DNA of 64,000 nt from Desulfotomaculum nigrificans DSM 574. GTDB lineage: Bacteria; Bacillota; Desulfotomaculia; Desulfotomaculales; Desulfotomaculaceae. Made by a program: the position numbers and the translations under genes. Of this stretch, positions 1 to 64,000 are shown in pieces. The stretch spans positions 746,257 to 810,256 of the forward strand of contig NZ_KI912183.1 in NCBI RefSeq assembly GCF_000189755.2. The letters run 5' to 3'. The number at the start of each line of letters is the position of its first letter. Within the stretch, counting starts at the first letter, position 1. The notes under the pieces were generated by a model, which was not told where the DNA came from, searched no databases, and was given only the letters and a program-made list of their open reading frames with translations.

Positions 1-38
1 TAAAGGCCTAAAATCCTAGAGGATAGGAGGGAAAAGGC

Positions 39-1820
39 ATGGCAACTGTAACACTAACCATTGACAATCAAACTGTTGAAGTTGAACAGGGTTCAACTAT
101 ATTGGAAGCTGCCAAAAAGATTGGTATTAACATACCTACCCTTTGCTATATGAAGGATATCAACGCCATCGGCGCTTGCCGTATTTGCGTTGTTGAAGTT
201 CAAGGCGCCCGTGCCCTTCAGGCTGCCTGCGTTACACCGGTGGCACAGGGTATGGTTGTTAAGACTAATTCAGCAGCTGTCCGGGCATCCCGTAAAATGA
301 CCCTGGAACTGATTCAATCTAACCACCCGCAGGAATGTAATACCTGCCTGCGCAACAATAACTGCGAACTACAGGCTCTTTCCGAAGCTATGGGTCTGAA
401 GGAAGTTCGTTTTACCAGACCGGCCCAGAGCCACAGTAAAGATGAGATTGATAACTCTTCTCCCTCTATCGTGCGTGATCCCCGGAAGTGCATCCTGTGC
501 CGTCGCTGTGTAGCTGTTTGTGAAAAGGTTCAGGGTGTTAAGTGCATCAGCGCCGTGAATCGTGGCTTTGAAACCATCATCGCACCTCCCTTTAATCAAG
601 GCCTGGGTGATGTTAACTGTGCTATGTGCGGACAGTGTTCACTGGTTTGTCCTACCGGCGCCATAACCGAAGTTGACGATACAGGCAAAGTATGGAGGGC
701 TTTGGATGACCCAAACAAGCATGTGGTGGTGCAAACCGCCCCGGCTGTTCGTGTGGCCATTGCTGAAGAATTTGGCCTGGAACCCGGTACCATTGGCACC
801 GGTAAACTGGTAGCCGCTCTCCGCCGCTTGGGCTTTGACAGTGTAATGGACACCGATTTTACCGCTGACTTGACTATTATGGAAGAAGGCACCGAGTTCA
901 TCAAGCGTGTCACCGAAGGTGGCGTGCTGCCGATGATCACCTCCTGCAGCCCTGGTTGGATTAAATACATTGAAATGTATTATCCCGATTTACTGGCTCA
1001 CCTGTCTACCTGTAAATCTCCTCAGCAGATGTTTGGCGCGCTGGTCAAAACCTTCTATGCTGAAAAGAAAGGTATCGATCCAGCTTCCATTTATAGCGTA
1101 TCCATCATGCCCTGTACGGCTAAAAAATTTGAGGCTCAGCGTGATGAGCTTAAAGACAGTGGCTTCCAGGATGTAGATGTTGTACTTACCACCCGTGAAC
1201 TGGGTCGTATGCTGCGTGAAATCGGTATTGACTGGGATAACCTACCGGAGGAACAATATGATGATCCGATGGGTATTTCCACCGGTGCTGCCGTTATCTT
1301 CGGTGCTACCGGCGGCGTAATGGAAGCTGCTGTACGTACCGTTTACGAAGTAATCACCAAAGAAACAATGCCGGATATTAACTTGACTCCTGTTCGGGGT
1401 ATGAAAGGTATTAAAGAAGCCACCCTTAAGGTCGGCGACCTGGAAGTTAAAGTTGCCGTCGCCCATACCCTAGGTAATGCTCGTAAGTTGTTGGATAAAA
1501 TTCGGGCCAACGAATGTGATTACCACTTTATTGAAATCATGTGCTGCCCCGGCGGTTGCATCGGTGGTGGTGGTCAGCCTATCCCCACCAACCTGGAAGT
1601 TCGTCTCAAGCGTATTGCCGGTATCTATAAGGCTGACGAAGAACTGCCGATCCGCAAATCCCATGAGAACCCAGCTATTAAGGCTATTTACGAAGAGTTC
1701 TTGGGCCAACCTCTGGGCGAAAAATCTCATAAACTTCTGCACACTCACTATATACCCCGAGGTGTTTATAGAAAACCCGAAGGTCTGCCGGATAAAGTTC
1801 CCAGCGGCGATCATCACTAA
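39..1820 (+). CDS. hydA: [FeFe]-hydrogenase catalytic subunit, HndD/HydA type
   Basis: Catalytic subunit of a cytoplasmic [FeFe]-hydrogenase that interconverts H2 with protons and electrons, probably one part of a multimeric NAD(P)-linked or electron-bifurcating enzyme. The 593-aa chain starts with a [2Fe-2S] ferredoxin-like domain (Cys around residues 36-63), then a His/Cys Fe-S segment (HPQECNTC) near residue 100 and two [4Fe-4S] motifs (CILCRRC, CAMCGQC). The H-cluster domain carries all three signatures: TSCSPGW near 300, MPCTAKKFE near 357 and EIMCCPGGCIGGGGQP near 500. Length and domain order match HndD and clostridial hydrogenase I. The start has a GGAGG-type RBS (around 26-30). It lies at the window edge and ends at a strong terminator, so diaphorase-like partner subunits are expected upstream, outside the window. 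Family assignment is secure; the electron acceptor is not. Confidence 0.96.
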   Translation: MATVTLTIDNQTVEVEQGSTILEAAKKIGINIPTLCYMKDINAIGACRICVVEVQGARALQAACVTPVAQGMVVKTNSAAVRASRKMTLELIQSNHPQECNTCLRNNNCELQALSEAMGLKEVRFTRPAQSHSKDEIDNSSPSIVRDPRKCILCRRCVAVCEKVQGVKCISAVNRGFETIIAPPFNQGLGDVNCAMCGQCSLVCPTGAITEVDDTGKVWRALDDPNKHVVVQTAPAVRVAIAEEFGLEPGTIGTGKLVAALRRLGFDSVMDTDFTADLTIMEEGTEFIKRVTEGGVLPMITSCSPGWIKYIEMYYPDLLAHLSTCKSPQQMFGALVKTFYAEKKGIDPASIYSVSIMPCTAKKFEAQRDELKDSGFQDVDVVLTTRELGRMLREIGIDWDNLPEEQYDDPMGISTGAAVIFGATGGVMEAAVRTVYEVITKETMPDINLTPVRGMKGIKEATLKVGDLEVKVAVAHTLGNARKLLDKIRANECDYHFIEIMCCPGGCIGGGGQPIPTNLEVRLKRIAGIYKADEELPIRKSHENPAIKAIYEEFLGQPLGEKSHKLLHTHYIPRGVYRKPEGLPDKVPSGDHH

Positions 1821-1827
1821 AAATTCT

Positions 1828-1863
1828 GAGAGGGCCTGCCAATTGGCAAGCCCTCTCTTGTTT
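1828..1863 (+). terminator. Intrinsic terminator after hydA
   Basis: Inverted repeat GAGAGGGC (1828-1835) with GCCCTCTC (1850-1857), followed by TTGTTTC. It starts 8 nt after the hydA stop codon. Confidence 0.85.
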
Positions 1864-1911
1864 CAGTTACTGGATAAACATTAAAAATATATCCAAGAGT
1901 CCTTTCTTTTA

Positions 1912-2634
1912 CTAACTGTTTAATATTTGGTTTAGCTTATTAAGAATATGGATGTTATTTAAATTATCGGCCAACCACTTAAAAGTAAATTTCATCAAAG
2001 CCACATCATTATTAACAACCTCTTCCCCCAACTCCTTAGATTGATGGATTACCAGGTCAGGATTCTGCCTGAGAAATTCTCTAAATCGATCTAAATCATA
2101 GCAGCCCACCAATACCATATGCATCTGTACTTGGTCCAATTTTTTATTACCGGTAGGCTTTATTTTTAAAGGAATCTCCGCAAAGGACTCTTCCATTTCG
2201 TTATAAATGCTCAATCCCTGATTCTCCATCCATCCCTGAACAGTCCATTCCTTCGTTTCGTTTAAACCAAGACAATAGGATTTTTCAAAAGCAATACCAT
2301 ACAAACCTGCTCCTCTGATTTCCACCGGTGCCATACGGCATGACCAAGGGCGCTCATCATAAACCTGACAACCATAATCGGTAATAAAAGGACAAACCAG
2401 GTTATCCTCCCGCATCTTAATCACCACTACCGGAAACCCTGACCGGGGGGCCTTTAAAATTCTGGTATAAGTATTTAAAAACTCACCGGAGGTTAAACCT
2501 AACTTCTTTTTCATACGCAACACATCATAGGGGGTTAAAAATATATTAATATCTCGGCAGCACTGCTTAAAACAGGACAATTTGTCGTGACAGGAAAACC
2601 TGAATTTATCGCCTAACTGTAAATTCTTGGTCAT
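1912..2634 (-). CDS. YkgJ-family cysteine-cluster protein
   Basis: A 240-aa protein with the cysteine pattern of the YkgJ/UPF0153 family, which is thought to bind zinc or an iron-sulfur centre. The visible ligand candidates are FSCHDKLSCFKQCC near residues 13-25, then CPFITDYGCQVYDERPWSC near residues 95-115. The C-terminal half is mixed helix with no recognised catalytic motif. The start at 2634 is supported by AAAGGAGC 8 nt upstream. It reads toward hydA and lies between the hydA and yunB terminators, so it is probably monocistronic. Its biological role is unknown; only the family call is supported. Confidence 0.85.
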   Translation of the reverse strand: MTKNLQLGDKFRFSCHDKLSCFKQCCRDINIFLTPYDVLRMKKKLGLTSGEFLNTYTRILKAPRSGFPVVVIKMREDNLVCPFITDYGCQVYDERPWSCRMAPVEIRGAGLYGIAFEKSYCLGLNETKEWTVQGWMENQGLSIYNEMEESFAEIPLKIKPTGNKKLDQVQMHMVLVGCYDLDRFREFLRQNPDLVIHQSKELGEEVVNNDVALMKFTFKWLADNLNNIHILNKLNQILNS

Positions 2635-2675
2635 ATTTCTGCTCCTTTTTTATTAATTGTTGATAAAATTATAGC

Positions 2676-2706
2676 ATAAAAAATAACCCCACATTTTAAT
2701 GTGAGG
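2676..2706 (-). terminator. Intrinsic terminator after yunB
   Basis: On the minus strand CCTCACATT pairs with AATGTGGGG (2698-2706 and 2687-2695), followed by TTATTTTTT. It lies just past the yunB stop. Confidence 0.8.
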
Positions 2707-2737
2707 CCGGCTTTTGCAAATCACACAATTTATAATA

Positions 2738-3382
2738 TTAATTGCCAATTACGCCTCCCTGCAGTGTAACCAGGGCTGGTGGTACGTCGCCCACAATGAT
2801 ATACTCTGCCAGGGGCACCTTGGTATTTACTTTAAATGCCTCATTGTACAACGGTACGGCAATTCGGAATTCGGAACTGAGATCCAGCCAGATTAAATGC
2901 CTGGTCTGGTTTATCCCCGCTCCTTCAAATTTATCGATAATATCAACCCTTACAGTGCCCACCGGAATCATATGGACAGTAAACTCCGGACCCAGGGCTG
3001 CCAGTAAATGAATGCCCAGTAACTGCCCTAAAGGAATACCAATATGCTCATCGTTAAGATTTCGTAATGATTGCTGCACCTTAAGAGTTATTTCCGTTGA
3101 TAATTGATTGATCTTTACAGCATCCGCTTGCATCAACACAATTTTGCCTGAAGCATCCTTATGAATCTGCACTAGATCCTGATATTTGATTTGCTTGTCT
3201 GATAATTTATCATATACTGTTTGATTTAATATTTCCGTGGCCATATGAATTGCTTGGACCTTGGCTAAAGAAAATAAAGTGGGTTGTAGTACTCTATCAA
3301 AAAAAACAAATATTCCCATCAAACCTAAGATAATTAATAATAGGATCACCTTTTTAGGCACATGCTTTTTTTTTCGGAACAA
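2738..3382 (-). CDS. yunB: Sporulation protein YunB
   Basis: Homologue of Bacillus subtilis YunB, a protein needed for efficient sporulation and made in the mother cell. One N-terminal membrane segment (about residues 12-30) follows a very basic RKKKHVPKK stretch; the rest is a single soluble domain with family-typical segments such as GIPLGQLLG and a Gly-rich C-terminus ending GGVIGN. Length (214 aa) suits the family. I chose the TTG at 3382 because GGAGGTG lies 6 nt before it. An in-frame GTG five codons upstream (3397) overlaps that Shine-Dalgarno and is less likely. The RBS is the 3' arm of a perfect 13-bp inverted repeat (3387-3421), so translation may be controlled by leader structure. 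Confidence 0.88.
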   Translation of the reverse strand: MFRKKKHVPKKVILLLIILGLMGIFVFFDRVLQPTLFSLAKVQAIHMATEILNQTVYDKLSDKQIKYQDLVQIHKDASGKIVLMQADAVKINQLSTEITLKVQQSLRNLNDEHIGIPLGQLLGIHLLAALGPEFTVHMIPVGTVRVDIIDKFEGAGINQTRHLIWLDLSSEFRIAVPLYNEAFKVNTKVPLAEYIIVGDVPPALVTLQGGVIGN

Positions 3383-3386
3383 AACT

Positions 3387-3421
3387 TTCACCTCCACATC
3401 ATATATATATGTGGAGGTGAA
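3387..3421 (-). promoter_or_regulatory. Perfect 13-bp inverted repeat burying the yunB RBS
   Basis: Arms 3387-3399 and 3409-3421 are exact complements with a 9-nt A/T loop. In the yunB mRNA the 3' arm contains the Shine-Dalgarno GGAGGTG and the 5' arm contains CACCTCC, so the hairpin would mask the ribosome site. No poly-U follows, so this is not an ordinary terminator. Confidence 0.6.
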
Positions 3422-3450
3422 TTAAAAGGTGATAGCCTGTATCTATTTGG

Positions 3451-4677
3451 TTAATTTTTAAGGGACAACCTGGCAAATCTACGCTTGCCGGCCCGAATCA
3501 CCATTCCATCTGTCGGGGCAAAGCGCAGATTGGGATCTGTCACCTTTTCGCCATCTATTTTAACGGCTCCCTCTTTGATTAATCGTCGGGCTTCACTGGT
3601 ACTGGATGCTAATTTAGCCTGGGTCATCAACCGTGGCAAAATCACCAAACCATCTTCATAAAGGTCTTCAGTTACCACAAACTGATCAATCTCATCAGGC
3701 AGTTCTTTTTTTTGAAAAACCTTCTTAAACTGTTCTTCTGCCTGCATGGCTGCTTCCGGTCCATGATAAAATGAAACGATTTCCCTGGCCAGCCGCATCT
3801 TGACATCCCTGGGATGCAGTGTGCCTTCCGCTAAACCTTTGGCAATGGAACGTACTTCTTCCAGTGGAACCGGAGTGACCAGTTCAAAATACCTGACCAT
3901 TAATTCATCAGGTAGAGACATGGTCTTACCGTACATTTCCTGGGGTGGTTCATCTATACCGATGTAATTTCCCAGGCTCTTGCTCATTTTATTAACCCCA
4001 TCTAATCCTTCCAGAATTGGCATCATTAAAGCAATCTGGGGTTCCTGCCCAAATTCTTTTTGCAGTGTGCGTCCCATCAGCAGGTTAAACTTTTGATCGG
4101 TGCCACCTAGTTCTATATCCGCCTCCAGGGCCACTGAATCATAACCCTGCATTAATGGGTAGAAAAATTCGTGAATGCTGATAGGCAGGTTTTCCTTAAA
4201 CCGTTTAGAAAAATCCTCCCTTTCCAGCATTCTGGCCACCGTAGTGGTGGCTGCCAGCCTAATCACATCTTCAAATTTAAGGGGAGCCAACCAGGTACTG
4301 TTAAATCTAACACTGGTCTTCTGCGGATCAAGAATCTTAAATATTTGCTGTTCGTAGGTTTTGGCATTGGCCAATACCTGTTCTTCAGTTAATTGTTTCC
4401 TGGTTTCCGACTTACCTGTGGGATCACCGATACGACCGGTATAATCACCTAAGATAATGGTTACCTTGTGACCTAGTTCTTGAAACTGGCGCAGTTTCTG
4501 CAGCACAACTGTATGTCCCAGGTGAATATCCGGAGCTGTGGGATCCAGACCCAACTTTATATGTAATGGTTTGTTATTAGCAACTGATTTCTTAAGTTTT
4601 TCTACCAATTCTTCTTCGGGAACAATTTCTGCGGTACCCCTCTTAATTATTTCCAGCTGTTTTTGCACATCTAACAT
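3451..4677 (-). CDS. tyrS: Tyrosine--tRNA ligase
   Basis: Cytoplasmic class I aminoacyl-tRNA synthetase that charges tRNA-Tyr. The Rossmann catalytic domain shows the HIGH-class signature as HLGHT near residue 51 and the KMSKS loop intact near residue 230. The C-terminus carries an S4-like RNA-binding domain ([19 protein letters not shown]). The chosen ATG at 4677 has AAGGAG 8 nt upstream, giving 408 aa; an upstream in-frame extension to 4695 lacks RBS support. Many Firmicutes tyrS genes have a T-box leader, but here only about 70 nt separate the start from a good promoter (4726-4754), so no T-box fits. Confidence 0.97.
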
Positions 4678-4725
4678 GGCACGGACTCCTTTCAAACCCT
4701 CACCCCAAAGCTCTAAACCTAAATA

Positions 4726-4754
4726 ATTATACCAGAGCCAGAAGTCAGTGACAA
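4726..4754 (-). promoter_or_regulatory. SigA-type promoter for tyrS
   Basis: Minus-strand TTGTCA (4749-4754), 17-nt spacer, TATAAT (4726-4731), with an extended -10 TGG just upstream of the hexamer. It is positioned about 50 nt before the tyrS start codon. Confidence 0.75.
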
Positions 4755-4791
4755 GAAATCAATATAGATCTACTAACTGTTTGTCTGCTTA

Positions 4792-4800
4792 TGTTATAAT
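4792..4800 (+). promoter_or_regulatory. Extended -10 promoter for the PBP gene at 4844
   Basis: TGTTATAAT (4792-4800) is an extended -10 element (TG-n-TATAAT). No good -35 hexamer lies 17 nt upstream. It sits 44 nt before the PBP start codon. Confidence 0.5.
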
Positions 4801-4843
4801 TTTATATTATTCCCTTTCACATCTTTAAAAGGAGGTTAGACTT

Positions 4844-7291
4844 TTGGCTACTAGCAAACGCCGAAGGCTCAGACCCGGACGTTTAGTTTTTCTGATAATG
4901 GCACTAATTTTCATAGTAGGTACTTTGGCCTCGGCAGGTTATGTTGCTTATGCTGTATCGGACATGCCTGCTTGGAACCCATCAGCCCTGGAAAACAGCC
5001 TACCAACCGCAATTTATGATAAGGATGGAAATTTAGTCACCCGAATTGGCTCGGAAAATAGGGAACCCATTAAGCTGGCAGAGGTTCCCCAAGTAGTAAA
5101 GGATGCCTTCCTGGCCACCGAAGATGACCGTTTTTATGACCATTATGGGATAAATTTTCGCAGCTTAGGACGGGCCCTTTATCGTAACGTTATAGCCGGT
5201 GGAATAAAGGAAGGATTTAGTACCATCACCATGCAGTTAGTTAAAATGTCCTACCTGTCGCCGGAACGTACCCTTAAAAGAAAAATTCAAGAAATATTAC
5301 TAACCCTGCAGGTGGAGAGGTATTTTACTAAAGATGAAATTTTTGAAATGTACCTGAACAAAATTTACTTCGGTCAGGGGGCCTACGGCATTCAGGCGGC
5401 GGCCCAGACATACTTTGGTAAAGACCTAAAAACAGATCAATTAACCGTGGAGGAAGCCGCATTTTTAGCTGGATTACCTCAAGCACCTTCTACATATTCC
5501 AGTTATCTAAATGATGGAGAATCAGTTGAAGAAGCCGGTAAAAACCCGGATGAAAAATATCAAAAGCACTATGACCTGGCGTTAAATCGCCGCAACACGG
5601 TGCTGTTGAGGATGCGTGAAGCCGGTAAAATTACCGAAGAGGAGCGGGCAGCGGCGGCAGCCAAACCACTGCCAACCAGAGAACAAATGAAACCAATCAG
5701 CTACCCCTACCCCTACTTTGTTGATTATGTTACCGAAAAGCTGATACAAAAATACGGTGCTGATATGGTCTACAAGGGTGGGTTAAAGGTATATACCACG
5801 CTGGATCCCAAGGTGCAAAAAATCGCCGAGGCAGCCCTGGCTAACCCTAAAAATTTTCCCAGTTACAAACCTGATAAAAACGGGTTACCACAACCCCAGG
5901 GCGCTGCTGTCTTCATGGAACCGGGCACTGGCTATTTAAGGGCTATAGTTGGTGGTCGCCAGCATAAATACCAGCGTGAGCTCAACCGGGCCACCCAGTA
6001 CCAAATTTTAAAGGACGGTCGCAAAATAGGACGTCAACCTGGTTCGGTGATTAAACCCATCGTGGCTTACGGACCGGCCATTGAGTTTAAGGGGATGGGA
6101 CCAGCATCGGTAATTGATGACGTGCCAACAAGCTTTGGCCACTACACCGTTAAAAATGACAGCGGTAGTTACCGGGGCTTAATTACTATGCGGACTGCTT
6201 TAACTCATTCTGTAAACGTAGTTGCCGTTAAGCTACTTAATCAGGTGGGTATTAGTCAGGCGGTTAAGTTTGCCAACGGCCTTGGTATTACCACCCTGGA
6301 TGCCAACCGGGATGGTCTGGCAATGGCCCTTGGCGGAGTAAGTTCAGGGGTGGTACCGTTGGATATGGCAGGTGCCTATGGTGCCTTTGCCAATGGCGGA
6401 GTGTACGTGCAACCCCATGCTATAATCAAGGTAGAAAAATATGACGGAACCGTGCTTGATGAGTTTAAGCCAGAACAGCATCGAGCCATGAAAGCTACCA
6501 CTGCTTATTTAATCACCGATATGTTAAAATCCGTTATTCAATCGGGTACCGGCACTAGAGCCAATATTGGACGACCGGCGGCTGGTAAAACCGGAACCAC
6601 TGATGACGGGAAGGATATCTGGTTTGTGGGTTATACTCCCGAATTAGTGGGAGCCGTTTGGATTGGCCACGATACACCTAAACCTATGAACCGAGCCTAC
6701 GGTGGTATTTACCCGGCTATGATTTGGCGGGAAGTTATGAGTAAGTCCCTGGCCGGTTTGCCGGTGCGTAACTTTACCCGGCCCCCTGGTATCGTCACAG
6801 CAACTGTTGACAGTAAATCCGGCCTGTTGCCGGGACCCAATACGCCTCCTGACCATACAGTGACTGATTTATTTGCCCAAGGAACTGTGCCCACAGAAGT
6901 GGATAATCTGCATCAGGTCATGGAGGTATGTGCCATCACCGGGGAATTGCCCAACGAGTATTGCCCGGACCGTATCACCAAGGTAGTGGTTAAACTCCCT
7001 TACCAAGTACCACCCAGTGTAGCTGATTTTGCCATCCGGGCACCGGTAAAAACCTGTACATTACACACAGCCAATGGAATTGATCCGGCCGCTGCAGAAA
7101 AATATAAATTGCCAACAACGCCCCAGCCCGAGCCTCAGCCAGAGACTGATGGTAATAAGGAAACCAAACCAATCGGAGAAGATAGTTGGTTACCTGGAAC
7201 CACCGGTTTTAATAACCTGGATAATGAAGTTAAAAAAGAATTCCGTAAGGCGGCTAAAGTAAAAGAATATTTAAGAGACAGGTTCAATTAA
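4844..7291 (+). CDS. Class A penicillin-binding protein (PBP1a family)
   Basis: Bifunctional peptidoglycan synthase acting on the outer face of the membrane: an N-terminal membrane anchor (about 15-38), a GT51 glycosyltransferase domain (about 60-240; EDDRFYDHYGINFRSLGRAL region, QLVK) and a transpeptidase domain (about 330-640). The transpeptidase motifs are present: SVIK near residue 401 (nucleophile Ser), SVN in THSVNVV, and KTGTT near 581. The tail after 700 is Pro/Glu-rich and probably disordered. Start is TTG at 4844 with a strong AAAGGAGGT 7 nt upstream; no ATG alternative keeps the basic leader. A second, shorter class A PBP lies at 32392-34401. The gene is divergent from tyrS and ends at a hairpin terminator. 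Confidence 0.95.
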   Translation: MATSKRRRLRPGRLVFLIMALIFIVGTLASAGYVAYAVSDMPAWNPSALENSLPTAIYDKDGNLVTRIGSENREPIKLAEVPQVVKDAFLATEDDRFYDHYGINFRSLGRALYRNVIAGGIKEGFSTITMQLVKMSYLSPERTLKRKIQEILLTLQVERYFTKDEIFEMYLNKIYFGQGAYGIQAAAQTYFGKDLKTDQLTVEEAAFLAGLPQAPSTYSSYLNDGESVEEAGKNPDEKYQKHYDLALNRRNTVLLRMREAGKITEEERAAAAAKPLPTREQMKPISYPYPYFVDYVTEKLIQKYGADMVYKGGLKVYTTLDPKVQKIAEAALANPKNFPSYKPDKNGLPQPQGAAVFMEPGTGYLRAIVGGRQHKYQRELNRATQYQILKDGRKIGRQPGSVIKPIVAYGPAIEFKGMGPASVIDDVPTSFGHYTVKNDSGSYRGLITMRTALTHSVNVVAVKLLNQVGISQAVKFANGLGITTLDANRDGLAMALGGVSSGVVPLDMAGAYGAFANGGVYVQPHAIIKVEKYDGTVLDEFKPEQHRAMKATTAYLITDMLKSVIQSGTGTRANIGRPAAGKTGTTDDGKDIWFVGYTPELVGAVWIGHDTPKPMNRAYGGIYPAMIWREVMSKSLAGLPVRNFTRPPGIVTATVDSKSGLLPGPNTPPDHTVTDLFAQGTVPTEVDNLHQVMEVCAITGELPNEYCPDRITKVVVKLPYQVPPSVADFAIRAPVKTCTLHTANGIDPAAAEKYKLPTTPQPEPQPETDGNKETKPIGEDSWLPGTTGFNNLDNEVKKEFRKAAKVKEYLRDRFN

Positions 7292-7307
7292 TAATTTCAA
7301 ACACAAC

Positions 7308-7335
7308 AACACCGGTGCTTTAGGGTACCGGTGTT
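7308..7335. terminator. Terminator shared by converging PBP and propeller genes
   Basis: AACACCGGT (7308-7316) pairs with ACCGGTGTT (7327-7335), followed by AATTATTTATTT on the plus strand. It lies between two convergent genes and may act in both directions. Confidence 0.7.
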
Positions 7336-7341
7336 AATTAT

Positions 7342-8331
7342 TTATTTAACTTCCCAAACCTGCAGGAATCCGTTGGTGGTACCCACTACCACCCTTTCAT
7401 CGGCCAGTGCTAGATCATTAATGGGACCGATGGCTCTAAAGGCCCAGTGAGGTGACTGTTGTACGGGTTTGGGAAAAACAAAGACGTAACTACCTGGAGT
7501 ACCGGCAACCAGTTGGGCACCGTTTTGGGCCAGCGGCCCGGCTGTTATGGCAGAAATGGTACTGCCCAAGTTATTGGTAGTTAACCTTATATTTAGCCGG
7601 TCATTGGCTTTAACAATTCTGACTGCTCCGTCACGGCCACCAACCGCCAGTTCTTCACCTGGTTCAGCCAGCAGGTCAGCTGCGGCCAGGCCGGTTATCT
7701 GAGGTGTGAAGTTAGTAATCGCAGGACCTTCGCCAAAACCCCGCTCGGTTAAAAATAAAGTCAGGATACCGGTGTTTTGGTTATTCCTGTAGGCCACCAC
7801 CAGCAAGGTAGGTCCCTGGGGCGTCGAATTAAAAACAGCTAAACTAATGGGAGTACCCGGTAGTTGCCTAATGGCCAGTAATTCTGTTCTGATTTCCGCC
7901 CCCGGCGGGCTAATTAACTGGTAAACCAATAAGCTATTGGCCTCTCCGGTAGCGCCAATTAGCTCGGTAGTACCGTCCCCGTCCAGATCCGCTACCAACA
8001 GGTCTGTAAACTCTACGCCTGTTTCAGTTGGCGTCTGGGTTACTTGTACGATTTTTCCCTGCCGATTACCGTAAACAAGGATTTTTTCCCTGGTGCCGAC
8101 AAAAATATGTTCCAAACCCATCACAGGGAACCCAATGGCCAAGCTAAGCACCGGCTGGTTAATATTAATTTGATCGGTCAATAGATAACCGCCGGTGCTT
8201 GGGATGGACACAAATATTGTTTGGTTACTGGCTGCCACCACATCCTTCGGTCCGGCGGTACGAATATTTCCACTGGCCACCAGTAAAGGCCCACCCAGGG
8301 TGGCCTGCCAAAATAAATTAGCCCGGGGCAT
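7342..8331 (-). CDS. FG-GAP/VCBS-like beta-propeller protein, function unknown
   Basis: A 329-aa protein made of repeating beta-rich blocks of about 45-50 residues. Each block has short hydrophobic strands (for example LLVASGN, DVVAASNQ, IFVGTRE, LVAGTPG), as in WD40- or FG-GAP-type propellers. One block carries DLDGDGTTELIGA near residue 120, the calcium-binding loop typical of FG-GAP/VCBS repeats. No signal peptide or membrane segment is evident, so a cytoplasmic location is likely, unlike most FG-GAP proteins. The start is supported by GGGAGGTG 5 nt before the ATG. No enzyme motif is visible and the neighbours give no functional hint. Confidence 0.7.
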   Translation of the reverse strand: MPRANLFWQATLGGPLLVASGNIRTAGPKDVVAASNQTIFVSIPSTGGYLLTDQININQPVLSLAIGFPVMGLEHIFVGTREKILVYGNRQGKIVQVTQTPTETGVEFTDLLVADLDGDGTTELIGATGEANSLLVYQLISPPGAEIRTELLAIRQLPGTPISLAVFNSTPQGPTLLVVAYRNNQNTGILTLFLTERGFGEGPAITNFTPQITGLAAADLLAEPGEELAVGGRDGAVRIVKANDRLNIRLTTNNLGSTISAITAGPLAQNGAQLVAGTPGSYVFVFPKPVQQSPHWAFRAIGPINDLALADERVVVGTTNGFLQVWEVK

Positions 8332-8452
8332 GCCGCCACCTCCCTAATTCGACTATTGTTAATAAATTATATGCAATAAGGTAAACTATACTTATTTTTT
8401 TGTTGCCGGGTAGTTGCCCGGGGCATGCGAAAAAAAGAACATTGTTTGTATA

Positions 8453-8481
8453 TTGACTAGTCTATGAAAATAATTCATAAT
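8453..8481 (+). promoter_or_regulatory. SigA-type promoter of the lysine riboswitch transcript
   Basis: TTGACT (8453-8458), 17-nt spacer, CATAAT (8476-8481). The predicted transcript start falls a few nt before the riboswitch P1 helix at 8502. Confidence 0.7.
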
Positions 8482-8501
8482 TTAATTAAGTGAATAATGG
8501 G

Positions 8502-8741
8502 GATAGAGGCGCGGCATTTAAGAGTACCATTGTGGAGGTAAGCACCATGAAGCAGTGGGAAAGGAAATGTCGCCGAAGTGTACAACTGATGCTTTAAGGT
8601 TGTATGCTGGTTCTATGCAAAATATGTATAGAACTGTCACAAATTTTTATTTGTGGAGAGCTATCATTCAACTAATAAACCGCGAGGTTTAAGCATACCC
8701 CGAGGTTTAAGGCCTTGAGTGTACAGCTCAAGGCCTTGTTG
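8502..8741 (+). promoter_or_regulatory. Lysine riboswitch (L-box) with terminator
   Basis: The aptamer (8502-8665) has the L-box landmarks in order: GATAGAGG-GCG at the 5' side, AAGAGTA, GGAGG, GAAAGG, GTCGCCGAAG, GCTGG, AACTGTCA and a 3' GGAGAGCTATC that closes P1 with GATAG. A downstream expression platform ends in an intrinsic terminator with an 11-bp stem (8709-8719 with 8727-8737) followed by a T-rich tract. An intervening AAACC-GCGA-GGTTT hairpin (near 8678-8691) and a repeated CGAGGTTTAAG could serve the alternative fold. It lies immediately upstream of the NhaC-family transporter, predicting lysine-repressed expression. Confidence 0.92.
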
Positions 8742-8793
8742 TTGTGATGACTCTCCTCCTAAAACATTCACTTATTAAAAAAGGAGGAGAAAG

Positions 8794-10560
8794 ATGAAAA
8801 AAAGCAGTTTAATTCTAATTGCCTCTGTCTTGCTGATGCTTTTGCTACCTGCCGTGGCTTTCGCCGCAGACCCTGATCCAGCAGCGGCCAATGCGCAGAA
8901 ATTTGGTTTTTTAACCATACTACCTCCATTGGTGGCCATTGTGCTGGCATTTATAAGTAAGAATGTGGTCTTATCTCTATTCTTAGGTGTACTTTGTGGA
9001 ACATTTTTATTACAAATCACTAATGGTAATGTTTTTTCAGCTTTACTAAACGCATTTTTATCACTTGTGGCAAAAGTTTTAGGTTCCTTAGCCGACCCCT
9101 GGAACGCCGGTATTATTCTTCAGTGCTTGGCTATCGGTGGTCTAATTGCGTTAGTTGGAAAAATGGGTGGCGCCAAAGCAGTGGCTGAGAGTTTGGCCAA
9201 AAGAGCTAAAACCCCCAGAAGTGCTCAGTTAGTTACCTGGTTGTTAGGAATCTTAGTATTTTTTGATGATTACGCCAACTCTCTAATCGTCGGTCCCATT
9301 ATGCGACCGGTAACAGATAAATTAAGGATTTCCCGTGAAAAACTGTCCTTTATCGTTGACGCAACGGCTGCTCCCATAGCTGGTATCGCACTTATTTCAA
9401 CCTGGGTTGGCTATGAAGTAAGTTTAATTAAAGATGCCTATTCGACCATTGGCCAAAATGTAAATGCTTATAATATCTTTGTATCTACAATTCCCTATCG
9501 CTTTTATAACATCCTTATTTTAATGTTTATAGTATTTACGGCCTTATTCTTAAAGGAATTCGGACCCATGTTGAAAGCGGAAAGAAGAGCCCGCTCAACT
9601 GGTAAAGTATTATCTGATACTGCTCGGCCGATGGTGTCCGCCGAAGCAACTGACCTGGAGCCAAAGGACACTACTAAATTAAGCGTGTGGAATGCCATTA
9701 TTCCTATCGGAGTCTTAATTATCGGTGCTTTCTTAGGATTCTACTTTAATGGTTATAACTCTATCATGGGTGGCGAAGATAAAGATTTAATTAAATTACT
9801 GGAAACCGCACCGATGTCCTTTGCCGCCATACGTGAAGCCTTTGGTGCCTCTGATGCCAGTGTGGTATTATTCCAGGCAGCTTTATTTGCCGGTATCGTA
9901 GCCATGGTTATGGGTATCGGCAAGAAAATATTCACCTTGGGTGAAGCGGTGGATACCTGGATTCAAGGTATGAAGTCCTTAGTCATTACCGGTGTTATTT
10001 TGCTTCTGGCCTGGTCCTTAAGCAGTGTGATGAAAGAATTAGGAACCGCTGCCTTCCTAGTTTCTCACTTGTCCGACTCGATTCCCAAGTATATTTTACC
10101 TTCAATTATCTTTATATTCGGGTGCATCATTTCTTTTGCCACCGGTACTTCCTACGGTACGATGGGTATTTTAATGCCGCTAACCATTCCCTTGGCCCAT
10201 GCTATTTCACCGGATAGTGCCTATGTGATTATGAATGCCGGGGCAGTTTTGACGGGTGCCATCTTCGGTGATCACTGCTCACCTATCTCGGACACCACCA
10301 TTTTGTCTTCAATGGGTTCTGCCTGCGACCATATTGACCATGTCAATACTCAGTTGTTCTACGCCGTTACCGTTGGTATTATTACCGTTCTGTTTGGTTA
10401 TCTACCCGTTGGACTCGGTGTCCCGGTATATATTACTTTGCCGGTAGCCATTGTCATTACCGGTTGTGCAGTCTATATGTTTGGTAAACCGGTAGAAGAA
10501 GTTAAATCCACCGAAGAAGCAACTTCCTCCATGAGTAAAGCTGTAACCATGAAATCCTAA
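8794..10560 (+). CDS. lysW: NhaC-family transporter, probable lysine permease (LysW-like)
   Basis: A 588-aa polytopic membrane protein of the NhaC antiporter superfamily with a leading hydrophobic segment (residues 5-25) and about a dozen membrane helices. Family-type motifs include FFDDYANSLIVG near 165, VDATAAPIAGIAL near 190 and GAIFGDHCSPISDTTILSS near 485. Sequence alone would suggest Na+/H+ exchange. The lysine riboswitch directly upstream argues instead that it imports lysine: riboswitch-controlled NhaC-like proteins were proposed as lysine transporters (LysW) from comparative genomics. A strong AAGGAGGAG precedes the ATG. It is monocistronic, between the riboswitch and a terminator. 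The family is certain; the substrate is inferred. Confidence 0.88.
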   Translation: MKKSSLILIASVLLMLLLPAVAFAADPDPAAANAQKFGFLTILPPLVAIVLAFISKNVVLSLFLGVLCGTFLLQITNGNVFSALLNAFLSLVAKVLGSLADPWNAGIILQCLAIGGLIALVGKMGGAKAVAESLAKRAKTPRSAQLVTWLLGILVFFDDYANSLIVGPIMRPVTDKLRISREKLSFIVDATAAPIAGIALISTWVGYEVSLIKDAYSTIGQNVNAYNIFVSTIPYRFYNILILMFIVFTALFLKEFGPMLKAERRARSTGKVLSDTARPMVSAEATDLEPKDTTKLSVWNAIIPIGVLIIGAFLGFYFNGYNSIMGGEDKDLIKLLETAPMSFAAIREAFGASDASVVLFQAALFAGIVAMVMGIGKKIFTLGEAVDTWIQGMKSLVITGVILLLAWSLSSVMKELGTAAFLVSHLSDSIPKYILPSIIFIFGCIISFATGTSYGTMGILMPLTIPLAHAISPDSAYVIMNAGAVLTGAIFGDHCSPISDTTILSSMGSACDHIDHVNTQLFYAVTVGIITVLFGYLPVGLGVPVYITLPVAIVITGCAVYMFGKPVEEVKSTEEATSSMSKAVTMKS

Positions 10561-10572
10561 TAAAGTTATAAA

Positions 10573-10608
10573 ACGAGCTGCATCACTTACGATGCAGCTC
10601 GTTCTCTT
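10573..10608 (+). terminator. Intrinsic terminator after the lysW-like gene
   Basis: ACGAGCTGCATC (10573-10584) pairs with GATGCAGCTCGT (10591-10602), loop ACTTAC, followed by TCTCTTC. Confidence 0.8.
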
Positions 10609-10609
10609 C

Positions 10610-10695
10610 AGCATGTCGGAAAGTCTTTCCGACATGCTAAAGGGCAAGTAAGGCTGCCGCCGGCCCAAGGGCTTGGCGACAGCCAAGTTTTCTTT
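10610..10695 (-). repeat. Hairpin-tailed dispersed repeat, copy A
   Basis: On the minus strand this 86-nt stretch starts AAAGAAAACTTGGCTG, passes through AAGCCCTTGGGC and GGCGGCAGCCTTA, and ends in a perfect 13-bp hairpin (AGCATGTCGGAAA with its complement, 3-nt loop, 10610-10638). The same block recurs at 41391-41483 inside tadG with about 85 percent identity. Here it lies in the intergenic space between two convergent transporter genes. Confidence 0.75.
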
Positions 10696-10701
10696 ATTAC
10701 T

Positions 10702-12099
10702 TTATCTTAGATTACCGACTTCTGTAGCACCAGGTTTACTTTTTAGGGTGACCAGTTTTTCACGCTCTAAGTGCTCTAAATAACGTTGTGTTTCCAGTAC
10801 CACCACGCCAGACAAGCCCAGTAAAGCAATTAGGTTAGGTAGGGCCATGAGGCCGTTAACAATATCAGCAATTAGCCAAATGGCTTCCAACTTTAAAAAT
10901 GCTCCGGCTGCCACCAATCCAATAAACACATATCTATAGGGCTTGATGCCCTTGACGCCAAATAAATACTCACAGCATCGTTCGCCGTAGTAGTTCCAGC
11001 CCAATATAGTGGTAAAGGCAAACAAGACCAAGCCAAAGGTTAAAACATAGGGTCCGATTACCGGCAGGGCGGCAGCAAAGGCATCCTGGGTCATGGCAGC
11101 TCCTTTGGCGTCCCCGGACCAGGCCCCTGTAACAACTAAAGTTAGACCTGTCATAGTACAGATTATAATGGTATCAATAAAAGTACCGGTCATGGAAATT
11201 AATCCTTGCTCTGCCGGCCACTTGGTTTTGGCCGCAGCGGCAGCAATGGGGGCACTACCTAAGCCGGACTCGTTGGAAAATACCCCTCTCGCCACACCAT
11301 TGCGGATGGCCATCATAACAGTGGCGCCTAAAAATCCACCTGTGGCAGCTGTACCGGAAAAGGCACTGCTGATAATGAGACTAATGGCCTGGGGTATCTG
11401 CCCGGCATTAATAATTAATATTGTTAAACAGGCAATTACATAGAATACGGCCATGAAAGGAACTATCTTGGTGGAGACTCTGGAGATACTTTCTAATCCT
11501 CCAATGGTAACCAGCGCAACCAGTAAAGTAATGACCATGGCAGTTGCAGGAACAGGTAAGCCTAAACTAAGGTTACAAGTGGAAACAATGGCATTGACCT
11601 GCGGAAATGTTCCGATACCGAAAAGGGCTACCAGTACACCACTGACTGCAAACAGGACGGCCAGTGGACGGTACTTTTTACCCAACCCATTTTCTATGTA
11701 ATACATGGGGCCGCCGGAAATTTGACCATTGGCATCCACTGAGCGATATTTTACAGCTAACAGGCCTTCTGCATATTTGGTGGCCATACCGAAGAAGGCG
11801 GCCATCCACATCCAGAACAGGGCCCCAGGGCCCCCTGTTTTAATAGCTGTGGCCACCCCGACAATATTGCCGGTACCAACGGTGGCGGCCAGAGCCGTGC
11901 AAAGAGCACCAAAACTATTAACATCACCGGAACCATCATTCTTGGCCGTAAAGATTAATTTAAGGGCCAGGGGCAAACGAAACACCTGCAGTAATTTCAG
12001 CCGCAGGGTTAACCATATACCAGTGCCGACAAGCAAAACCAACAGCGGCGGTCCCCACACTAAACCATCAATTTGATCCAGCAACTTTAATACATCCAT
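10702..12099 (-). CDS. Na+/alanine-glycine symporter (AgcS family)
   Basis: A 465-aa sodium:amino-acid symporter with about ten membrane helices. Family signatures visible are GTGNIVGVATAI near residue 76 (unwound helix binding substrate and Na+), GGPGALFWMW near 89, GGPMYYIENGLG near 125 and NESGLGSAPIAAAA near 275. AgcS proteins import alanine and/or glycine with Na+. The tandem glycine riboswitch plus terminator just upstream makes glycine the likely regulatory ligand and probably a substrate. The ATG at 12099 follows a GGGAGGAC RBS. It is convergent with the lysine-riboswitch transporter, so two riboswitch-controlled amino-acid permeases sit side by side. Confidence 0.93.
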   Translation of the reverse strand: MDVLKLLDQIDGLVWGPPLLVLLVGTGIWLTLRLKLLQVFRLPLALKLIFTAKNDGSGDVNSFGALCTALAATVGTGNIVGVATAIKTGGPGALFWMWMAAFFGMATKYAEGLLAVKYRSVDANGQISGGPMYYIENGLGKKYRPLAVLFAVSGVLVALFGIGTFPQVNAIVSTCNLSLGLPVPATAMVITLLVALVTIGGLESISRVSTKIVPFMAVFYVIACLTILIINAGQIPQAISLIISSAFSGTAATGGFLGATVMMAIRNGVARGVFSNESGLGSAPIAAAAAKTKWPAEQGLISMTGTFIDTIIICTMTGLTLVVTGAWSGDAKGAAMTQDAFAAALPVIGPYVLTFGLVLFAFTTILGWNYYGERCCEYLFGVKGIKPYRYVFIGLVAAGAFLKLEAIWLIADIVNGLMALPNLIALLGLSGVVVLETQRYLEHLEREKLVTLKSKPGATEVGNLR

Positions 12100-12134
12100 A
12101 ATCCTATGTCCTCCCTTGTTGTGTTATTAATTTA

Positions 12135-12170
12135 AAAAAGAAAAGAGCCAAACCTAAATCGGTCTGACTC
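12135..12170 (-). terminator. Terminator of the glycine riboswitch leader
   Basis: Minus-strand GAGTCAGACC (12161-12170) pairs, with wobbles, to GGTTTGGCTC (12145-12154), followed by TTTTCTTTTTT. It lies between the second aptamer and the symporter start and is the likely expression platform. Confidence 0.75.
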
Positions 12171-12237
12171 CGGATGCCTTTAACTAATTGATAAAAACAG
12201 AAAAACAAGATCACCGCTGTGCAGCGAATCTACCGTT

Positions 12238-12400
12238 TTCTCTGTCCTTTTGCCTGAGAGATTTAAAAGCTTAGTGCTATCTTGCCCCTTCGGCGCCCTA
12301 GGTAGGGTCTCTCCAGAGTCCTGTCCGTTAACGGTTCTACTATCACTAGTACCTGAGAGTTTAACTCCTTCGGTGGGCCAAAACGCCACTCTCCCGTCAA
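12238..12400 (-). promoter_or_regulatory. Tandem glycine riboswitch (two gcvT aptamers)
   Basis: Aptamer 1 (about 12316-12396) reads GGGAGAGT, GCCACCGAAGGAG-type core (CACCGAAGGAG), AACTCTCAGG, then GGACAGGACTCTGG. Aptamer 2 (about 12238-12315) reads GGAGAGACC, GCGCCGAAGGGGCAAG, ATCTCTCAGGCAAAAGGACAGAG. The paired CCGAAGG and CTCAGGxxA elements in each half are diagnostic of the gcvT/glycine class. It sits in the leader of the AgcS symporter. Confidence 0.93.
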
Positions 12401-12435
12401 CATCATCCAGTTAAATATTAAATTTTACGCAGACT

Positions 12436-12464
12436 ATTATACACTTTGAGTGGACAAATGTACA
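12436..12464 (-). promoter_or_regulatory. Putative promoter of the glycine riboswitch transcript
   Basis: Minus-strand TGTACA (12459-12464), 17-nt spacer, TATAAT (12436-12441), about 35 nt before the first aptamer. The -10 is perfect; the -35 is weak. Confidence 0.55.
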
Positions 12465-12496
12465 ATATATTAAATAAATGTCTTTCTTTTTAGACA

Positions 12497-12727
12497 TTAG
12501 ATTTGTTCATAATACTGCCCATGGGAACCAAAGGGAATGGGATGTGGTATCTCTGCCCTGGCCAGTTCAGTAAAAGAACAGGCATCTAGTATCAGTAGAA
12601 AAGAATTTTCCTTTTTAGTATCCAGCACCAAAGAAAGAATCACACCGTCATCTTCCGCTGCGGCATTGGGGGCAGCCGATCAATGTCTTGCCGTACTTTC
12701 ATATTTTATCCCGATTTCGCCGGTAAA
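12497..12727 (-). pseudogene. Remnant of a carotenoid-cleavage-oxygenase C-terminus
   Basis: One minus-strand frame ending at the TAA at 12497 reads [14 protein letters not shown], then [18 protein letters not shown], then [17 protein letters not shown]. This is the C-terminal signature of carotenoid/stilbene cleavage oxygenases (EDDGVVLS, LLVLDA-x-FTEIARA, PHxxPFGFHG). The last block carries the His that ligands iron in the family. An in-frame TGA interrupts the frame about 19 codons in from the 5' end, a TAG stands at the upstream edge, and no N-terminal 400 residues are present. It lacks a start and RBS, so this is a decayed gene end. Recognition is by eye from motif spacing only. Confidence 0.65.
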
Positions 12728-12852
12728 CTACTTACAAAAGAAAATGCTCTGACAAGACCTTAACTATGCCATTAGATTTTCACTTTTGTCAAAGCAATTA
12801 CATACTATAGTGTAAAAATTACAATTATTAACATTATTGGAGGAGTTGTACA

Positions 12853-13365
12853 ATGCCAATCAACCTTCGATATTATCAGTATTGGGGTAACACCCCTTAT
12901 GGCTACGGCAGTGCCGTAGCCTCGGCGCAAATTAGGGGTGGTCCGCTGGCTCCACAAATTTGCGGTGTGGTTTACTTTACCGATGTACCCGATGGGGTTT
13001 GGGTTTCGGTGGACGTCACCGGCCTTCCACCGTATCAGCCGCCCCAAGGAGATAAACCCCCGGTTGGCCCGCACGGGTTCCATATCCATGAGTTTGGCAA
13101 TTGTGAGGTGGGAGATCCGCACAATCCCTTCCAGGCAGCTGGAGGACACTGGAATCCCACCAACCAACCCCACGGTAATCATGCCGGTGATTTTCCCGCG
13201 TTGTTCTCCAACCAGGGTCGAGCTAAAATGTGCTTTTTCACAGACAAGTTTACTGTGGCTCAGGTAATAGGAAAATCGGTGATTATTCATGAAAACCCGG
13301 ACGATTACCGCACCCAACCGGCAGGGGCAGCGGGCAAAAGATTAGCCTGCGGGGTTATTATCTAA
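12853..13365 (+). CDS. Cu/Zn superoxide dismutase family protein
   Basis: A 170-aa SodC-like protein. The metal-site pattern is present: GFHIHEFG (two Cu His), GGHWNP and HGNHAGDFP (bridging and Zn His plus Asp), and VIIHENPDDY (last Cu His). The two disulfide Cys appear in FGNCE and RLACGVI, and the active-site Arg in GKRLACG. Ligands therefore look complete for superoxide dismutation, but no signal peptide or lipobox is present, whereas most bacterial SodC proteins are exported. The N-terminus is unusual, rich in Tyr and Gly. RBS GGAGGAG lies 7 nt before the ATG. It stands alone, next to a decayed oxygenase gene, and ends at a shared terminator. Activity is inferred from motifs. Confidence 0.87.
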   Translation: MPINLRYYQYWGNTPYGYGSAVASAQIRGGPLAPQICGVVYFTDVPDGVWVSVDVTGLPPYQPPQGDKPPVGPHGFHIHEFGNCEVGDPHNPFQAAGGHWNPTNQPHGNHAGDFPALFSNQGRAKMCFFTDKFTVAQVIGKSVIIHENPDDYRTQPAGAAGKRLACGVII

Positions 13366-13370
13366 AGATA

Positions 13371-13410
13371 AACGGTCCTCACCTCTAACAGGTGCAGGAC
13401 CGTTGTTGTT
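13371..13410. terminator. Terminator between convergent sod and M48 genes
   Basis: AACGGTCCT (13371-13379) pairs with AGGACCGTT (13396-13404), with an inner CACCT/AGGTG extension, followed by GTTGTT. Confidence 0.75.
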
Positions 13411-14605
13411 ACCTCTGATCCATTAGTATTGAATTGATTCTGGTAACAGCCGGCGGATGGGAGAAACTAAACCACTCTATAAAGGCCGGCGGAGATACGT
13501 CCGATAAATTTTTAGTGGCCAGATTCACCTGCAAGCGTACCGCTGCCTGTTTATCCCCGGTTAACATAACTGAAACCTGATCGGCCTCCTTTTCCATTTG
13601 ACGGGAAACATAATTCTGTACCGGGCTGCAGACAAAAGATACCATTAAAAAGAACAGCATCACAATGGCCCAGGTATAAATGGGGTAACGCAGGTGAGCC
13701 GGTAAGGTGGCCCGCAGGGTAAAAAACAGCAGGCCCCACAGCAGGAAGTTACCCAGAATACCCATGATCAGCCCCTTTACGATATGCCCCTGGCGCCAGT
13801 GGGCCATTTCGTGAGCCACCACTGCCTTAACCTCATCCGGCGAATAATTTTTCAGTAAAGTATCGTAAAGCACAATACGTTTGGTGTGCCCGATGCCGGC
13901 AAAATAGGCATTAGCCTTAGTTGTGCGCCGGCTGGCATCCATCACCAGTACCTGTTCCACCGGTATACCGGCCTTCTCCCCCAGATTTTGCACCATGTTA
14001 ACAACCGCGGGATCTTTAGCCGGGGTAAAGCGGTTAAACAGTGGTGAAACCAGTACCGGCCAGAGATAGCTTTGCACCACCAACCATACGGAAAGGCAGG
14101 CGGCGGCTAGAAACCACCAGGTACGGGGCCAGCGACCCATCAGCCAAAAGAGCAAGATGACCCCCACCAATGTTAGAGCTATATCCAAACCACTCCCCTT
14201 CAAATAATCCAGCCACCAGGAGCCCCAGGTTTGGGTGGAAAAACCCCAGCGGTGCTGCCAGAAATAGCTGCCGTAAAGGGTAAATGGTAAACTAATAAGT
14301 TGCAATAACAGCCACAGTACTATAAAAAACAACACTATACCGGCCCAGTAACTTCCCCCGGTAAGCTGCTGTAACCAGCGGGATAGGGCCGCTGCCCGGC
14401 CGCTAAACACCAGCCAGAAAAGGAAGGCCACTTGTACCATAAAGCCGGTGATGAAAACCAATCGCTGGCCCAGGGCATACTCCCGCCCTTTAGCCACCTG
14501 GGCGGCATTAAAATAATGCAATGTTTCGGGTGCCACCCGGCCGGGGAACAAGGTATACCAGAGGAACAGCAGGCTAAACACTCCCACCAACAGGGTCAAT
14601 GTCAA
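13409..14605 (-). CDS. M48-family membrane metalloprotease (Ste24/HtpX-like)
   Basis: A 398-aa zinc metalloprotease with several membrane helices in its N-terminal half and the catalytic motif HEMAHWRQGH near residue 265. The downstream metal-ligand Glu is probably in EKEADQVSV near 340. The layout (N-terminal membrane domain, then a catalytic domain with MDASRRTTKANAYFAGIG) matches CAAX-prenyl-protease-1/Ste24-type M48 enzymes of Firmicutes, which cleave membrane or misfolded proteins. The start is uncertain: the TTG at 14605 has no clear RBS, and the frame stays open upstream through QPRLNAIW to a TGA without any ATG. It converges on the sod gene. Confidence 0.85.
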   Translation of the reverse strand: MTLTLLVGVFSLLFLWYTLFPGRVAPETLHYFNAAQVAKGREYALGQRLVFITGFMVQVAFLFWLVFSGRAAALSRWLQQLTGGSYWAGIVLFFIVLWLLLQLISLPFTLYGSYFWQHRWGFSTQTWGSWWLDYLKGSGLDIALTLVGVILLFWLMGRWPRTWWFLAAACLSVWLVVQSYLWPVLVSPLFNRFTPAKDPAVVNMVQNLGEKAGIPVEQVLVMDASRRTTKANAYFAGIGHTKRIVLYDTLLKNYSPDEVKAVVAHEMAHWRQGHIVKGLIMGILGNFLLWGLLFFTLRATLPAHLRYPIYTWAIVMLFFLMVSFVCSPVQNYVSRQMEKEADQVSVMLTGDKQAAVRLQVNLATKNLSDVSPPAFIEWFSFSHPPAVTRINSILMDQR

Positions 14606-14766
14606 CCAGATAGCGTTTAATCTGGGTTGCAGAAGGCATCACTCCACTTCTCCAGAGGGTTCATGCTGGACTCTTAACTAATTTGCATTGCAGCAGGCAA
14701 TATCTTCCAAACCACCAATGATAAACAATTATATTAACGGGTGGCAAGGTTTATGCTTATGGCATG

Positions 14767-14796
14767 GAAAAGCTGCCGCAGTTATCCGCAGCAGCT
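14767..14796 (-). terminator. Intrinsic terminator after mutS2
   Basis: Minus-strand AGCTGCTGCGG (14786-14796) pairs with CTGCGGCAGCT (14771-14781), followed by TTTTCC. Confidence 0.65.
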
Positions 14797-14813
14797 GTGT
14801 TACTTGTTATAAC

Positions 14814-17165
14814 CTATTTTAAATTCACCACTGTGGCTCCGGCGCCGCCCTCACCGGCTTCACCCAGGCGGAAGGATTTCACCCGGGGGTTATTCTTTAA
14901 TTCCCGGTGTACTGCTGCCCGCAGTGCCCCGGTGCCTTTACCGTGAATTAAAATGACACTGCTTAATCCGGCTATAAAGGCATCGTCCAGGTACTTTTCA
15001 ATCTCCAACAACGCTTCATCAGTAGTCATACCTCTAAGATCAAGACTGGTTTCAATGGATTTGGCCTTATCCATATACACTTGGCCCACTTGTGATTGAC
15101 CATGGGCGGTGACCCTGGGCTCGTTTACCCGACGTAGCTCTTTCAGGGGCACAAACATCTTCATGATCCCCACTTGGACCTGGACATTATCGCCGGAAAC
15201 ACTAAGTACATAAGCCTTCTGATTATACTTGGGCAAAAATACCTGTTCTCCTGGTTTCACCTGGCGGGGAATTTCCCCGGGAGTGGTACGTTCCGGTTCT
15301 TTAGCTGCCACCTTGCTGGTAACCCGCTGCAGCTTTTGCCGGGCCTGTTTAATAGCCTCTTCCCGGTCCCGGGCATTGGCCTGGGCCAGCTTGGCCCGCA
15401 GTTCCTTCACTGCTTCCTCAGCTTCCAACCGGGAGGCACGCACCAGCTTGCTGGCTTCCTCGTAGGCCTTTTCTAAAATGGCCTCCCGTTTTTCCCGTAA
15501 CTGTTCCTCCAATTGACGGTACCGTTCTTTTATCTCTTCACTTTCCCGACGCAGGATAGCTGCTTCTTCTCGGTCCCGTTCGGCGGCCTGCTGGGTTTGT
15601 TCCAGCTTGTTAATTAGATCCGCCACCTGCACCTGTTCGGTGGTCAAAAACTGCCTGGCCCGCTGTACAATGGCCGGCTGCAGCCCCAGTCGGGCGGAGA
15701 TTTCAAAGGCATTACTACGTCCGGGGCGGCCAATTAACAGTCGATAGGTGGGCCGCAGAGTCTCCACATCGAATTCCACACTGGCGTTTTCTACCCCCGG
15801 GGTGGTGTAAGCATAATTTTTCAGTTCACTATAGTGGGTGGTGGCAATGGTGCAGGCCCCCCGCCCGTGCAGTTCCTCCAGGATGGCCCGGGCTAGAGCA
15901 GCACCCTCGGTGGGATCGGTACCGGCCCCCAGCTCATCCAGTAAAACCAGCGAACCAGTATCCGCCCTGTTTAAAATATTGACAATATTAGTCATATGGG
16001 AAGAAAAGGTACTAAGGGACTGCTCGATACTCTGTTCATCCCCGATATCAGCAAAGACTTGATTAAATATACCCATCTCTGAACCGGCCTCCGCCGGTAT
16101 GTGCAGACCGCTCTGGGTCATCAGGGTAAATAATCCTACTGTCTTTAAGGTAACGGTTTTCCCGCCTGTGTTGGGACCGGTAATCACCAGGGTGCGAAAG
16201 TCCTTGCCTAGAGATATGGTGGCCGGCACTGCATCTTCTCCCAACAACGGGTGGCGGCCCTTTTTAATATCCACTCTGGCACCATCTATAATTGTGGGGC
16301 TCAAGGCATTTAAAGTCCGGCTGTAGCGGGCCTTGGCCATGATGAAATCCAACTGTCCCAAGGCATCCATGGTGATAGTTAAATCTTCAGCAATGGCGGA
16401 CACTCCGTTGGATAGTTCCACCAGTATTTTTTGGATCTCCTGCTGCTCAGCCACCATCAAGCGGCGTACTTCGTTGTTGGCTTCCACTGCGGCCATGGGC
16501 TCAATAAACAGTGTGGCACCGCTGGCTGATTGGTCGTGAACAATGCCGGGAATTTGATTGCGGTATTCCTGCTTCACTGGCACCACATAACGGTCGTTAC
16601 GGATGGTAATGATGGGGTCCTGCAAATATTTCTGGTTTTCACTGGAACGAATAATACTTTCCATCCGCTCCCGCACCCGGTTTTGGGCCCGGGCCAGTCC
16701 CCGGCGAATCTGCAGCAACTCCGGGGAGGCATCATCTGCTATCTCCCCGCCGGGCAGGATGGCCCGGAGAATGTTTTTCTCCAACTGGGCCTGGATGGTC
16801 AGAGCCTCGGCCAACTCATTTAATAGCGGGTAGCGACTACTTTTCTCAGCAAAAAACTTTTTAATCCGCCGGCTGGCCGCCAGAGTTTCCCCCACAGCCA
16901 GGAGTTCTTCCGCTGACAATACGGCAAACCGGGCCGCCCGGGCCACCGCCTGCCGCACATCATGCCAGCCTCCCAATTCGGCCACCGGATCCAGCCTTAA
17001 TAATTCCCTGCCCTCGGTGGTTTCCGCCTGCCACCTTTTAATCACTTCCCGGTCGGTGGACGGCACCAGTTCTCTGGCCCGTTCCTTACCCAACTCCGAA
17101 TGAGCATGCTCCGCCAGACGTGCCAGCACTTTATCAAATTCTAACCTTTTCAGAGTGCGTTCCAT
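14814..17165 (-). CDS. mutS2: Endonuclease MutS2
   Basis: A 783-aa MutS2 protein, thought to restrain homologous recombination and, in Bacillus, to act on collided ribosomes; it is not a mismatch-repair MutS. The ATPase core has Walker A GPNTGGKT near residue 330 and Walker B LVLLDELGAGTDPTEG near 405. A long charged coiled coil (about 515-640) follows, with runs of Arg and Glu. The C-terminal Smr nuclease domain (about 705-783) carries LDLRGMTTDEAL and HGKGTGALR. Length is standard. The ATG has AAGGAG upstream. It lies in a minus-strand run downstream of the U32 gene and ends at a hairpin terminator. Confidence 0.96.
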   Translation of the reverse strand: MERTLKRLEFDKVLARLAEHAHSELGKERARELVPSTDREVIKRWQAETTEGRELLRLDPVAELGGWHDVRQAVARAARFAVLSAEELLAVGETLAASRRIKKFFAEKSSRYPLLNELAEALTIQAQLEKNILRAILPGGEIADDASPELLQIRRGLARAQNRVRERMESIIRSSENQKYLQDPIITIRNDRYVVPVKQEYRNQIPGIVHDQSASGATLFIEPMAAVEANNEVRRLMVAEQQEIQKILVELSNGVSAIAEDLTITMDALGQLDFIMAKARYSRTLNALSPTIIDGARVDIKKGRHPLLGEDAVPATISLGKDFRTLVITGPNTGGKTVTLKTVGLFTLMTQSGLHIPAEAGSEMGIFNQVFADIGDEQSIEQSLSTFSSHMTNIVNILNRADTGSLVLLDELGAGTDPTEGAALARAILEELHGRGACTIATTHYSELKNYAYTTPGVENASVEFDVETLRPTYRLLIGRPGRSNAFEISARLGLQPAIVQRARQFLTTEQVQVADLINKLEQTQQAAERDREEAAILRRESEEIKERYRQLEEQLREKREAILEKAYEEASKLVRASRLEAEEAVKELRAKLAQANARDREEAIKQARQKLQRVTSKVAAKEPERTTPGEIPRQVKPGEQVFLPKYNQKAYVLSVSGDNVQVQVGIMKMFVPLKELRRVNEPRVTAHGQSQVGQVYMDKAKSIETSLDLRGMTTDEALLEIEKYLDDAFIAGLSSVILIHGKGTGALRAAVHRELKNNPRVKSFRLGEAGEGGAGATVVNLK

Positions 17166-17204
17166 GAAAAATCTCCTTACTAATTTCTATATTATAGGCC
17201 GGGA

Positions 17205-19748
17205 CTAGACTACCCCCCGAAAATAATGGCCTTTGGTAATACCCGCGGCACTCAGCTCCGCCAGGTCCTCCCTGGCTTCCCGGTCCTTTTTTTCATCCCT
17301 AAAGCCATGTTGGAACCTAACAATGGCCTTGTGGTAGTGATTCACCGCCCTGGCCACATAGGCATGGTCTTCTTTTCTGGCTTCAATGCGCAACACCGAT
17401 ATGCCGGACGCCAGTAAAGTATATACATCTTCAATAACACACAGGTCCTTGGCGTTAAACAAATGCATGCGACAGTTTTGATCCACCTCAATGGGAAAGA
17501 CCAGGCCTTTCCGGTCCTTTAACCCGCATCTTTGATGACTGCAGGGTCCGGCGCATTTTTTCCCGGTGGCCAGGCCACCCAAAATGCTTCCCACTGGGCA
17601 ATAACGGGTATTCATTAGGGGAATAGACCCCTGAACCAGCACCTCCAGCGGCACCGGCGCAGTCTGGCTGATTTCCTGAATCTGTTTCAGGGTTAGCTCA
17701 GGTGATAAAGTAACCCTGCTTAAGCCCCGTTCCTGTAGATAAAGAATGGTGGCGGAGTTAAACACATTCAGTGGAAAGTCACCTACCACTGGTTTATCGG
17801 TATAATCCTTAATGATTTGGAGCAAACCCAAGTTGCCCACCAGCACACCATCCAGGGGTAAATCAGCCGTGCGCTCCAATAAGCTGGTAAAGCGTTTTAA
17901 TTCATTATCATGCATGACCCGCGGTGAGGATAGAACCAAGGCGGCCTGGTTTTTCTGACAAAATTCTGCCCCGGCCTTAATATCCCCCTCGGTAATCATC
18001 CCTTTAGAACGAAAACTTTCCCCACCGAAATAAACAATGTCGGCTCCATAGCTGACGGCGGCCTGCAGGGAGGTTAAATCGGTGACATTAACGGCCAGCA
18101 ACTGCTGTTGCCCGGTACGATCCGGCCTGGCCTTAATTTGCTCCAGTGCCCCCCTCAATCGCCGTTCCATCAGTTGTTGGGCCACCCCGGCGGGCCGGGC
18201 TGCCTGCAGCCTTTTTTCTTCCAGTTGAGCCAGCACCTGGCGTCGTAGTTCATTGATTTCCCGCATGGGGAACATAACCTGGCCCTCAATATCAGCCTTT
18301 AGACCCGCCAGGACAAAGGGGGTATTCCCCAGCCGGTCCAGTTGATCCCTTAGAAAGCCAGCCGTCAAGGGACGTTTCAGGGCCTCCTGCCCCACCTCAT
18401 GGGAGCAGCCATCGGCCACAAAGCCGTCTTCATCGGCCACCCGCATGTACATTGGTTCATCCACCCTGGCCCGCACCAGAAAATGTAGAGGTATTTTTCT
18501 GGTTTCCCGAGCTGAGGTATAGGTCTCCCTGGCCCGTTCCATCAAGTCCGCATCATGGGTTTTAAACACCCTGTCCCCAGGTTTGATTTTACCTGGAATG
18601 GCCAGTCCTACCAGGGTGCCGGCGGGGGCAGATGCCACCTGTTTACCGTTAACCAGGATGCTGTTTACCTCTATGCCGCTGCGGCCACCTTCGCTGACCC
18701 AGACTTCAATGCCGTCCCCCACCCGGAGGGGTTCTTCCAGTAAAATCTCCACCGTTTTATGTTGGCGGTTAAAACCCTTTACCCGACCCAACCGCACACC
18801 CCGGTTATTGGGTCGCTTGTAGCTCATCAGGTCCTTACCGGGGTTGCCAAAGAAATATCCCGGGCTAAAATCCCGGTTAAAAATCTGGGCCAGGTCCCCG
18901 GCTTCCTCCGGTTCCACCCGGTAAGGTTCTTCACTCAGAGCTCGGTCAATCAAGTTGCGATAGGTACGAATCACCGTGGCCACATATTCTGGACGTTTCA
19001 TTCGCCCTTCAATCTTAAAGGAATCAATGCCGGCAGCAATTAATTCCGGTATATGGGCACTGGTGTTAATATCCCGTGGGCTTAGCAGGTATTTCCCCAC
19101 CTGATGAGGATCAGCCAATGACCTGCCTCTGTCATCCACCAGTTGATACTGCAGGCGGCAGGGCTGGGCGCATTTACCCCGGTTGCCGCTACGCCCCCCG
19201 ATCATACTGGACATTAAACACTGGCCGGAATAACACACGCAGAGGGCACCATGAATAAAGGCTTCCAACTCGGCTCCGGTTTCTCTTTTAATGGCGGCAA
19301 TTTCCTGTAAATCCATTTCCCGGGCCAAAACAATGCGATCAAAACCAGCCTGCTGCATTAGCTTGACCCCGGTTTGGTTATGCAAAGTCATTTGCGTACT
19401 GGCATGCAGCGACAGTTCCGGAATCACTTCCCGGGCCAACCGGGCCAGGCCTAAATCCTGCAGGATGGCTGCATCCACACCGATATTGTGCAGGAAGTGG
19501 AGGAAGCGCAGGGCTTCCTCCAACTCGTGATTAGCCAGCAATATATTTACCGTTACATAAACCTTGACCCCACGAACATGGGCGTACTCCACTGCCCGTG
19601 CCAGTTCATCGTTATCAAAATTGTTGGCGGAATGCCGGGCGTTAAACATTTTACCGCCCAGGTAAACTGCATCTGCTCCGTTCTGTACTGCGGCCACAAA
19701 GGCTTCCCAGCTGCCTGCCGGGGCCAGTAGTTCCGGTCGTTGGGTCAT
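17205..19748 (-). CDS. U32 family peptidase-like protein (RlhA type), long form
   Basis: An 847-aa U32/DUF3656 protein. The U32 signature is in the N-terminal half: EAFIHGALCVCYSGQC followed by MSSMIGGRSGNRGKCAQPCRL (residues about 160-200). Four Cys there are expected to hold an Fe-S cluster. A middle DUF3656-like domain (about 380-530) follows, and the C-terminal third repeats a U32-like barrel with its own Cys set (RYCPVGS, KKCAGPCSHQRCGL, DQNCRM). E. coli RlhA of this family hydroxylates 23S rRNA C2501, and other members act in ubiquinone or tRNA hydroxylation, so peptidase activity should not be assumed. Start ATG at 19748 has AAGGAGG upstream. Only 12 nt separate it from the NIF3-like gene. 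Confidence 0.9.
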   Translation of the reverse strand: MTQRPELLAPAGSWEAFVAAVQNGADAVYLGGKMFNARHSANNFDNDELARAVEYAHVRGVKVYVTVNILLANHELEEALRFLHFLHNIGVDAAILQDLGLARLAREVIPELSLHASTQMTLHNQTGVKLMQQAGFDRIVLAREMDLQEIAAIKRETGAELEAFIHGALCVCYSGQCLMSSMIGGRSGNRGKCAQPCRLQYQLVDDRGRSLADPHQVGKYLLSPRDINTSAHIPELIAAGIDSFKIEGRMKRPEYVATVIRTYRNLIDRALSEEPYRVEPEEAGDLAQIFNRDFSPGYFFGNPGKDLMSYKRPNNRGVRLGRVKGFNRQHKTVEILLEEPLRVGDGIEVWVSEGGRSGIEVNSILVNGKQVASAPAGTLVGLAIPGKIKPGDRVFKTHDADLMERARETYTSARETRKIPLHFLVRARVDEPMYMRVADEDGFVADGCSHEVGQEALKRPLTAGFLRDQLDRLGNTPFVLAGLKADIEGQVMFPMREINELRRQVLAQLEEKRLQAARPAGVAQQLMERRLRGALEQIKARPDRTGQQQLLAVNVTDLTSLQAAVSYGADIVYFGGESFRSKGMITEGDIKAGAEFCQKNQAALVLSSPRVMHDNELKRFTSLLERTADLPLDGVLVGNLGLLQIIKDYTDKPVVGDFPLNVFNSATILYLQERGLSRVTLSPELTLKQIQEISQTAPVPLEVLVQGSIPLMNTRYCPVGSILGGLATGKKCAGPCSHQRCGLKDRKGLVFPIEVDQNCRMHLFNAKDLCVIEDVYTLLASGISVLRIEARKEDHAYVARAVNHYHKAIVRFQHGFRDEKKDREAREDLAELSAAGITKGHYFRGVV

Positions 19749-19760
19749 GGGGGGGCCTCC

Positions 19761-20711
19761 TTATCTCTGTACCCGAATTAAACCTGAACAGGTTAATATC
19801 TCCACACCTTGTTTGGCCAAATTATCCAACACCAGGTTCATGCCCAATGAATCGCTGGCCATGTGCCCGGCAATAATCACGTTAACGTGGTTTTTCTCCG
19901 CCTCTTTACGGTGCTTCTCACTAATGTGCATCACTATCAGGGTGCCTATGCCAGCGGTGGCCAGTTTGGCGTAGGCATCCTCGGAACCGCTGGTGCCGCC
20001 GGTCATATCCACAAACACTTTACCCGCCCGGCGGTCCTTGGACCCCACCACAATGGTGGGACCAGCACCAATTTTAACTGCTTCGGCATATTCAGGAATT
20101 TCTTTTAGAGCTTTGACAATGTCACCGAGGGTATCACAATTTTTCTCATCTATATATTTTTGCACAAATTCCGTAACCATGTTATCTGCCGGGGTATGAC
20201 AGCACATCATGGGGATACCCAATAGCTTGGCGGCATCAACAGCCCGGTTATGGTTCAAGGGCATCAACCCCCGGCGAACTTCCCCGATGCGCCCAGCCAT
20301 GATCCCCTCGGCCACGTTAATGGGCACCCCAATTTGGGCCAACATATCTTCCTGCAGGTGCATTACATCATATAGGCCGGCGGTGGCTTTTCCTTCGGGG
20401 TGATGGGCCATAATTAAATCGATCTGTTTGCCCTTATCACCTAAACGGTCAGCCAGCAGTACTTCCCCCACTTCCATATCCACTCCGGTTAAAATGCGTT
20501 TAACTTCATGGTCCGGGTCACCAAACAACACCCTGGTATCAGTATAGGGGTTAAACAAACGATCAGCGTCAAATTCTTTCTTTTCGTCCTCTTTCAGTTC
20601 TTCATATTTCTTTCTTTCCCGCTCCAATTGTTTTTGTACGGTGGCCTGGCCCCGGGGATCATGTTCAATACCCAGTTTTACCACCAGTTCATAGATTTCT
20701 CTTAATTTCAT
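19761..20711 (-). CDS. NIF3-like metal-binding protein
   Basis: A 316-aa protein of the NIF3/NGG1p-interacting-factor family in the version found in clostridia. Likely metal ligands are seen in IMAHHPEGKA near residue 100 and CCHTPADN near 170, with HISEKHRKEAEKNHVNVIIAGHMASDSLGMN near 270-295. The N-terminal 45 residues form a charged coiled coil. Molecular function is unknown for the family. The ATG at 20711 has GGAGGG at suitable distance; the TTG just before it is less likely. It is followed after 12 nt by the U32 gene, suggesting co-transcription. Confidence 0.82.
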   Translation of the reverse strand: MKLREIYELVVKLGIEHDPRGQATVQKQLERERKKYEELKEDEKKEFDADRLFNPYTDTRVLFGDPDHEVKRILTGVDMEVGEVLLADRLGDKGKQIDLIMAHHPEGKATAGLYDVMHLQEDMLAQIGVPINVAEGIMAGRIGEVRRGLMPLNHNRAVDAAKLLGIPMMCCHTPADNMVTEFVQKYIDEKNCDTLGDIVKALKEIPEYAEAVKIGAGPTIVVGSKDRRAGKVFVDMTGGTSGSEDAYAKLATAGIGTLIVMHISEKHRKEAEKNHVNVIIAGHMASDSLGMNLVLDNLAKQGVEILTCSGLIRVQR

Positions 20712-20755
20712 CAAGTGTATCCCTCCGATATACGCAAAGTTATTCCATCAATATA

Positions 20756-21328
20756 TTACTTCTTAGAAATAAATTTATTTCCTTTAATGTAAAAGCGTAG
20801 TGGTAAGTCTGCCCCTTCTTTGATGCCGATGCGGGTGGTGGTGAATATTTCCGGCGGCTCATCCGGTGCCGGGGCAATAAATAGGGGACCCCTGGTTAAG
20901 TCGGTTTTGTTATGTTCTTTGGTGATGCCAAAGGCCTGCACCAGCCGGGCCGGACCGGCACATAGTTCGTGCAGACGCTCCCGGCCCCGGCGCTGCCTCA
21001 TTAAGTCGATGCCGACCAATGGTTCCACCGCCCGGATCAGTACTGCTTCGCCAACCCCTTCGGCGGCGGTCACCACGTTAAAACAATAGTGCATACCGTA
21101 GGTAAAATAAACATAGGCCCGACCGGGTGGTCCAAACATAACACTGTTGCGGGGGGTCATACCCCTGGCAGCGTGGCAGGCGGGATCACCCTGCAGGTAG
21201 GCCTCGGTTTCCACAATTTTGCCCACTGTGGTTCCTTCGGCAGTAATATGTACCAACAAGGTACCCAGCAGTTCCCGCGCCACCGTGACAGTATCCCGGG
21301 CATAAAACTCCACCGGTAGTGGTTCCAT
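20756..21328 (-). CDS. mpg: 3-methyladenine DNA glycosylase (AAG/MPG type)
   Basis: A 190-aa monofunctional DNA glycosylase of the alkyladenine (AAG) family, which removes alkylated and deaminated purines in base-excision repair. Visible family motifs are [15 protein letters not shown] at the N-terminus, [17 protein letters not shown] with the catalytic Glu near 42, [15 protein letters not shown] near 80 and [14 protein letters not shown] near 125. The ATG begins directly after the polX stop codon (TAA ends at 21329, ATG starts at 21328), so translation is probably coupled to polX. Length is normal for bacterial AAG. Confidence 0.95.
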
Positions 21329-23038
21329 TTATCTCAACACCTCACGTAGTTTGGCAATCTCCAGTGTATTAATCACATCATCTTTGGTTAACCAGGCCCG
21401 GCGGGCCACTGCTACACCGTAGATCATTTCATCCAACCGTCGCAAGTCATGGGCATCGGTGTTAATACATAGCTTAACCCCTGCCTCTTTGGCTTTTTTA
21501 GCATACTCCTCGTTCAGGTCCAGGCGGTCCGGCGAGGCATTAATTTCCAAAATGGTTCCGGTCTTGGCGGCCATCTCCAGCAGAGCCTCCACGTCCACAT
21601 CATAGGGTTCCCGGCGGCCCAGTACCCGACCGGTCATATGGCCGATGATATCCACATGCTCATTTTCTATGGCCCTGGTGATGCGCCTGGTAATTTCCTG
21701 GCGGCTTTGTTTAAAACCGCTATGTACCGAAGCAATCACCACATCCATCTGTTCTAAAACTTCATCCGGGTAATCCAGACTAGCATCCGGTAAAATGTCT
21801 GCTTCTACCCCGGTTAGCAAAGTGAAGTCTTCCAACTTTTTATTCATTTCCCGGATAATAGTGTGTTGCTCTAACAACCTGTCCAGGTCAAGTCCATTGG
21901 CAATCTTTAGCGAACGGGAGTGGTCAGTGATGGCTGCATAGGTATAGCCCTTCTCCTGACACCGCTGCACCACATCAGCTAGATCCATGGCTGAGTCGCT
22001 CCAGGTAGTATGAATGTGCAAGTCGCCCCGGATATCCGCCAACTCCAGTAATCCCGGCAGTTGGCCCCGCTGGGCCGCTTCCACCTCACCTCTGTTTTCC
22101 CTTAACTCCGGGGGTATATAATCCATACCCAGGGACCGGTAAATATCCGCTTCACCCTGTAATTTTAAGAATTCCCCGGCCTCGTTCTTTATGCCATGGT
22201 GGTCTAAAACCAGCCCCTGGCTGGCGGCAAGCTCCTGTAGTTTGGCATAGTGAGGCTTTGAACCGGTGTTACGGTGTAATGTGGGAATAAATTCTTCCGG
22301 CGCCACCACCTGCAGATCCACGGACAAACCCCACCAGGTGAACACCCGGATGCGATTGGCTTGCTTTTCAATTACTTCCTTGGTCCTAGGGTGGGTGGCC
22401 AGGGCCGTCAAAAGCGGCTCGGGGTCGGTGGCTGCTGCCACCAAATCCAGGTCGCCAACGGTCTCCCGCCAGCGCCGGGTGCTGCCCGTTACCTCCACCT
22501 GGCAGACACCGGGTAAGATACGAATGTATTCTATTAGCTCCTGGGCCAGTTCCCGGGCCACTGACAACAGCACCCGGCCATGCCGGCGGCGAATCATTTG
22601 AATACCGTTAAGAATATCCCACTCCATCTTGGCGCTGAACCCTTTTAGGTTCCGCACCCGTCTCTCCTTGACGGCCCTTTCTAGTTCATCCAGGTCTTTA
22701 ATGCCCAATTGCTCAAACAAGACTCTGGCTCTGGCGGGACCAATACCAGGCAGCCGTTTAATTTCCAGCACCCCCGGGGGTATCTCTTGCAGCAACTGCT
22801 GGTGCTTGGCCAACTGACCGGTGACCAGAATCTCCTTTATTTTAGTTTCAATAGCTTTACCGATACCCGGTATTTTGCCTATTAACCCCCGCCGGTTTAA
22901 TTCTACCAGGGGTAGTTCCAGGTTAGCCAGGGTCTTGGCTGCCCGGCGGTAGGCCCGCACCTTAAAGAAATCCTCGCCCTTTAACTCCAGCAGGTCGGCC
23001 AACTCGGCAAAAATCCAGGCCACTTCTATGTTCTGCAT
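21329..23038 (-). CDS. polX: DNA polymerase/3'-5' exonuclease PolX
   Basis: A 569-aa family X polymerase with a C-terminal PHP nuclease domain, a gap-filling repair enzyme. The N-terminal 8-kDa/HhH region shows LPGIGPARARVLFEQLGI near 100. The polymerase palm has the acidic pair in TVGDLDLVAA near 200 and VDLQVV. The PHP domain begins DLHIHTTWSD near 340 with ITDHSRS, HVDIIGHMTGR and NTDAHDL as metal ligands. I chose ATG 23038 (MQNIEVAW), which has CGGAGG 9 nt upstream; the frame could extend to 23098 but without RBS. It is joined head-to-tail to mpg, forming a two-gene repair unit. Confidence 0.95.
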   Translation of the reverse strand: MQNIEVAWIFAELADLLELKGEDFFKVRAYRRAAKTLANLELPLVELNRRGLIGKIPGIGKAIETKIKEILVTGQLAKHQQLLQEIPPGVLEIKRLPGIGPARARVLFEQLGIKDLDELERAVKERRVRNLKGFSAKMEWDILNGIQMIRRRHGRVLLSVARELAQELIEYIRILPGVCQVEVTGSTRRWRETVGDLDLVAAATDPEPLLTALATHPRTKEVIEKQANRIRVFTWWGLSVDLQVVAPEEFIPTLHRNTGSKPHYAKLQELAASQGLVLDHHGIKNEAGEFLKLQGEADIYRSLGMDYIPPELRENRGEVEAAQRGQLPGLLELADIRGDLHIHTTWSDSAMDLADVVQRCQEKGYTYAAITDHSRSLKIANGLDLDRLLEQHTIIREMNKKLEDFTLLTGVEADILPDASLDYPDEVLEQMDVVIASVHSGFKQSRQEITRRITRAIENEHVDIIGHMTGRVLGRREPYDVDVEALLEMAAKTGTILEINASPDRLDLNEEYAKKAKEAGVKLCINTDAHDLRRLDEMIYGVAVARRAWLTKDDVINTLEIAKLREVLR

Positions 23039-23093
23039 GAACATCCTCCGTTTTATCGTACTACTTAGTATATTTTCCCGATCCCCGGTAAAA

Positions 23094-23126
23094 TACAAAA
23101 ATAAAACTCATGATCGTTCATGAGTT
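23094..23126 (-). terminator. Intrinsic terminator after zapA
   Basis: Minus-strand AACTCATGA pairs with TCATGAGTT (arms about 23118-23126 and 23107-23115), followed by TTATTTTTG. It lies between zapA and polX. Confidence 0.75.
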
Positions 23127-23139
23127 CTCTAAGGAACAG

Positions 23140-23397
23140 TTAACTTTTATCGGGATCCATCATATTGAGTAGGTTGTTATACTGCTGCTGTAGTTTTAGA
23201 AGTTCATCCGCCAAATTAATAGCAGTTAAAACAGCCACCTTACTCAGGGACAATTTGTTATTTCTCTGACTAATTTCATACATTTTCTTATTGACATGTT
23301 GGGCTACCAGTAACATATATTCCGGGGATTCCTGGCCTTTTAAGGTGTAGTGCTCACCAAAAATTTCGACCTCCACCCTGTTTGCCTGATCGGACAT
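23140..23397 (-). CDS. zapA: Cell division protein ZapA
   Basis: An 85-aa ZapA, the small FtsZ-binding protein that stabilises the Z ring. The sequence MSDQANRVEVEIFGEHYTL opens with the family globular head (IFGxxYxL). A long helix continues (NKLSLSKVAVLTAINLADELLKL), forming the coiled-coil tail. The ATG at 23397 (MSDQ) gives the normal length; a longer reading to 23511 adds 38 residues unlike ZapA and without support. Its place on the same strand downstream of pheT follows the pheT-zapA order common in Firmicutes, although a TauE gene, an MFS remnant and a plus-strand gene now intervene. Confidence 0.9.
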   Translation of the reverse strand: MSDQANRVEVEIFGEHYTLKGQESPEYMLLVAQHVNKKMYEISQRNNKLSLSKVAVLTAINLADELLKLQQQYNNLLNMMDPDKS

Positions 23398-23558
23398 AAC
23401 CGTCCCCCCCTGAAGAGCTTTAAGGTCAGTATTCGCTATATATATCGAAATTCCTTCATGTTTAACCAATTTACTCCATATGTTATAAACAAAGAAGGAA
23501 AATCCTTTCATTTAACTAAATTTTAGATACCGGCACAAAATTTCAGAGGATGATGTTA

Positions 23559-24164
23559 ATGCAACTTTATTTAGTAACCAACCGTAAACAATGTTTGCTA
23601 CCTCTACCGGAAGTGGTCCGCCAGGCAGCGGGAGCAGGGGTTAACGGCATTATTTTACGGGAGAAGGATCTGACCTCCCGTGAATTATATGAACTGGCCT
23701 TACCCATCAGAAAGATTACCGGGGAAACCGGAACCACCTTGATTGTGGCGGATCGTTTAGAAGTGGCCATGGCAGTGCAGGCCGATGGTGTATTGCTGGG
23801 TTATAGCAGCCTACCCCCGGGGGTAGTAAAACAAACCATTGGCTACCGGGGGGAAATTTGGGCTTCGGTACACTCCCCCGCAGAAGCCCGACAGGCCCAG
23901 CAGAACGGAGCCACCGCCTTAGTGGCTGGACATATCTTTACCACTGATTGCAAACCAGGCCTTAACCCTAGGGGAATTTCTTTCTTAAAGGAAATTTTAG
24001 CCCAAGTTACTATTCCAGTAATAGCTATAGGTGGTATCACCCCCTCCACTGCGCCTAGTTTAGTTGGCTCCGGTGCAGCGGGAGTGGCAGTGATGTCTTA
24101 CATCAATAATGCCCAGGAACCGTCCCTGGCTACCAGAAAATTGTTGGCGGTTTGTACCCGCTAA
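23559..24164 (+). CDS. TenI/ThiE-family protein (thiazole tautomerase-like)
   Basis: A roughly 200-aa TIM-barrel protein of the thiamine phosphate synthase family. The barrel phosphate-binding signature is seen near the C-terminus (PVIAIGGITPST, then GAAGVAVMSYI). The block GHIFTTDCKPGLNPRGI resembles TenI (thiazole tautomerase) more than ThiE, which usually has GPIF-x-T-x-TK in that position. No other thiamine gene is adjacent, so it is a solitary copy. Among three closely spaced ATGs I favour 23559 because AGAGG is at normal distance only from that one. It is divergent from zapA and converges on tauE with a 2-nt gap. ThiE activity cannot be excluded. Confidence 0.82.
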   Translation: MQLYLVTNRKQCLLPLPEVVRQAAGAGVNGIILREKDLTSRELYELALPIRKITGETGTTLIVADRLEVAMAVQADGVLLGYSSLPPGVVKQTIGYRGEIWASVHSPAEARQAQQNGATALVAGHIFTTDCKPGLNPRGISFLKEILAQVTIPVIAIGGITPSTAPSLVGSGAAGVAVMSYINNAQEPSLATRKLLAVCTR

Positions 24165-24166
24165 TA

Positions 24167-24922
24167 CTACTCCACCTCAGGTTGTGGCTTGGGTGTCCTC
24201 AAATATCTAACAGCTGTTTGGACCAGTACAAGGGCGAAGATAATACGCAAGGCTCCCTCAGATAGGAAATGGGCCATGGAACCACCCAGATAGGTACCTA
24301 TAAGAATACCCGAGATCAATCCCGGCAAGATGCGGGTGCTGACATTCCCTAAACGCCAATGGGTAAAAGCACCAACTCCTCCGATGGGGATCATAGCCAG
24401 GAGGGAACAGCCCTGGGCGGTGTACTGGGAGAATCCGGTAAGTAGCACCATTGCCGGCACCATTATAGAGCCCCCGCCGACTCCCATCATCCCAGAGAGG
24501 AAACCGGTAAAGCTCCCTGCTAATAATAAGATAAATATTTTTAGCCATCCTGTGGCAGGTGCGGAAATATGAGAGAGGTAGGGTTTCATAAGTAGGAGCA
24601 GGGTAACCAATATTAAAAACCCGCCGAAAGACTTCTTTAGCTTCCATTCAGGAAGAGCGTTGGCAAAGCGTGCCCCGGCCCTGGCCGTAAATATGGCGGT
24701 TGATGCCAAAAACACAGAGGCTGGTATATCCACTGAACCATTTAAGGCATAAGTGATGGCCCCTGATAGTCCGGTGAAGACCAGTGCCACCAGGCTGGTA
24801 CCGTGGGCCTTATGTTGACTCATTTTCAGAATACCCACCATCAAAGGGATCATGATCACCCCGCCGCCTACGCCCACCATCCCTCCGAAAAATCCTGCGG
24901 CCAAACCTATTAAAATATTCAT
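24167..24922 (-). CDS. TauE/SafE-family sulfite/organosulfur exporter-like permease
   Basis: A 251-aa membrane protein with about seven or eight helices and the two inverted family motifs: GFFGGMVGVGGGVIMIPLMV near residue 10 and FLSGMMGVGGGSIMVPAMVLL near 140. TauE/SafE (DUF81) proteins move sulfite, sulfoacetate, sulfonates or related anions. The substrate here cannot be read from sequence, but export of sulfur anions would suit a sulfate-reducing host. Start ATG at 24922 has AGGAGG upstream. It stands alone on the minus strand between an MFS remnant and tenI. Confidence 0.9.
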   Translation of the reverse strand: MNILIGLAAGFFGGMVGVGGGVIMIPLMVGILKMSQHKAHGTSLVALVFTGLSGAITYALNGSVDIPASVFLASTAIFTARAGARFANALPEWKLKKSFGGFLILVTLLLLMKPYLSHISAPATGWLKIFILLLAGSFTGFLSGMMGVGGGSIMVPAMVLLTGFSQYTAQGCSLLAMIPIGGVGAFTHWRLGNVSTRILPGLISGILIGTYLGGSMAHFLSEGALRIIFALVLVQTAVRYLRTPKPQPEVE

Positions 24923-25030
24923 CTTTTGCTGCCTCCTATAACATAGAATATTCTATAATGATATGGTAGTAGGATTTTGTACAATTTGATTTTTAAACTC
25001 TGAATTATTCTCTTCTCGTTCATTATAAAA

Positions 25031-25156
25031 TTACCTTTTGCCACAATGTACCGGTAGCACAATGTAAAGCATGGAGTCCCCAAGCAAGGAGGCTGCTGTA
25101 ATTAAAGCGATAATCACCACGGGGTTGTTCTTTTGTTTGATTATTCCACTTTGCAT
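25031..25156 (-). pseudogene. Remnant of an MFS transporter N-terminus
   Basis: A 41-codon minus-strand frame begins MQSGIIKQKNNPVVIIALI and continues TAASLLGDSMLYIVLPVHC, then stops at a TAA after GKR. The core matches the first membrane helix of a group of MFS permeases (SLLGDSMLYIVLP-x-HW), with no further helices downstream. It is too short to be functional and has only a weak RBS. It is the only recognisable content in the gap 24923-25290 apart from the pheT terminator. Confidence 0.55.
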
Positions 25157-25249
25157 GTGTACATCACCCGTTAAATTGATAAGGTAACCTAACACCCTGT
25201 TCCTTCTAATAAAATTTACAAATTCCCCAATATATTTTTCATAAATAAA

Positions 25250-25278
25250 ACCGGTAGGAACATTTTCCTGCCGGTGTT
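25250..25278 (-). terminator. Intrinsic terminator after pheT
   Basis: Minus-strand ACCGGCAGGA pairs with TCCTACCGGT across a short AAATGT loop, followed by TTTATTTATG; coordinates within 1-2 nt. Confidence 0.75.
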
Positions 25279-25290
25279 ATTAAAATACCC

Positions 25291-27711
25291 TTATTTCCTT
25301 AACTCAGCACCTGTTTGGGCGGTCAGGTTTTTAGTTATCCGCTCCATCTTTTGGTTAATTTCCTCATCTGTTAAAGTGCGGTCCGGAGCCTGGAACTTCA
25401 TGGAGAAAGCCACACTCTTAAAGCCCTGAGGCACCTGGGTGCCCTGGTAAACATCAAAGATATCCACATGCCGTAACAGGTTACCGCCAGCCTTTTTAAT
25501 CACATCCAGCATATCGGCAGCTGATACTTCCTGTTTCACCAGCACCGCCAGATCCCGTTCCACTGCCGGGAACTTGGGTAAACCTTGGTACTGCTTCACC
25601 GGACGATCGGCCTGGGCCAGTACCTGTAAATCTATCTTTAAGGCCACGGCCCTCTCAGGAAGTTCGTAGTTTTCTATCACGTTGGGGTGCAGTTCTCCAA
25701 CAACACCCAGCACTTCCCCGTTAACCTTGATTTGGGCACAGCGTCCGGGGTGGAAGCTGGGATCCTGATGACGGCTGAAAGTGGCTCCCGCTACTCCCAG
25801 GGTATCCAACAGCTGCTCGGCTACCCCCTTGATAAAGAAGAAGTCCATCGGGCGGGCCGGTTGATTCCATGTCTTGGGTGTTTGGCCAATGGCCACCGCT
25901 GCCAGTACCGGTACCTCAGCGGGCAGTTGCTGTCCTTGCTGCGGGTAGAATACCCGGGCAATTTCAAAAATAGCCCCTTCTTTATTCCGGCGGTTGATGT
26001 TTCTTTGCAACACTTCCAGCAGGCTGGGTACCAACACCGTACGCATCACCGTTTGCTCTTCGCTGAGCGGATTTTGCAGTTTAACCACGTTGCGGAACCG
26101 GCTGTCCGGCGGCAGGTTCATCATATCAAAGATACGGGGATGCACAAAGCTATAGGTCACCACCTCGAAAAAGCCGCAGGCGGTCATGATTTCTCTGACG
26201 TCCCAAACTAGCTGTTGTTCCGGGGTACGATGTCCCTGGGTGGATGGACCAAAGGGCAGGGTCTCGGGAATTTGGTTAAAGCCATGTAACCTGGCCACTT
26301 CCTCAATTAAGTCAATTTCCCGGGAGATATCCGGTCGGAAGGTGGGTACAGTGACCAGGAGGTCGTCATTCTGCGATTGCACCTTAAACTGCAACCGGCA
26401 CAGAATGTCTATAATTTCTTCTCTGGCAATATCCGTACCCAAAACCCAGTTTACTCGCTGGGGCCGCAACAAAATAGTTTTCTCGGTGATGGGGGCCGGG
26501 AAATTGTCAATGACCCCGGCAGCCACCGTGCCACCGGCCAACTGCTGCATCAGTTGGATGGCCCGGTTAGCGGCCCGCAGGCAGCCGTTAATATCGATAC
26601 CCTTTTCAAAGCGCATGGAGGATTCAGAACGCAAGCCCAGGGCTTTGGAAGTCCGCCGGATGTTTGTGGGATGGAAGTACGCTGACTCCAGCAACACACT
26701 GGTGGTCTGATCAGTGACTTCACTGTCCAGACCGCCCATTACCCCGGCTACCCCCACCGGGCCGGCCTCATCGGTAATGACCAGCATATCCGGGTTTAAG
26801 GTCCGCTCTACACCGTCCAGGGAAACGATCTTCTCGTTGTCCTTGGCCCGCCGCACAATAATATGATGGTTTTTAAGGCGGTCATAATCAAAGGCATGCA
26901 GTGGCTGACCCAACTCCAGCATCACATAGTTGGTGACATCTACAATGTTACTGATGGGCCGAACACCGGCGGCTCTAAGCCGGTTTTGTAGCCACATGGG
27001 GGAAACTCCCACCTTGACCCCTTTAATCACCCGGGCCACATAGCGGCGGCACAAATCCTGGTCCACAATATCAACTTGCGCCAGGTCCTGCACCTTTTCC
27101 TCTCCCTCGGTAAACTCTGGCTCAGGGATTTTTAAATCTTGCTTCAGGATGGCGGCCACGTCCCTAGCCACCCCGATCATGGATAAAGCATCACCACGGT
27201 TGGGTGTTAGGTCTAAATCTAAAATAAAATCGTTAAGTCCCAATATTTCCTTGGCATCCTGACCAATGGGCACGTCTTCGGGCAGGATCAGAATGCCGCG
27301 GGCCATATCCGGGGAGAGCAGTTTGGCCTCTATACCCAGTTCCTGACCGGAGCAGAGCATACCCTGAGATTCCACGCCCCTTAGTTTAGACCGTTTAATT
27401 TGCAGGCCCCCGGCCAGTTTAGCTCCTTCCAGTGCCACCGGGATAATGTGACCCTCCCGCACGTTGGTGGCCCCCGTGACGATCTGCAGGGTCTCGGGTT
27501 GGCCCACATCTACCGTGCAGACCACCAGTTTATCCGCGTTGGGATGCTTCTCAATTTTAATGATGCGCCCGGTAACCACATTCTCAATTTCTGCCCCCAC
27601 TTCTTCCACCGCGTCCACGGCCAGGCCCGCCAGGGTCAGCCGGTCCGCCAGTTCCTGGGGTGATATGGTTATATCTACATATTCTTTTAGCCAGTTATAG
27701 GAAACACGCAT
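25291..27711 (-). CDS. pheT: Phenylalanine--tRNA ligase beta subunit
   Basis: An 806-aa beta subunit of the alpha2-beta2 PheRS, which attaches Phe to tRNA-Phe. Domains in order: a tRNA-binding EMAP/OB-like domain (about 39-150, NADKLVVCTVDVG), B3/B4 editing domain (about 210-390), B5 domain, the catalytic-like core and a C-terminal anticodon-binding ferredoxin-fold domain (KFPAVERDLAVLV to the end). Length is normal. The ATG has GGAGG upstream, 26 nt after pheS. Expression should be controlled with pheS by the T-box leader near 28.8-29.1 kb. Confidence 0.97.
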   Translation of the reverse strand: MRVSYNWLKEYVDITISPQELADRLTLAGLAVDAVEEVGAEIENVVTGRIIKIEKHPNADKLVVCTVDVGQPETLQIVTGATNVREGHIIPVALEGAKLAGGLQIKRSKLRGVESQGMLCSGQELGIEAKLLSPDMARGILILPEDVPIGQDAKEILGLNDFILDLDLTPNRGDALSMIGVARDVAAILKQDLKIPEPEFTEGEEKVQDLAQVDIVDQDLCRRYVARVIKGVKVGVSPMWLQNRLRAAGVRPISNIVDVTNYVMLELGQPLHAFDYDRLKNHHIIVRRAKDNEKIVSLDGVERTLNPDMLVITDEAGPVGVAGVMGGLDSEVTDQTTSVLLESAYFHPTNIRRTSKALGLRSESSMRFEKGIDINGCLRAANRAIQLMQQLAGGTVAAGVIDNFPAPITEKTILLRPQRVNWVLGTDIAREEIIDILCRLQFKVQSQNDDLLVTVPTFRPDISREIDLIEEVARLHGFNQIPETLPFGPSTQGHRTPEQQLVWDVREIMTACGFFEVVTYSFVHPRIFDMMNLPPDSRFRNVVKLQNPLSEEQTVMRTVLVPSLLEVLQRNINRRNKEGAIFEIARVFYPQQGQQLPAEVPVLAAVAIGQTPKTWNQPARPMDFFFIKGVAEQLLDTLGVAGATFSRHQDPSFHPGRCAQIKVNGEVLGVVGELHPNVIENYELPERAVALKIDLQVLAQADRPVKQYQGLPKFPAVERDLAVLVKQEVSAADMLDVIKKAGGNLLRHVDIFDVYQGTQVPQGFKSVAFSMKFQAPDRTLTDEEINQKMERITKNLTAQTGAELRK

Positions 27712-27737
27712 ACTGTTTTAACCTCCAAATATTTGTC

Positions 27738-28760
27738 TTAGAACTGAGCCAAGAAACGCAAGTCATTATCAAAGAGCAGCCGCAGGTCATCAATACCGTA
27801 TTTCAACATGGCAATCCGCTCCACTCCCATGCCAAAGGCAAAACCGGTAACTTCCTCGGGGTTGTAGCCGGACATCTCCAGCACCCGGGGATGCACCATA
27901 CCAGAACCTAAAATCTCCAGCCAGCCGCTGCCTTTGCATACCCGGCAGCCCTTGCCCTTACACATCACACAGGAGATGTCCACCTCGGCGCTGGGCTCTG
28001 TGAAGGGAAAATAACTGGGACGCAGCCGAGTACGGGTGGACGGGCCGAACATTTGTCGGGCAAAGGTGGCCAGTACCCCTTTTAAATCGGCAAAGGTAAT
28101 ATGTTTATCAATTACCAAACCTTCTACCTGGTGGAACATGGGTGAATGGGTGGCATCATCATCCCGGCGGTACACCCGGCCGGGGCAAATTACTTTCACC
28201 GGTACCTGGGGTACGGTTTTTTCCATGGTCCTTACCTGCACCGAGGAGGTGTGGGTTCTTAGCAGTACCTCGGGATTAATGAAAAAGGTGTCCTGCATGT
28301 CCCTGGCCGGGTGATCCTTAGGTAAGTTTAAGGCCTCAAAATTATAATAGTCTAATTCAATTTCCGGACCTTCGGCAATGCTAAAGCCCAGGCCCATAAA
28401 AATACTCTCCATTTCCTGCAACACCTGGGTCAACGGGTGCAACTTACCCAGATCAAACCGGTATCCCGGCAGGGTGATATCCAAAGTTTCGGCGGCCAAC
28501 TGCTTGGCCTTTTGGGCCTCCTTCACGGCTTGGTTGCGGGCTTCTAAGGCCGCCTCAATTTGTTGCCTAACCTCATTGGCAATCTGCCCGATCCGGGGTC
28601 TTTCTTCCGCCGGCAGCGCTCCCATACCCCTTAGAACCTGGGTTACTTCACCTTTTTTGCCTAAATATTTAACCCTGATGACATTTAGCTCATCGGGGGT
28701 ATTGGCACCCTTTAAAGCATTTAATGCTTCCTCGGCCAATTGTCTTAACCTTTGCTCCAT
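27738..28760 (-). CDS. pheS: Phenylalanine--tRNA ligase alpha subunit
   Basis: A 340-aa catalytic alpha subunit of PheRS. It has an N-terminal coiled coil (about 1-85) and a class II core with motif 2 ([20 protein letters not shown] near 205-225) and motif 3 ([18 protein letters not shown] near 305-325). A zinc-type [17 protein letters not shown] cluster is present near 275. ATG 28760 (MEQRLRQL) has AGGAGG upstream; a longer frame to 28859 would read into the T-box terminator and is rejected. It begins the pheS-pheT operon. Confidence 0.97.
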
Positions 28761-28791
28761 GTTTAAGCCTCCTGATGAAATTAATATATAA

Positions 28792-29065
28792 AATAAAAAC
28801 CGCCCCTTAATAAGGGACGGAATTAATCCGCGGTACCACCCAAATTGTTCATACCACAAGCTGACGAACCACTCTCAGGATAACCATAAGTTATCCATCC
28901 CTTGATAACGGTAGGAACACCGGCACAACCTACTGGTATGTAAAATACGTTCAGTTGGCAGCTCAGGGGCGAACTTCTGGTAACTTTCATTAAGAGGGCT
29001 TTCAGTCAAGACCCTCTCTCCCTGTAATGAACTAATTTACCTTACTCTTCCCCGTCATCACCGTG
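28792..29065 (-). promoter_or_regulatory. T-box leader of pheST (Phe-responsive)
   Basis: On the minus strand the leader begins near GATGACGGGGAAGAGTAA. It then has a stem I with a TTC triplet in AGAAGTTCGCC (a plausible Phe specifier), the T-box sequence AATTTGGGTGGTACCGCGGA (28829-28848) and a terminator CCGTCCCTTA/TAAGGGGCGG followed by TTTTTATTTT (28792-28820). The T-box motif and terminator are unambiguous. The specifier codon is assigned by position and by the downstream pheS gene. Confidence 0.9.
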
Positions 29066-29084
29066 GACTATTAAATAATTTATT

Positions 29085-29215
29085 TAATGCAAAATCAGTC
29101 TTCGGTATATCATGTAGGCATTTACTGAGCCAGTTGCCTCGAACAGCCTCCAAAAAAATTCGGCGGTTAACCACATGTAACCACGACCTTTCATGCTTTT
29201 TTGGGGACCTATCGA
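29085..29215 (-). other. Extra structured segment between pheST promoter and T-box
   Basis: About 130 nt precede the T-box on the minus strand. CAGTCT near the predicted transcript start can pair with AGACTG near 29100, enclosing several smaller inverted repeats (GGTTAACC; GTTCGAGGCAACTGG). It is not part of a standard T-box stem I. I could not assign it to a known RNA family; it may be a leader extension or a separate small RNA. Confidence 0.35.
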
Positions 29216-29220
29216 GACTG

Positions 29221-29249
29221 ATTATACCACATGGTTATAGTCAAAACAA
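29221..29249 (-). promoter_or_regulatory. Promoter upstream of the pheST leader
   Basis: Minus-strand TTGTTT (29244-29249), 17-nt spacer ending TGTGG, TATAAT (29221-29226). The -10 is perfect and extended (TGG), placing the start about 7 nt downstream near 29213. Confidence 0.7.
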
Positions 29250-29265
29250 GGAAGTTTACTGAATT

Positions 29266-30060
29266 TTATGTCCGTTGGCGGACTGCTTCATATAGCATAA
29301 TTGATGTGGCCATGGCCACGTTTAGGGACTCCGCCCGGCCGGGCATGGGGATATTTACCTTAACGTGTTTAAACCGATCAAGATCGGCCCGGGGTCCCGC
29401 TCCCTCATTACCCACCATTATGGCCACCGGAACTTTAAGATTGGCCTTAAAAATTGGCTCCCCCAACACCGGGTCGCCCACAATTAAAGTCACCCCGGCC
29501 GAAGCAAGATATGCCAGTGCCCCGTCAACATCCTCCGCCTTTACCACCGGCAGATGGAACAGGGAACCCATGGTGGCCCGGATAGTCTTGGGGTTATAGA
29601 TGTCCACCGTACCTTTAAGCAGCAGCACCCCGCTGGCCCCGGCGGCATCCGCAGACCGTACAATGGTACCCAGGTTGCCTGGATCCTGCACACCGTCCAC
29701 TACCACCACCAGAGGTGGCTGACCGGGTAATACATCGGCCAGCACATAATCCGGTTGCCAAAGAACTGCCAGTACACCCTGGGGTGTTTCGGTATCCGAT
29801 AACTGGCTCATTATGTGGGCGGTAACCTGGTAGGTCTGGGCACATTTCCTTTGGGCCAACTCCAACAGCCTGGACCCCCGCTCATTCTGCACCGCCTCAT
29901 AGGTATAGACAAAACTTTCGGTGCGCCAGCCGCTTTGCAAGGCTTCTTCCACCAGCCTAACGCCCTCCACCACCAGTTTCCTTTCCTTTTCCCGAAAGTT
30001 GCGCTGGGCTAGCCGGCGTATGTACTTAATCTTAGGATTTTGGGCAGCGGTAATAATCAT
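29266..30060 (-). CDS. TrmH/SpoU-family RNA 2'-O-methyltransferase
   Basis: A 264-aa SPOUT methyltransferase that transfers a methyl group from AdoMet to a 2'-OH of rRNA or tRNA. The N-terminal substrate-binding domain (about 1-100) is followed by the knotted domain with its three motifs: DPGNLGTIVRSADAAGAS near 123, VAIMVGNEGAGP near 210 and VNIPMPGRAESLNVAMATSIMLYE near 233. It resembles Bacillus YsgA-type proteins, which often lie next to pheS as here. Its ATG overlaps the ktrA stop by 4 nt (ATGA), so translation is probably coupled. The target nucleotide is unknown. Confidence 0.92.
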   Translation of the reverse strand: MIITAAQNPKIKYIRRLAQRNFREKERKLVVEGVRLVEEALQSGWRTESFVYTYEAVQNERGSRLLELAQRKCAQTYQVTAHIMSQLSDTETPQGVLAVLWQPDYVLADVLPGQPPLVVVVDGVQDPGNLGTIVRSADAAGASGVLLLKGTVDIYNPKTIRATMGSLFHLPVVKAEDVDGALAYLASAGVTLIVGDPVLGEPIFKANLKVPVAIMVGNEGAGPRADLDRFKHVKVNIPMPGRAESLNVAMATSIMLYEAVRQRT

Positions 30061-30710
30061 ATCTCCACCGTTTCAAACTTTTGCAGTTTTTCCGATTTAC
30101 CAATAACCACCAGAACGTCTCCCTCTTTAATCACCTGGCTGGCACCGGGGGAAATAATCATTTCTTTGCCCCTTCTAATGGCTAAAATACTTAAACCAAA
30201 CTTATTCCTGGCCCCTGATTGTTCCAGGGTTTTATCCACAAATTGGGGCGGTGCCGCCATTTCAACCAGGCTGTACTCGGGAGAAAGGGAAATTTGATCC
30301 ATAATGTTTTTGGAAACCAGAGCATGGGCCACTTTAACCCCCATATCTCGCTCCGGGAATACTACCTTGTCGGCCCCCACTCGTTCCAGCACTTTACCGT
30401 GCAGGGCATTCTGGGCCTTGGCCACCACCTTGGCCACACCCATTTCCTTCAACATCACCGTAACCAGTATGCTGGCCTGCACTTCTTGACCAATGGCCAC
30501 CACCACCACGTCAAAGTTGCGGATTCCCACTGCCTTAAGGGCATGTTCATCCAGGGCATCCACCTGCACCGCATGGGTAACTTCTTCAACAATATCATTG
30601 ACCCGCTCTTCATCCACATCAATGGCTAAAACCTCATAACCCATTTTAGCCAAAGTGGTAGCCACACTGCTGCCAAATCTGCCCAGACCAATAACCGCAA
30701 ATTGTTTCAT
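30057..30710 (-). CDS. ktrA: Potassium channel regulatory protein KtrA/TrkA (RCK)
   Basis: A 217-aa cytosolic gating ring subunit of a Ktr/Trk potassium uptake system. The RCK_N Rossmann domain begins FAVIGLGRFGSSVATTL, the NAD(H)/ATP-binding glycine motif, and contains VDALDEHAL and FDVVVVAIGQ. An RCK_C domain (about 135-217) follows and in related proteins can bind c-di-AMP. It lies 16 nt downstream of ktrB and overlaps the methyltransferase gene by 4 nt, so ktrB-ktrA-trmH look like one operon. Confidence 0.94.
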   Translation of the reverse strand: MKQFAVIGLGRFGSSVATTLAKMGYEVLAIDVDEERVNDIVEEVTHAVQVDALDEHALKAVGIRNFDVVVVAIGQEVQASILVTVMLKEMGVAKVVAKAQNALHGKVLERVGADKVVFPERDMGVKVAHALVSKNIMDQISLSPEYSLVEMAAPPQFVDKTLEQSGARNKFGLSILAIRRGKEMIISPGASQVIKEGDVLVVIGKSEKLQKFETVEI

Positions 30711-30726
30711 CCCTTAATATACCCCC

Positions 30727-32079
30727 CTAACCAATAATAACCCTTTCTTCGGCATAACGAACTGTTTGCTTCCTCTGACGCTGCTTAGCAGCCAGGGCAA
30801 AAGCCACCGTTAAGGGGCCTAACCGGCCCAAAAACATGGTAAAAATGATAATGACTTGTCCAACAGAAGACAGATGAGGTGTAAGTCCGGCGGTAAGTCC
30901 AACGGTGCCATAGGCCGATACTACTTCAAACAAAATTTTTAAAAAATCTTCCCTTTCTGTTATATCTAAAATTAAAACAGCAATTACAATCCAACTTATG
31001 GCTAAAAAGATAATGGCCAGTCCTTTATAAATTTGATCTTTAGGAATGCGCCGGTTAAAGATTTCCGGGTCCTCCTTACCACGGGCCATGGAAAATACCG
31101 CTAACCCCAGCATACCAAAGGTGGTGGTCTTAATACCGCCACCGGTGGAGCCCGGAGAAGCACCGATAAACATTAGTATAACCATGAAAAACAAGGTGGC
31201 CGGGCGCAGGGCACCTATATCCAAGGTGTTATAGCCAGCGGTACGGGGAGTAACTGACTGAAACCAACTGGCCCATAATTTGCCGCTTAAACTTAAGGGG
31301 GCTAGAGTGTTATTAAGTTCCAAGAAAAAGATCACCAACGTTCCCACCAGCAACAAAATGACTGTTACCAGTAAAGTTAATTTGGTGTGCAGGGTAAGTC
31401 TTTTCCTCTCCTTCCACCGTAATAAATCGGACATTACGGTAAAACCTATACCACCCAATATAATGTCGGTGGTAATAGCCAGGTTTACCACCGGGTCACT
31501 TACATACTGGGTTAGGCTGCGAAATTCCCCAAACAGGTCAAAACCGGCATTGTTGAAGCCGGAGATGGCATGAAACAGGCCAAACCATACCCCCTTGGCC
31601 AACCCAAACTCAGGTATCCAGCGCAGGGCCAGGACAGTGGCGATAGCTAATTCAATAGTAAAGGTAAGTATTAACACCCTTTTGGCCAATTTAATTAATC
31701 CACTAAGATCAATAACGTTAAGTGATTCTTGAATCAGTAACCGTTCCCGAAAGGTCACCCGTCGGCCCATTAAGAGCCAGAACAAGACGGCCATGGTCAT
31801 AAATCCCAGGCCACCCACTTGAATTAAAGTGATAATCACCAGATGCCCGAAGGTGCTCCAGTATGTTCCCGTATCCACCACCACCAGACCGGTAACACAA
31901 ACCGCCGAGGTTGAGGTAAATAATGCGGTTAAAAAACCGGTGGGTTGTCCATTGGCTGATGAAACCGGTAGGGTTAAGAGCAGCGCTCCGATTAAAATGA
32001 CAGTGGCAAAACCCGCTACTAAGACCTTGGGTGGGTCACTCAAGAAACCGTTATTACCCGCCAAATTTATCGCCCCCAT
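30727..32079 (-). CDS. ktrB: Potassium uptake protein KtrB/TrkH family
   Basis: A 450-aa membrane subunit of a Ktr/Trk-type K+ transporter with the four-fold M1-P-M2 layout. Selectivity-filter-like loops are visible as TSTSAVCVTGL near 55, SGFNNAGFDL near 173, TPRTAGYNTLDIG near 275 and YGTVGLTAGLTP near 392. It assembles with the KtrA ring encoded next. The start (MGAINLAG) lacks a clear RBS; a TTG five codons later follows GGGGGCG and is an alternative. The leader upstream contains what looks like a group II intron fragment rather than a c-di-AMP riboswitch. Confidence 0.93.
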   Translation of the reverse strand: MGAINLAGNNGFLSDPPKVLVAGFATVILIGALLLTLPVSSANGQPTGFLTALFTSTSAVCVTGLVVVDTGTYWSTFGHLVIITLIQVGGLGFMTMAVLFWLLMGRRVTFRERLLIQESLNVIDLSGLIKLAKRVLILTFTIELAIATVLALRWIPEFGLAKGVWFGLFHAISGFNNAGFDLFGEFRSLTQYVSDPVVNLAITTDIILGGIGFTVMSDLLRWKERKRLTLHTKLTLLVTVILLLVGTLVIFFLELNNTLAPLSLSGKLWASWFQSVTPRTAGYNTLDIGALRPATLFFMVILMFIGASPGSTGGGIKTTTFGMLGLAVFSMARGKEDPEIFNRRIPKDQIYKGLAIIFLAISWIVIAVLILDITEREDFLKILFEVVSAYGTVGLTAGLTPHLSSVGQVIIIFTMFLGRLGPLTVAFALAAKQRQRKQTVRYAEERVIIG

Positions 32080-32104
32080 TTGCTATGTGTCGTTAACGGA
32101 TAAA

Positions 32105-32113
32105 ATTATAGCA
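32105..32113 (-). promoter_or_regulatory. Extended -10 element upstream of ktrB
   Basis: Minus-strand TGCTATAAT (32105-32113) is a TG-n-TATAAT extended -10, about 25 nt before the ktrB ATG. The -35 region (CTAGCA) is poor. Confidence 0.4.
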
Positions 32114-32154
32114 GATTAAGAAATTTATGCTAGAGGAAAATCGAGTAGAGTAAC

Positions 32155-32345
32155 GCTGTAGTAATACAGACCTCCCCGGATAAGAGCGATAACTTTCATC
32201 CCATGTACCTGCCACATCTACTGCTATATCCCCTGGCAACATATGGCTTCGACTTGTGTGGCAATCTTGCTCTTAGCTAACAGTTGGTGTTGCCAACCCC
32301 TGTTCGGGACTTTCATCCTAGGGCTATCGCCCATGCCGAGCATAC
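32155..32345 (-). ncRNA. Apparent group II intron RNA remnant (domains I-IV like)
   Basis: On the minus strand this block reads GCTCGGCATGGGCGATAGCC, AGGATGAAAGTCC, GGCAACACCAACTGTTAGC, GCAAGATTGCC, ACACAAGTCGAAGCC, GGGATGAAAGTTATCGCTC and TATCCGGGGAGGTCTG. This order of conserved blocks is what I know from the 5' portion of bacterial group II introns. No reverse-transcriptase ORF and no domain V/VI follow before ktrB starts at 32079, so it would be a truncated relic. It begins just after the terminator of the upstream PBP. A functional leader RNA of another class is the alternative. Confidence 0.55.
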
Positions 32346-32350
32346 CACGT

Positions 32351-32378
32351 AAATAACAGGCCGGTCGGCCTGTTATTT
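32351..32378 (-). terminator. Intrinsic terminator after the PBP gene
   Basis: Near-perfect palindrome AAATAACAGGCCG (32351-32363) with CGGCCTGTTATTT (32366-32378), 14 nt after the stop of the gene at 32392. Confidence 0.7.
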
Positions 32379-32391
32379 ATGTTAATGTATT

Positions 32392-34401
32392 TTATGGTAC
32401 TGTTTCTACCCCTTGGCCGATTTCTCCCACTCCGGCAGGTGGTGGTTCGGTGCTTTCTACCGGAGGTTGATCAGGATTGCCCAGTTGATTCCACCAGTCA
32501 CCTAAACAGGGCACCTTGGGTTCGGTGCCACTAATAAAATAGGCTTCCATGGTTCTGCTTGATAAGGGGGTGGCTTTTAAGCCATCGTTAGTACATATTT
32601 CCTCTTTAACTACCCCATCCGGAACGGCAAAATCCCTTACTTCAACGTCCTTTAGTCCCTCTTGCATAAATTGAGCCCAAATGGGTGCGGCAATTTCTCC
32701 CCCGGTTACACCAACTTTTTTATTTTTATCATCATAACCTACATATACGGCGGCTACTAATTCAGGAGAATAACCAACAAACCAGGCGTTGGTGTCCTTT
32801 TCCGTAGTGCCTGTTTTCCCTGCCACCGGTCTTTTTACTTGCCAGGATATTTGAGCTGCTGTGCCTCCCGGCTTGGTCACAGCCTTTAACATATCGGTAA
32901 CTATATATGCTACCTTGGCATCCAATACACGGGAAAGTTTAGGAGAGTATTCTTCTAATACCCTGCCGTTGCTATCTGTAACTTTTAGGATATACAGCGG
33001 CTTGGTTCTAATCCCACCATTGGCCAAAGTACCGTAGGCACTAGCCATTTCCAACGGTGTCACTTCTGACGTGCCTAAAGCCAAAGATAGGTAAGATCTT
33101 AAGGGGCTTTCAATTCCCATCTCCCGGGCATACCGGATGATGGCACCGGGACCCACCATATCGGCAAGTTTAACCGCCACCACATTATCGGAAATGGCCA
33201 AAGCTTCTTTCAAGGTAAACTGCCGGTAGTGGTAACCACCACCATGGTCGGTGGGTGTGTAAGGCGGGGCCCCGCTCTGGGGATAAGTCACCGGATCACA
33301 CATGATGGTACTGGCAGCGGTATAACCCGCATCTATAGCCGCCGTATAGAGAAAAGGTTTAAAAGCAGAACCCGGCTGACTCCTGGCCAGAGCCCGGTTG
33401 AACTGAGATTGTTGCCAGTCCCGCCCCCCCACCATGGCCTTTATATAACCGTTTTTAGGATCGATGGCCACTAAGGCTCCATTTATCTCGGGATTAAACT
33501 TATTCAAGACCTGACTCAGGGCCCTTTCGGCTGTTCTTTGCAAATCAATATCCAGTGTGGTTTGAATGGTGAGGCCGCTGGAATAGAGCATTTCCATGCC
33601 ATTTGCATATTTTTGTTTAAAATGTTTAATAACTTCGGCCACAAAGTAAGGGGCCTGTTGAAAATGCTCAGTTTTAGCCTTTGCTTCAATGGGTTCTGCC
33701 TTCGCCTGCCGGGCCTGTTGGGCAGAAATCATGCCTAGTTCAACCATACGGTTTAAAACTATAGCTTGTCTTTCTTTGGCTCCTTTTAAATTAGTACTGG
33801 GCGCATAGTAACTGGGGGCCCGGGGCAATCCGGCCAGCATAGCACTTTCAGCTAAGGTTAAGTCTTTGGCTGGTTTATCGAAATAAGTTCGGGCTGCTGC
33901 CTCCACCCCATAGGCCCCTTGCCCGAAATAAACATGGTTAAGATACATATTTAATATTTCTTTTTTGGTATAGGTTCGTTCTAATTGTAAGGTGTAATAG
34001 AGTTCTTTAATTTTTCTGCCCAAGGTCCGTTCTGGCCCCAGGTACAGGTTCTTAGCCAATTGTTGAGTAATTGTGCTACCACCTTGGGTTATTTGACCGG
34101 CCCGCAAATTTTGGTACATAGCCCTGGCCAATCCTCTAAAATCTATACCATGGTGTTGATAAAAACGGTCATCTTCTATGGCCACAATAGCCTGCTGCAT
34201 ATAAGGTGATATTTGATCCAGTTTTACCGGGATAGTATTGACCTGAGAAACAGTAGTAATCAGTTTATTGTTAGCATCAACTATTCTGGAGGGCGTGGGT
34301 ACATCCGGGGGCTCCAGTGGAGCCATCGAACCACAGCCAACCAATATGTTAAGGATAATAATGAATCCCATAAATAAAAGGAACCGGTTTTTTCGGCTCA
34401 A
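32392..34401 (-). CDS. Class A penicillin-binding protein with a lipobox-like leader
   Basis: A 669-aa bifunctional peptidoglycan synthase. The GT51 domain (about 55-230) has IEDDRFYQHHGIDF and GGSTITQQLAKNL. The transpeptidase has GSAFKP near residue 345, SDN near 405 and KTGTTEKD near 527. It is shorter than the PBP at 4844 and lacks that protein's extended tail. The N-terminal hydrophobic segment ends LVGCGSMAP, which fits a lipobox with cleavage before Cys; most class A PBPs keep an uncleaved membrane helix. Start ATG 34401 follows GGAGG at normal distance. It is divergent from the LysM gene at 34545. Confidence 0.94.
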   Translation of the reverse strand: MSRKNRFLLFMGFIIILNILVGCGSMAPLEPPDVPTPSRIVDANNKLITTVSQVNTIPVKLDQISPYMQQAIVAIEDDRFYQHHGIDFRGLARAMYQNLRAGQITQGGSTITQQLAKNLYLGPERTLGRKIKELYYTLQLERTYTKKEILNMYLNHVYFGQGAYGVEAAARTYFDKPAKDLTLAESAMLAGLPRAPSYYAPSTNLKGAKERQAIVLNRMVELGMISAQQARQAKAEPIEAKAKTEHFQQAPYFVAEVIKHFKQKYANGMEMLYSSGLTIQTTLDIDLQRTAERALSQVLNKFNPEINGALVAIDPKNGYIKAMVGGRDWQQSQFNRALARSQPGSAFKPFLYTAAIDAGYTAASTIMCDPVTYPQSGAPPYTPTDHGGGYHYRQFTLKEALAISDNVVAVKLADMVGPGAIIRYAREMGIESPLRSYLSLALGTSEVTPLEMASAYGTLANGGIRTKPLYILKVTDSNGRVLEEYSPKLSRVLDAKVAYIVTDMLKAVTKPGGTAAQISWQVKRPVAGKTGTTEKDTNAWFVGYSPELVAAVYVGYDDKNKKVGVTGGEIAAPIWAQFMQEGLKDVEVRDFAVPDGVVKEEICTNDGLKATPLSSRTMEAYFISGTEPKVPCLGDWWNQLGNPDQPPVESTEPPPAGVGEIGQGVETVP

Positions 34402-34544
34402 TTTTATTCCTCCGATACCTTAGGGTTATCTTGGAAATCTTTATTATTATTTTCCCCAGGACCCAGCCCTTATGCTTGGGAAAAAGGTAACCAATTTGTG
34501 CCAGAGGAATATTATGTTACCAAAAGCCTGGAGGATGTGATTTT

Positions 34545-34994
34545 ATGCCTAGACACGTTGTCAGACCAGGTGATAATGTCAAGTCCATAATTAAAAAATA
34601 TAAAGCTGACCTAGAAAACTTAGTCCTAGCCAATTCCCACATTCGAGACTTTGAAAGATTAACCCCGGGAGAGGTTATTAATATTCCGGGCTATACAGAT
34701 GGTTCTTTAATTCATCTGGAACCCCGGCCTCTTAAACCACAGCTACTAACTATGTTAGGCATTTCGGATCGCCAGATAAGTGAGCATACCAAGCTCTACC
34801 ATGACTATATTAATAAAATAAATCAAATTAGGACCAAACTGCAATCGGTTAACCGCAGTGATGTGAACTCCACCCACAGTGATTTTCGGTCTTTAAAGAT
34901 CGCGGAAACCCATGCGGTGGTTGGTTATAATATTGATTGGTCAGTGGTAAACTCTCGCTGGATGAACGTCAAGACTACCGATTCGGTGGTATGA
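34545..34994 (+). CDS. LysM protein with a Fe/Mn-SOD N-terminal-like segment
   Basis: A 149-aa protein. Residues 3-48 form a LysM domain (HVVRPGDNVKSIIKKY to TPGEVINIPG), usually a peptidoglycan or chitin binder. Residues about 68-128 (GISDRQISEHTKLYHDYINK, then LKIAETHAVVGYN) resemble the helical-hairpin N-terminal domain of Fe/Mn superoxide dismutases (HYKLYEGYVNK, LKREETFAxNG). The metal-binding C-terminal SOD domain is absent: the frame ends about 20 residues later. It is therefore either a truncated LysM-SOD fusion or a small structural protein. No signal peptide is present, as in some spore-associated LysM proteins. GGAGG lies 10 nt before the ATG. The SOD resemblance is by eye. Confidence 0.65.
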   Translation: MPRHVVRPGDNVKSIIKKYKADLENLVLANSHIRDFERLTPGEVINIPGYTDGSLIHLEPRPLKPQLLTMLGISDRQISEHTKLYHDYINKINQIRTKLQSVNRSDVNSTHSDFRSLKIAETHAVVGYNIDWSVVNSRWMNVKTTDSVV

Positions 34995-35016
34995 TAGGCT
35001 CAACGGGAAATAGAAA

Positions 35017-35038
35017 AGCCGCCCGGTTAGGGGCGGCT
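35017..35038. terminator. Hairpin between convergent LysM and SleB genes
   Basis: AGCCGCCC (35017-35024) pairs with GGGCGGCT (35031-35038). A weak T-rich tail follows on the plus strand and TTTTCTATTT on the minus strand. Confidence 0.7.
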
Positions 35039-35744
35039 ATATTTTAGTGGCAAAAATATGATTACCAATACGGGTAACTACAGGAAGTGTTCTAATCCAT
35101 TTATCTTTTGCGACCTTCGGGTTGTAAAAAAATAGCGCCCCTCCGGAAGGATCATAACCCATCAGAGCCTGTAAAGCTGCTCGGGTTGATTCTTCATCAG
35201 GTTCAAGATTAATTGAACCATCTTGTACAGGCGAAAATTGATACACCCCGCCGTCACGTTGCATGATAATTTCACTTATAGAGTTTGGAAATTCGGGGCT
35301 GGCCAGTCGGTTCAATATCACTGCTCCGACTGCCACTTTACCCTCAAATGTCTCTCCCCTGGCTTCGGCATGAATAAGTCTGGCCAGTAACTTGATTTCA
35401 TCTCTGGAGACCCCCCGTGAGAGGGCCATACCAAAGGCCGTTACACTGGCCTCCGGGATAATTAATTTTTGCCCCGGATAAATCGTTGTGCTTTTGAGGT
35501 TATTGGCTCGCATTAGATTACCAATAGACACATTGAAATCCCTACATATTTGAGAGAGGGTATCACCTTTATGCACAGTGTAACTAAGTTCTGAGCACGA
35601 TCGGTCTGGATCCGCAACACTACAATCCAAGTCGCCTGCACCGTTGCCAGTCTCACCGGCTGCTGCCGCAACACCAACCAACCCGGATGTGACGGCTAAT
35701 ACAATCGCCAACATACCGGCGATTTTACGGTACTTTCTGTTCAT
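35037..35744 (-). CDS. sleB: SleB-type cell wall hydrolase with LysM domain
   Basis: A 235-aa exported hydrolase. A signal peptide (MNRKYRKIAGMLAIVLAVTS, cleavage probably after VAAAA) leads to a LysM domain (about 55-98: YTVHKGDTLSQICRDF to IYPGQKLIIP). The C-terminal Hydrolase_2/SleB domain (about 115-235) has HAEARGE with the catalytic Glu, VGAVILNRL, and FSPVQDG. SleB proteins are lytic transglycosylases that degrade spore cortex on germination; relatives act in vegetative wall turnover. ATG 35744 is preceded by AAAGGAGG; the upstream extension to 35801 is not supported. The stop overlaps the terminator shared with the convergent LysM gene. Confidence 0.92.
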   Translation of the reverse strand: MNRKYRKIAGMLAIVLAVTSGLVGVAAAAGETGNGAGDLDCSVADPDRSCSELSYTVHKGDTLSQICRDFNVSIGNLMRANNLKSTTIYPGQKLIIPEASVTAFGMALSRGVSRDEIKLLARLIHAEARGETFEGKVAVGAVILNRLASPEFPNSISEIIMQRDGGVYQFSPVQDGSINLEPDEESTRAALQALMGYDPSGGALFFYNPKVAKDKWIRTLPVVTRIGNHIFATKI

Positions 35745-35821
35745 TATTTCCTCCTTTCTTACCCAAATGATAGTTTGTACAATTCTGTAAAGAATATACA
35801 CATTTTTTTAAAGCAAAAATA

Positions 35822-35846
35822 AATAACACCCATGACAGGTGTTATT
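35822..35846 (-). terminator. Intrinsic terminator after the DnaD-domain gene
   Basis: AATAACACC (35822-35830) pairs with GGTGTTATT (35838-35846); on the minus strand a TTATTTTTGC tract follows. Confidence 0.65.
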
Positions 35847-35850
35847 TCCG

Positions 35851-36687
35851 TTAGCTATACATAGACCTCATTAAAGTTTTTTTCTTCTGGTCAATCCGAT
35901 TAGTGGTTACCGTATCCACCTTCCGCTGATTTTGCTTGGCTCTGTTTTCTTTAAACCGGCGCTGGTACTCATTTACTTCTTCCAGTGTTTTTAAGTTGTT
36001 CTTTTTCCATTCCAAAAGAATACTGCCAATGTATTTAAAATTGTGTTTGCCCCGCATAACCGCTTGCCTTAGTGCTTCAAATATTAACTCCACCTGGTGC
36101 TCCTCCAACCAGGCTATGATTTGCTCAACTTCCATGGGGGAAAGCAGCCGACCAAATTCATTTTCAAATGTATGACATAAATCCTGTTCCCTGGATGACA
36201 GAACCATCCCGCTTTCGTTGTTGAAAGTGGGTTGAGCATTTACTCCGGCAGCATTAATTTTCTCAGCAATCATATCCAATTCGCGTTTTTGATTGAGGGC
36301 CCATATTTCGGAAATCACAAATACCAGTGGCTCGAAATCATAACCCTCTACTACTGTGCCTTCATCATCGATAATATACTTGGTAATACCGATTACCTTT
36401 TTGTCCAAGAGATTTTTAATTTGCCTTTCTATTAACATTGGATCAGCAGCCAAACAGCCAGCCAAGGTTTCTAAACTGGGCATCAATTGACGTTCTTCAT
36501 TACGCAGCCTGATTAATTGAATAATAAGCATCATTTCGGAATCAGTGATTCCGGCATCCCGGTAATATTTTAAGAACAAATTGGGGATGCCTGTCATTCC
36601 ACTGGTGAATATAGCTGATCCGAAATAAACGGTCATGTTGGTAGCATCAAATTCCTTTTTGAGCACCCTTCCATTTGTCTGCGACAT
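35851..36687 (-). CDS. DnaD-domain replication initiation protein
   Basis: A 278-aa protein with an N-terminal winged-helix-like region (about 20-120) and a DnaD/DnaB_2 domain (about 165-250: CHTFENEFGRLLSPMEVEQI, then FKYIGSILLEWKKNNLKT). DnaD helps load the replicative helicase at oriC and at restart sites in Firmicutes. The KYI-x-x-IL-x-x-W block is the typical C-terminal tail of the domain. The start has AAGGAGG upstream. It could be the chromosomal DnaD or a prophage-type paralogue; the neighbourhood shows no phage genes. No nth gene, a common neighbour of dnaD, is adjacent. Confidence 0.85.
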   Translation of the reverse strand: MSQTNGRVLKKEFDATNMTVYFGSAIFTSGMTGIPNLFLKYYRDAGITDSEMMLIIQLIRLRNEERQLMPSLETLAGCLAADPMLIERQIKNLLDKKVIGITKYIIDDEGTVVEGYDFEPLVFVISEIWALNQKRELDMIAEKINAAGVNAQPTFNNESGMVLSSREQDLCHTFENEFGRLLSPMEVEQIIAWLEEHQVELIFEALRQAVMRGKHNFKYIGSILLEWKKNNLKTLEEVNEYQRRFKENRAKQNQRKVDTVTTNRIDQKKKTLMRSMYS

Positions 36688-36813
36688 GCCCCCAACCTCC
36701 TTAAAGTCCTTACATTATTTTATGGTAATGTTGGCATTCTTGTCCACCATCGTTTAACGACAACTTAATGGGAAAATTTGCCTAAATAGCAATCCCCAGG
36801 TACATGGTTCAGC

Positions 36814-37692
36814 TTACATAGATTTGTCCGCCATAGCCTCACCAGTAGACACCGGCGTGGGCACTCGCCGGGAAAAGCAGTATAAATTAAGCTTATTTTG
36901 CTTTAACATTTTCACCGCTTGCACCAATCCCTGACCCAGATCTGATTTTTTATGAGCATCTGAACCAATGGTAAATATTTTAACCCCACACTGGGCTGCC
37001 AATTTTAATATTTTGGATGAAGGAAAACAATGATATCCCTTTCTTAAGCCGGAGGTGTTTATTTCCATACCTATATTCGAAGCAGCCATTTGTTTTAGCA
37101 CACTTTCCGCTAATGGAAGTTCAACTTCTTCTATTTCCGGCCCGAAAAACCGGTGGCCATATCTTTGGTAAATATCCAAATGCCCCAGGCAATCAAATAA
37201 CCCGGAAGCTACTGCTGCCTTAACCTTATTATAATAGTCGTCACAAACTTGCCGGGCTGTGCGTCCGGGAAAATAGTTTACGCTTTCTCTGCTGGAAGAA
37301 ATGGCCATATGATCCAGGCAATGGATAGAACCCAGAATAAAATCCCAAGGGTAATTGTTAATTAGTTTTTCTATCACCGGTTCCAAGCCAAAATCATAAC
37401 CTATTTCTATCCCGGCCTTAACCGCTAATCCTGATTTAGCATACTGCTGGCGGGCCGCTGCAATTTCTGTAAAATAAAGATCAATCCAGGACCACCGGTC
37501 CATGGGGGTTACTTTACCGTTAACCCTTACAAACCAATCGATGTTCTGCCGCACCGGATCACATTCATAATGAGGCGTAAAGCAAATTTCGCTTAAGCCT
37601 AAGCGTAAAGCCTGCTGACAATATTCATCAATGGAACGGTCCTCAGCGTCCAAGGAATAGCCTGGATGTACATGATAGTCTGCTAAAAACAT
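36814..37692 (-). CDS. PHP-domain histidinol-phosphatase family protein
   Basis: A 292-aa PHP phosphoesterase, similar in length and motif order to HisK/HisJ histidinol-phosphatases. Metal-ligand motifs: DYHVHPGYS at the N-terminus, FTPHYECD near 40, GIEIGYD near 97, LGSIHCLDH near 125, LGHLDIYQRYG near 180 and GSDAHKKSDLG near 255. Likely reaction is hydrolysis of histidinol phosphate or another phosphomonoester, but no his genes are nearby. The ATG at 37692 has AAGGAG 11 nt upstream; a GTG at 37704 overlaps the RBS. Confidence 0.85.
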   Translation of the reverse strand: MFLADYHVHPGYSLDAEDRSIDEYCQQALRLGLSEICFTPHYECDPVRQNIDWFVRVNGKVTPMDRWSWIDLYFTEIAAARQQYAKSGLAVKAGIEIGYDFGLEPVIEKLINNYPWDFILGSIHCLDHMAISSSRESVNYFPGRTARQVCDDYYNKVKAAVASGLFDCLGHLDIYQRYGHRFFGPEIEEVELPLAESVLKQMAASNIGMEINTSGLRKGYHCFPSSKILKLAAQCGVKIFTIGSDAHKKSDLGQGLVQAVKMLKQNKLNLYCFSRRVPTPVSTGEAMADKSM

Positions 37693-37778
37693 TGGTTTAA
37701 ACACTCCTTAATCAAAGTAAGCATATCTGGATAAAGGCTGGTTATTATATTATAAAAAAAAAATTAGGAGTAGGTATT

Positions 37779-37922
37779 ATGGCAACAGAACAAATGATGG
37801 AACAAATTAAGCAATTATCACCAAAAGAACAAAGGTATTTAGCCGATTCCACACTAAACCAATTACTCCAGGATGAGGCAGATGATGAAGAAGTCGATGT
37901 GTTTGGGTTAGACATATTCTAA
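37779..37922 (+). CDS. 47-aa acidic small protein, function unknown
   Basis: A small ORF with a clear RBS (TTAGGAGTAGG) 8 nt before the ATG and an intrinsic terminator 16 nt after the stop. The predicted protein starts MATEQMMEQIKQLSPKEQRY, has a helical middle (YLADSTLNQLLQ) and an acidic tail DEADDEEVDVFGLDIF. No Cys, membrane segment or known motif is visible. It is flanked by the divergent PHP gene and by degS. The gene signals make real expression likely; the function is not apparent. Confidence 0.6.
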   Translation: MATEQMMEQIKQLSPKEQRYLADSTLNQLLQDEADDEEVDVFGLDIF

Positions 37923-37937
37923 CCCGGGCGGCTGGTC

Positions 37938-37964
37938 AAGCAGGCAACCCAGGCCTGCTTTTTT
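37938..37964 (+). terminator. Intrinsic terminator after the 47-aa ORF
   Basis: AAGCAGG (37938-37944) pairs with CCTGCTT (37954-37960), followed by TTTTTT. Confidence 0.85.
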
Positions 37965-38080
37965 CACGTTCTTTGAGGTTTAGTTTGAAATCCAAATAAG
38001 ACTCTGGTCCGGGAGGAAATTTCCTATATTTCAACGAATTACGAGAATAAGGAAAACAAGGGAATGGCAGGTCTGCTGGT

Positions 38081-39217
38081 ATGGTAGATATAAAAGTATT
38101 GGATAAAATTATTAAGGAAACTATCTCGGCCATTGAAAAAAGCCAAGAACAAATTTATGCCATTGCGGAAAGCGCCACTATAGAGTATCAAAATGTAAAA
38201 AAAGATCTGGAAAAAGTAAAAAATCAAATAGCCAAAGTTATTAAAGAGGTTGATCTGCTGCAATTAGAGGAACGTAAAGCTAGATTAAGATTAGTGGAAG
38301 TAAGTAGAGATTTTAGGCGTTTTTCTGAGGAGGATATCAAAGCCGCCTATGAAAATGCCCAACTAATTCAAATTAATTTAGTTAAACTGCGGGAAGAAGA
38401 GAAAACCTTGCGTTTTAAACGTGATCACCTGGAGCTAAGCCTCAGGCGTTTAAAAGAAACCGCCCAGCGAGCTGAACAACTGGTTTCTCAGGTGGGTGTG
38501 GCCCTACAATTTTTAGGCCATGATTTAAACGGATTAAGCGAAAAGCTGGGCGATCTGCATGATATGCAGCAACTGGGTCTTTCCATTATCCGGGCCCAGG
38601 AGGAAGAACGTAAGCGGGTTGCCCGTGAGATCCACGATGGTCCCGCTCAATCCATGGCCAATATAGTGATGCGGGCCGAGTTTTGTTTAAAGCTGTTGGA
38701 AATGAACCCCGGTATGGTAAAGGGAGAACTTATTTCCTTACAACAGTTAGTTCGCCAGAGTTTAAATGATGTTAGAAAGATTATCTTTGACCTGCGTCCC
38801 ATGGTATTGGATGACTTGGGATTGTTCCCGGCCATCAAGAGGTATGTAGAGGAGTATAAAAATCAGTTTAATATAAATGTGGAGCTAGTTTTACTAGGAT
38901 CGGAACGTAGATTTGAAACCTCACTGGAAGTGGCAGTATTTAGAATTATTCAAGAAGCATTAACAAATATTAGAAAACACGCTAAAGCCCAACATGTTGT
39001 GATAAAATTGGAGCTAATAACAACTCGTATTAACGTATATATAAAGGATAATGGCTGTGGCTTTGATATAGACACAACCAAGCCCAAAAGTGATGGTAGC
39101 GGTTATGGCCTGGTGGGGATGCGGGAACGTATTCAATTACTTAAGGGGGCCATGACCATCTCATCCGCCCCAGGCAAAGGAACGGAAATTAGTTTTTGGA
39201 TCCCTACCGATAATTAA
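38081..39217 (+). CDS. degS: DegS-like sensor histidine kinase
   Basis: A 378-aa cytoplasmic histidine kinase. Residues 1-160 form a DegS-type sensor coiled coil (long runs of Glu/Lys/Leu, no membrane segment). The HisKA_3 dimerisation domain carries the phospho-acceptor in REIHDGPAQSM near 183, with DLRPMVLDDLG following. The ATPase domain shows QEALTNIRKHAKA (N box), DNGCGFD (G1) and GSGYGLVGMRERI (G2). It should phosphorylate the DegU-like regulator encoded 26 nt downstream. In Bacillus, DegSU governs exoenzymes, competence and motility. Here the pair immediately precedes a Tad pilus locus, so control of adhesion is a reasonable inference. Confidence 0.93.
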   Translation: MVDIKVLDKIIKETISAIEKSQEQIYAIAESATIEYQNVKKDLEKVKNQIAKVIKEVDLLQLEERKARLRLVEVSRDFRRFSEEDIKAAYENAQLIQINLVKLREEEKTLRFKRDHLELSLRRLKETAQRAEQLVSQVGVALQFLGHDLNGLSEKLGDLHDMQQLGLSIIRAQEEERKRVAREIHDGPAQSMANIVMRAEFCLKLLEMNPGMVKGELISLQQLVRQSLNDVRKIIFDLRPMVLDDLGLFPAIKRYVEEYKNQFNINVELVLLGSERRFETSLEVAVFRIIQEALTNIRKHAKAQHVVIKLELITTRINVYIKDNGCGFDIDTTKPKSDGSGYGLVGMRERIQLLKGAMTISSAPGKGTEISFWIPTDN

Positions 39218-39243
39218 AACAGATAATTAGGGGGGTATTCTAG

Positions 39244-39900
39244 GTGACTAGTTCAATTAATCTGTTAATTGCCGATGACCACGCCCTAATTAGAGAGGGC
39301 CTGCGAAAAATATTATCTATTGAACCCCGTATTAATGTAGTGGGGGAAGTGACCGATGGCCAACAAGCAGTTGAGTTCTGCCGTCAACAGCCCGTTGATA
39401 TTGTCCTGATGGATATCAACATGCCGGTGATGAACGGTATCGAGGCCTGTCGATTGATTAAACAAAACAACCCCCGGGTGGGCATAATTGCTCTAACTAT
39501 TCACGACCAGGACGAGTACTTATTTGAATTAATTAAGTACGGTATTTCTGGTTATGTATTAAAGGACGTACACCCGGATCAATTAATTCAAACCATTCTT
39601 GGTGTGGCCCGGGGTGAATCTTTCATTCCCCCTGCCCTCACCGCCAAGGTTCTGGCTGAATTTAGCCGACTGACCTCAGTGGATCACCATGATAAGAAAC
39701 ACTCCACTCTCACAGAGCGGGAACTGGAAGTTCTTAAGCAGGTAGCCAAGGGGCAAAGCAATAAAGATATTGCCAAGACCTTATTTATAAGTGAAAAAAC
39801 AGTTAAGAACCATTTAACTAACATATTTCAAAAGATTGGTGTGGCTGACCGGACCCAGGCTGCCCTGTACGCCATTAAAGAAAAACTGGTAGATCTTTAG
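39244..39900 (+). CDS. degU: DegU-like response regulator (NarL/FixJ family)
   Basis: A 218-aa two-component regulator. The receiver domain has the acidic pocket in IADDHALIREGL, the phospho-acceptor Asp in IVLMDINMPVMNG near residue 59 and the conserved Lys in GYVLKDVHPDQL. The C-terminal LuxR-type HTH (about 152-210) has LTERELEVLKQVAKG and SEKTVKNHLTNIFQKIG. Start is GTG at 39244 preceded by AGGGGGG. It ends at a hairpin terminator, so degSU form a separate unit from the downstream pilus genes. Confidence 0.93.
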   Translation: MTSSINLLIADDHALIREGLRKILSIEPRINVVGEVTDGQQAVEFCRQQPVDIVLMDINMPVMNGIEACRLIKQNNPRVGIIALTIHDQDEYLFELIKYGISGYVLKDVHPDQLIQTILGVARGESFIPPALTAKVLAEFSRLTSVDHHDKKHSTLTERELEVLKQVAKGQSNKDIAKTLFISEKTVKNHLTNIFQKIGVADRTQAALYAIKEKLVDL

Positions 39901-39931
39901 TACCCTGAGCTTTAAGCCCAGGGTAAATTTT
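39901..39931 (+). terminator. Intrinsic terminator after degU
   Basis: TACCCTG (39901-39907) pairs with CAGGGTA (39919-39925), followed by AATTTTTT. Confidence 0.75.
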
Positions 39932-39944
39932 TTGGGACTTATTG

Positions 39945-39991
39945 CCTGGTGTCTTATGACCGTAGCAACCTTTTAAGGGGTGACCACCGGG
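39945..39991 (+). other. Hairpin in the flp leader region
   Basis: CCTGGTG (39945-39951) can pair with CACCGGG (39985-39991), with a TC/GA extension past a bulged C. It lies in the 268-nt gap between degU and flp, where I see no gene. I could not match the region to a c-di-GMP or other riboswitch. Confidence 0.3.
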
Positions 39992-40168
39992 AAATATAAA
40001 TAGGTCTGTAGATTCATGTAGTAACAGGTAGATTTTGCTAATATGTATACAGAAAGGAAACGGGAACACTATCGTAGAGAGGGGTGATGGTCCGGTACCC
40101 CCATCAAAAAATATACCAGTTCCACAGCAAATTATTTGAATAGTTAAAATTAAAAGGAGATTTTGCAA

Positions 40169-40333
40169 ATGAAAGAAATTATTATGAATCTATTAAGGGA
40201 TGAAAACGGACAGGGCATGGCTGAGTATGGACTTATCTTAGCCTTAATTGCTGCGGTTTGCATAGTTGCATTTAAAACCCTGGGGAGCAGCATTAATACC
40301 AAAATGGGTGATGTAAATCAACAGCTACAATAA
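40169..40333 (+). CDS. flp: Flp-family type IVb pilin
   Basis: A 54-aa pilin precursor, too short for standard ORF calling. The leader MKEIIMNLLRDENG ends with the Gly of the prepilin cleavage site. The mature part starts QGMAEYGLILALIA, giving the invariant Glu at +5 and Tyr at +6 of Flp pilins, then one hydrophobic helix. It should be cleaved by the CpaA peptidase encoded next and polymerised by the Tad machine. AAAGGAGA lies 8 nt upstream of the ATG. A perfect 15-bp stem-loop follows, which may set flp expression well above that of the machinery genes. Confidence 0.92.
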   Translation: MKEIIMNLLRDENGQGMAEYGLILALIAAVCIVAFKTLGSSINTKMGDVNQQLQ

Positions 40334-40380
40334 ACCAAAATTACTCTTAAAATACCATGTTATATGATGCATAGCATTGT

Positions 40381-40414
40381 GCAGACCCTACTTAGTTCTC
40401 TAAGTAGGGTCTGC
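40381..40414 (+). promoter_or_regulatory. 15-bp perfect stem-loop between flp and cpaA
   Basis: GCAGACCCTACTTAG (40381-40395) and its exact complement (40400-40414) with a TTCT loop. No U-tract follows (TAATAAAG), so it resembles an attenuator or mRNA-stability hairpin rather than a full terminator. Confidence 0.7.
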
Positions 40415-40438
40415 TAATAAAGAGGAGGTTAATGGCAA

Positions 40439-40942
40439 ATGACACCCGACATTGCCATAGGAGCCATTGTGACAATTTGTCTTTACACCGACCTGCGTTA
40501 CCGAAAAATATTTAACCTGGTTCTTTTACCAGCCTTCCTATTGGCCCTAGTATTCAATCTATCTACTGGCGGAATCGGTGGCCTCTTGTTCAGCCTGACA
40601 GGCGCCTTGCTTGGGTTGTCGTTACTTTTAATTCCCTTTATGTTAGGCGGCATGGGTGCCGGTGACGTTAAGTTACTGGCTGTTATCGGTGCCTGGCAAG
40701 GCCCTCAATTTGTTTGGTTCTGTTTCCTCTGCACCGCTATCGTGGGAGGAATCATCGCCACATTTCAACTTGTTAGAACCGGCAAGCTACGGCCAACCTT
40801 TAAATTCATCCTCTTTACCCTGGTCCCCGGCTCCCCTAAAGTAAACGCCTTTGGCACATTGGCCACCGCCAAAGTCGGTGAGGCCTTTCCCTATGGAGTG
40901 GCCATTGCCGCCGGTACACTGGCCACCTATGTGTTGAGGTGA
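40439..40942 (+). CDS. cpaA: Prepilin peptidase CpaA/TadV
   Basis: A 167-aa A24-family aspartic prepilin peptidase with about five membrane helices. The two catalytic Asp are in LYTDLRYRKI near residue 18 and GMGAGDVKLLA (GxGD) near residue 73. It lacks the N-methyltransferase domain of PilD, as expected of the short CpaA/TadV type that processes Flp and TadE-like pseudopilins. The ATG at 40439 follows GAGGAGG; a nearer ATG at 40433 is out of frame. tadE begins 4 nt after its stop. Confidence 0.93.
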   Translation: MTPDIAIGAIVTICLYTDLRYRKIFNLVLLPAFLLALVFNLSTGGIGGLLFSLTGALLGLSLLLIPFMLGGMGAGDVKLLAVIGAWQGPQFVWFCFLCTAIVGGIIATFQLVRTGKLRPTFKFILFTLVPGSPKVNAFGTLATAKVGEAFPYGVAIAAGTLATYVLR

Positions 40943-40946
40943 TGAC

Positions 40947-41360
40947 ATGATCAAGCAGGTTAAAAACTTTAACCGTAATCAGCGGGGGCAAACCCTGGTG
41001 GAATTGGCCCTCATTTTACCCATCTTAATCATACTTCTGATGGGAACCATCGAATTTGGCCGGATTTTCTTTACCTATTTAACCGTAACCCACGCCTCCC
41101 GGGAAGCCGCCCGGTCTACGGTTATTGCCACGGGCAAAGATGATGCCTATATTCGTAATAAGGTGCTGGAAGCAGCTTCCTGGCTAACCCCGGCTGACTT
41201 AAAGGTTGATGTTACCCCCTCTTCCCCCGATAACCGAACCTCCGGGGTACCGTTAAAAGTTACCGTAAGTTACCCGGTGCAGCTTTACACTCCTGTACTA
41301 AGTAATGTTTTAACCAATCCTTTTACCGTTAAAGCACAAACCACCATGCGCATTGAGTGA
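40947..41360 (+). CDS. tadE: TadE-like pseudopilin
   Basis: A 137-aa TadE-family protein. The N-terminus RNQRGQTLVELALILPILII carries the prepilin-like site (Gly, then Glu at +5) and a hydrophobic helix. The motif FGRIFFTYLTVTHASREAARSTVI near residues 33-52 is the TadE family signature. It is expected to be processed by CpaA and assembled in or near the Flp pilus base. Its stop is followed within 10 nt by tadG, and the spacing throughout this block indicates one operon. Confidence 0.9.
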   Translation: MIKQVKNFNRNQRGQTLVELALILPILIILLMGTIEFGRIFFTYLTVTHASREAARSTVIATGKDDAYIRNKVLEAASWLTPADLKVDVTPSSPDNRTSGVPLKVTVSYPVQLYTPVLSNVLTNPFTVKAQTTMRIE

Positions 41361-41370
41361 GGTGCGGCCC

Positions 41371-42399
41371 ATGAAAAAATTAACCTTAGCAAAGAAAACT
41401 TGGCTGGCGCTAAGCCCTTGGGCGTCGGCGGCAGCCTTAGTTGCCCTTGTGCATATTGGAAAGTTTAGACTTTCCAATATGCTAAAACAACTAGCCAGCC
41501 GGGAACACGGGTCAGCCATGGTTTTGCTGGCTTTGGCCATGACCGTCTTAATTGGTGCTGTGGCTCTGGTAACGGATTTCGGACTAGTGGCTTTAAATAA
41601 AAGCCGCCTGGCCAATGCAGCTGATGCTGCCGCCCTGGCCGGGGTGCAAGAATTACCGGAATATCCTATGGAAGCACTGGCGGTGGCCAGAAGCTTCGGC
41701 CAACAAAACGGGATTACTGATGAACAAATGCAAATCAAATTGGTACAGGATCTGGCCACCTCTCGGTATGTAGGGGTGGAGGTAACCGCCACCAAGACTG
41801 TTAACTACATTATGGCCAAGGTGCTGGGCTATACCACGGTGGATGTGCAAGCTAAGGCTGCCGCCCAAGTGATCCCGGTCACCTCTGCCTATGGTGCCGT
41901 CCCCCTGTTTGTCCCGGACACCCAACAGTTAATTTTTGGCCAACAGTATACCCTGAGATCCAAGGACGCAGATTTTGGACCCGGTAACTTCGGCGCCCTG
42001 GATTTTGGCTCCGGGGCCAACGACTTTGAGAAAACCCTGGCCCAAGGTTATCAAGGAGTCATTAAAGTTAGTTACGAAATTGATACCCTGACCGGGGTTA
42101 AGAAAAATAAAACCATTTGGGGTATCGAGGAACGTATTCGTGGTTGCACCCACGGCTGCACCTATGATCACTTTCAACCCGATTGCCCCAGGGTTATGAT
42201 TCTACCGGTGGTGCATTACGATAAACTAAACGGCCACAAGCCGGTGACAGTGGTGGGTTTTGCCGCCTTTTTGGTGGATAACGTTCGTGAAGCAGATTCT
42301 ATTGAAATTACCGGTCACTTTGTGCGCACCCTAACGCAGGGTGAAGGAAGCCTGGAGCAAGTCGATTATGGGCTGCGCACGGTAAAACTGGTTGAATAA
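41371..42399 (+). CDS. tadG: TadG-like pilus protein with an embedded repeat at its N-terminus
   Basis: A TadG/Flp_assembly protein, 342 aa from the ATG at 41371, which has GAGGTG upstream. The family core starts at REHGSAMVLLALAMTVLIG and continues VALVTDFGLVALNKSRLANA with ADAAALAGVQEL: one membrane helix and the DAAALAGA-type signature. A periplasm-facing (here extracellular) domain follows. Residues 8-38 (KTWLALSPWASAAALVALVH and following) are not part of the family. They are encoded by a 93-nt copy of the dispersed repeat also found at 10610-10695, inserted in frame. The helix-rich insert gives the protein a second hydrophobic segment. Translation may also start at the internal ATG just after the repeat (MLKQLASREHG). 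Confidence 0.85.
   Translation: MKKLTLAKKTWLALSPWASAAALVALVHIGKFRLSNMLKQLASREHGSAMVLLALAMTVLIGAVALVTDFGLVALNKSRLANAADAAALAGVQELPEYPMEALAVARSFGQQNGITDEQMQIKLVQDLATSRYVGVEVTATKTVNYIMAKVLGYTTVDVQAKAAAQVIPVTSAYGAVPLFVPDTQQLIFGQQYTLRSKDADFGPGNFGALDFGSGANDFEKTLAQGYQGVIKVSYEIDTLTGVKKNKTIWGIEERIRGCTHGCTYDHFQPDCPRVMILPVVHYDKLNGHKPVTVVGFAAFLVDNVREADSIEITGHFVRTLTQGEGSLEQVDYGLRTVKLVE
41391..41483 (+). repeat. Hairpin-tailed dispersed repeat, copy B (within tadG)
   Basis: The sequence runs AAAGAAAACTTGGCTGGCGC, AAGCCCTTGGGC, GGCGGCAGCCTTA, TTGCCC and ends in the hairpin GCATATTGGAAAGT/ACTTTCCAATATGC. It matches copy A (10610-10695, minus strand) except for scattered changes and small indels. At two stem positions G-C and C-G pairs in copy A are A-T and T-A in copy B, so pairing is kept. 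Its 93 nt preserve the tadG frame. Confidence 0.75.
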
Positions 42400-42414
42400 T
42401 GGGAGGGAACACCA

Positions 42415-43119
42415 TTGCGAAACAAACTAATTTTAATCTTAGCCATCTTATTCGGCCTGGCCGCTGCTTTTGGGGTATTTAAATACCTGGATGGCCTTAA
42501 AAAATCATACCGCTCCTCGGGTAATTTCAAGCAGGTGGTTGTTCCCAAGCAAACCATCGGTCCCAATACCATGCTGACAGCCCAAATGGTGAAAGTAAAG
42601 GATATTCCGGTAGAAATGATTCAACCGGGCACCGCCATGGACACCAAAGATGTGGTGGGCAAAGTAACCCGCTCCGACCTCTACCCTGAGGAACCAATTT
42701 TACTAAGCCGTTTGCACCAAGATAAAGATTCCACCGGTGAACTGGCCCTGGCTATCCCCACCGGGCAGCGGGCCTTAACCGTAGAGGTGGATGCCGTTAG
42801 CGGTGTGGCAGGAATGTTAAAGCCTGGGGACCACGTTGATATTTTAGTGACCTTTGATTACGAAGTAGAAAAGACTACCCTAACCTCTTTGTTATTGCAA
42901 AATATTAAGGTGCTGGCGGTGGGCCAATCTTTAGTCAGTGCCCAAAAGGGTGACCAAAAGGTCAACACCCAAACTGTCACCCTGGCAGTTACTCCGGAGC
43001 AAGCCCCTCCCCTTACCCTTGGCAGCGAAAGAGGTAAAATCCGGCTCATGCTACGTTCACCCAAAGATGAAGGAACAGCCAACTTACCCTCCTCACGGAT
43101 GCAGAACCTGGTACGTTAG
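42415..43119 (+). CDS. cpaB: Flp pilus assembly protein CpaB/RcpC
   Basis: A 234-aa CpaB-family protein with an N-terminal membrane segment (NKLILILAILFGLAAAFGVF) and a SAF-like domain (about 38-100: VVVPKQTIGPNTMLTAQMVK, then SRLHQDKDS). A RcpC-type domain with DAVSGVAGMLKPGDHVDILV near 130 follows. CpaB proteins sit in the envelope and stabilise Tad pilus assembly. The start is TTG at 42415 with GGGAGGGAAC upstream. It precedes cpaE by 18 nt. Confidence 0.9.
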   Translation: MRNKLILILAILFGLAAAFGVFKYLDGLKKSYRSSGNFKQVVVPKQTIGPNTMLTAQMVKVKDIPVEMIQPGTAMDTKDVVGKVTRSDLYPEEPILLSRLHQDKDSTGELALAIPTGQRALTVEVDAVSGVAGMLKPGDHVDILVTFDYEVEKTTLTSLLLQNIKVLAVGQSLVSAQKGDQKVNTQTVTLAVTPEQAPPLTLGSERGKIRLMLRSPKDEGTANLPSSRMQNLVR

Positions 43120-43137
43120 TGACAGGAGGTAATACCC

Positions 43138-44367
43138 ATGACACAAATTAATGTTCTGGTGGTCGACGATATAACCAACACCCGGGAAGATGTGAAACGA
43201 TTACTTTATTTTGAAGAAGATATAACGGTTATTGGCGAAGCCGGTGACGGAGAAGAAGCAGTGGCCCTGGCTAACAGCCTTAAGCCGGATGTAATTCTCA
43301 TGGATATCAACATGCCTAATATGGACGGTATTCAGGCCACTGAAATCATTACCAACCAGTGCCCGCAAGCGGCCATTATTATTGTGTCTATCCAAGGAGA
43401 AAATGAATATCTGCGCCGGGCCATGGCAGCCGGAGCCAGAGAATACCTGGTTAAACCCTTTAGCAGTAATGAATTGGCGGACACCATCCGCCGGGTTAAT
43501 GAGTCTACTAAAAAGCGACTGAGTTTGATGGGGTTGCAGAGCCTGGCCAGTCCCCGCATTAAAATTCAAAAGGGTAAAATAATCACCCTTTTTTGCTCCA
43601 AGGGGGGCGTGGGTAAAACCACTATGGCCTGTAATTTGGCCATAGGCCTGGCCCAGTCCACCAAGAAAAAAGTAGCCCTGGTAGATTTGGATTTGCAAGG
43701 TGGGGACATTAGTGTGATGCTGAATATTAACGCTAAAGGAACCATTGCCGATTTGGCCCAGGAAAGCGATGCAATGGACATGGGGTTAATTGACAGTTAT
43801 CTGGTACCCCACCTATCCGGGGCTAAAATCTTACCCGCCCCCTTAAGTCCGGAACAGGCTGAATTAATCAATTTAGAACGGGTGGAGGAACTACTGCACA
43901 TACTCCAGGAAAATTTTGATTACATCGTAATTGATACCTCCCCCTTGTTTAATGACATTAACCTGGCGGCCCTGGATGCCGCTAATCAAATATTAATTCT
44001 GGTAACACAAGATTTACCCTGTGTCAAACATGTAAAAACCAATCTTGATATACTGGCTACCCTTGGCCATAGCGATAAAGTTAAATTAATTGTCAACTGT
44101 GCTGGCATCGAATCCGGCATCAAAATTACCGACCTGGAAAAATCATTTAATACCGCCGCCTTTGCCGTAATACCATGGGACGACAAGGTGGTACGCAGCG
44201 CTATCAATAAGGGGTTGCCGGCGGTGATGAGTCAGGCTAACAGTAAGGTTGGCCAATCCCTGTTAGATCTGACCGCTAAATTGGCCGGTTCCCCACCGAA
44301 CAGTGATGAGAAAAATACAGAGGAAATTCCCAGGCGATCCATTATCGGGCGACTGTTTAGCTTTTAG
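43138..44367 (+). CDS. cpaE: CpaE/TadZ-like receiver-MinD fusion ATPase
   Basis: A 409-aa protein joining a receiver domain (1-120) to a MinD/ParA-like ATPase (about 140-380). The receiver keeps VVDDITNTREDV, phospho-acceptor VILMDINMPNMDG near 56 and the Lys in EYLVKPFSSNE, so it may be truly phosphorylated, unlike many TadZ receivers. The ATPase has deviant Walker A SKGGVGKTTMAC near 153 and LVDLDLQGGD. TadZ/CpaE proteins position the Tad machine at its cellular site. The DegS kinase encoded upstream is a candidate phosphodonor, though that is speculation. Confidence 0.92.
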   Translation: MTQINVLVVDDITNTREDVKRLLYFEEDITVIGEAGDGEEAVALANSLKPDVILMDINMPNMDGIQATEIITNQCPQAAIIIVSIQGENEYLRRAMAAGAREYLVKPFSSNELADTIRRVNESTKKRLSLMGLQSLASPRIKIQKGKIITLFCSKGGVGKTTMACNLAIGLAQSTKKKVALVDLDLQGGDISVMLNINAKGTIADLAQESDAMDMGLIDSYLVPHLSGAKILPAPLSPEQAELINLERVEELLHILQENFDYIVIDTSPLFNDINLAALDAANQILILVTQDLPCVKHVKTNLDILATLGHSDKVKLIVNCAGIESGIKITDLEKSFNTAAFAVIPWDDKVVRSAINKGLPAVMSQANSKVGQSLLDLTAKLAGSPPNSDEKNTEEIPRRSIIGRLFSF

Positions 44368-44378
44368 AGGTGATTCCT

Positions 44379-45752
44379 ATGTCCCTATTACAACGGTTAG
44401 AAAAACAAAAAGTACTTCAACTGGAAAAAGAGGAACACCTGGATATCTCATCGTCTCGCCGAGAACTGCGGCAGTCAAACCGGGGACAGCTGCAGGAAAT
44501 AATCTTAAACTTACACAAGAAAGTTATCCAGGAACTTAAGGATGTACCGGAGGATATTAAAGAAAACCCGGACCAACTGGCTAAAAAAATTGAAACCATT
44601 GTTAATAATTTGCTTGATCAGGAGGAACAAACCATTGCCCGGACCCAGCGTCAGCTTATCATTGCCGAAATTATTGACGAAACCATCGGTTTTGGCCCCA
44701 TTACCCCGCTGTTAAACGATCCTGCCATTTCGGAGGTAATGGTGAACGGCCCCCACCAGGTCTATGTAGAACGGGATGGTAAACTGATGCTCACTGGCGT
44801 CACCTTCCGGGATAACGCCCATGTGCTGCATATTATTGATAAAATTGTGGCCCCCATTGGCCGCCGCATTGACGAAAGTATGCCCATGGTTGACGCCCGT
44901 TTACCCGACGGTTCCAGGGTTAATGCTATCATCCCGCCGCTGGCCTTAAACGGCCCCACCATCACCATTCGTAAATTCGCCCGGGACCCTTACACCGTTG
45001 ACGATCTAATTAAATTTGGCACCTTAACCCCACAAATGGCGCAATTTCTGGAGGCTTGCGTCAAGGCCAGACTAAATATTGTGGTATCTGGCGGTACCGG
45101 CAGCGGCAAAACCACGACCTTAAATGTCCTGTCCTCCTTCATCCCCCCGGATGAAAGGATTATTACCATTGAGGACGCTGCCGAACTGCAGCTGCGCCAG
45201 GAACACGTCATTACCCTGGAAAGCCGCCCACCCAACATTGAAGGCAAGGGGGCCATAACCATCCGGGATCTGGTACGCAACAGTCTGCGCATGAGACCGG
45301 AACGCATTGTGGTGGGCGAGGTCCGCAGCGGGGAGGCTCTGGATATGCTGCAGGCCATGAATACTGGTCATGACGGGTCCCTGACCACCGGCCATGCCAA
45401 CAGCCCCCGGGATATGTTGGCCCGTTTAGAAACCATGGTATTAATGGCCGGGATGGATCTACCCATCCGGGCCATTCGGGAGCAAATTTCCTCCGCCATT
45501 GATTTAATTATTCACCAGAGCCGTCTCCGGGACGGTTCCCGGCGGATCACCCATATCACCGAAGTGCAGGGTATGGAAGGCGAAGTAATTATTCTCCAAG
45601 ATTTATTCACCTATCGACAAACCGGGGTTACTGAAGATGGGAAAATTAAGGGCACCTTTCAAAGCACCGGTATTCGGCCCAAGTTTATTCACCGGCTGGA
45701 GGCCAGCGGGATTAAATTACCGTTAAATATTTTTAGCCCTTCCGTTTTTTAA
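44379..45752 (+). CDS. cpaF: Tad secretion ATPase CpaF/TadA
   Basis: A 457-aa type II/IV secretion ATPase that powers Flp pilus assembly at the inner face of the membrane. The N-terminal domain (1-120) is charged and helical. The core has VSGGTGSGKTTTLNV (Walker A) near 236, the Asp-box region RIITIEDAAELQL near 262, Walker B-type MRPERIVVGEVRSGEALDML near 308 and GHDGSLTTGHANSP (His box) near 335. ATG 44379 has AGAGGTG 6 nt upstream, preferred over the in-frame GTG at 44370. It is followed by tadB and tadC. Confidence 0.96.
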   Translation: MSLLQRLEKQKVLQLEKEEHLDISSSRRELRQSNRGQLQEIILNLHKKVIQELKDVPEDIKENPDQLAKKIETIVNNLLDQEEQTIARTQRQLIIAEIIDETIGFGPITPLLNDPAISEVMVNGPHQVYVERDGKLMLTGVTFRDNAHVLHIIDKIVAPIGRRIDESMPMVDARLPDGSRVNAIIPPLALNGPTITIRKFARDPYTVDDLIKFGTLTPQMAQFLEACVKARLNIVVSGGTGSGKTTTLNVLSSFIPPDERIITIEDAAELQLRQEHVITLESRPPNIEGKGAITIRDLVRNSLRMRPERIVVGEVRSGEALDMLQAMNTGHDGSLTTGHANSPRDMLARLETMVLMAGMDLPIRAIREQISSAIDLIIHQSRLRDGSRRITHITEVQGMEGEVIILQDLFTYRQTGVTEDGKIKGTFQSTGIRPKFIHRLEASGIKLPLNIFSPSVF

Positions 45753-45799
45753 GAATAGGTACTGTTAGATCCGTTCATCAATGCCAAGGAGGTTATTTT

Positions 45800-46771
45800 A
45801 TGACCCTTCATCAGATCGCCTTCCTCACCTTTATTACCGTAGCCCTGCTAGTTCTTGGTCTGTACCAACTATTAACCAAAGATACTTGGGAAATAAAACG
45901 GCGGATGCAAAAAATTACAGCCAGAACTTTCCGCCAGCGCATGGCTCAAACCAATTGCGGTGAAAACCAAACTTCCACCTGGCGCCAATTATTGGCCCGT
46001 TGGAGTGTGATATTTGCCAAGCGGGGTATTAGCCAGCGGATGGAAGCTGAATTAATCAAAGCAGACATTCCTTTACGGGGCGAAGAATTTGTGGTCCTGG
46101 TACTGTTGCTGGGCCTGGTTAGCAGTTTATTTTTCCTCATGCTAACGCTAAATGCCACCATTAGCTTAATTGTCGGCATTTGTGGGCTAATTATCCCCTG
46201 CCTTATATTACGTATGGCTCGTCAGAAAAGACTGGCAAAATTTAATGCCCAAATAGGCGATGCCTTAGTAATCATGGCCAACTCGCTACGGTCAGGTTTT
46301 AGCTTTTTACAGGCCATGGATATGGTCCGAAAAGAACTACCCAATCCCATTTCCCGGGAATTCGGCCGGGCCTTCCAGGAAATGAGTCTGGGCACCCCCA
46401 CAGAGGAAGCATTGCAAAATATGGCCCAGCGGGTCAAAAGTGACGACCTTGACCTGGTGATTACGGCAGTGTTGATTCAACGCCAGGTAGGCGGTAATCT
46501 GGCAGAAGTTTTGGATAACATCGCCGATACCATTCGGGAGCGGGTGCGGATCAAAGGTCAAATTCGCAGTATCACTGCACAGGGTAGAATTTCCGGCATG
46601 GTGATTGGGTTTCTCCCCTTTGCCCTGGCTGCCCTGATGCTTGTCATCAGCCCACAATACATTATGACCTTATTTAACAGTAAGATCGGTCTGATCATGG
46701 TGGCCTCAGCCATATTTTCCGAGGTAATTGGCGTGGTGGCCATTAAAAAAATTGTTGATATTGAGGTGTAA
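45800..46771 (+). CDS. tadB: Tad inner-membrane platform protein TadB
   Basis: A 323-aa type II secretion F-domain protein with a leading membrane helix, a helix pair around 95-140, the cytoplasmic F domain (about 155-270) and two C-terminal helices. The F domain shows FNAQIGDALVIMANSLRSGFSFLQAM and QRQVGGNLAEVLDNIADTIRER, both standard for TadB. It forms the membrane platform with TadC, on which CpaF acts. Start ATG has AAGGAGG upstream. tadC begins 3 nt after its stop. Confidence 0.94.
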   Translation: MTLHQIAFLTFITVALLVLGLYQLLTKDTWEIKRRMQKITARTFRQRMAQTNCGENQTSTWRQLLARWSVIFAKRGISQRMEAELIKADIPLRGEEFVVLVLLLGLVSSLFFLMLTLNATISLIVGICGLIIPCLILRMARQKRLAKFNAQIGDALVIMANSLRSGFSFLQAMDMVRKELPNPISREFGRAFQEMSLGTPTEEALQNMAQRVKSDDLDLVITAVLIQRQVGGNLAEVLDNIADTIRERVRIKGQIRSITAQGRISGMVIGFLPFALAALMLVISPQYIMTLFNSKIGLIMVASAIFSEVIGVVAIKKIVDIEV

Positions 46772-46774
46772 ACA

Positions 46775-47707
46775 ATGGATAAATGGTTATACATCTCGGC
46801 GGTTTTGGTGTTTTTTACTGTCTCCTTTAGTATTCTGGTAATTTACAGGTTCATCTTTGGTGAACGTCTGCAAGTGGTACAGCGCATGGACCAGGTGGTG
46901 GGTACCCCTTCCCTCCTGCCCATCCGAGAAATAGAACTAAATGTACCGCTGTACCAGCGGGCCATTCGACCAGCCCTGGGTAGCATCGCCAAATTATTAA
47001 CCAGATTTATCCCTACAGCCAGGGAAGCAGCCCTTAACAAAAAGGTTGCGGCCGCCGGCCAACCGGGGAATCTCAATGTCAGGGAATGGATGGTCTTAAA
47101 GTATTTATTGGCAACAACCTTGGGTTTTTTACTATGGTCTTGGGGTGGCCTGATGAGTAAGTCTCTGCCCCAATGCCTGCTCTTGGCCGGGGTGGGCGTA
47201 CCTTTGGGATGGCTTAGCCCGGACTTATTTCTTAATGCCAGGATTCGGCAACGTAAAAACCAGGTAGAAAAGGCCCTACCGGATGCTTTGGATTTACTTA
47301 CGGTCAGCGTGGAAGCAGGCCTAGGTTTTGACTGTGCTCTGATGAAGGTGGCTGAGCAAAGCAACTCGGTTTTAGCTGATGAATTTGTTTTGATGATGCA
47401 GGAGTGCCATATGGGTAAACCGCGCCGGGAAGCCCTGCGGGATATGGCCGACCGAGTGGACGTGGATGACTTATCCACCTTTTGCGGTTCCATAATTCTG
47501 GCCGATACACTGGGTATTAGCATAGGGAACATCCTGCGCACCCAATCACAGCAGATACGCCAAAAACGCCGCCAGCGTACCGAGGAATTAGCCATGAAAG
47601 CTCCCATTAAAATGCTGTTTCCCATGGTGTTGTTTATCTTTCCGGCCATTTTTGTAATTTTGCTGGGTCCGGCCGCACTTCAAATCATGCAGGCCTTTAA
47701 TAACTAA
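46775..47707 (+). CDS. tadC: Tad inner-membrane platform protein TadC
   Basis: A 310-aa partner of TadB with the same fold: N-terminal helix, a helix pair near 110-150, the F domain with LPDALDLLTVSVEAGLGFDCA near 170, and DTLGISIGNILRTQSQQIRQKRR near 247. Two C-terminal helices end in FPAIFVILLGPAAL. The RRxxRTEELAMKAPIKMLFPMV block is typical of TadC. No secretin, lipoprotein or outer-membrane Tad component (RcpA/CpaC, TadD) follows, as expected for a single-membrane cell. Confidence 0.94.
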   Translation: MDKWLYISAVLVFFTVSFSILVIYRFIFGERLQVVQRMDQVVGTPSLLPIREIELNVPLYQRAIRPALGSIAKLLTRFIPTAREAALNKKVAAAGQPGNLNVREWMVLKYLLATTLGFLLWSWGGLMSKSLPQCLLLAGVGVPLGWLSPDLFLNARIRQRKNQVEKALPDALDLLTVSVEAGLGFDCALMKVAEQSNSVLADEFVLMMQECHMGKPRREALRDMADRVDVDDLSTFCGSIILADTLGISIGNILRTQSQQIRQKRRQRTEELAMKAPIKMLFPMVLFIFPAIFVILLGPAALQIMQAFNN

Positions 47708-47720
47708 GGAGAGGTTGGCT

Positions 47721-48092
47721 ATGCGCATCATTAATCAAACAAAGAATGAATTATTGGCCGACCAAACTTTATTGGCCAACACCTTTCTGGCTAGGTTAAA
47801 GGGCCTCTTAGGCCGCCGGGAACTGTCTAGAGGAGAGGCTTTGGCTCTGTATCCTTGCTCATCGGTACACACTTGCTTTATGAAATTCGCCATTGATGTG
47901 ATATTTTTAGACCCTGCCGGGAGAGTTATTTATCTGCAAGAAAATCTAATCCCCTGGCGCTGCAGTCCCTTTGTTAAAGGGGCAGTCACGGTGGTGGAAT
48001 TACCCGCCGGAAGCATTAGGGACAGCAGGACCATGGTTGGAGATCTCTTAGTTTTTGATGATGACCGGTACGGAGGTGCTGAACTTGTTTAA
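47721..48092 (+). CDS. DUF192 family protein
   Basis: A 123-aa DUF192 protein from ATG 47721, with GGAGAGG 7 nt upstream. The family pattern is clear: TFLARLKGLLGR near 22, SVHTCFMKFAIDVIFLD near 48-62, and GAVTVVELPAGSI near 88. The domain folds as a small beta barrel of unknown function and often occurs at the end of Tad operons in Gram-positive bacteria. The absence of a signal peptide suggests a cytoplasmic role here. Its last codons overlap the start of the HAMP-domain gene. Confidence 0.87.
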   Translation: MRIINQTKNELLADQTLLANTFLARLKGLLGRRELSRGEALALYPCSSVHTCFMKFAIDVIFLDPAGRVIYLQENLIPWRCSPFVKGAVTVVELPAGSIRDSRTMVGDLLVFDDDRYGGAELV

Positions 48093-49170
48093 GCGAAAAT
48101 TTGGTCCCAGACATAAACGAGTGGGAAGATTCTCATTGGGCTTTAAACTAAGTCTTAGCATAACCCTCTTAATTATGTTTTTAATGACCTGTGTAGGGTT
48201 TAACACATATATTCGCAACCGAAATGCTTTGCTGGCGGAGGCCCAGAACCGGGGTTGGCTGACCATCCGGGCCACCAGCGCCTTTGCCGCTGATCTGCTG
48301 CGGGGCAACAATACCGTTCTTTTGAGCAACACCATTGATCATTTGGAGCGGGACCCCTTTGTTCAGCAGGTGGCCATTCTTAATTTGGACGGTAAAGTGG
48401 TGATGGCTTCCAACCAAGACCTGGTGCACAGGTCTTTAAACAGCCCGCAAATACAGCAAGCCATGGCCTTTAAAAAAGATACCATGAAATATAAAACTGA
48501 CTCTAAAGGATACCCCCTGGCCATGGAATTTATCTCCCCCATTGCAGCTCGGGGTGAGTTGCCCATTGGTTACTTCTGGATGCAAGCAGATCTAAGTTAT
48601 ATCCGCTCCCACCTGGTAGACACAGCCCTGGACCAGCTTTATACTTCCCTGCTGGCCATCTTGGCCGGTTTAATAATTAGCAGGCTAATTATTCTCAGGG
48701 TTGTGCAACGACCCATTAAAGAGTTGGTCAGTGCCACTGACCGGGTGGCCACCGGTGATTTTTCCGGTCATGTACAGGTATTTAATCAAGATGAATTAGG
48801 TAAACTGGCCACAGCCTTTAACACCATGACCACTCACCTGGGGGTATTATTTCAATCCATTCGCTCATCAATTAATGACATTAACCAAACTGCCCAAGCC
48901 ATTATCAATCGTTCGGAACAATCCGACCTGGCCAGTAAAAAAATTGCTGCTTCTTTGGAACTCCTGCAGCGTACCACTCCACCATCAACTGATTTTGACT
49001 CAGTAGATCAAGCGGTCACGTTGGCAGCAAGTGAACTGGAGCAAACGACTCGGTCAAATAAAAATCAACAAGAGCATTTGAAAGAAATTCGTAACGCTGC
49101 TAAAAAATTAACCAGGTATGTAGATAGACTTAACAGCCTATCTTTACAGTTTAAATTTGATCAAAAATAG
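48085..49170 (+). CDS. Membrane HAMP-domain protein without an output domain
   Basis: About 360 aa. An N-terminal membrane helix (GFKLSLSITLLIMFLMTCVG) is followed by an extracytoplasmic domain (about 40-180), which is sensor-like. A second helix (SLLAILAGLIISRLIILRVV) then leads to a HAMP domain (VVQRPIKELVSATDRVATGDF near 220-265) and a C-terminal coiled coil rich in Gln and Asn. No histidine kinase, GGDEF or methyl-accepting hairpin is evident, so the output is unknown. The TTG at 48085 has GGAGGTG 6 nt upstream and is preferred over 48055. It overlaps the DUF192 gene and ends the Tad operon at a terminator, suggesting a pilus-linked sensor or scaffold. Confidence 0.75.
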   Translation: MFKRKFGPRHKRVGRFSLGFKLSLSITLLIMFLMTCVGFNTYIRNRNALLAEAQNRGWLTIRATSAFAADLLRGNNTVLLSNTIDHLERDPFVQQVAILNLDGKVVMASNQDLVHRSLNSPQIQQAMAFKKDTMKYKTDSKGYPLAMEFISPIAARGELPIGYFWMQADLSYIRSHLVDTALDQLYTSLLAILAGLIISRLIILRVVQRPIKELVSATDRVATGDFSGHVQVFNQDELGKLATAFNTMTTHLGVLFQSIRSSINDINQTAQAIINRSEQSDLASKKIAASLELLQRTTPPSTDFDSVDQAVTLAASELEQTTRSNKNQQEHLKEIRNAAKKLTRYVDRLNSLSLQFKFDQK

Positions 49171-49204
49171 ATTAGGCCTGCGAAGGTCCTAATCTATTTT
49201 TTGT
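49164..49204 (+). terminator. Intrinsic terminator at the end of the Tad operon
   Basis: AAAATAGATTAGG (49164-49176) pairs with CCTAATCTATTTT (49188-49200), followed by TT. It overlaps the HAMP gene stop. Confidence 0.85.
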
Positions 49205-49268
49205 ACAGGAAACTTTACTAACTTGTCAAATTTAATATTATTGGAAATTTCTACGAGGAGTGGTAACT

Positions 49269-49979
49269 TTGGGAGAGGCCATATTTAGACAACAACGCAA
49301 CGGTCTTTATGCGGTAAATATAGTAGTACCGGGAGGTATCTTTACCCCTGAACAACTAATGGGTTTAGCCGAAGCCGCCAGGGATATTGGAGTGTGGCGA
49401 ATAAAATGTGGTATCCGGCAAACCCTGATTGCGGTTTTAGAACAGGATAAAATCCCGGCTTTGTTAGAAAAAATCCAGGGCCTTGGTATGCAAGTGGCTC
49501 CCTTTGGCAACAAAATCCGCAGTGTTAAAGCCTGCCCCGGTGGCGCCGAACTTTGCCCCCGGGCCCTTGGTCCGGCCTTAGAATTAGGCATGGAACTACA
49601 GGAACGTTACCTTGGTCAAGACGTTCCCAAGGATTTTAAAATATCCACCGCCGGCTGTCCCCGGGGTTGTACGGAACCCTACTGCGCCGACCTGGGATTG
49701 ATTGCTAAAGGGGGAGACAATTTTGATATAGTGATTGGTGGCCGGGGTTCCACCACTAAACCGGTGCATGGTACATCAATAGTTTCGGCTGTTAGCCGGA
49801 AGAAAGTCTTTGCTGTAGTGGACTTTTTACTTGACCAATATAGAAAGTTAGCAGAACCCCGCGAACGGCTCTGTAGCACCATTGCCCGCCTGGGCATCGA
49901 GCCTTTTATTCCCCCGGAAAAAATTTATTTAGACCAAGAGCAGCAGCAAGATGAGTTTGCCGCTTTTCTTATGGAGTAG
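49269..49979 (+). CDS. Short siroheme/[4Fe-4S] nitrite-sulfite reductase-like protein
   Basis: A 236-aa protein resembling half of a nitrite/sulfite reductase. It has one ferredoxin-like half-domain (about 5-75: NGLYAVNIVVPGGIFTPEQL, then KCGIRQTLIAV). A catalytic-type domain with the Fe-S/siroheme Cys set follows: ACPGGAELC near residue 90 and GCPRGCTEPYCADLGLI near 134. Full-length enzymes have two such halves (over 500 aa), so this is a single-repeat form. Short proteins of this kind occur in anaerobes and may act in siroheme chemistry or electron transfer. TTG 49269 has GAGGAG 8 nt upstream; GTG 49260 overlaps the RBS. It is followed after 20 nt by a Cys-rich partner. Confidence 0.8.
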   Translation: MGEAIFRQQRNGLYAVNIVVPGGIFTPEQLMGLAEAARDIGVWRIKCGIRQTLIAVLEQDKIPALLEKIQGLGMQVAPFGNKIRSVKACPGGAELCPRALGPALELGMELQERYLGQDVPKDFKISTAGCPRGCTEPYCADLGLIAKGGDNFDIVIGGRGSTTKPVHGTSIVSAVSRKKVFAVVDFLLDQYRKLAEPRERLCSTIARLGIEPFIPPEKIYLDQEQQQDEFAAFLME

Positions 49980-49999
49980 TGTGAAAGGAGAAATGTCTA

Positions 50000-50452
50000 A
50001 TGAGTGATAGCAGAATGACGGATGTTAATTTACAGCAATTAGCTAAACTATTAAGCGACTTCTGCCAGGACTGCGATGAACTGGCCTCAGGACAATGTAA
50101 GGAAGCCACCTGCTTGATCGGCTTTGCTAAAAAGGTAATCAAATTTGCTGATCAAAAAGGGGTTTTAGATATCCCGGGGGCCAGTAAACTGATACCCACT
50201 AAGGACTTTAAGCCCTACTATCAGGATGCGGTGGCCAAAGCCATAGCTGAAAGCTGTAAGCAATGCAAAGAGTGCCGGGATAACCATTCTCCTGATTGCG
50301 TTATTTCTCTGGTTAGAACTGCTCTGGAACATGCCGTGCTGCAGGAACAAATTGACTACCCCGGCAGTGTTTTTATGTACCTGGCCAAGGTTAAGCAGCA
50401 AAACAGCGAGATTTCTGAGCAAATAGCCAGCCACCTGCGCAAACAGCTTTAA
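50000..50452 (+). CDS. Cys-rich protein with an internal duplication, unknown function
   Basis: A 150-aa protein not recognised as a known family. Two similar halves are visible. The first has FCQDCDELASGQCKEATCLIGFAKK (residues about 21-45); the second has SCKQCKECRDNHSPDCVISLV (about 84-104). Each has a C-x2-C pair, one or two further Cys and a following amphipathic helix, so each half may bind a metal or Fe-S cluster. RBS GAAAGGAG precedes the ATG. It is co-oriented with, and 20 nt from, the siroheme-type protein, and both end at one strong terminator, implying a shared redox or metal-related role. Confidence 0.7.
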   Translation: MSDSRMTDVNLQQLAKLLSDFCQDCDELASGQCKEATCLIGFAKKVIKFADQKGVLDIPGASKLIPTKDFKPYYQDAVAKAIAESCKQCKECRDNHSPDCVISLVRTALEHAVLQEQIDYPGSVFMYLAKVKQQNSEISEQIASHLRKQL

Positions 50453-50455
50453 ATC

Positions 50456-50487
50456 AAAGAAGTCCGGAGTATATTCCGGACTTCTTT
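50456..50487. terminator. Bidirectional terminator
   Basis: AAAGAAGTCCGGA (50456-50468) and TCCGGACTTCTTT (50475-50487) are exact complements. It lies 3 nt after the Cys-rich gene and 2 nt before the convergent phosphodiesterase-like gene ends. Confidence 0.85.
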
Positions 50488-50489
50488 AA

Positions 50490-51647
50490 CTAAAACATTA
50501 AAAATCTCTTTCTTAGTAACCGGTAGAGAACCACATAGCCGAAAAGAAAGACACCCAGCATAATTAAAGCGATGGTATGATATAAACTTATTCTATTTTC
50601 CAAACTGGATATTCTTTGGTCCCGGACTGCAATTTGTCTTTGAATATCTTCCTTCTCTTTGGCCACTATTTCTTGCTGTTGTTTAACCAATAACTTTTCT
50701 TCTTGCAACCGGTACTTCTCTTCTTGTAGCTTAAAATTGGCCTGACTTAAATCTTTAATGCGCTCATTCATTAGAAAAGACTCTGACTGACCGGGGGTTT
50801 CTTTTAATGCAGTCCACAGGGTAAGTCCATCCAGCTTGTCAAACTTTACGCCATTCAAATAGCCAATTGTCGGAGCAATATCGCAAATACTGGCGGTAGA
50901 AATTTGAGCACCTTCTTTAAATGGTAACCCCTTCATAATTAACGGCGGGGCACCCAGGGTACCGGTAATAACAATCATACTCTTGTCAAAACTGTCTTCG
51001 TCATGTAATTTCCTGAATAAGCGTCCAATCTGGGCATCAGTGTTGGTTACAGCCATTTTATACTCATTGCTGTTAACTCCATGTTTTTGTAGAACGGTTC
51101 GCAGCTCCGGTAACACAATGATGTTGAAATAATATTGGGCCTGAGACCACTCATTTAGAACATTGCTGATCACCAGTTCGTCTTTGTGGTTAAATGGCCC
51201 CTCACAATTGTGCCCGCCTTTAGCCATTAACTTCTTTATTGCTCCCTCAGCCCCAAAGAAGGATGTGCTGATCTTTTTGTCATTCATCCCCTGTTGGATA
51301 GTAATACCCTTTAATTTACTCCCGGCTTTAACAAATTGGTGATTTTCCGGTAGCAAGCCAGTCAATATGGAAGCAACAGTTGTCTGAGCATTATCCGGGA
51401 ACACGGAAATCACCTTGTCAGCCTTTACTCCCGTGTTGGCTATACCATTAATATTGGGAGCAGAGGTTTTTTGGAGTACCTCATCCTGCAACCCATCAAC
51501 TACTATAATAAAAATTTTACTGGTCACATCCGGCCCATTATTTTTATTGGCCTTTTCCGTTGATGCCGGTTCAGCCAAAGCCATCGCTGCACCGGAAATA
51601 CATATGAACAGGGCAATTAAAAAACATAAGAACTTGCGTCGCACCAT
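50490..51647 (-). CDS. Exported alkaline phosphatase/phosphodiesterase-superfamily protein
   Basis: A 385-aa protein with a signal peptide (FLCFLIALFICISGAAMALA). A catalytic-type domain of the alkaline phosphatase superfamily (type I phosphodiesterase) covers about 40-280. The N-terminal metal-binding Asp is in IFIIVVDGLQDEV, and the nucleophile is probably a Thr in VFPDNAQTTVASILTGLLPE. The C-terminal third is a strongly charged coiled coil (about 285-350: LQEEKYRLQEEKLLVKQQQE) followed by one membrane helix and a basic end, so the enzyme is probably membrane-tethered by its C-terminus. The expected later His/Asp metal ligands (usually DHG) are not obvious: ITGTLGAPP stands in that place. 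Catalytic competence is therefore uncertain. Confidence 0.78.
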   Translation of the reverse strand: MVRRKFLCFLIALFICISGAAMALAEPASTEKANKNNGPDVTSKIFIIVVDGLQDEVLQKTSAPNINGIANTGVKADKVISVFPDNAQTTVASILTGLLPENHQFVKAGSKLKGITIQQGMNDKKISTSFFGAEGAIKKLMAKGGHNCEGPFNHKDELVISNVLNEWSQAQYYFNIIVLPELRTVLQKHGVNSNEYKMAVTNTDAQIGRLFRKLHDEDSFDKSMIVITGTLGAPPLIMKGLPFKEGAQISTASICDIAPTIGYLNGVKFDKLDGLTLWTALKETPGQSESFLMNERIKDLSQANFKLQEEKYRLQEEKLLVKQQQEIVAKEKEDIQRQIAVRDQRISSLENRISLYHTIALIMLGVFLFGYVVLYRLLRKRFLMF

Positions 51648-51830
51648 AAACTTACGACCCCCTCCGGGTTTGCAGTTTTAGTTATATATATAGGGGTTTT
51701 GTCCATCTTATGACCAGTTTTTTCCTAAATTTCCTGGTAAGTTAAATCTTAGGTATGTAGCAAAAGAATAAATTTTAATTTTTTTGTCCAAAATATTAAT
51801 ACTCCGCTTTGGTGAGTTCTTTCTCTCCCC

Positions 51831-51858
51831 GTCCAGCAACGATGCTGGACATTTTTTA
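51831..51858 (+). terminator. Hairpin with T-tract upstream of tRNA-Pro
   Basis: GTCCAGC (51831-51837) pairs with GCTGGAC (51844-51850), followed by ATTTTTTATTT. I see no plus-strand gene in 51660-51830 that it would serve. Confidence 0.6.
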
Positions 51859-51922
51859 TTTGTCTTTAATTTTCTATTGCCAAGAACTAAATTATCTGTT
51901 AAAATATCATTCGTCAGTAAAT

Positions 51923-51999
51923 CGGGGTGTGGCGCAGCTTGGTAGCGCACCTGCCTTGGGAGCAGGGGGTCGCACGTTCGAATCGTGTCACCCCGACCA
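51923..51999 (+). tRNA. tRNA-Pro (anticodon TGG)
   Basis: Full cloverleaf: acceptor CGGGGTG/CACCCCG, D-loop with GCAGCTTGGTAGCGC, anticodon arm CCTGC-CTTGGGA-GCAGG with TGG at 34-36, T-loop GTTCGAATC, discriminator A and encoded CCA. A terminator follows at 52009. Confidence 0.97.
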
Positions 52000-52008
52000 A
52001 TGCTAAAA

Positions 52009-52047
52009 CCCGTCAAGCCATGAAATATCTGGGCTGACGGTTTTTTT
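52009..52047 (+). terminator. Intrinsic terminator after tRNA-Pro
   Basis: CCGTCAAGCC pairs with GGGCTGACGG across an AT-rich loop, followed by seven T. Confidence 0.85.
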
Positions 52048-52101
52048 GTTGCTATTTTTAACGCCCGGTTACTTTTGGTTTAGTTATAATCCATCTCAGA
52101 A

Positions 52102-52488
52102 TTAGCTAAATTTTTTTATGATACTGCCCAATGCATCGGTAAAGTTAATACTTGTATTATAAATTGCCTGTTTTATACCCGGAGTATCTAACGTTCCAAT
52201 GAGTTTATCCAGACCTTATTGTCCAGCACGTCCAGGACATTTCTAAAGGCATAGATGTTCTCAATGTGGTCCCTGAGCGGTTTTACTAGATCATTGTTTT
52301 ACTAGATCATTATAGTTTTCCCCGTTGATAATGGACCGGGCAGCCATAATACCGCTAATTAGTGCCTCTACGGATCCTGAACCCATCAGACGATCTGTTA
52401 AACCACCGGCACGACCTGCCAGAAGGACATTTCCCACCTTAAATTTTTTAACCCTTCCACTGAGGCTGGTCTTATGTAATATCTCCAA
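52102..52488 (-). pseudogene. Decayed C-terminus of a geranylgeranyl-reductase-like FAD oxidoreductase
   Basis: The minus-strand reading has VGNVLLAGRAGGLTDRLMGS followed by SGSVEALISGIMAARSI, the C-terminal FAD-site signature of the geranylgeranyl reductase/FixC-like family. It continues through NGENYNDLVK. A 16-bp tandem duplication (52281-52312) shifts the frame there. Beyond it the original frame resumes as PLRDHIENIYAFRNVLDVLD. A further one-base loss near TGGATAAAC then moves the rest (LIGTLDTPGIKQAIYNTS, ending IIKKFS at the TAA at 52102) into another frame. The N-terminal about 250 residues are missing; the fragment begins inside the end of the regulator gene at 52472-52882. This is a clear relic, with family assignment by motif. 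Confidence 0.75.
52281..52312. repeat. 16-bp tandem duplication disrupting the FAD-reductase remnant
   Basis: TTTTACTAGATCATTG (52281-52296) is followed directly by TTTTACTAGATCATTA (52297-52312). Removing one unit restores the frame on both sides. Confidence 0.8.
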
Positions 52489-52882
52489 ATGATGTAGTTT
52501 CTCCGTTTTGGTAAATTAACCCGTGACGCATGGCTAAAAAGTGAATAATAAATTCCTTTAAAAATAAAACTTGCTTTTTATACTGCTGGTAGTTGATAAT
52601 CAGTTCATTGAAAAACATTAACAGCATCGTTTCCGTCAAGAAGTCTTTAACTTGATAAGAATTCAACCTGTAGCAACCCGTACTCTTTTTTCTGCCAGCC
52701 CTTACCCGGGGTCGTTCAATCTCAATCCCCATTTGCTCCAATTCCCTCAAATAGCGGTAAACCTGCCGTTTACTAACCCCACAAATATCAACTAATTGTT
52801 GTAAAGTTATTCCTCCCACCGAAGTGCTGTCCTTTAATGCCTGTAAAAGTCTGGCCAGGTTTCGTGCATGATTATGCTTCAT
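52472..52882 (-). CDS. HTH transcriptional regulator, probably C-terminally truncated
   Basis: A 136-aa protein with an N-terminal DeoR/HTH_11-type winged helix (LVDICGVSKRQVYRYLRELEQMGIEI, residues about 30-55). It is paralogous to the N-terminal half of the 62198-62983 regulator: both begin KHNHA-x-NL and share the SxRQxYRY recognition helix and the KEF/KEL helix before a short Leu-rich block. The paralogue continues with a further 130-residue domain that is missing here. Instead the sequence runs into the FAD-reductase remnant, so a deletion probably removed its C-terminus. ATG 52882 has GGGGGAAG upstream. It lies directly below one copy of the candidate riboswitch (52964-53012). Confidence 0.7.
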   Translation of the reverse strand: MKHNHARNLARLLQALKDSTSVGGITLQQLVDICGVSKRQVYRYLRELEQMGIEIERPRVRAGRKKSTGCYRLNSYQVKDFLTETMLLMFFNELIINYQQYKKQVLFLKEFIIHFLAMRHGLIYQNGETTSFGDIT

Positions 52883-52921
52883 GACATCACTTCCCCCGTG
52901 GAAACCATTGATCAATCACTA

Positions 52922-52970
52922 ACAAAAAACCAACGTTATTAGTGGTCAACTGCCAATAATAACGTTGGTT
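52922..52970 (-). terminator. Terminator of leader motif copy R1
   Basis: Minus-strand AACCAACGTTATTA (52957-52970) pairs with TAATAACGTTGGTT (52928-52941), 14 bp, followed by TTTTTGTT. Its 5' arm includes the 3' strand of the R1 closing helix. Confidence 0.85.
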
Positions 52971-53012
52971 TACTTAAACACCAAGACTTTGCTCCGTATT
53001 TAGTCTACCAAC
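52964..53012 (-). promoter_or_regulatory. Candidate riboswitch motif, copy R1
   Basis: Minus strand: P1 GTTGGT, linker AGACTA, P2a AATAC, G, P2b GAG, loop CAAAGT, CTT, G, GTGTT, linker TAAGTAA, P1' ACCAAC. The P1' strand is reused as the 5' arm of the following terminator. It precedes the HTH regulator at 52472-52882. Copies R2 and R3 share the same architecture with compensatory changes. Confidence 0.65.
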
Positions 53013-53080
53013 AGTAACAGATATTTGCCATCCGCCATCTTTAAAAGTTGGCCGGATGAAAGTGGTTTTGTACCAATTCA

Positions 53081-54370
53081 TTAAGACAAGTAGAAAAAGT
53101 ATAGATAAATGGTTGATATTATAATGGACACCAGCATTAAAGGAAAGGCTACTTTCATAAAACCGACAAATGTCCATTTGTAGCCTCTCTTTTCGGCCAT
53201 TCCAGCCACCACCACGTTTGCTGATGCCCCGATAATGGTACCGTTACCACCCAGGCAAGCCCCCAGTGATAGGGCCCACCACAGTGGGTTCAGATCATGA
53301 ATGCCTCCTAATCTACCCATATCTTGAATTAAAGGAATCATGGTGGCTACAAAGGGAATATTGTCAACAAAAGCTGAGGCAATGGCCGATAACCACAAAA
53401 TCAGCATACCGGTTGGTAGCATCTTACCTCCGGTGAGTTTCAAAGATTCTTTAGCAATCCATTCAATAACCCCAACTTGTTCCAAAGCCCCTACCAAAAT
53501 AAATAACCCAACAAAGAAGAAAATTACCGGCCATTCCACCGCTGCCAGGGCATGTTCCGGTTCATCCCGAGTAATCAATAATAACAGAGCGGCTCCACCC
53601 AGGGCAATGGTGGCTGACTCCAGATGTACATACTGGTGAATTAGAAATCCCCCAATGGTTAATGCAATAACAAATAATGATTTCTTTAATAGAACGTGAT
53701 CCTTAATTTCATCATCCGGGTTAAGATTCATAATGTTCTGCTTGAGTTCTTCTTTTACCACCAATTGTTTACGATAAATAAACCTCAGTAACAATACAGT
53801 GACAGCCATGATAACAATAATTACCGGTGTCAGATTGATTACAAAATCCATAAATCCGAGGCCGGTGGCAGAACCAATCATAATGTTTGGGGGATCACCG
53901 ATTAAGGTAGCAGTACCACCGATATTAGAAGCCAGTACCTCAGCCAACAAGATGGGCGTGGGGTTAATTTCCAGTGACTTGGCAATGGAGAAAGTAACCG
54001 GGACAATCAGTAAAACTGTGGTTACATTATCCAAAAACGCAGATAAAGTTGCTGTAATAATAGCCAGGGAAATCATAATAGCTATAGGTTCGCCCTTACT
54101 TTGTTTGGCCGCCCTTACCGCTAAATACTCAAAAATTCCCGAATTTCTGGCGATACCCACAATAATCATCATTCCCACCAGTAAGCCAATGGTATTAAAA
54201 TCAATGGCTTCAACAGCCTTTTCTTGGCTGAGAATTCCTCCTACAATAACTAACATGGCCCCTAATAAGGCAATAATTGTTCGGTGAATCTTTTCCGAGA
54301 TGATAATAGCATAAGTTGCTAAAAAAATTGCTGTGGCAAATATTACTTGGCCGTTTGCTTCCACATGCAT
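53081..54370 (-). CDS. ArsB/NhaD-family ion permease
   Basis: A 429-aa membrane protein of the ion-transporter superfamily that includes ArsB, NhaD and P-protein, with about eleven helices. Characteristic blocks are SAFLDNVTTVLLIVPVT near 112, ASNIGGTATLIGDPPNIMIGS near 148, and the second-half counterparts SAFVDNIPFVATMIPLI near 335 and LGACLGGNGTIIGASANVV near 370. The paired GGTATLIGDPPN/GGNGTIIGASAN loops mark the substrate site. The cargo may be Na+/H+, arsenite or a carboxylate; no arsenic genes are adjacent. Start ATG 54370 follows GAGAGGGG. It lies downstream of the DASS permease gene, beyond that gene's terminator. Confidence 0.9.
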   Translation of the reverse strand: MHVEANGQVIFATAIFLATYAIIISEKIHRTIIALLGAMLVIVGGILSQEKAVEAIDFNTIGLLVGMMIIVGIARNSGIFEYLAVRAAKQSKGEPIAIMISLAIITATLSAFLDNVTTVLLIVPVTFSIAKSLEINPTPILLAEVLASNIGGTATLIGDPPNIMIGSATGLGFMDFVINLTPVIIVIMAVTVLLLRFIYRKQLVVKEELKQNIMNLNPDDEIKDHVLLKKSLFVIALTIGGFLIHQYVHLESATIALGGAALLLLITRDEPEHALAAVEWPVIFFFVGLFILVGALEQVGVIEWIAKESLKLTGGKMLPTGMLILWLSAIASAFVDNIPFVATMIPLIQDMGRLGGIHDLNPLWWALSLGACLGGNGTIIGASANVVVAGMAEKRGYKWTFVGFMKVAFPLMLVSIIISTIYLYFFYLS

Positions 54371-54405
54371 CCCCTCTCACATTAAAATGATTATCTATCG
54401 TTGAA

Positions 54406-54447
54406 ATTTATGATACACCTGGTTTTAACGCCAGGTGTATCATAAAC
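54406..54447 (-). terminator. Intrinsic terminator after the DASS gene
   Basis: Minus-strand ATGATACACCTGG (54431-54443) pairs with CCAGGTGTATCAT (54410-54422), followed by AAATTTC. The stem is 13 bp. Confidence 0.75.
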
Positions 54448-55531
54448 AGAATATTAATGTATTAGAGGTGTCAAACCAATCAAGGGCCAGAAGGTGAAGG
54501 TCATGATTACCAGGATCCCCATGATCATAGCACTGGCAGGAATACCGGTCATAAAGAATTCCCCGGTGGTAAATTGTTTAGATTCATAGGCCATAGCGTT
54601 GGGGGCAGCCCCGATCAAGAGTAGGAAGGGCATGCCGGCCATGGCTGTGGCACCGTACAGTATCAGTTCCGGGTTAACCCCAAGGTATTTAGCAATTACC
54701 AGCGCCACCGGCAATGTAATGGCAATAGCTGCCACATTCATGATGAAGTTGGTCATAATCAGCACCAGGAAGCAGATACCCAGTACAAATACCAGCCAGT
54801 GAGCATTAACCAACAGACCCAGCCACTTAATGGCAATCCATTGGGCCGCCCCTGTTTGCCACAGGCAGAAACCGATACTCATGGCACCGGAGAATAACAG
54901 CACGATGTTCCACGGTACTTTTTTCTCCAGATCTTCCACCGTGAGAATATTCGATAAGAAAAACAATAATCCTGCAGCCAATAATGGAACAGAGCGATCC
55001 ATGGGTTTTAAGGCGGGCACAACAGCCTGCATTACCAGCATAGCCAACGCGCAGAATACTACCACGCCCACAAAGATTTCTTGTTTAGTAACAGGACCTA
55101 ACTTAGCATATTCTGCTCTGGCCTTTTCCCGTAAGCCGGGAATTTTAGTTTTTTCCGGCTTATATATAATCATTAATAAGGCCCAAATTAAGAAAACTGT
55201 GATCCACCCAAAGGGGGCCATGTGTAAAGAGAAATCAATAAAAGAAACATCTACACCGGTAAACTCCTTATAAAAACCTACGGCAGCTGGGTTACGAGCA
55301 CCACCTAACAAGGTACAGATACTACCGGCACCAGCGGTATAAGCCATACCGATGAATAACGCCTTACCAAACTTGGTGGGTTTACCGTCTTGACCTTCAC
55401 CGTACAAAGCCAAGATAGCAACCAGAATCGGAAACATGGTGGCAGCTACCGCTGTATGTGCCATAATATGTGTCAGTAGAGCAGTAATTATAAACACACC
55501 TAATAAAATCTTCCTGGTATCTTCACCCACC

Positions 55532-55547
55532 ACATCTAACATTTTAT
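55532..55547. repeat. Target-site duplication of IS30 copy 1 (left)
   Basis: ACATCTAACATTTTAT here and again at 56866-56881. The first three bases (ACA) also match the element's own right end, so the true duplication is 13 to 16 bp. Confidence 0.85.
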
Positions 55548-56868
<1,321 letters not shown>

Positions 56869-57349
56869 TCTAACATTTTATACGCGATTCTTTTAGTAAT
56901 TCCTGCTTTAGTAAAAGCTAAACCAATAAGTAATGATCCTAGAATAAACAATACCGTGGGATCCATAAAGTCACGAAAAGCATCTTTAGCGGGACGAATT
57001 AAAAACAATGCTTGAAATACTCCAATAGCAATACTGGTGACACCAATGGGAATTACTTCAAACACCCACCATATGCCAGCTAATAAAAACAAACCAATGG
57101 CAGCTTTTCCTTGTTGAGTTAAGGCAAAAGATTTACCCGAGGGATCAACAGCCGGACTAAATTGAGGAGCATAATAAAGTGCTAAAAATAAGACTAACCC
57201 CAACAAGATAAAGAAGATTCGTTTAACGTTGGTTTTCATTAAAGTACACCTCTCTTAAGTATTAATTTAAAGGTGCTTACTTATGTTGTACTAACCGCTA
57301 ACCTCACCATACTTTGTATTGAGGCACCACCACCTTTTCTTGAATAAAT

Positions 57350-57400
57350 AAAAAACCAGCGCTCAATAAGCAGAAAAACTCTGCCCATTGTAACGCTGGT
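57350..57400 (-). terminator. Terminator of leader motif copy R2
   Basis: Minus-strand ACCAGCG (57394-57400) pairs with CGCTGGT (about 57355-57361), with inner CAAT/ATTG and GCAGA/CTGC helices, followed by TTTTTTATTT. Its first five bases are also the 3' strand of the R2 closing helix. Confidence 0.8.
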
Positions 57401-57440
57401 TTACCAAACACCGAGAGTCCCTCCGTGTTAAGCCCACCAG
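57396..57440 (-). promoter_or_regulatory. Candidate riboswitch motif, copy R2
   Basis: Minus strand: P1 CTGGT, linker GGGCTT, P2a AACAC, G, P2b GAG, loop GGACT, CTC, G, GTGTT, linker TGGTAA, P1' ACCAG. It lies in the leader of the DASS permease (start 57239), about 110 nt after the terminator. The layout matches R1 and R3. Confidence 0.65.
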
Positions 57441-57489
57441 GCTTCTAATTTAACCAACTGATTGAAACCTTAACCGAAACAACAGCCGG

Positions 57490-57852
57490 CTATTTTTTAA
57501 ACTTTTTTTCTAAGTCTTGTTCCATAATAAATACTTCAATATGCTCTCCTGTTCTTACACTAATATCACCATGACTACTTTTAACACCAGTGTCGGTTAT
57601 CTGAGCAATAATTGCCTCAATTCGCTCAATGTAGGTATCTCTAAGCTCTAGCCTTAATTGTTTTACTAAAGCTCTTCCTTTACGAGAGCTACATACATGT
57701 TTTTCCTCTTTAGTCAGAACTCCGGTTGACCTGATAATGACCATGTCCTTACAGATCATAACTTTGGCACACTCCGGCCCCCGACCAACTAGTTCCCGTT
57801 GGAACTTGATAAACTCATCGCAAATCCGTTTTTCAATTACCGCTTGCGACAT
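57490..57852 (-). CDS. DUF2294/MpsC-family protein
   Basis: A 120-aa protein of the DUF2294 family, similar to Bacillus YbcI. Recognisable blocks are RELVGRGPECAKVMICKDMVII, STGVLTKEEKHV, and the C-terminal VKSSHGDISVRTGEHIEVFIM. Family members are linked to the staphylococcal MpsABC system (MpsC), a membrane-potential and bicarbonate-related module, but no mpsA or mpsB is seen in this window. It is soluble and single-domain. GGGGGGCT precedes the ATG, and an ACCAAGC/GCTTGGT inverted repeat in the leader ends close to that RBS. The gene lies between the Cys-motif gene and the DASS leader. Confidence 0.8.
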   Translation of the reverse strand: MSQAVIEKRICDEFIKFQRELVGRGPECAKVMICKDMVIIRSTGVLTKEEKHVCSSRKGRALVKQLRLELRDTYIERIEAIIAQITDTGVKSSHGDISVRTGEHIEVFIMEQDLEKKFKK

Positions 57853-58111
57853 TTACAAGCCCCCCTAACCAAGCAAATAGACTTATGACAACTAAGGTGC
57901 TTGGTAATTGACAAATTCACTTGTCACTGTGCTATTAATGTAATAAAACCAGAAATTAATGTACAGGACCATATTTAATTGATTTAGTGAATTTTAGCAC
58001 TAGTTCTTCCAGTATTGCTTTACTACTCATTTTTACATTGGTTTAAATTTTTTGTCACCACAGTAAAGAACAAATTCTTCCTGTGAAAGATTAAAGGGCA
58101 TAATTAAAACA

Positions 58112-58141
58112 AATAAAAAACCGGCTTCCCAAAAGCCGGTA
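58112..58141 (-). terminator. Intrinsic terminator after the small Cys gene
   Basis: Minus-strand ACCGGCTT (58133-58140) pairs with AAGCCGGT (58120-58127), followed by TTTTTATTTG. The remaining gap 57853-58111 shows no gene. Confidence 0.8.
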
Positions 58142-58152
58142 CTTCTATTAAA

Positions 58153-58431
58153 TTAAATGGCCGTGGGTGCAAGTATTCCTAAACTAAATAAATTCCCCTT
58201 GTCTGTTGTTGGTTCCATTTTCCGCACATTGTCTCTACACATGAATTGGTGGCAATTAATTGGAATGATTGCCATATCCGTGACGATCATGTAGTCAATT
58301 TGTTTTGGCGTTAATTGTCGTACTTCATTTTCCGCCAACTTTATGGCTTCTCTAATGATTTCGTTAAGACTCTCCCTAATCTGACAATCGTCCCTGCGGG
58401 CGCACTTACCACATTTAGAGGTCCCATTCAT
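58153..58431 (-). CDS. Small Cys-motif protein, unknown function
   Basis: A 92-aa protein that I do not recognise. It begins MNGTSKCGKCARRDDCQIRE, giving a C-x2-C-x5-C cluster, followed by a helix (LNEIIREAIKLAENEVRQL). A second pair of possible ligands occurs in PINCHQFMCRDN. The Cys spacing recalls one half of the duplicated protein at 50000-50452, which also couples a C-x2-C cluster to a following helix, but overall similarity is weak. GGGGGAAGG lies before the ATG. Leader motif R3 and its terminator directly precede it. A metal-binding or redox role is possible but not shown. Confidence 0.6.
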   Translation of the reverse strand: MNGTSKCGKCARRDDCQIRESLNEIIREAIKLAENEVRQLTPKQIDYMIVTDMAIIPINCHQFMCRDNVRKMEPTTDKGNLFSLGILAPTAI

Positions 58432-58469
58432 ACCTTCCCCCCCTTTTAAGTATTTATAATTATTGACTA

Positions 58470-58525
58470 AAAATTAAAAAGACCAACACAGGCTAACGGA
58501 ATGGTTCCGCTTAGCTTGTGTTGGC
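58470..58525 (-). terminator. Terminator of leader motif copy R3
   Basis: Minus-strand GCCAACACAAGCTAA (58511-58525) pairs with TTAGCCTGTGTTGGT (58482-58496, one mismatch), followed by CTTTTTAATTTTT. Its 5' arm starts with the R3 closing-helix strand. Confidence 0.85.
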
Positions 58526-58565
58526 CTACCCAATGCCAAGGCATTCTTCGCACCCTGTCTGCCAA
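58521..58565 (-). promoter_or_regulatory. Candidate riboswitch motif, copy R3
   Basis: Minus strand: P1 TTGGC, linker AGACAG, P2a GGTGC, G, P2b AAG, loop AATGC, CTT, G, GCATT, linker GGGTAG, P1' GCCAA. Every helix differs in sequence from R1 and R2 but still pairs. It leads the small Cys-motif gene at 58153-58431. Confidence 0.65.
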
Positions 58566-58710
58566 ACAAAATATTAAAGATTGGTGACTTTTTATTTTGT
58601 CTTAAGATACCTGTTGCCAGTAATTTTGTACAGTATCGTTTTTGTTTATTTTTTTAATTTATCTCTAAATTACTACTAATATTGTCTGATATATTAATAT
58701 TGCTAAGTAG

Positions 58711-58738
58711 GACAAAAAAGCGGCTAAAATGCCGCTTT
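58711..58738 (-). terminator. Terminator now separated from sulP by IS30 copy 2
   Basis: Minus-strand AAAGCGGC (58731-58738) pairs with GCCGCTTT (58717-58724), followed by TTTTGTCC. Without the IS it would lie about 120 nt after the sulP stop. Confidence 0.75.
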
Positions 58739-58782
58739 AAAATTTACAACATTATTGTTTAGGGATCAAAATTATTAAATCT

Positions 58783-58797
58783 GTAGTGACAGTATGC
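58783..58797. repeat. Target-site duplication of IS30 copy 2 (left)
   Basis: GTAGTGACAGTATGC here and again at 60121-60135, a 15-bp exact direct repeat bordering the element. Confidence 0.9.
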
Positions 58798-60120
<1,323 letters not shown>

Positions 60121-60135
60121 GTAGTGACAGTATGC
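60121..60135. repeat. Target-site duplication of IS30 copy 2 (right)
   Basis: Second copy of GTAGTGACAGTATGC; see 58783-58797. Confidence 0.9.
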
Positions 60136-60198
60136 TATATCATGGACAATTACTTCTTGATCTAATTTTTTATGTGTTGTATAATTATATTTTATTGT

Positions 60199-61935
60199 CT
60201 AAGCCTGAACTGTTCTCTCTTGTACACTGTAATTCACACTTCTTACAAAGGAGCTAGCTTCTTCCAAAGCCTTACCGGAGGAGGCAAATACCTCATCTTC
60301 GGACATGAAGATATTTTCCTCACCAATGTGATGAACAATATGCATTTTCTCCAGCATCTTGTAAAGTTTGGCATCAACTCCGGATAAGATAACCTTTCTA
60401 CCATCACTCTGGGCTCTGTTAATAAATGCTTCTATGACTTCCAAAGCTGTTATATCAATTACCCCAACACCCTTGAAACGAATCAAAAATACTTTAGCGT
60501 CATTAAATGCATTGTTGAGTTTATTCTCCAGATCGGCAGAAGAACCAAAATACAAGTTACCTTCCAGTTGGATGATGGATATGGGTTGTTCACCGGAAAT
60601 ACTTCTTTGCCCGTTAAATTCCTGTTCCACGAACCTACCGTCACTGGCCTGCACAGGTGTTAGTGTTCTTACGCTAGCCACACCGGAATCCTTCAGGTAG
60701 AGAATCAGTGAAATAGCTACCCCGGCATAAATGGCGTCTTCCAATTCAGGAGCCAGAATAGTGGTAAGGGCAGTTACAACCAGGACAATGGCATCGTTCC
60801 TGTTAGTTTTCAGAACCTTGGCCACAGCCTTCTTATCAATCATGGAGTAAGCCACCACCATGATTACCCCGGCCAAGCTGGCGTTAGGAATATATTTAGC
60901 ATAAGGTGCAAAGAAAATTAATACGATCAAGATGATGAAACCAACCATCACCCCAGTTAATCTTGTTTTACCACCGTTTTGATAGGTAATGGCAGAACGG
61001 GTAAAGGAACCGGAACCGGGAATAGAGCTTAAGAAAGCACCGACCATATTGGCAAGTCCTTGCCCAATAAACTCCTGGTTGGGATCAATTTTTTGTAGTG
61101 TTCGGGAGGCAATGGCCTTAGATATGGACACAGCTTCCACCAGACCGATAATAGCAACTACCAAAGCCCCTACAGCCAGGTCACCGGCAGCTTCTAGACT
61201 AAAATTCGGCATGCTTAGTGGTGGAATAGCAGTGGGAATATTTCCAGCCATTTTTAAGCCATATTTTTCTAAATCAAAGACCATAACCAAGACAACTGAA
61301 AAAATGATACCTAACAAAGCACCGGGCAGGTTTTTATTTATTTTTTTGCATATTAAGATTACCGCAATGGTAAATAATCCCAGACCTAAAGCTACATAAT
61401 TAGTTTTGTCAATGTTTTCAAAGCAAGCAATTACTTTACCGATACTTGAGAGGTGGCCGCTGGGTAATTTAATGCCTAACAGGCTGTTAAGTTGACCCAT
61501 AGCAATAATTACACCGGCACCCGCGGTAAAGCCCACAATAACCGCATGTGACACATAGTTAACCAGGGATCCAAGCCTAAATACTCCCATAGCAAACTGA
61601 ATGGCGCCAACCATAAAGGTTAACAGAAATAAGGTGGCGAAGAAATTCCCTTGACCAACATAAGCTGCCATATAACTGGAAATTAACAAGCAAATGGCAT
61701 TGGTCGGGCCGGTGGCCAAGTGGTGTGAACTACCAAAGGCAGATCCAATGATAGTTAAAACGATGGCTGAGTATAAACCATAGGCAGGGGATACACCGGC
61801 AATCATGGCGTAAGCCATGGATTGAGGCAGTGCAACCACAGCAACAGTTAAAGCGGCAATCAAGTCAAATCTAAAGTTCTTTTTATCATAGGTTCTTAAG
61901 GTATCCACAATGGGTACAAATTTAGTTACATTCAT
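60199..61935 (-). CDS. SulP-family (SLC26) anion permease with STAS domain
   Basis: A roughly 578-aa permease with the SulP membrane domain of about 12-14 helices and a cytoplasmic STAS domain. The family signature VAVVALPQSMAYAMIAGVSPAYGLYSA is near residue 35; TGPTNAICLLISS and GSGSFTRSAITYQNGGKT follow. The STAS domain (about 445-555) has IIQLEGNLYFGSSADLENKL and VFLIRFKGVGVIDITALEV. SulP proteins carry sulfate, bicarbonate or other anions; sulfate fits the host type but is inferred. ATG 61935 (MNVTKFVP) lies 9 nt after GGGGG, and an ATG six bases earlier is possible. IS30 copy 2 sits between its stop and the downstream terminator. Confidence 0.93.
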   Translation of the reverse strand: MNVTKFVPIVDTLRTYDKKNFRFDLIAALTVAVVALPQSMAYAMIAGVSPAYGLYSAIVLTIIGSAFGSSHHLATGPTNAICLLISSYMAAYVGQGNFFATLFLLTFMVGAIQFAMGVFRLGSLVNYVSHAVIVGFTAGAGVIIAMGQLNSLLGIKLPSGHLSSIGKVIACFENIDKTNYVALGLGLFTIAVILICKKINKNLPGALLGIIFSVVLVMVFDLEKYGLKMAGNIPTAIPPLSMPNFSLEAAGDLAVGALVVAIIGLVEAVSISKAIASRTLQKIDPNQEFIGQGLANMVGAFLSSIPGSGSFTRSAITYQNGGKTRLTGVMVGFIILIVLIFFAPYAKYIPNASLAGVIMVVAYSMIDKKAVAKVLKTNRNDAIVLVVTALTTILAPELEDAIYAGVAISLILYLKDSGVASVRTLTPVQASDGRFVEQEFNGQRSISGEQPISIIQLEGNLYFGSSADLENKLNNAFNDAKVFLIRFKGVGVIDITALEVIEAFINRAQSDGRKVILSGVDAKLYKMLEKMHIVHHIGEENIFMSEDEVFASSGKALEEASSFVRSVNYSVQERTVQA

Positions 61936-62197
61936 GAGCATAGCCCCCAATAAAAAGTTTTAGCTATAAAAGGTGCTGCAAATATTGATTAATGGTTACA
62001 ACATAAATGTTGTGAAACTTAGTGCTTTTATGGCAATAATAACAAGGTACAAAATGAATAAGGTGCTTATGATTTAATTAAGTACTCTACCTGCCAACTC
62101 TTTTGTTAGCCATACACCACCGCTAAATTTAATTAGCCGTGCATGTAAATCGTTTGATCTTCGTGCAATCTCCTCCTCTCTTAATATTGAAATTTAC

Positions 62198-62983
62198 TTA
62201 TTGACTAATAGGTAATTTATCATTTGTGGAATAAATACTACTTTTGCTCATTTTCTTTTTATGATACTCATGAATAATTAACTTACAGTTTTCAATTATT
62301 TTATGTCGAAGCCAACCTGGCTCTAACACCTCAACTTGACCGCCCCACTGCATTATCAAGCCGCCTACTTCTTTTAAACGTTTAGTTCTAATGTTAAAAA
62401 TGTAATCTCCATCCAAGTTTCTTTGTCTAGCAACAATCTCTGCGGCTAAACTACGTGCTACCATACCGGCAGCTTTGGGAATAACTTTTAACTTTAACTC
62501 TTCTAAAGGTTCTTCTAATGAATCAGAGATAACTAATCGCTGCTTATGAATAGTAACTGCATCATTAAGGTTATAAGAAATAATCGGGCAAGTCAAAGGT
62601 AAAACTATGCCATTTTGGAGTAACCAGGTACGAAGTAATAACTCCTTGACAAACAAGATAGCAGATTGAATTTCGTTTTTAAGTTGTTCAAGATTACCTA
62701 TCATGTCTAGCAGATATAAATCAGCACCCTGCTCCAGGTTATCGGGCTCTTTAATTATATATCCATGGCGGGATGTAACAGGATTAACGGTTTTTAAAAT
62801 CTTAAAACCCATATTTTGCAGTTCATTGAAATACCGATAAATCTGCCTGGTACTAACATTGCATTTGTCAGCAAGTTGTTCTAAGGATGTACCGCCCAGT
62901 GTTTTACCTTGTCTAAGTTCCCTTAATACAATTTCCAGGTTTTGTGCATGGTTATGTTTTATTTTTAATTTTCTACTGACCAA
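62198..62983 (-). CDS. HTH transcriptional regulator with a WYL-like C-terminal region
   Basis: About 261 aa. The N-terminal winged helix (LADKCNVSTRQIYRYFNELQNMGFKI) is of the DeoR/HTH_11 type. The C-terminal part (about 130-240), with RQRNLDGDYIFNIRTKRLKEVGGLIMQWGGQVEVLEP, resembles the ligand-sensing WYL/YafY-type domain and its C-terminal extension. The protein is paralogous to the truncated regulator at 52472-52882. The TTG at 62983 has GGGGGTG 11 nt upstream and is my choice; the frame is open to 63076 and would then overlap the previous gene. It is divergent from nothing and precedes sulP on the same strand, so it is a candidate regulator of the permeases here. Confidence 0.72.
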   Translation of the reverse strand: MVSRKLKIKHNHAQNLEIVLRELRQGKTLGGTSLEQLADKCNVSTRQIYRYFNELQNMGFKILKTVNPVTSRHGYIIKEPDNLEQGADLYLLDMIGNLEQLKNEIQSAILFVKELLLRTWLLQNGIVLPLTCPIISYNLNDAVTIHKQRLVISDSLEEPLEELKLKVIPKAAGMVARSLAAEIVARQRNLDGDYIFNIRTKRLKEVGGLIMQWGGQVEVLEPGWLRHKIIENCKLIIHEYHKKKMSKSSIYSTNDKLPISQ

Positions 62984-63017
62984 TGGCCAAACTTCACCCC
63001 CGTCCATTTGACGAAGT

Positions 63018-63398
63018 TTAATGGTAAAAATATTGAGCGATTTTGGCCTCCCCGGTGGCAAAGCTACTTTGTGCATGTATTAAAGTCTCAAACACCTGCC
63101 ATTTATGCTCCACTTCTAAGTCTGCCAACATTTCCATTAGACTTGCTGAGTTATTAATATTAAGGTAACCTTGCTTTATTAGTGGTAACAAGAAAGTGCA
63201 AAGGACAACCACATCTATATTTAAATGAGGATAAGCTGCCGCTAACTTGGCGGCAAATTGTGCTTTTTGCCAGTACCCGTCAATTGTATCCCGGTTAATC
63301 GGTAAACTGTTTAAATCTAAGAGATCAATAATTTTATTTAGTAGTGTGATATCGGGTGAAAGATATGAATTAATTGGGCTTTCGTGGTTAATTTTCAT
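63018..63398 (-). CDS. Hypothetical protein
   Basis: A 126-aa, mostly helical soluble protein that I do not recognise. It starts MKINHESPINSYLSPDITLL and includes LLNKIIDLLDLNSLPINRDT, a hydrophobic stretch VVVLCTFLLPLIKQG and a Trp-containing helix (EVEHKWQVFETLIH). There is no signal peptide and only one Cys. GGGGGTTGG precedes the ATG at 63398. It lies between the CBS-domain gene (20-nt gap) and the HTH regulator, so the three are probably co-transcribed. Confidence 0.6.
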   Translation of the reverse strand: MKINHESPINSYLSPDITLLNKIIDLLDLNSLPINRDTIDGYWQKAQFAAKLAAAYPHLNIDVVVLCTFLLPLIKQGYLNINNSASLMEMLADLEVEHKWQVFETLIHAQSSFATGEAKIAQYFYH

Positions 63399-63418
63399 AG
63401 TTCCAACCCCCAAGCTTT

Positions 63419-63913
63419 TTAAAAAGCATTTTCCTCCACCAATTCACTGACTTCCTTAAATATTTCAACGGGTCTTACCATGCCAATAACATTACCGTGT
63501 TCTAACACCGGCACGAGATCTAAATCCTGATTTAACAACAGGTAAATTGCATTAATTATATTGTCGTTGGCATTTAAACTTACAGTTCCTATAGGTCGCA
63601 TAACATCTTTGACCTTTTTATGGGCATGGGCCAAACATAAACGAGTAAAAAATCCTTCCCAGTGTTTCGGTAAATCACCTGGTATTTGTAATGAGCCAAT
63701 TACATCCCTAAAGCTGAGGGTGCCGACCAATCTTTTTTCTTTATCAAAGACTAATACCGATCGGTGAGGTTCTGATCCGGCTGTACATCCTGCATAAAAG
63801 GTGTTCTTCAAAACAAACATGGCATCTCGGAGGGAGTTTTCTAAGAAGACAGTGGCGTAATCCTGAATGGGAACCATGATGTCTTTAACCTTTTTTTCTA
63901 GATGGCCGGGCAT
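63419..63913 (-). CDS. Paired CBS-domain protein
   Basis: A 164-aa stand-alone Bateman module. CBS1 (about 8-75) has KVKDIMVPIQDYATVFLENS and LVGTLSFRDVIGSL; CBS2 (about 98-160) has KVKDVMRPIGTVSLNANDNI and VIGMVRPVEIFKEV. Such pairs bind adenosine nucleotides (AMP, ATP, AdoMet) and sense energy state, often acting on a transporter or enzyme encoded nearby. GGGGAGG precedes the ATG at 63913. It is the first of three same-strand genes leading toward the SulP permease, so a role in anion transport control is plausible but unproven. Confidence 0.9.
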   Translation of the reverse strand: MPGHLEKKVKDIMVPIQDYATVFLENSLRDAMFVLKNTFYAGCTAGSEPHRSVLVFDKEKRLVGTLSFRDVIGSLQIPGDLPKHWEGFFTRLCLAHAHKKVKDVMRPIGTVSLNANDNIINAIYLLLNQDLDLVPVLEHGNVIGMVRPVEIFKEVSELVEENAF

Positions 63914-63957
63914 CCGGTACTCAACCTCCCCTTATGAGAGACGCGTTTTTGTCAGTT

Positions 63958-64000
63958 TTATTGTTCTTCCTCATTAGACTCCTCTGCTAAGGAGAAGTAT
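63958..64000 (-). CDS. C-terminal end of a gene continuing past the window
   Basis: A minus-strand frame runs in from the window edge and ends YFSLAEESNEEEQ with TAA at 63958-63960. The acidic tail and the position 44 nt before the CBS gene suggest a true gene end, but 13 residues are too few to identify it. Confidence 0.35.
   Translation of the reverse strand, partial: YFSLAEESNEEEQ

Follow-up and report, generated by a model that had tools for sequence, protein, structure and literature searches.

An in-frame copy of a dispersed two-hairpin repeat in the tadG gene of Desulfotomaculum nigrificans

The tadG gene of Desulfotomaculum nigrificans carries, shortly behind its start codon, a stretch of DNA that recurs elsewhere in the same genome, and the locus raises the question of how this stretch came to lie there and whether the residues it encodes matter to the protein. 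The gene occupies positions 41371..42399 of the forward strand, from ATG 41371 to a stop codon ending at 42399, and encodes a TadG-like protein of 342 aa. Positions are those of the window, meaning the whole stretch of 64,000 nucleotides that was analysed (G000:C1:746257-810256), from a source genome of 3.05 Mb in a single contig. The 5' neighbour of tadG is tadE (40947-41360; Pfam TadE, 64.4 bits) and the 3' neighbour is a cpaB gene (TIGR03177, 191.7 bits). The ORFs 40439-40942 and 40169-40333, neither of which gave an NCBIfam match, are presumably the genes for a prepilin peptidase and a Flp-like pilin.

The repeat copy within tadG, here copy B, is 93 nt long (41390..41482, forward strand) and is inserted in codon 7, its boundaries being set by the alignment of copies, the model match and the reading frame of the empty site. 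In the window, a covariance model matched copy B over 41390-41488, a span with six flank bases (E 8.5e-22). Two stem-loops, each obtained by folding and by covariation across species, make up the element: P1, an imperfect stem-loop at 41392..41448 on the forward strand (predicted -25.4 kcal/mol), and P2, a stem-loop of 14 bp with a 4-nt loop at 41451..41482 on the same strand (predicted -19.6 kcal/mol). Directly 3' of the insertion point is the sequence TAAAACA (41483..41489, forward strand), which flank statistics identify as a YAAAA-type tract. Removal of the 93 nt in silico leaves the leader MKKLTLVKQLASREHG, in which 15 residues precede the conserved Gly at position 16; no target-site duplication is seen in this reconstruction. 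The insertion exchanges a single Val for AKKTWLALSPWASAAALVALVHIGKFRLSNML, which is 32 residues long, so that TadG becomes 31 residues longer and the frame is kept, as the initial annotation had described. The same annotation had placed the copy between a good start and the family domain, and the Pfam Tad domain (PF13400, 40.1 bits with a cut-off of 22.3) indeed covers only residues 47-93, after the insert.

A search for TadG in 60 genomes, including the source genome, gave matches in 36 others, from which 29 orthologue loci were read; the matches in the other seven genomes were weak and partial, began at residue 33 or later and were left unread. Neither the element nor its peptide was found at any of the 29 loci, whose leaders were inspected and which were searched with the model for copies. 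The Trp/Ala-rich segment is therefore absent from all orthologues compared, as had been supposed for the TadG family, and no orthologue among the 29 carries the peptide without the repeat DNA, the combination that had been named as refuting the initial interpretation. Only one genome with the tadG insertion is known, and a search of named genomes with the TadG protein returned no relative. The leaders of G001 (MKIGRIIKRLMNEERG) and G003 (VKIKLLAQKLLKDEQG) have Gly at 16, just as in the reconstruction. The leader of G006 (MKKRILSFFSDDRG) has Gly at 14, two residues shorter than the reconstruction, which counts against the reading favoured below. After the Gly, TadG does not have the Glu at position 5 that is present in TadE. 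In the available portions of the sources, the TadV substrates named are Flp pilin, TadE and TadF (PMC10934763), and this Glu is described as common yet not invariant (PMC10191384).

Searching the source genome at the DNA level with a 330-nt query from the tadG start gave at least 28 rows, corresponding to at least 26 places with tadG included; this is a lower bound, obtained after omitting the reverse echo of the tadG hairpin and merging one split place. E-values at the places outside tadG run from 5.8e-33 to 6.1e-9, and the repeat identity of the tadG copy is far beyond chance. The second copy in the window, copy A (10605..10696, reverse strand, six flank bases included; model match E 2.7e-15), lies outside ORFs, between two convergent ORFs, and adjoins a terminator-like hairpin. 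Two further, weaker rows of the model search on the window are reverse-strand echoes of the hairpins of copies A and B. Copies aligned together with their flanks have sharp ends, marked by CAAAGAAAAC at the 5' side and ATATGC at the 3' side, and the first stem-loop contains an optional segment of 19 nt. At sites shared by genomes G002 and G005 (L163 and L118) the copies measure 118 nt in G002 against 100 nt in G005, so that copies gain or lose the P1-loop segment in place. In Virgibacillus litoralis (L219, G357:C25:41839-42110) three copies stand in tandem and nearly abut, an arrangement that could show how repeat copies multiply.

Support for the two-hairpin structure comes from alignment A4 (41 distinct rows), in which 90.3% of cells pair and 17 of 25 pairs have changes on both sides. 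None of 500 shuffles reached any of five measures, and sliding the partners gave a pairing of 29-54%. A4 was fitted to the P1 and P2 model and so leans towards it, and the covariation count rests on this alignment. RNAalifold, applied to the unfitted mixed alignment A3, recovered just P2, in which 8 of 10 pairs change on both sides; P1 was missed because its columns are misaligned there. In both alignments the AAG of the P1 loop and the CTT of the P1-P2 linker vary little or not at all, and the two could form a short pseudoknot.

Rfam scans of the window and of four other copy loci yielded no credible match to a known RNA family at the repeat. With gathering thresholds the window gave four matches, none at a repeat copy. 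Under permissive settings the four other loci gave 13 matches, all below the gathering score of their family. Among features elsewhere in the window, a lysine riboswitch (8496-8671), a glycine riboswitch (12232-12326) and a T-box leader (28810-29067) each scored above gathering. No description of the repeat family was found among the titles and opening abstract lines listed for Desulfotomaculum, Bacillus cereus and Bacillus halodurans repeats and for repeats near terminators, and the conserved core strings occurred only in an unrelated fungal typing paper. Within Rfam 15 and the literature searches made, the family looks undescribed.

The family extends well beyond the source genome. Model R1, built from 20 copies of the source genome, added a few weak places there (30.8 to 47.5 bits) and gave matches in 9 of the 60 genomes, with rows that include some reverse-strand echoes: at least 38 in the source genome, 42 in G002, 59 in G005 and 65 in G006, and at least 3 each in G004, G007 and G008. 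Weak matches in other genera came from G027 (at least 2) and G053 (at least 1); the same-genus genomes G001 and G003 had none among the candidates scored. An exact-pattern search of a collection of genome contigs returned 18 stretches, 16 of which match R1 at E below 0.01; these are from Lentibacillus (7), Virgibacillus, Oceanobacillus, Brevibacillus, Aneurinibacillus, Ureibacillus and Desulforamulus. With a further model, R2, and E up to 1e-6, at least 29 of 299 genomes in a sample of the phylum, the source genome included, and at least 20 of 214 genera had matches. At E up to 1e-4, R2 matches numbered at least 33 in Lentibacillus jeotgali, 52 in Brevibacillus daliensis, 56 in Aneurinibacillus terranovensis, 133 in Virgibacillus subterraneus, 68 in Oceanobacillus damuensis, 10 in Ureibacillus aquaedulcis, 3 in Desulforamulus aquiferis, 45 in Desulfosporosinus metallidurans, 142 in Virgibacillus litoralis and 149 in Oceanobacillus halotolerans; because these ten genomes were chosen for their pattern hits, the counts are uninformative on how common the family is.

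Two features characterise the sites at which copies are found. Stable folding is concentrated on the 3' side: the 50 nt 3' of the repeat have z-scores below -2 in 18 of 24 copies of the source genome, as against 3 of 24 on the 5' side, and in 34 of 50 copies from other genomes of the genus, as against 5 of 50 (scores from mononucleotide shuffles; the 50 copies include four orthologous pairs by eye). In addition, YAAA stands directly 3' of the repeat in 12 of the 24 source-genome copies, compared with a background of 652 of 44,551 positions, in 28 of 47 copies from elsewhere in the genus (the 50 less three orthologous duplicates, one pair being left in), and in 10 of 14 copies at the loci from the pattern search. 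The tadG copy is among the 18 (z -2.1), but no T-run follows its hairpin and it is not a terminator; that the tadG site is without the terminator which usually adjoins the copies counts against the main reading. Where an occupied site in G005 could be compared with its empty counterpart in G002, the TAAAAAA tract and the terminator were already present in the empty state, and this pair, the one resolved to the base, shows no target duplication. At another G005 site, G006 has neither the repeat nor alignable intergenic sequence, and G002 shares both insertions of the region; a second flank pair (L114 and G002) is too diverged to resolve. Genome G006 contains seven copies of the same or nearly the same sequence with unrelated flanks. 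This set and the occupied and empty pair together show that the repeat is mobile, and the flanks show a preferred target.

Placement within genes is rare. Among the 74 copies (24 from the source genome and 50 from others of the genus), only that in tadG is wholly inside an ORF of more than 106 aa, and 3 of 24 and 5 of 50, respectively, are in putative ORFs of 78-106 aa; ORFs were picked by length alone and only copies wholly inside were counted. The 3' neighbouring ORF points towards the repeat for 17 of the 24 copies and 36 of the 50, so the repeat is mostly antisense to that ORF, and control of a downstream gene, by riboswitch or attenuator, is put aside as an account of the family in general.

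Our preferred explanation, to which we assign a probability of about 0.8, is that a copy of this mobile two-hairpin repeat inserted in codon 7 of tadG, directly 5' of the TAAAACA tract of the leader. On this view tadG survived because the copy that landed happened to measure 93 nt and to be free of stops in the phase concerned. A net 31 residues would thereby have been placed in the N-terminal segment ahead of the membrane helix, with translation most likely still starting at 41371 and passing through the element, and the added segment is best taken as a tolerated passenger. Translation across the element and tolerance of the insert by the protein are the parts of this explanation that we infer. 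Upstream of the start, a GAGGTG ribosome-binding site overlaps the tadE stop (41359..41364, forward strand), and this site and the start codon keep their positions in G001, G003 and G006. For this reason we regard 41371 as the native tadG start and read-through of the insert as the simplest view. The repeat itself supplies an in-frame ATG (41479..41481, forward strand), and the repeat would be left untranslated, in effect a 5' untranslated insertion, if TadG were made from there. A start at this ATG would yield MLKQLASREHG, near the leaders of the relatives, and we retain it as a rival on account of this native-looking leader; we consider it improbable, as the codon lies within the 3' arm of the 14-bp hairpin without a ribosome site close ahead, while the native site and start are intact and conserved. 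An ancestral segment of TadG that relatives have lost would be next to impossible, and for the sampled genomes it is refuted: no point in its favour was found, the segment is seen at 0 of 29 orthologue loci, and the same DNA is present at 25 other places of its own genome. Against a tolerated insertion we count that a moderately hydrophobic insert could disturb topology and that TadG might be impaired. The best 19-residue Kyte-Doolittle mean of the insert is 1.64, compared with 2.74 for the native helix, and on an apparent-free-energy scale the two stand at +3.8 and -3.0; the insert is accordingly a weak candidate for an extra membrane helix on these predictions.

The initial annotation went further, proposing that the element had apparently been domesticated as a coding sequence and that its stem-loop possibly tunes translation. 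Selection on the peptide or on the mRNA hairpins, adjusting the level, topology or function of TadG, would be compatible with tadG and its neighbours being open, with a somewhat lower predicted exposure of the start codon when the element is present, and with hairpins that have not decayed, the tadG copy being the best match to the repeat model. We regard it as quite unlikely, more so than a start within the repeat. The tadG copy differs from the consensus of the source genome at six positions, which produce five codon changes, all of them nonsynonymous (P to L, P to S, V to I by two changes, I to R, D to N). Five of five is not unusual, since the neutral nonsynonymous fraction is 0.75. Two of the six differences form a compensated P2 base pair, by which the hairpin is kept and the protein changed. 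With such small numbers, and with differences that could be older than the insertion, the comparison yields no more than a lack of signs in favour of selection at the peptide level. Staying in frame would also require little luck, about 1 in 5: from 144 combinations of copy, orientation and phase (24 source-genome copies, two truncated ones omitted, in two orientations and three phases), 29 are divisible by three in length and free of stops, and at the exact tadG site and phase 15 of 48 stay in frame, the tadG copy itself counted. No second genome with the insertion was found among those searched. Domestication thus finds no support in one genome with these substitutions and these odds. The same applies to tuning, where the predicted shifts in exposure are small: the mean unpaired probability of the Shine-Dalgarno sequence goes from 0.42 in the empty to 0.36 in the occupied gene, and that of the start codon from 0.79 to 0.61. 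These predictions give little reason to expect strong tuning of translation by the element.

The tadG event adds a further instance to a phenomenon already known, for which the best documentation, described in PMC10969869, comes from Rickettsia. The Rickettsia palindromic elements (RPEs) are its closest precedent. As that text describes them, RPEs are dispersed palindromic repeats of about 150 bp, nearly half of which are inside genes, many in frame in protein genes whose product gains a segment (PMC10969869). The tadG copy resembles them, by description, as a palindromic repeat in frame in a protein gene. Unlike RPEs, the present repeat has a Gram-positive genus as host, 1 of 24 source-genome copies and 0 of 50 others of the genus in an ORF of more than 106 aa, and landing sites at YAAAA beside terminator-like hairpins. 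That proteins can acquire new segments when palindromic repeats insert in frame is known, though this route has been little tested. The tadG gene provides a clean example from a Gram-positive pilus locus, one in which the empty site can be reconstructed and close relatives can be compared.

Other small repeats share part of these properties. The available text of PMC3733652 describes REP elements as small structured extragenic repeats in many copies, some within genes. The present repeat is likewise small, structured and multicopy, yet in the copy alignment (A1) it has neither the GTAG nor the CGTC tag of the REP/RAYT families at its hairpin ends, it is about 93 nt long with two stem-loops, and no copy is beside the tested Y1-transposase loci. 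Coxiella QMITEs, according to PMC5896051, are repeats that are mobile and non-coding and that in some cases lengthen or otherwise change ORFs. This repeat, too, is mobile and can extend an ORF, but in contrast to MITEs it has no terminal inverted repeats (the 5' end (C/T)AAAG or TTAG and the 3' end ATGC are non-complementary), it forms two separate stem-loops, and it gave no target duplication at the base-resolved pair. For Bhal-1, Clop-1 and Clot-1, stem-loop repeat families of Bacillota genomes, PMC2267715 gives an intergenic position, structured repeat units of 74-93 bp and copy numbers of 19-44. These are of a similar kind and are set beside the present repeat by description, so that identity is neither claimed nor excluded.

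An element derived from IS200/IS605 has end hairpins, makes no target duplication and uses a fixed short target beside one end; the repeat, without duplication and with a YAAAA preference at its 3' end, invites this comparison. No parent element of this kind or flanking transposase was found at the Y1 loci tested. Y1 (HUH) transposase matches occur in all nine genomes of the genus, including G001 and G003, for which the search gave no copy, and no repeat copy lay beside the Y1 genes in 29 loci searched with R1 or in 22 searched with R2 (seven loci common to both sets, up to 1.5 kb on each side). On these two grounds a RAYT or IS200 transposase seems unlikely as parent at the loci tested. Carriage by plasmids or phages was rejected after neither collection gave a blastn match to one Bacillaceae-type copy. 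The source genome and four copy-rich Bacillaceae genomes encode a RAYT-like protein of some 190 aa (about 196 aa in the source genome), with 53-68% identity among the four Bacillaceae proteins and 39-45% to that of the source genome. The source-genome gene (G000:C1:160593-160889, L147) has no repeat copy beside it and is a lead to the mobiliser. Against the RAYT-like protein as mover, copy-rich G006 has a single Y1 match, of IS200 size, and G352, with at least 133 repeat matches, has only a weak Y1 fragment.

It is tempting, at somewhat less than even odds, to see in the insert a member of an undescribed family of miniature elements distributed across phylum-level Gram-positive groups. A putative enzyme would recognise the conserved single-strand fold together with the near-invariant linker and loop segments and would set copies 5' of YAAAA, chiefly in the A/T tracts of intrinsic terminators and without target duplication, while rare coding hits such as tadG would give rise to new in-frame protein segments. 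The family seems unnamed within the searches made; it is widespread, can be abundant and appears to land at terminators, and this target preference and spread make it more interesting than the tadG event. It also raises the testable question of how the element moves without a visible transposase of its own.

The window contains a separate pair of repeated sequences, two copies of a 1.3-kb element (55548-56868 and 58798-60120) that are 99.8% identical. Each has a transposase-like ORF, presumably IS30-type, of 348 aa in the second copy (58913-59959). In the first copy this ORF is shortened to 224 aa (55663-56337); the same copy also runs into the start of a transporter-like ORF, 54454-55617.
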